Assembly: GCA_014730235.1 (NCBI GenBank)
Contig: WJIO01000385.1
Span: 1 to 9,552, forward strand
Source of the DNA: Candidatus Poribacteria bacterium
Lineage (GTDB): Bacteria; Poribacteria; DTPJ01; WJIO01
Reading direction: 5' to 3'
Length of the DNA: 9,552 nt
Part shown: positions 1-9,552 of the stretch, in pieces
How positions within the stretch are numbered: the first letter of the stretch is position 1
Layout: each line of letters opens with the position of its first letter
Notes under the pieces: generated by a model
What the model was told of the DNA's origin: nothing
The model's input: the letters and a program-made list of their open reading frames with translations, nothing else
The model's database searches: none
Program-made: the position numbers and the translations under genes

Positions 1-289
1 ATCAGCCCGGATTGGTGATAAATCCATAGGTATCGCATGCCCCGATTGTTCAGGGCTGGACGGTTATGATAATCTCCTGCGCTTTACCCTTTTGAGATCG
101 CCAGTCTACGCCTGGCACGATCCGGCGAAACTGGAAGCCAATACCTTCTATCAATATACAGATCAGGGTGAACACGCTTTCCGGTTTACCATAATTGAAA
201 ACGCAAATCCCGAAATCCTTAAATCCCTCGCCCTTTCGGAACACCGAAGACCTTTATGTTACGACTGGACAAAAGGACAGATAAGTTAG
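1..289 (+). CDS. Alpha-mannosidase (GH38-like), C-terminal fragment, 5' end outside window
   Basis: The frame is open from base 2 to the TAG at 287-289, giving about 95 residues with no start in the window. The translation has the hallmarks of the C-terminal beta region of GH38 alpha-mannosidases: GYDN, then LLRFTLLRSPVY, then YTDQGEHAFRFTI. The matching family pattern is a GYD element, a (T/S)LLRSP strand and a D(Q/R)GEH.F strand. GH38 enzymes cleave alpha-mannosidic bonds in a Zn-dependent retaining reaction whose catalytic domain lies further upstream, so no active-site residue can be checked here. The protein stops soon after HRRPLCYDW. Classical GH38 proteins usually run on for roughly another hundred residues or more, so this one is either a short subfamily member or 3'-truncated; the AT-rich DNA after the stop shows no continuation. 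Family assignment is fairly sure; substrate and location are unknown. Confidence 0.72.
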   Translation, partial: SARIGDKSIGIACPDCSGLDGYDNLLRFTLLRSPVYAWHDPAKLEANTFYQYTDQGEHAFRFTIIENANPEILKSLALSEHRRPLCYDWTKGQIS

Positions 290-417
290 ATCAAAAGATA
301 AAATCATTTATATGAAAACTTATTAATCTAAGGTTCCTCAGTAATACTAAATGCTTATAAATTGATGTGAATAACTTAAATTTCCTTTTGGATTTAATTT
401 ATTATCAAGAGTAAATA

Positions 418-762
418 ATGTCAAAAATAAAAAAATCAAGAGTTTACTGACGAACCAATTCATCAAAAGCCGCTTAGATTGTGGCCTGGTGTTGTCATTG
501 TAATTCTGCAATGGTTTGTCAGGTTTGGCATCCCTGCTATTGCGTCTGATATGGCTGCAATAGTTGTACTTGGCGGGGTTGCAGGTTATTGCTTGTCATG
601 ATATGGTGGGCGTTTTTTAGTCGTGCTCCACGAGTGGAAAGATGACTCGCTATTGTTCTGATGATAACAGCGATGGCAGTAACATGGCGGTTCACCCATA
701 TATCTATCAGGTACCAGGAGATGGCAGCTTTTCGGCTACCGGGTATAAATACAGAAAATTGA
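418..762 (+). pseudogene. Decayed N-terminus of a membrane-anchored PQQ-propeller (BamB-like) protein
   Basis: No intact frame exists here, but three consecutive pieces read as one membrane protein. An ATG at 418 opens MSKIKKS. After the seven-A run at 429-435 the sense moves to another frame (437-598), reading TDEPIHQKPLRLWPG, VVIVILQWFVRFGIPAI and VVLGGVAGYCLS. That frame ends at TGA 599-601, and sense resumes from 598 as MIWWAFFSRAPRVER. A TGA at 643-645 follows where family members, as I recall them, have Trp; then LAIVLMITAMAVTWRFTHISI. The elements PLRLWPGVVIVxLQW, WWAFFSRAP and ER(W)xAxVLMI match, from memory, the N-terminal transmembrane region of proteins annotated as PQQ-binding-like beta-propeller/BamB-like in planctomycete and FCB-type genomes. 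Similarity fades near 700, and the propeller that should follow is absent. Two frameshifts, one nonsense codon and a large 3' deletion make function very unlikely. The 3' boundary given is the next stop in the last frame and is approximate. Confidence 0.55.
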
Positions 763-763
763 A

Positions 764-770
764 AAGGGGA
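764..770 (+). promoter_or_regulatory. Ribosome binding site for the 776 gene
   Basis: AAGGGGA lies six bases before ATG 776, preceded by the string AAATTGAAAAGGGG. This strong purine-rich site supports ATG 776 as the start. The same 14-base string recurs at 3902-3915 before the gene at 3921. No convincing promoter could be picked out of the pseudogene upstream. Confidence 0.7.
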
Positions 771-775
771 AAAGT

Positions 776-2479
776 ATGCGAAACAAAATTTACCATAAAG
801 GCAATTCTGGCCCTCTAAGATTTAGTGCTTTTGTCCAGGCACCATCTGTAAACCACTATTTTTCCAGCGAAGATGGCTTAAATGAAGCAATTAAGCTATT
901 CGAAGCCAATAATATATCAAAAGTATATTTAGACTGCCTGAGAGGTGGGCATTTTCCCGGAAAGGATATATTGATAAAGGCCAGAGATTTCTTTGAGAAT
1001 AATGGTATAAAAACAGCGGCAGGTCTTACTCCTACCCAGGGAACTGGTAAAGGCTCAACTCATGGGCGATGGTGGCTTTGTTATACCAACAAAGAAACCC
1101 AGGAGGGTATAAAGGAGGTAGTGCGGGAGACAGCAGAAATTTTTGACGAAATCATAGTTGATGATTTTCTGTGTACCCACTGTCAATGCGCTGAATGTCA
1201 GGAAGCTCGCAGAAACAGAACCCTGGAGGAATATTACCGGGAACTCCTGGTTCAGGTAGCCCGGGATTGTATTATCAATCCAGCCAGGGATGAAACCCCC
1301 GGGATCAGGATGATAATAAAATATCCCCAATGGTACGATAGATTCCATAAGTTTGGTTATGATGTAACCCGTCATCCTCAGCAGTTCGACGAAGTTTGGG
1401 TAGGTACGGAAATTCGGGATCCCCTTGTTGAATATGTCCATCAATATCAGGCCTTTGCAAATTACCGCTGGCTGGCTTCTTTATCCGGTGAAAAGATCGG
1501 CGGGGCCTGGTTTGACTTTATAAACTGCTATCCTGAGATATACGTGGAACAGGCAGTGCAGAGCATATTGGCCGGAGCCAGGGAGTTAATAAGGTTTCAT
1601 TACGATCCGGAACTCTACTCGCCGGAAAACCCAAATACAAAAGCTCTGATCCGGATAATGCCTGAATTGAAAAGGCTTGCAGAATTTCTGGGTAACTCCC
1701 AATTTCAGGGAATACACTTCTACAAGCCGCCGGATATAGATGGAGAAGATGAAGCATTTTTACTGGATTATCTGGGCATGCTGGGATTACCCATGATACC
1801 ATGCAGTGAATTTCCGTCGGATGCCAGGTCTATATGTCTGCCAATACAGGCAGCTTCTATCGATGGTATAATGGATCATGTAATAAAATCCCTTGAATCA
1901 GGAGCAACTATAATGTTGACTCCTGGATTCCTGCAAAAGCTTCAGCATGATGAAAGGTTATTGAGAATTGCCGGATATTCATCACCGGCTGTGACCAAAA
2001 ACGATATATGGACATTCAGATTTTCCGTTGATCAAACTCCCGGTATGGCCGAATCCCATATACGCTTTGGCGCTAACCTTCATCCTGTATCCGCCGAAGT
2101 TGTGGTCTGGGGTATTCATCAGGAAGGCAACTTTCCGGTAATCACATGCAAAAGGCATGATAGGGGAAAGGTAATTGTATTTAACGCAAAAACTTTCTGT
2201 TATCCCCGGGGATCAAGTCGGGTAACCACTGGGGAGCCGGTTTCTCTACCACATCTTCCTCAAAACATTGTAGATAAACTGCGCCGGGAAATGCTGTCGG
2301 ATTTTCCTCTGGATATAAATGTACGTTCCCGCGTTGGTGTGTATTATTATTCCGGCAAGCTGGTTTTAACTAACTTTAACGATCAATCGGTTAAGGTGAT
2401 TTTTAATCTAAACAAAGGAAAAGAAAAAACAGAAGTTTTTATTCCACCAAGAGTTTTTGTAACCCTTAAACTTGAATAA
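776..2479 (+). CDS. Glycoside-hydrolase-like TIM-barrel protein with CxxCxCxxC cluster (hypothetical)
   Basis: A 567-residue protein with no signal peptide or membrane segment, hence probably cytoplasmic. Residues about 15-260 look like a (beta/alpha)8 barrel: strand-like KVYLDCLRGG (49-58), IKTAAGLTP (78-86), DEIIVDDFL (124-132), and GGAWFDFINCYPE (242-254). The IVDDF strand is followed by C133, C136, C138 and C141 in a CxxCxCxxC arrangement. Barrel glycosidase-like proteins of environmental bacteria often carry a shorter version of this (an acidic DDFF/DEF strand then C-x-C-x-x-C). Acidic residues D129, D130 and D247 or E254 are candidates for catalysis, but I cannot assign them. Residues about 305-395 resemble the Rossmann-like trimerisation domain of clan GH-A beta-galactosidases (strands at GIHFYKP, PMIPCSE and ATIMLTPGF). 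The last 50 residues form a small beta domain. I do not recognise a CAZy family; glycosidase-like is an inference from fold cues. It lies alone between non-coding stretches. Confidence 0.6.
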   Translation: MRNKIYHKGNSGPLRFSAFVQAPSVNHYFSSEDGLNEAIKLFEANNISKVYLDCLRGGHFPGKDILIKARDFFENNGIKTAAGLTPTQGTGKGSTHGRWWLCYTNKETQEGIKEVVRETAEIFDEIIVDDFLCTHCQCAECQEARRNRTLEEYYRELLVQVARDCIINPARDETPGIRMIIKYPQWYDRFHKFGYDVTRHPQQFDEVWVGTEIRDPLVEYVHQYQAFANYRWLASLSGEKIGGAWFDFINCYPEIYVEQAVQSILAGARELIRFHYDPELYSPENPNTKALIRIMPELKRLAEFLGNSQFQGIHFYKPPDIDGEDEAFLLDYLGMLGLPMIPCSEFPSDARSICLPIQAASIDGIMDHVIKSLESGATIMLTPGFLQKLQHDERLLRIAGYSSPAVTKNDIWTFRFSVDQTPGMAESHIRFGANLHPVSAEVVVWGIHQEGNFPVITCKRHDRGKVIVFNAKTFCYPRGSSRVTTGEPVSLPHLPQNIVDKLRREMLSDFPLDINVRSRVGVYYYSGKLVLTNFNDQSVKVIFNLNKGKEKTEVFIPPRVFVTLKLE

Positions 2480-2547
2480 TATACTTGAATATATAGATTT
2501 TCTTGTGTATACTCAAAGTGTGAAATTTTTTAGCAGTAAAAATAATA

Positions 2548-2569
2548 GGTTCTTCCGGGTTTAGTGTGG
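2548..2569 (+). mobile_element. Possible solitary ISL3-type insertion-sequence end (remnant)
   Basis: The stretch begins GGTTCTTCCGGG and continues TTTAGTGTGG. To my recollection this resembles terminal inverted repeats of ISL3-family elements, which begin GG-C/T-TCTTC and carry a T-rich then GTG segment. No complementary end and no transposase lie in the window, so at best this is a lone end left by excision or decay. The assignment rests on memory of the family pattern and is weak. Confidence 0.22.
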
Positions 2570-2593
2570 TAATAGTTTTAAAATTCTCTCAAC

Positions 2594-2664
2594 CTGTCAT
2601 TCCTGATTCAAGCTTTTTCAAAAAGCTTGAGCAAAAAGGAATAAGAGTTTCGCAGTAATGACAG
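2594..2664. repeat. Nested inverted repeat (REP/MITE-like)
   Basis: The outer arms are CTGTCATT (2594-2601) and AATGACAG (2657-2664), a perfect 8-base inverted pair. Inside is a perfect 11-base-arm palindrome at 2608-2630 (TCAAGCTTTTT, centre C, AAAAAGCTTGA). ATTCCT (2599-2604) and AGGAAT (2637-2642) also pair. The outer TGTCATTCCTG motif is like the ends of short dispersed palindromic repeats common in bacterial genomes (TGTCATTCC...GGAATGACA). It lacks a T-run right after the stem in either direction, so it is not a textbook terminator, although it could attenuate read-through from the 776 gene. Confidence 0.6.
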
Positions 2665-2736
2665 CCTGATAGCATTTTTATTTGCTAGTGTCTCTTTAAG
2701 CACTGCAACATCTGGTTTTAGTTAATTTTAGAAATA

Positions 2737-2780
2737 TCAGAATAATATAGCCGGAAAGAAAACATCCATTTTTTCTCCTT
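2737..2780 (-). other. Strong SD plus 10-codon minus-strand reading frame
   Basis: On the minus strand AAGGAG (2780-2775) precedes an ATG (2769-2767) by five bases, ideal spacing. The frame reads MDVFFPAILF and stops at TGA (2739-2737). The SD is among the best in the window, yet nothing follows it. It may be a leader peptide, the beheaded start of a lost gene, or chance in AT-rich DNA. I see no attenuator structure or downstream minus-strand gene that would give a leader a purpose. Confidence 0.2.
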
Positions 2781-2877
2781 ATTAATTTTGTTTTGTCAAA
2801 TTCTATAACAAGGAATTGTGGTGTTTTTTTCTAATCTTTGTTTATTCTCAAAAGTACGAAAGTATAAGAATATAAAA

Positions 2878-3903
2878 ATGAATAAAATAATAACAGCAAT
2901 TTTAACTTTAATAATATCAATATACCTCATATGCTGTGACAGGACACCTACATTGGAAGTAACATCCGAACCTTCCGGCGCGAAGGTTATTCTGGATGGT
3001 AAAGAAATAGGTATCACTCCTATCAAAATTCAGCCTTCACCAGGTGAACACCGGCTGATGGTGGCAAAACTAGGTTATTATGGAGCTGCGGCAAATATAC
3101 CTGCTAAAATTGACGATATTGACGAGTTAAAGTTAAACCTGAAAAGAATTTCAACTGAAGATATGATTAAAATTCCTGCTGGCCCTTTTCTTATGGGTAG
3201 CAGTGATGAAGAGATTACAAAAGTTGTTCGGGATCTGGGTGGTGGAGAACTTGGGCCTGATGTCGGTTGGTTTGCCGCTGAAAGACCACAGCACGAAGCC
3301 AGTGTAGAGGAATTTTACATAGATAAATACGAAGTAACCAACGAAAAATACAAAGCTTTTGTAGAAGCAGTAGGAAAACCCACACCCAGGGACTGGGAAG
3401 GTGGAACATATCCCGAAGGTAAAGGGGATCATCCTGTAGTATATGTAAGCTGGGAAGATGCAAATGAATATTGTCATTGGGTGGGTAAGCGACTCCCCAC
3501 AGAAACGGAATGGGAAAAAGCCGCCAGAGGAACAGATGCCAGAATATGGCCCTGGGGAAATACCTTTGACATAACAAAATGCAACGTGGAATCATGGGAA
3601 GGTTCAGGCTCAACACCTGTAGGCAGTTATCCTGATGGTGTAAGCCCATATGGGGTCTACGACATGGCCGGAAACGTGTGGGAATGGACTGATAGCTGGT
3701 ATGATGCCTATCCCGGTTCAGACCACACAACAACTGAGTTTGGTAAAAAAGTGCGGGTGCTTAGAGGCGGTTCTTGGTATCATTATAACAGCCTTGGGCC
3801 TATAGGTGCGCGATGTGCCTCCCGGGATCGGGCAGTTCCCCAATCCATTTCTTACGTCGCTGGTTTCAGATGTGCTATTGGTGTAGATGAACTGGCAGAA
3901 TAA
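2878..3903 (+). CDS. PEGA-domain plus FGE-like (SUMF1-type) exported protein, catalytic cysteines absent
   Basis: 341 residues from ATG 2878. The N-terminus is a hydrophobic export signal (MNKIITAILTLIISIYLICC) ending in C19-C20 followed by D-R. This suggests a lipoprotein, though the residues before the cysteine are not canonical. Residues about 25-90 form a PEGA domain (EPSGAKVILDGKEIGITPIK, then GEHRLMVAKLGY), a small beta domain common on surface or periplasmic proteins. Residues about 95-335 are an FGE/sulfatase-modifying-factor domain: MIKIPAGPFLMGS, FYIDKYEVTNEKY, KRLPTETEWEKAARG, WPWGN, YDMAGNVWEW, RVLRGGSW, GFRCA. Aligned by eye with human SUMF1 (GGSYMCHRSYC), the copper-binding catalytic cysteines correspond to H302 and G307, so it should not make formylglycine; a binding or structural role is more likely. 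An in-frame GTG at 2818 (or 2821, five bases after AGGAA) would add about 20 residues in front of the signal. ATG 2878 gives the better signal peptide but has a weak SD. First of a three-gene operon; 17 bases to the next gene. Confidence 0.85.
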   Translation: MNKIITAILTLIISIYLICCDRTPTLEVTSEPSGAKVILDGKEIGITPIKIQPSPGEHRLMVAKLGYYGAAANIPAKIDDIDELKLNLKRISTEDMIKIPAGPFLMGSSDEEITKVVRDLGGGELGPDVGWFAAERPQHEASVEEFYIDKYEVTNEKYKAFVEAVGKPTPRDWEGGTYPEGKGDHPVVYVSWEDANEYCHWVGKRLPTETEWEKAARGTDARIWPWGNTFDITKCNVESWEGSGSTPVGSYPDGVSPYGVYDMAGNVWEWTDSWYDAYPGSDHTTTEFGKKVRVLRGGSWYHYNSLGPIGARCASRDRAVPQSISYVAGFRCAIGVDELAE

Positions 3904-3907
3904 ATTG

Positions 3908-3915
3908 AAAAGGGG
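3908..3915 (+). promoter_or_regulatory. Ribosome binding site for the 3921 gene
   Basis: AAAAGGGG ends five bases before ATG 3921, within the 17-base gap after the preceding stop. It fixes the start of the PD40 lipoprotein. It is embedded in AAATTGAAAAGGGG, which is identical to the leader of the gene at 776. Confidence 0.7.
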
Positions 3916-3920
3916 TACCA

Positions 3921-4853
3921 ATGAGGCAGGGATTTCTGTTTTGTATAGCATTATTCTGTATTTTCATTGTAATTACATCATCAGGATGCGAGGAAAAGCC
4001 TTCGATTAAGCTGCCGATTGGTTATTTTCCATCTTCAAAGTCATTACTTAATATTGGTTCAACTGCCCACAGCCCATCTGTTGGTGGCGACAAGATAACA
4101 TTTTCTGCATATGTTGATGACAATAATGAAATATTCGTATCCAATATAGATGGCTCAAGCATACAAAGACTTACCTTCAATGATACCAGCGACTACAGTC
4201 CGGCCATTTCACCGGATGGCACAAAGGTCGTGTATATATCCTTTATACGCTACGGCAACAGCAACGACGAAGTTTTTGTAATGGATATTGACGGGCGTAA
4301 CCAGATAAGACTAACAGAAAACACCATATCCGATGGTAGCCCGGAATTTTCCCCTGATGGTAACAGCATAGTGTTCCAGAGTACCCTCAATAACACCGGT
4401 GAAATATTTGTTATGGACGTTAAAAGCCGGCAGGAAAAGCGGCTGACAACTTCAGATGGCGATAGCTGCTGTGCATCCTTTTCCCCTGACGGTAAGCAGA
4501 TCGTTTATTCTATATTTTTAGCATCTCCTATGGGGATCAAAAGCGATATATACCTGATGGACACAGATGGAAAAAATCAAAAACAGCTAACAGACAACGA
4601 ATTTATGAACTCAAACCCATCCTTTTCCCCCGATGGGAAATTTATAGTATTTGACACCAACCGGGACGGCAACAGCGAAATATATATCATGAAAACCGAT
4701 GGAAGCCAGCAAACCCGACTGACCAAAAACAGCTATATTGATATGGAACCCGTATTTATGCCGGATAATCGCAGGATAGTTTTCATTGCCAACAGGAGTA
4801 TTGATGAGCATTTGGGGGTTTATGTTATGGATCTGCTGGAAACCTCCCGATAA
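3921..4853 (+). CDS. PD40 (TolB-like) beta-propeller lipoprotein
   Basis: 310 residues. Residues 1-23 are a lipoprotein signal peptide: a hydrophobic core, then ITSSGC with the acylated cysteine at C23, followed by E-E. The rest is a WD40-like/PD40 propeller. A first blade lies at about 51-80 (SPSVGGDKITFSAY, then NEIFVSNIDGSS). It is followed by PD40 repeats with ISPDGTKVVY (97-106), FSPDGNSIVF (143-152), FSPDGKQIVYS (187-197), FSPDGKFIVF (235-244) and a degenerate MPDNRRIVF (280-288), so about six blades. Repeats close with the usual EIFVMDVKS / IYLMDTDGK / EIYIMKTDGS strand and an RLT step, as in the TolB C-terminal domain. It is shorter than true TolB (about 430 residues) and lacks the TolB N-terminal domain, and no pal/tolQRA genes are nearby, so it is not TolB. 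A membrane-tethered binding or scaffold protein in the periplasm or outer membrane is the likely role; the ligand is unknown. Its last codons form half of a hairpin with the next gene's SD. Confidence 0.85.
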   Translation: MRQGFLFCIALFCIFIVITSSGCEEKPSIKLPIGYFPSSKSLLNIGSTAHSPSVGGDKITFSAYVDDNNEIFVSNIDGSSIQRLTFNDTSDYSPAISPDGTKVVYISFIRYGNSNDEVFVMDIDGRNQIRLTENTISDGSPEFSPDGNSIVFQSTLNNTGEIFVMDVKSRQEKRLTTSDGDSCCASFSPDGKQIVYSIFLASPMGIKSDIYLMDTDGKNQKQLTDNEFMNSNPSFSPDGKFIVFDTNRDGNSEIYIMKTDGSQQTRLTKNSYIDMEPVFMPDNRRIVFIANRSIDEHLGVYVMDLLETSR

Positions 4854-4861
4854 AAGGGAGG
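4843..4861 (+). promoter_or_regulatory. SD-sequestering hairpin with the upstream stop codon in its loop (translational coupling)
   Basis: CCTCCC (4843-4848) and GGGAGG (4856-4861) pair perfectly around the seven-base loop GATAAAA. The loop holds the TAA stop (4851-4853) of the PD40 lipoprotein, and the 3' arm is the SD of the gene at 4872, ten bases before its ATG. In the mRNA the SD would be hidden until a ribosome finishing the upstream gene melts the stem. This is the standard geometry for translational coupling. The pairing is seen directly; the regulatory role is inferred. Confidence 0.55.
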
Positions 4862-4871
4862 CGGAATTTAT

Positions 4872-5336
4872 ATGCCTAAGAAAAAGAAAAACAAAAAAGA
4901 TGGTTATTTAAAACGACGCAATAGATTTTCTAAAAAATTAAAAGATCAGAATATTAATGGAATAATTATAGATAATCCTCCTGGAAGGCGTAAAATGTCC
5001 GAAATTATACTGGAATTCGTAGAACCATATTTCCATCTTCCGCACCCTATTAAATCTATCGAGGATTTATTGGATATGGCATCTTTAGCATGGAACATGG
5101 CAATTCTTCCTGAAGAAGCAAAAGATTTACTTTTAGAAGGATTTCTGGAGGAACATATACTTTCTGATTCCGAATTAAAGGAAAAGATGAAACTCGTTGA
5201 CGAGTTGGTGGAACGTAAAAAGAAACATTTTCATCAATACAAAAGATTGTTTAGGGATTATCAATTAACTTATATTAATGATAATGACTGGAATATATCC
5301 ATATTATCTGAATTTCCCAGATCCGATGTAGAATAG
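4872..5336 (+). CDS. Conserved-looking hypothetical protein, 154 residues, lysine-rich N-terminus
   Basis: I do not recognise a named family. The protein has no signal peptide or membrane span. Residues 1-24 are strongly basic (MPKKKKNKKDG, then KRRNRFSKKLK), as in nucleic-acid- or ribosome-associated proteins or simply as a disordered tail. Residues about 40-125 look alpha-helical, with the core KMSEIILEFVEPYF, then DLLDMASLAWNMAILPEE and a charged helix near KLVDELVERKKKHFHQYKR. The pattern of an S-E-I-L-F-x-E-P helix followed by A-x-x-A-W-N-x-x-x-L-P-E-E is reminiscent of a small uncharacterised bacterial family, recalled only loosely. Base composition is more AT-rich than the propeller gene before it. 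It is last in the operon, and its stop lies two bases from the stop of the convergent dehydratase gene. The SD is GGGAGG, at an ample distance of ten bases and within a hairpin. Confidence 0.7.
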   Translation: MPKKKKNKKDGYLKRRNRFSKKLKDQNINGIIIDNPPGRRKMSEIILEFVEPYFHLPHPIKSIEDLLDMASLAWNMAILPEEAKDLLLEGFLEEHILSDSELKEKMKLVDELVERKKKHFHQYKRLFRDYQLTYINDNDWNISILSEFPRSDVE

Positions 5337-5338
5337 AT

Positions 5339-6415
5339 TTATGCTTTTTTTATGTATTCATCCAGCTTCCCCTCGTCCAATTCCAACCCTAACCCTGGCT
5401 TTTGTGGAACATAAATATGACCATCCTCAAACACCAGAGGTACTTTGAATAATTCATCCAACCTTGAATCCTGCCCGGTGTATTCCTGCGGTCTGTTGGC
5501 ATTGACTATTGATGCGCAGATGTGCAGATTTGCGGCTGTGCCGATTGTTGGCTGAGTCTGGTGGGGCAGGAAATGCTTGTTGTATGTAGAGCCTAAAACG
5601 GCGATCTTCACCATTTCGCTGATCCCGGCGCATTTTACCACGTCAGGCTGGATAATATCAACCTTTGCCTGCTGGATCAAATCCCGGAACTGCCACCGGG
5701 TGTATTCGTGCTCACCGGCTGATACTGGAACATCCAGAGCGTCGGCTACTTCTGCAATGCCGGGGTAGTCATACTGGGCGACGGGTTCTTCGTAGTGGTA
5801 TATACCCATATCCTCAAATTTACGACCCTGGAGTATGGCTGTGCTGACTGAATATCCGTTGTTGGCGTCAAAGCTCAGGGGAATTTCATCACCCAGAAGG
5901 GATCTGACCTGACGGAACATCTCCATATCTTTTGCCGGGTTTATATCCTGTCGATTGGCTCTCCAGTCCATGCGGATTTTAATGGCTTTGAAACCCTTAT
6001 CCAGATAGCTTTCAACCCTCTTGACCATCTGTTCCGGCGTCATACCTGCACCGCCGCCGATGCTGGCATACATCATTATCTTTTCCCGGTAGCATCCACC
6101 CAACAAGGTATGGATAGGTAACCCGGCAACCTTGCCAAGTATGTCCCACAGGGCAATGTCTACCCCTGCGATGGATTCGGGCTGAGTTCCCTGAACGCCT
6201 AATTTGTAGGTACTAAAGGTCATTTTGTTCCAGAGCTTTCCGATTTCCAGGGGATTTTCCCCTACTATCAGAGGCTTAAGAGCTGTATTAACGAAATGGG
6301 CGTTGACTTTGGGGTTCATGGGACTGCATTCACCTATTCCCATAACGCCTTCATCGGTATAAACCCTCACAATAGTTGGTCTTATCGGTACTGCTTTGAC
6401 ATCAGTTATTTTCAT
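5339..6415 (-). CDS. Mandelate racemase/muconate lactonizing enzyme family, probable acid-sugar dehydratase
   Basis: 358 residues of the enolase superfamily, which abstract a proton alpha to a carboxylate at a Mg2+ site. The N-terminal capping domain includes MKITDVKAVPIRP and DEGVMGIGE; the barrel follows. Visible residues: KIR (K146, R148) in the second-strand KxK position; metal ligands D183 (SFDANNGY), E209/E210 (YEEP) and E235 (GEHEYTRWQF); the Asp-His dyad D258 (IIQPDVVKCAG) and H285 (FLPHQTQP); and E311 (QEYTG). The full ligand set and dyad indicate an active enzyme. Replacement of the second Lys of KxK by Arg argues against a racemase and fits the dehydratase branch. The GEHEYTRW segment recalls rhamnonate/galactonate-type dehydratases, but the substrate cannot be read from sequence. 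It is cytoplasmic and the last gene of the minus-strand operon, 12 bases after the NagB/PIG-L gene, with GAGG a few bases before its ATG. A symbol is not warranted. Confidence 0.88.
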   Translation of the reverse strand: MKITDVKAVPIRPTIVRVYTDEGVMGIGECSPMNPKVNAHFVNTALKPLIVGENPLEIGKLWNKMTFSTYKLGVQGTQPESIAGVDIALWDILGKVAGLPIHTLLGGCYREKIMMYASIGGGAGMTPEQMVKRVESYLDKGFKAIKIRMDWRANRQDINPAKDMEMFRQVRSLLGDEIPLSFDANNGYSVSTAILQGRKFEDMGIYHYEEPVAQYDYPGIAEVADALDVPVSAGEHEYTRWQFRDLIQQAKVDIIQPDVVKCAGISEMVKIAVLGSTYNKHFLPHQTQPTIGTAANLHICASIVNANRPQEYTGQDSRLDELFKVPLVFEDGHIYVPQKPGLGLELDEGKLDEYIKKA

Positions 6416-6427
6416 TACATACCTCGT

Positions 6428-8782
6428 TTATATATTTTCCGTAGTTCTTCTCAGCTCCCGGGCATGGGAGTAAAATTCTTTCAAACCCATACTGCGCAAA
6501 AATACAAACCCCCGGGTAGCCCGGATTAACGGCGTTTCGTGTTCGTTGAAGAATTGACGACCCAGGCATATTTTTAATTTCTGATACTGATCCACCTGTA
6601 TCTCCTGAGACAAGATAGAGAAGGGGCCATCGCATTCGTGACTTGGGAAAGATGCCTCTTTCTGTGAACCAAAGGCATTGAGAAAGGCGTTTTGCAGGAC
6701 TGCAAACATATTCAGGGAAACCGGAACATAGATATTGGCTTCTGAGGGATGAAAGCGATACCATACGTTTCTATAACCCCATATCTCAATATCCGAACGC
6801 CCAGTCTCCTCCTCGTAGCTTCTCAGGGCTTCGGAAACAGCCTGTAATACCTTATAATGGGTATCGGGCCCACTGGCTTCGGGATCAAGGGCTACAGTGA
6901 CAACATGGGGGTTGTATTCCTTCAGCAGCTTAAGCACCGGCGGAATATCCCTTTCCGGCTTGGGTTCTTCGGTAAAAATTTCACCCTTATAGAATCCCAG
7001 ACGCAGATGTTTTACCGATTGGCTGTCAAATCCCAGATAACCCCACAGGCAATCAGCCTCCCATTCCCTTATCATGCCTTTTAGTTGTTGAATATAAGGC
7101 AGGTCTTTTCTGCCGGGGTATTGAGTTTCGAAATAGTTAATCAGTTCAACGATTCGGTGTTTGAGGTTATCCACATCCTCTTCCTCAAAAATCTCCATCA
7201 TGTTCCTGAGTAATCGTCGGGCTTCACCCTCGTCTTTCATTAAAGTGTTGTTGGCTGCCACGCCGTCAAGATACTGCCATAAGTCCCGATTTTGTCCGTT
7301 GACATTGGTAGGTCTGAAGTATTCCTCATCTATAAGTTCATTGAAAGCCTTAGTGTCCAGAAAATATTGAAGCTTTTTCACCAGAGATAAGGCATATTTA
7401 TTTGTCACAGATGTAAAACCCGACGTCATATAGGCGAATATGTGGGTATTAGAGGCATCCCGGATATTTCGCACAGCATAGGGAAGGTATCCCAGCATAA
7501 TATCATCATGGTGCGGGGCGGTATGCAGAAAAACCGTTTCACTCCGGGCTTTGCTTCCGGCCCTGAGCTTTTGCATAAGGCTGTTTTCAACTTCTGATAC
7601 CAGGTATGGAAGGCCTTTATCGGGTTTATCCAGCAATATGGAACCAAAACAGTCTTCGATCATATCAGCCTGCTGGAGTTCTGTCACCCGCTTTTTTTGC
7701 TTCAGAGCAATATCAACTATTATCTTTTCAATCTTTTCATCAGAAAAATCATCCTGAACGGAAAGGCTTTGATACTGGCGTTCTTCAAGCTTCTTTGCCG
7801 CCCCCTGGGTTATATAAAAACGGGCGTTGGTAAGCTGATGCAATGCTGTGGCCGGATATCGGATGTGGGGTTTCTTTTGTATGGCATCATGCACGACTTT
7901 GGCCTTGGCTTCACCGGCGGCTATGATTATGGCTGTGCAGTCAGGATTATAGGTTATGGTGGATATTCCAATGGTTATAACCAGCCGCTTTTGAGCGACC
8001 TCTATGCCACCAAGGTCCGTTGCTGCTGCTGCCTGGGTTTCATAATTCATCTGGGTCAGCCGCGTTGTGGAATTGTGGTCTGAGCCGGTAACGTTAAAGG
8101 CTATATGGCCATCAGGCCCAATACCACCCAGAAAGAAGCCGATCCCACCAAGCTTACGGATTTGCTGTTCGTAATCGTAACACCACTGATCAATGGCCTG
8201 TAGAGCAGTCTTCTGTATCTTTTCCTGATCGGTGTGGGCCTGGTTATATCTGAGAAGAATATCAACTTCTGAATCAGGCCATACCTCGTCCAGGTCTTTT
8301 CCCTCGGGTAAACCTATCTTTGAGCAATCTATAAGCAGGGCTTTGTCCGGATCAAGACCAAAACCTTCTATGTAGAACTTATTTACATAATAATAAAAGC
8401 TATTGTGCTGTGTAGGTGGTATGGGATAAAACTCATCGATCTGCACGAAGTGCAGGCTTTTCATATCCGGCTTTATGGTCGGATCAAGACCGTTTTGCTC
8501 CATATCAGCCCGCGTTTCATCATTATCCCAGTTTTTCAGGTAATATGTAACCCATTTGATAAAGTATTCCGGGGTTTTACCTGTGGGAAGGGATATAACC
8601 CCTCCCGGATTATACTGAACCCACTCTAAAAGCTTCAGGGCTGTCAGCTTTCCTAATGCCGGAAAATTATCCACGATTATAGAACCCATCTTCTCCATTG
8701 GCGGATAAATAAGTTCCTGATCGCTTTTTTCCAGGATGTTCCGCTCTACTCTTGATTCAGACCTGTTTGCTTCGTCATTCAT
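6428..8782 (-). CDS. Glucosamine-6-phosphate deaminase-like / PIG-L (LmbE) deacetylase fusion protein
   Basis: 784 residues, cytoplasmic. Residues about 30-335 are NagB-like: ISLPTGKTPEYF (63-74), QIDEFYPI (114-121, D116 matching E. coli D72), and FLGGIGPDGHIAFN (217-230) with D224 and H226 matching D141 and H143. The residue matching catalytic E148 is V231 (FNVTGSD in place of FNEP). NagB converts glucosamine-6-phosphate to fructose-6-phosphate plus ammonia. Residues about 415-650 are a PIG-L/LmbE Zn-dependent de-N-acetylase: TAPHHDDIMLGY (421-432), MTSG (452-455), REWEADCLWGYLGF (572-585) and GPDTHYKVLQAV (638-649), with H424, D427 and H642 as likely Zn ligands and D426 as the base. About 100 extra, acidic helical residues (roughly 470-570) separate the first and later PIG-L motifs. 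A C-terminal region (650-784) has no recognised domain. NagB-LmbE fusions occur in Bacteroidetes-type bacteria; this one is longer and divergent. SD GAGAGGG lies ten bases before the ATG. Activity of the first half is uncertain. Confidence 0.85.
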   Translation of the reverse strand: MNDEANRSESRVERNILEKSDQELIYPPMEKMGSIIVDNFPALGKLTALKLLEWVQYNPGGVISLPTGKTPEYFIKWVTYYLKNWDNDETRADMEQNGLDPTIKPDMKSLHFVQIDEFYPIPPTQHNSFYYYVNKFYIEGFGLDPDKALLIDCSKIGLPEGKDLDEVWPDSEVDILLRYNQAHTDQEKIQKTALQAIDQWCYDYEQQIRKLGGIGFFLGGIGPDGHIAFNVTGSDHNSTTRLTQMNYETQAAAATDLGGIEVAQKRLVITIGISTITYNPDCTAIIIAAGEAKAKVVHDAIQKKPHIRYPATALHQLTNARFYITQGAAKKLEERQYQSLSVQDDFSDEKIEKIIVDIALKQKKRVTELQQADMIEDCFGSILLDKPDKGLPYLVSEVENSLMQKLRAGSKARSETVFLHTAPHHDDIMLGYLPYAVRNIRDASNTHIFAYMTSGFTSVTNKYALSLVKKLQYFLDTKAFNELIDEEYFRPTNVNGQNRDLWQYLDGVAANNTLMKDEGEARRLLRNMMEIFEEEDVDNLKHRIVELINYFETQYPGRKDLPYIQQLKGMIREWEADCLWGYLGFDSQSVKHLRLGFYKGEIFTEEPKPERDIPPVLKLLKEYNPHVVTVALDPEASGPDTHYKVLQAVSEALRSYEEETGRSDIEIWGYRNVWYRFHPSEANIYVPVSLNMFAVLQNAFLNAFGSQKEASFPSHECDGPFSILSQEIQVDQYQKLKICLGRQFFNEHETPLIRATRGFVFLRSMGLKEFYSHARELRRTTENI

Positions 8783-8792
8783 TGCACTTATT

Positions 8793-8799
8793 CCCTCTC
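8793..8799 (-). promoter_or_regulatory. Ribosome binding site for the NagB/PIG-L fusion gene
   Basis: On the minus strand GAGAGGG lies in the 23-base gap between the stop of the preceding gene and ATG 8782, with a ten-base spacer. It supports this start over any downstream Met, and there is no room for a separate promoter in the gap, so the genes are co-transcribed. Confidence 0.6.
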
Positions 8800-8805
8800 G
8801 TGCTT

Positions 8806-9552
8806 TTATTTTTGTTTAATATCAACACTTTTATCAAGAATTATCGCCAGCTTGTTAATATAATACAAATCAGCCTGACAGAAAGGTATATCAAGTTTTT
8901 CCACAAGTTCTTCCTGACCGGCTTTTGTTAGCCAGGCCATTGCTCTAAAAGCGTCAATTGCCAAATCAGGTGGATCAATAAAATTTTCACCGTAGTGGAG
9001 TTGACGTTCTTCGCCCATAAGATGCCATGTTGGGCATAGAGTTTCCATCCATTTCCATATTTTTTCCACTTCTGTATTTTGTTGTTTTTTTATTATATTT
9101 GCCACTTCAGGTGTCAGGTTATGAAACAACCCAAGTTTTGATTTGTGATGACCTACCTTGAGAAAAAGAAAATCACCTTTACCTAAAAAGGAATCCCATT
9201 GGGCGATATTTTCAAAAATCGGCTTTTGTATATTGTTGGCGCTTTTTCGCCACCAGGATAAAAGAGGTGTAATTGCATGGTTTACGGCCATTTCAGCCTG
9301 TTGAGAAGTCTCCTCATCATCCATTTTATAAGACATCTCTCGAAAAGCTATCAATGAAGCAAGATACTGATTGGCCTCAATCTTGCCGTTTTCTATTCCA
9401 GTCAAAAGGCCCGTCTGGATAAAATCAGTGAAATTCTTCTTTATATATGGCCAGGAATCTGCAATTTTATTCCACTCTCCACATCTTTGAGCATAAAGCC
9501 ATATTGGATAAGTATTTACAAAGGGATGGGTTTTTTTGTAATTATGATGTCG
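8806..9552 (-). CDS. All-helical, (alpha/alpha)6 glycosidase-like protein, C-terminal fragment (5' end outside window)
   Basis: The minus-strand frame is open from the window edge to TAA 8808-8806, giving 248 residues. No ATG occurs before the MSYKMDDEE region, so the start lies beyond 9552; a TTG at 9405-9403 is an internal codon, not a start. The fragment begins RHHNYKKTHPFVNTYPIW and continues LYAQRCGEWNKIADSWPYIK, EANQYLASLIAFREMSYKM, a WW near LSWWRKSANN, TLCPTWHLMG, and PPDLAIDAFRAMAWLTKAG. Long amphipathic helices, many Trp and Tyr, and the repeated pattern of a helix pair then a short loop fit the C-terminal half of a six-hairpin (alpha/alpha)6 barrel, as in GH78-, GH95- or lyase-like enzymes. 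I recognise no specific family and no catalytic residue. It is followed after 23 bases by the NagB/PIG-L gene, so a role in sugar or oligosaccharide processing is plausible from context only. Confidence 0.6.
   Translation of the reverse strand, partial: RHHNYKKTHPFVNTYPIWLYAQRCGEWNKIADSWPYIKKNFTDFIQTGLLTGIENGKIEANQYLASLIAFREMSYKMDDEETSQQAEMAVNHAITPLLSWWRKSANNIQKPIFENIAQWDSFLGKGDFLFLKVGHHKSKLGLFHNLTPEVANIIKKQQNTEVEKIWKWMETLCPTWHLMGEERQLHYGENFIDPPDLAIDAFRAMAWLTKAGQEELVEKLDIPFCQADLYYINKLAIILDKSVDIKQK

Follow-up and report, generated by a model that had tools for sequence, protein, structure and literature searches.

A divergent family of NagB/PIG-L fusion proteins with a replaced NagB Glu148 and a probable role in the use of chitin-derived sugars

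The closest catalogued counterparts of the protein analysed here are the NagB-LmbE fusions of Bacteroidota (NCBIfam NF002557, PRK02122). In our alignments, these fusions retained Glu at the site of E. coli NagB Glu148 (25/25) and the HGTH motif of the LmbE half (as DPHGTH), and had exchanged Asp141 of the NagB Asp-His-Glu triad for Thr, Ser or Asn (loci L148-L172). Glu148 of E. coli NagB touches His143 when the enzyme is in the R state and Lys160 when it is in the T state (PMC4008608); the residue is also counted among those of the allosteric site (PMC4281351). The metal motif of LmbE enzymes is HXD1D2 plus a His, the metal ligands of characterised members are spaced 97-148 residues apart, and MshB without His144 is left with at most 1% of its activity, according to a review (PMC4101496). 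Searching the literature available to us for NagB with LmbE or PIG-L, we found no paper on such fusions; the NagB predicted in the chitin locus of F. johnsoniae could not be expressed (PMC5127042).

We analysed a 9,552-nucleotide stretch of a Candidatus Poribacteria genome (contig WJIO01000385.1; hereafter the window), in which the original prediction had correctly called an ORF of 784 amino acids with an ATG start, its coordinates including the stop codon (Table 1). That the protein is a NagB/PIG-L fusion of divergent sequence whose NagB site is non-standard was borne out by folds, profiles and the alignment of V231, and profile, alignment and structure all placed NagB ahead of LmbE in one polypeptide. 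The protein scored 87.5 bits against the curated NCBIfam nagB model (cut-off 236.9) and 212.6 bits against NF002557 (cut-off 384). In Pfam, Glucosamine_iso alone was matched, below threshold (22 vs 27 bits), and no PIG-L match was found at E 0.1. Since these curated cut-offs were missed and the Glu148 feature was lacking, the fusion is not filed as NagB or as NF002557 proper. An AlphaFold2 model (mean pLDDT 89.4, pTM 0.87, with block pLDDT of 71-79 over about residues 221-260) matched the NagB fold of B. subtilis 2bkv (Z 28.9, rmsd 1.9, 242 residues) and E. coli 1dea (Z 28.8), followed by an LmbE Rossmann-like fold matching BshB 6p2t over residues 415-766 (Z 18.7, 207 residues) and diacetylchitobiose deacetylase 8bgo over residues 407-772 (Z 17.9).

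Table 1. Features of the fusion protein and its adjoining genes in the window
Feature	Position	Strand	Evidence or remark
NagB/PIG-L fusion protein P0001	6428..8782	-	ORF, 784 aa; full-length homologues, 50-74% identity, 80 loci; AF2 model
NagB-fold half, residues 31-338	7769..8692	-	NCBIfam nagB 87 bits, NF002557 213 bits; structural match
PIG-L/LmbE-fold half including C-terminal tail, residues 414-772	6467..7543	-	structural match to BshB and diacetylchitobiose deacetylase
K69, phosphate loop SLPTGKTPE	8576..8578	-	K 97%, R 2% (79 homologues)
D116, equivalent of E. coli NagB D72	8435..8437	-	D in 77/79
D224-G225-H226, equivalents of E. coli D141-G142-H143	8105..8113	-	invariant, 79/79
V231, at the E. 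coli NagB E148 site	8090..8092	-	V66/I12/T1 of 79 homologues
K293, equivalent of E. coli NagB K208	7904..7906	-	K 97%
HHDD 424-427, predicted first metal ligand, general base D426 and second metal ligand	7502..7513	-	76/76 homologues checked; motif of PMC4101496
PIG-L-half helical insert, residues 461-581	7040..7402	-	model helices; family metal-ligand spacing
DPEASGPDTH 633-642, predicted third metal ligand H642	6857..6886	-	usual second His missing (E635 or P639)
Upstream gene, cut by contig end, 247 aa readable	8806..9552	-	23-bp gap to fusion
Downstream enolase-superfamily sugar-acid dehydratase-like gene	5339..6415	-	12-bp gap; PF13378/PF02746

A scan of genome contigs recovered 80 loci with essentially full-length relatives at 50-74% identity, mostly in Calditrichota, KSB1, Ignavibacteria/Melioribacteraceae, Marinimicrobia, WOR-3 and TA06, among others, and several genomes carried two copies. 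A plasmid search returned only Bacteroidota fusions at 22-26% identity. In a quick tree the family formed one clade separated from all NagBs by a very long branch, which makes its placement relative to other NagBs unsure.

The catalytic residues named at the outset, D116, D224 and H226, together with V231, were confirmed at their positions. V231 aligned with the Glu of FNEPGS in the solved NagBs 3hn6, 1ne7 and 2bkv and with E. coli Glu148; the E. coli numbering follows a sequence checked at its key positions only, and the same Glu appears in the PDB alignments. Position 231 was Val in 66, Ile in 12 and Thr in one of 79 full-length homologues and never Glu, and the same three residues occupied it in 20 further regions, some of them second copies or from the same genomes. 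Glu stood at this site in 62/62 canonical NagBs, as it did in the Bacteroidota fusions. The equivalents of E. coli D72, D141, H143 and K208 (D116, D224, H226 and K293) were conserved at 97-100% in the fusion family. Compared with canonical NagB (E. coli 1dea, B. subtilis 2bkv), the fusion thus shares the fold and these four residues and differs in the replacement of Glu148 by Val or Ile, of the phosphate-loop Ser/Gly by Lys and of Asn70 by Gln, besides forming a separate long-branch clade. The phosphate loop SLPTGKTPE replaces GLxTGSTP, and at the site of K69 (Lys in 97% and Arg in 2% of the 79 homologues) canonical NagBs have Ser, Gly or Thr, with Ser in 98% of 62. QIDEF replaces NLDEY, T239 replaces R156 while R158 is kept, D256 belongs to the fusion pattern, and NSF and GPDGHIxFN[VI]xGSD are likewise fixed in the family. 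On alignment evidence, then, the clade has a fixed active-site pattern of its own.

The PIG-L half had been predicted to keep all of its metal motifs, and this held for the ligands, as H424, D426 and D427 of HHDD and H642 of PDTH, together forming the HXD1D2 plus His motif, were invariant in the family. It did not hold for the second His of HxxH, since the position three residues ahead of the third ligand is taken by P639, or by E635 if a four-residue gap is allowed, and the HGTH of NF002557 has become PDTH. The large insert also proposed is real and fixed in the family, with 214-216 residues from the Asp ligand to the His ligand (76 homologues) against mostly 153-162 in NF002557 fusions, but part of it is already present in the latter. 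The claim that 130 unassigned residues follow was not upheld; the model can be aligned as far as residues 766-772 with BshB and diacetylchitobiose deacetylase, NF002557 proteins have the same tail, and the structural match over residues 414-772 makes the C-terminal tail part of the LmbE fold. The half therefore resembles BshB and N,N'-diacetylchitobiose deacetylase in fold and in its HXDD plus His motif, and departs from them in its 215-residue spacing and missing HxxH His.

With the NF002557 fusions, the window family has in common the domain order, the linker, a KGxIRRxE-like helix, (S/T)-D in the E. coli R172-F173 region, the PIG-L C-terminal tail and part of the insert. It is unlike them in keeping Asp141, in having lost Glu148, in HHDD and PDTH and in its longer insert. 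Of the Asp-His-Glu triad, the NF002557 fusions have thus altered Asp141 and the present family Glu148.

Gene neighbourhoods of the relatives point to ordinary GlcNAc/chitin catabolism. The L082 operon runs ROK repressor, ROK kinase, TonB receptor, T9SS protein, fusion, MFS transporter, GH94 and GH18 chitinase, the GH94 protein scoring 1186 bits to chitobiose phosphorylase 1v7v vs 507 to cellobiose phosphorylase. L040 has T9SS protein, MFS, GH94 and fusion; L081 has ROK repressor, ROK kinase, fusion and GH20, an order repeated at L090 as judged by clustering; L059 reads NagP-like transporter (score 509 bits, cut-off 625), fusion, ROK; and at L054 the fusion is accompanied by ROK, ROK repressor, a protein called GH18-like on its sequence alone and an SSS symporter. 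Counted by eye from tables and neighbour lists, 9 of 52 fusion genomes had a ROK gene within about 8 kb of the fusion, compared to 0.83 expected (P about 3e-7). At most of the 80 loci, a recognised GlcNAc gene adjoining the fusion was absent. A canonical NagB adjoins it at several loci (L075, L057).

Two other genes recurred. A 139-aa UPF0047 (YjbQ-type) gene lies just downstream of the fusion at ten loci, mostly in Calditrichota (L037, L038, L044, L045, L048, L052, L060, L061, L088 and L093), and a DUF4954/DUF6819-type protein recurs beside the fusion or a canonical NagB (L035 2-1300, L058 12538-14535, L057 6698-8680 and L037 10046-12031).

The complement of NagA and NagB in the fusion genomes was also surveyed. 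First, among 52 genomes of unstated completeness assembled from metagenomes, eight, including those of L082 and L040, had neither another NagB (>26 bits) nor NagA (>31 bits) detected, 14 had a canonical NagB without NagA and 18 had both. The absence of any other detected NagB or NagA in some genomes speaks for both activities having been kept despite the missing Glu. Second, a search of the L082 genome for a two-SIS NagB-II returned none, the SIS proteins found including GlmS and single-SIS proteins. Third, NagA was missing in 16 of 41 NagB-bearing genomes with the fusion (any NagA-like match >130 bits counted as present, 25/41) vs 0 of 67 without it, the latter all from the window's phylum with NagA matches of E below 1e-54 (Fisher P 2e-8); as the compared genomes come from different phyla and are non-independent, phylogeny confounds this comparison, which is supportive only. 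Lastly, the window genome itself encodes complete NagA and NagB proteins (302 and 328 bits, respectively), so the fusion there is not needed for the basic pathway and is an addition to it; a role as sole GlcNAc-6-phosphate route in this organism was rejected on these grounds.

In the window, the upstream gene, the fusion and the dehydratase-like gene probably form one operon. The upstream gene had no Pfam, PDB or other family match, and the nearest NCBIfam equivalog models for the dehydratase-like gene all scored below their cut-offs; neither neighbour is a GlcNAc gene. An operon with the downstream dehydratase conserved across the family was discarded, as this gene did not recur in the other 81 loci examined. 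Further away, the plus strand encodes a 567-aa protein (776-2479) for which Pfam and NCBIfam gave no match and the PDB none that was meaningful, and, at 2818-4853, a protein with PEGA and FGE-sulfatase domains and, after it, a TolB-like beta-propeller protein.

Based on the folds, the kept catalytic residues, the GlcNAc/chitin neighbours and the genomes without other detected NagB or NagA, we put at slightly better than even the chance that the protein is a GlcNAc-6-phosphate deacetylase/GlcN-6-phosphate deaminase of a distinct NagB/PIG-L clade, with both sites re-tuned. Deacetylation of GlcNAc-6-phosphate, or of a closely related compound, would fall to the metal-dependent PIG-L half at the C terminus, and the NagB half at the N terminus would turn GlcN-6-phosphate into fructose-6-phosphate and ammonia, the intermediate perhaps being channelled within the fusion. 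D116 would serve as the C1/C2 base, an Asp224-His226 dyad, if sufficient, would open the ring in place of the Asp-His-Glu triad, and phosphate would be bound by K69 of the phosphate loop and by K293. Counting against this reading are the invariance of Glu148 in all other NagBs examined, the missing HxxH His, in view of the low activity of MshB without His144, the NagA and NagB of the window genome, its lack of GlcNAc genes beside the fusion and the majority of loci at which such genes do not adjoin it either, and it is quite possible that the amino-sugar substrate in this genome differs. We suggest more tentatively that this is a new type of enzyme, with NagB Glu148 and the PIG-L HxxH His both replaced by fixed alternatives, which would serve chitin-degrading bacteria of little-known phyla either with a changed apparatus for GlcNAc-6-phosphate deacetylation and deamination or with activity on a different amino-sugar phosphate.

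A rival explanation, unlikely but deserving of weight, is that the fusion acts on another phosphorylated or N-acylated amino sugar (of GalNAc/ManNAc type, chitobiose-derived or oxidised), which V231, K69, Q114 and the missing PIG-L His would reflect. The clade-fixed residues in both sites, the very long branch to all NagBs, the ordinary NagA and NagB in the window genome, the sugar-acid dehydratase-like gene 12 bp downstream and the genomes with two fusion copies are consistent with such a substrate, whereas the GlcNAc/chitobiose genes adjoining related loci, the several genomes without another detected GlcNAc-6-phosphate route and the failure of the dehydratase to recur argue against it.

Somewhat less probable still is that the PIG-L half alone is an active deacetylase, the NagB half being a regulatory or scaffold domain that binds GlcNAc-6-phosphate or GlcN-6-phosphate while a separate NagB deaminates. 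Since E. coli Glu148 serves both the catalytic site and allosteric switching (PMC4008608, PMC4281351), losing it may have consequences for regulation in addition to catalysis, and the 14 fusion genomes with canonical NagB and without NagA, along with the loci where the two adjoin, fit this division of labour; the retention of D116, D224, H226 and K293 across the family and the eight genomes with no other detected NagB do not. The same conservation of catalytic Asp, Asp, His and Lys throughout the family speaks against the suggestion that the NagB half is a mere sugar-phosphate sensor.

The lactonase-like chemistry also raised in the original prediction, with the N-terminal half acting as a 6-phosphogluconolactonase (6PGL), fared worse and is very improbable. 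The superfamily fold is shared (Z 21.7 to 6PGL 3ico) and 6PGLs are not known to have a Glu at the position equivalent to Glu148, but NagB was closer both by structure (Z 28.9) and by profile (87 bits for nagB vs 15 for the NCBIfam pgl model). 6PGL carries the Arg of a DER motif, a site occupied by F118 in the fusion (98% of the family), and the neighbours of the homologues are amino-sugar genes.

That the gene is decaying or non-functional is scarcely credible, for although two of the residues that catalysis normally requires have been lost, about 780 amino acids are intact at 50-74% identity across many phyla, dN against the L033 relative was about 0.21 with saturated dS, and both halves contain many invariant columns; decay, assembly error and chance were thus set aside given the family-wide fixation of Val, Ile or Thr and the full-length conservation.

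These proteins form a large unstudied fusion family of little-known bacteria in which a normally fixed catalytic residue has been swapped, and which probably helps in the use of chitin-derived sugars. If the deacetylase/deaminase reading is true, the Asp-His-Glu triad of NagB is not required, and the fusion would fill a gap in chitin use, at the deacetylase/deaminase step, in several phyla about which little is known. Annotation pipelines are likely to name such fusions plain glucosamine-6-phosphate deaminase, hiding two altered active sites.
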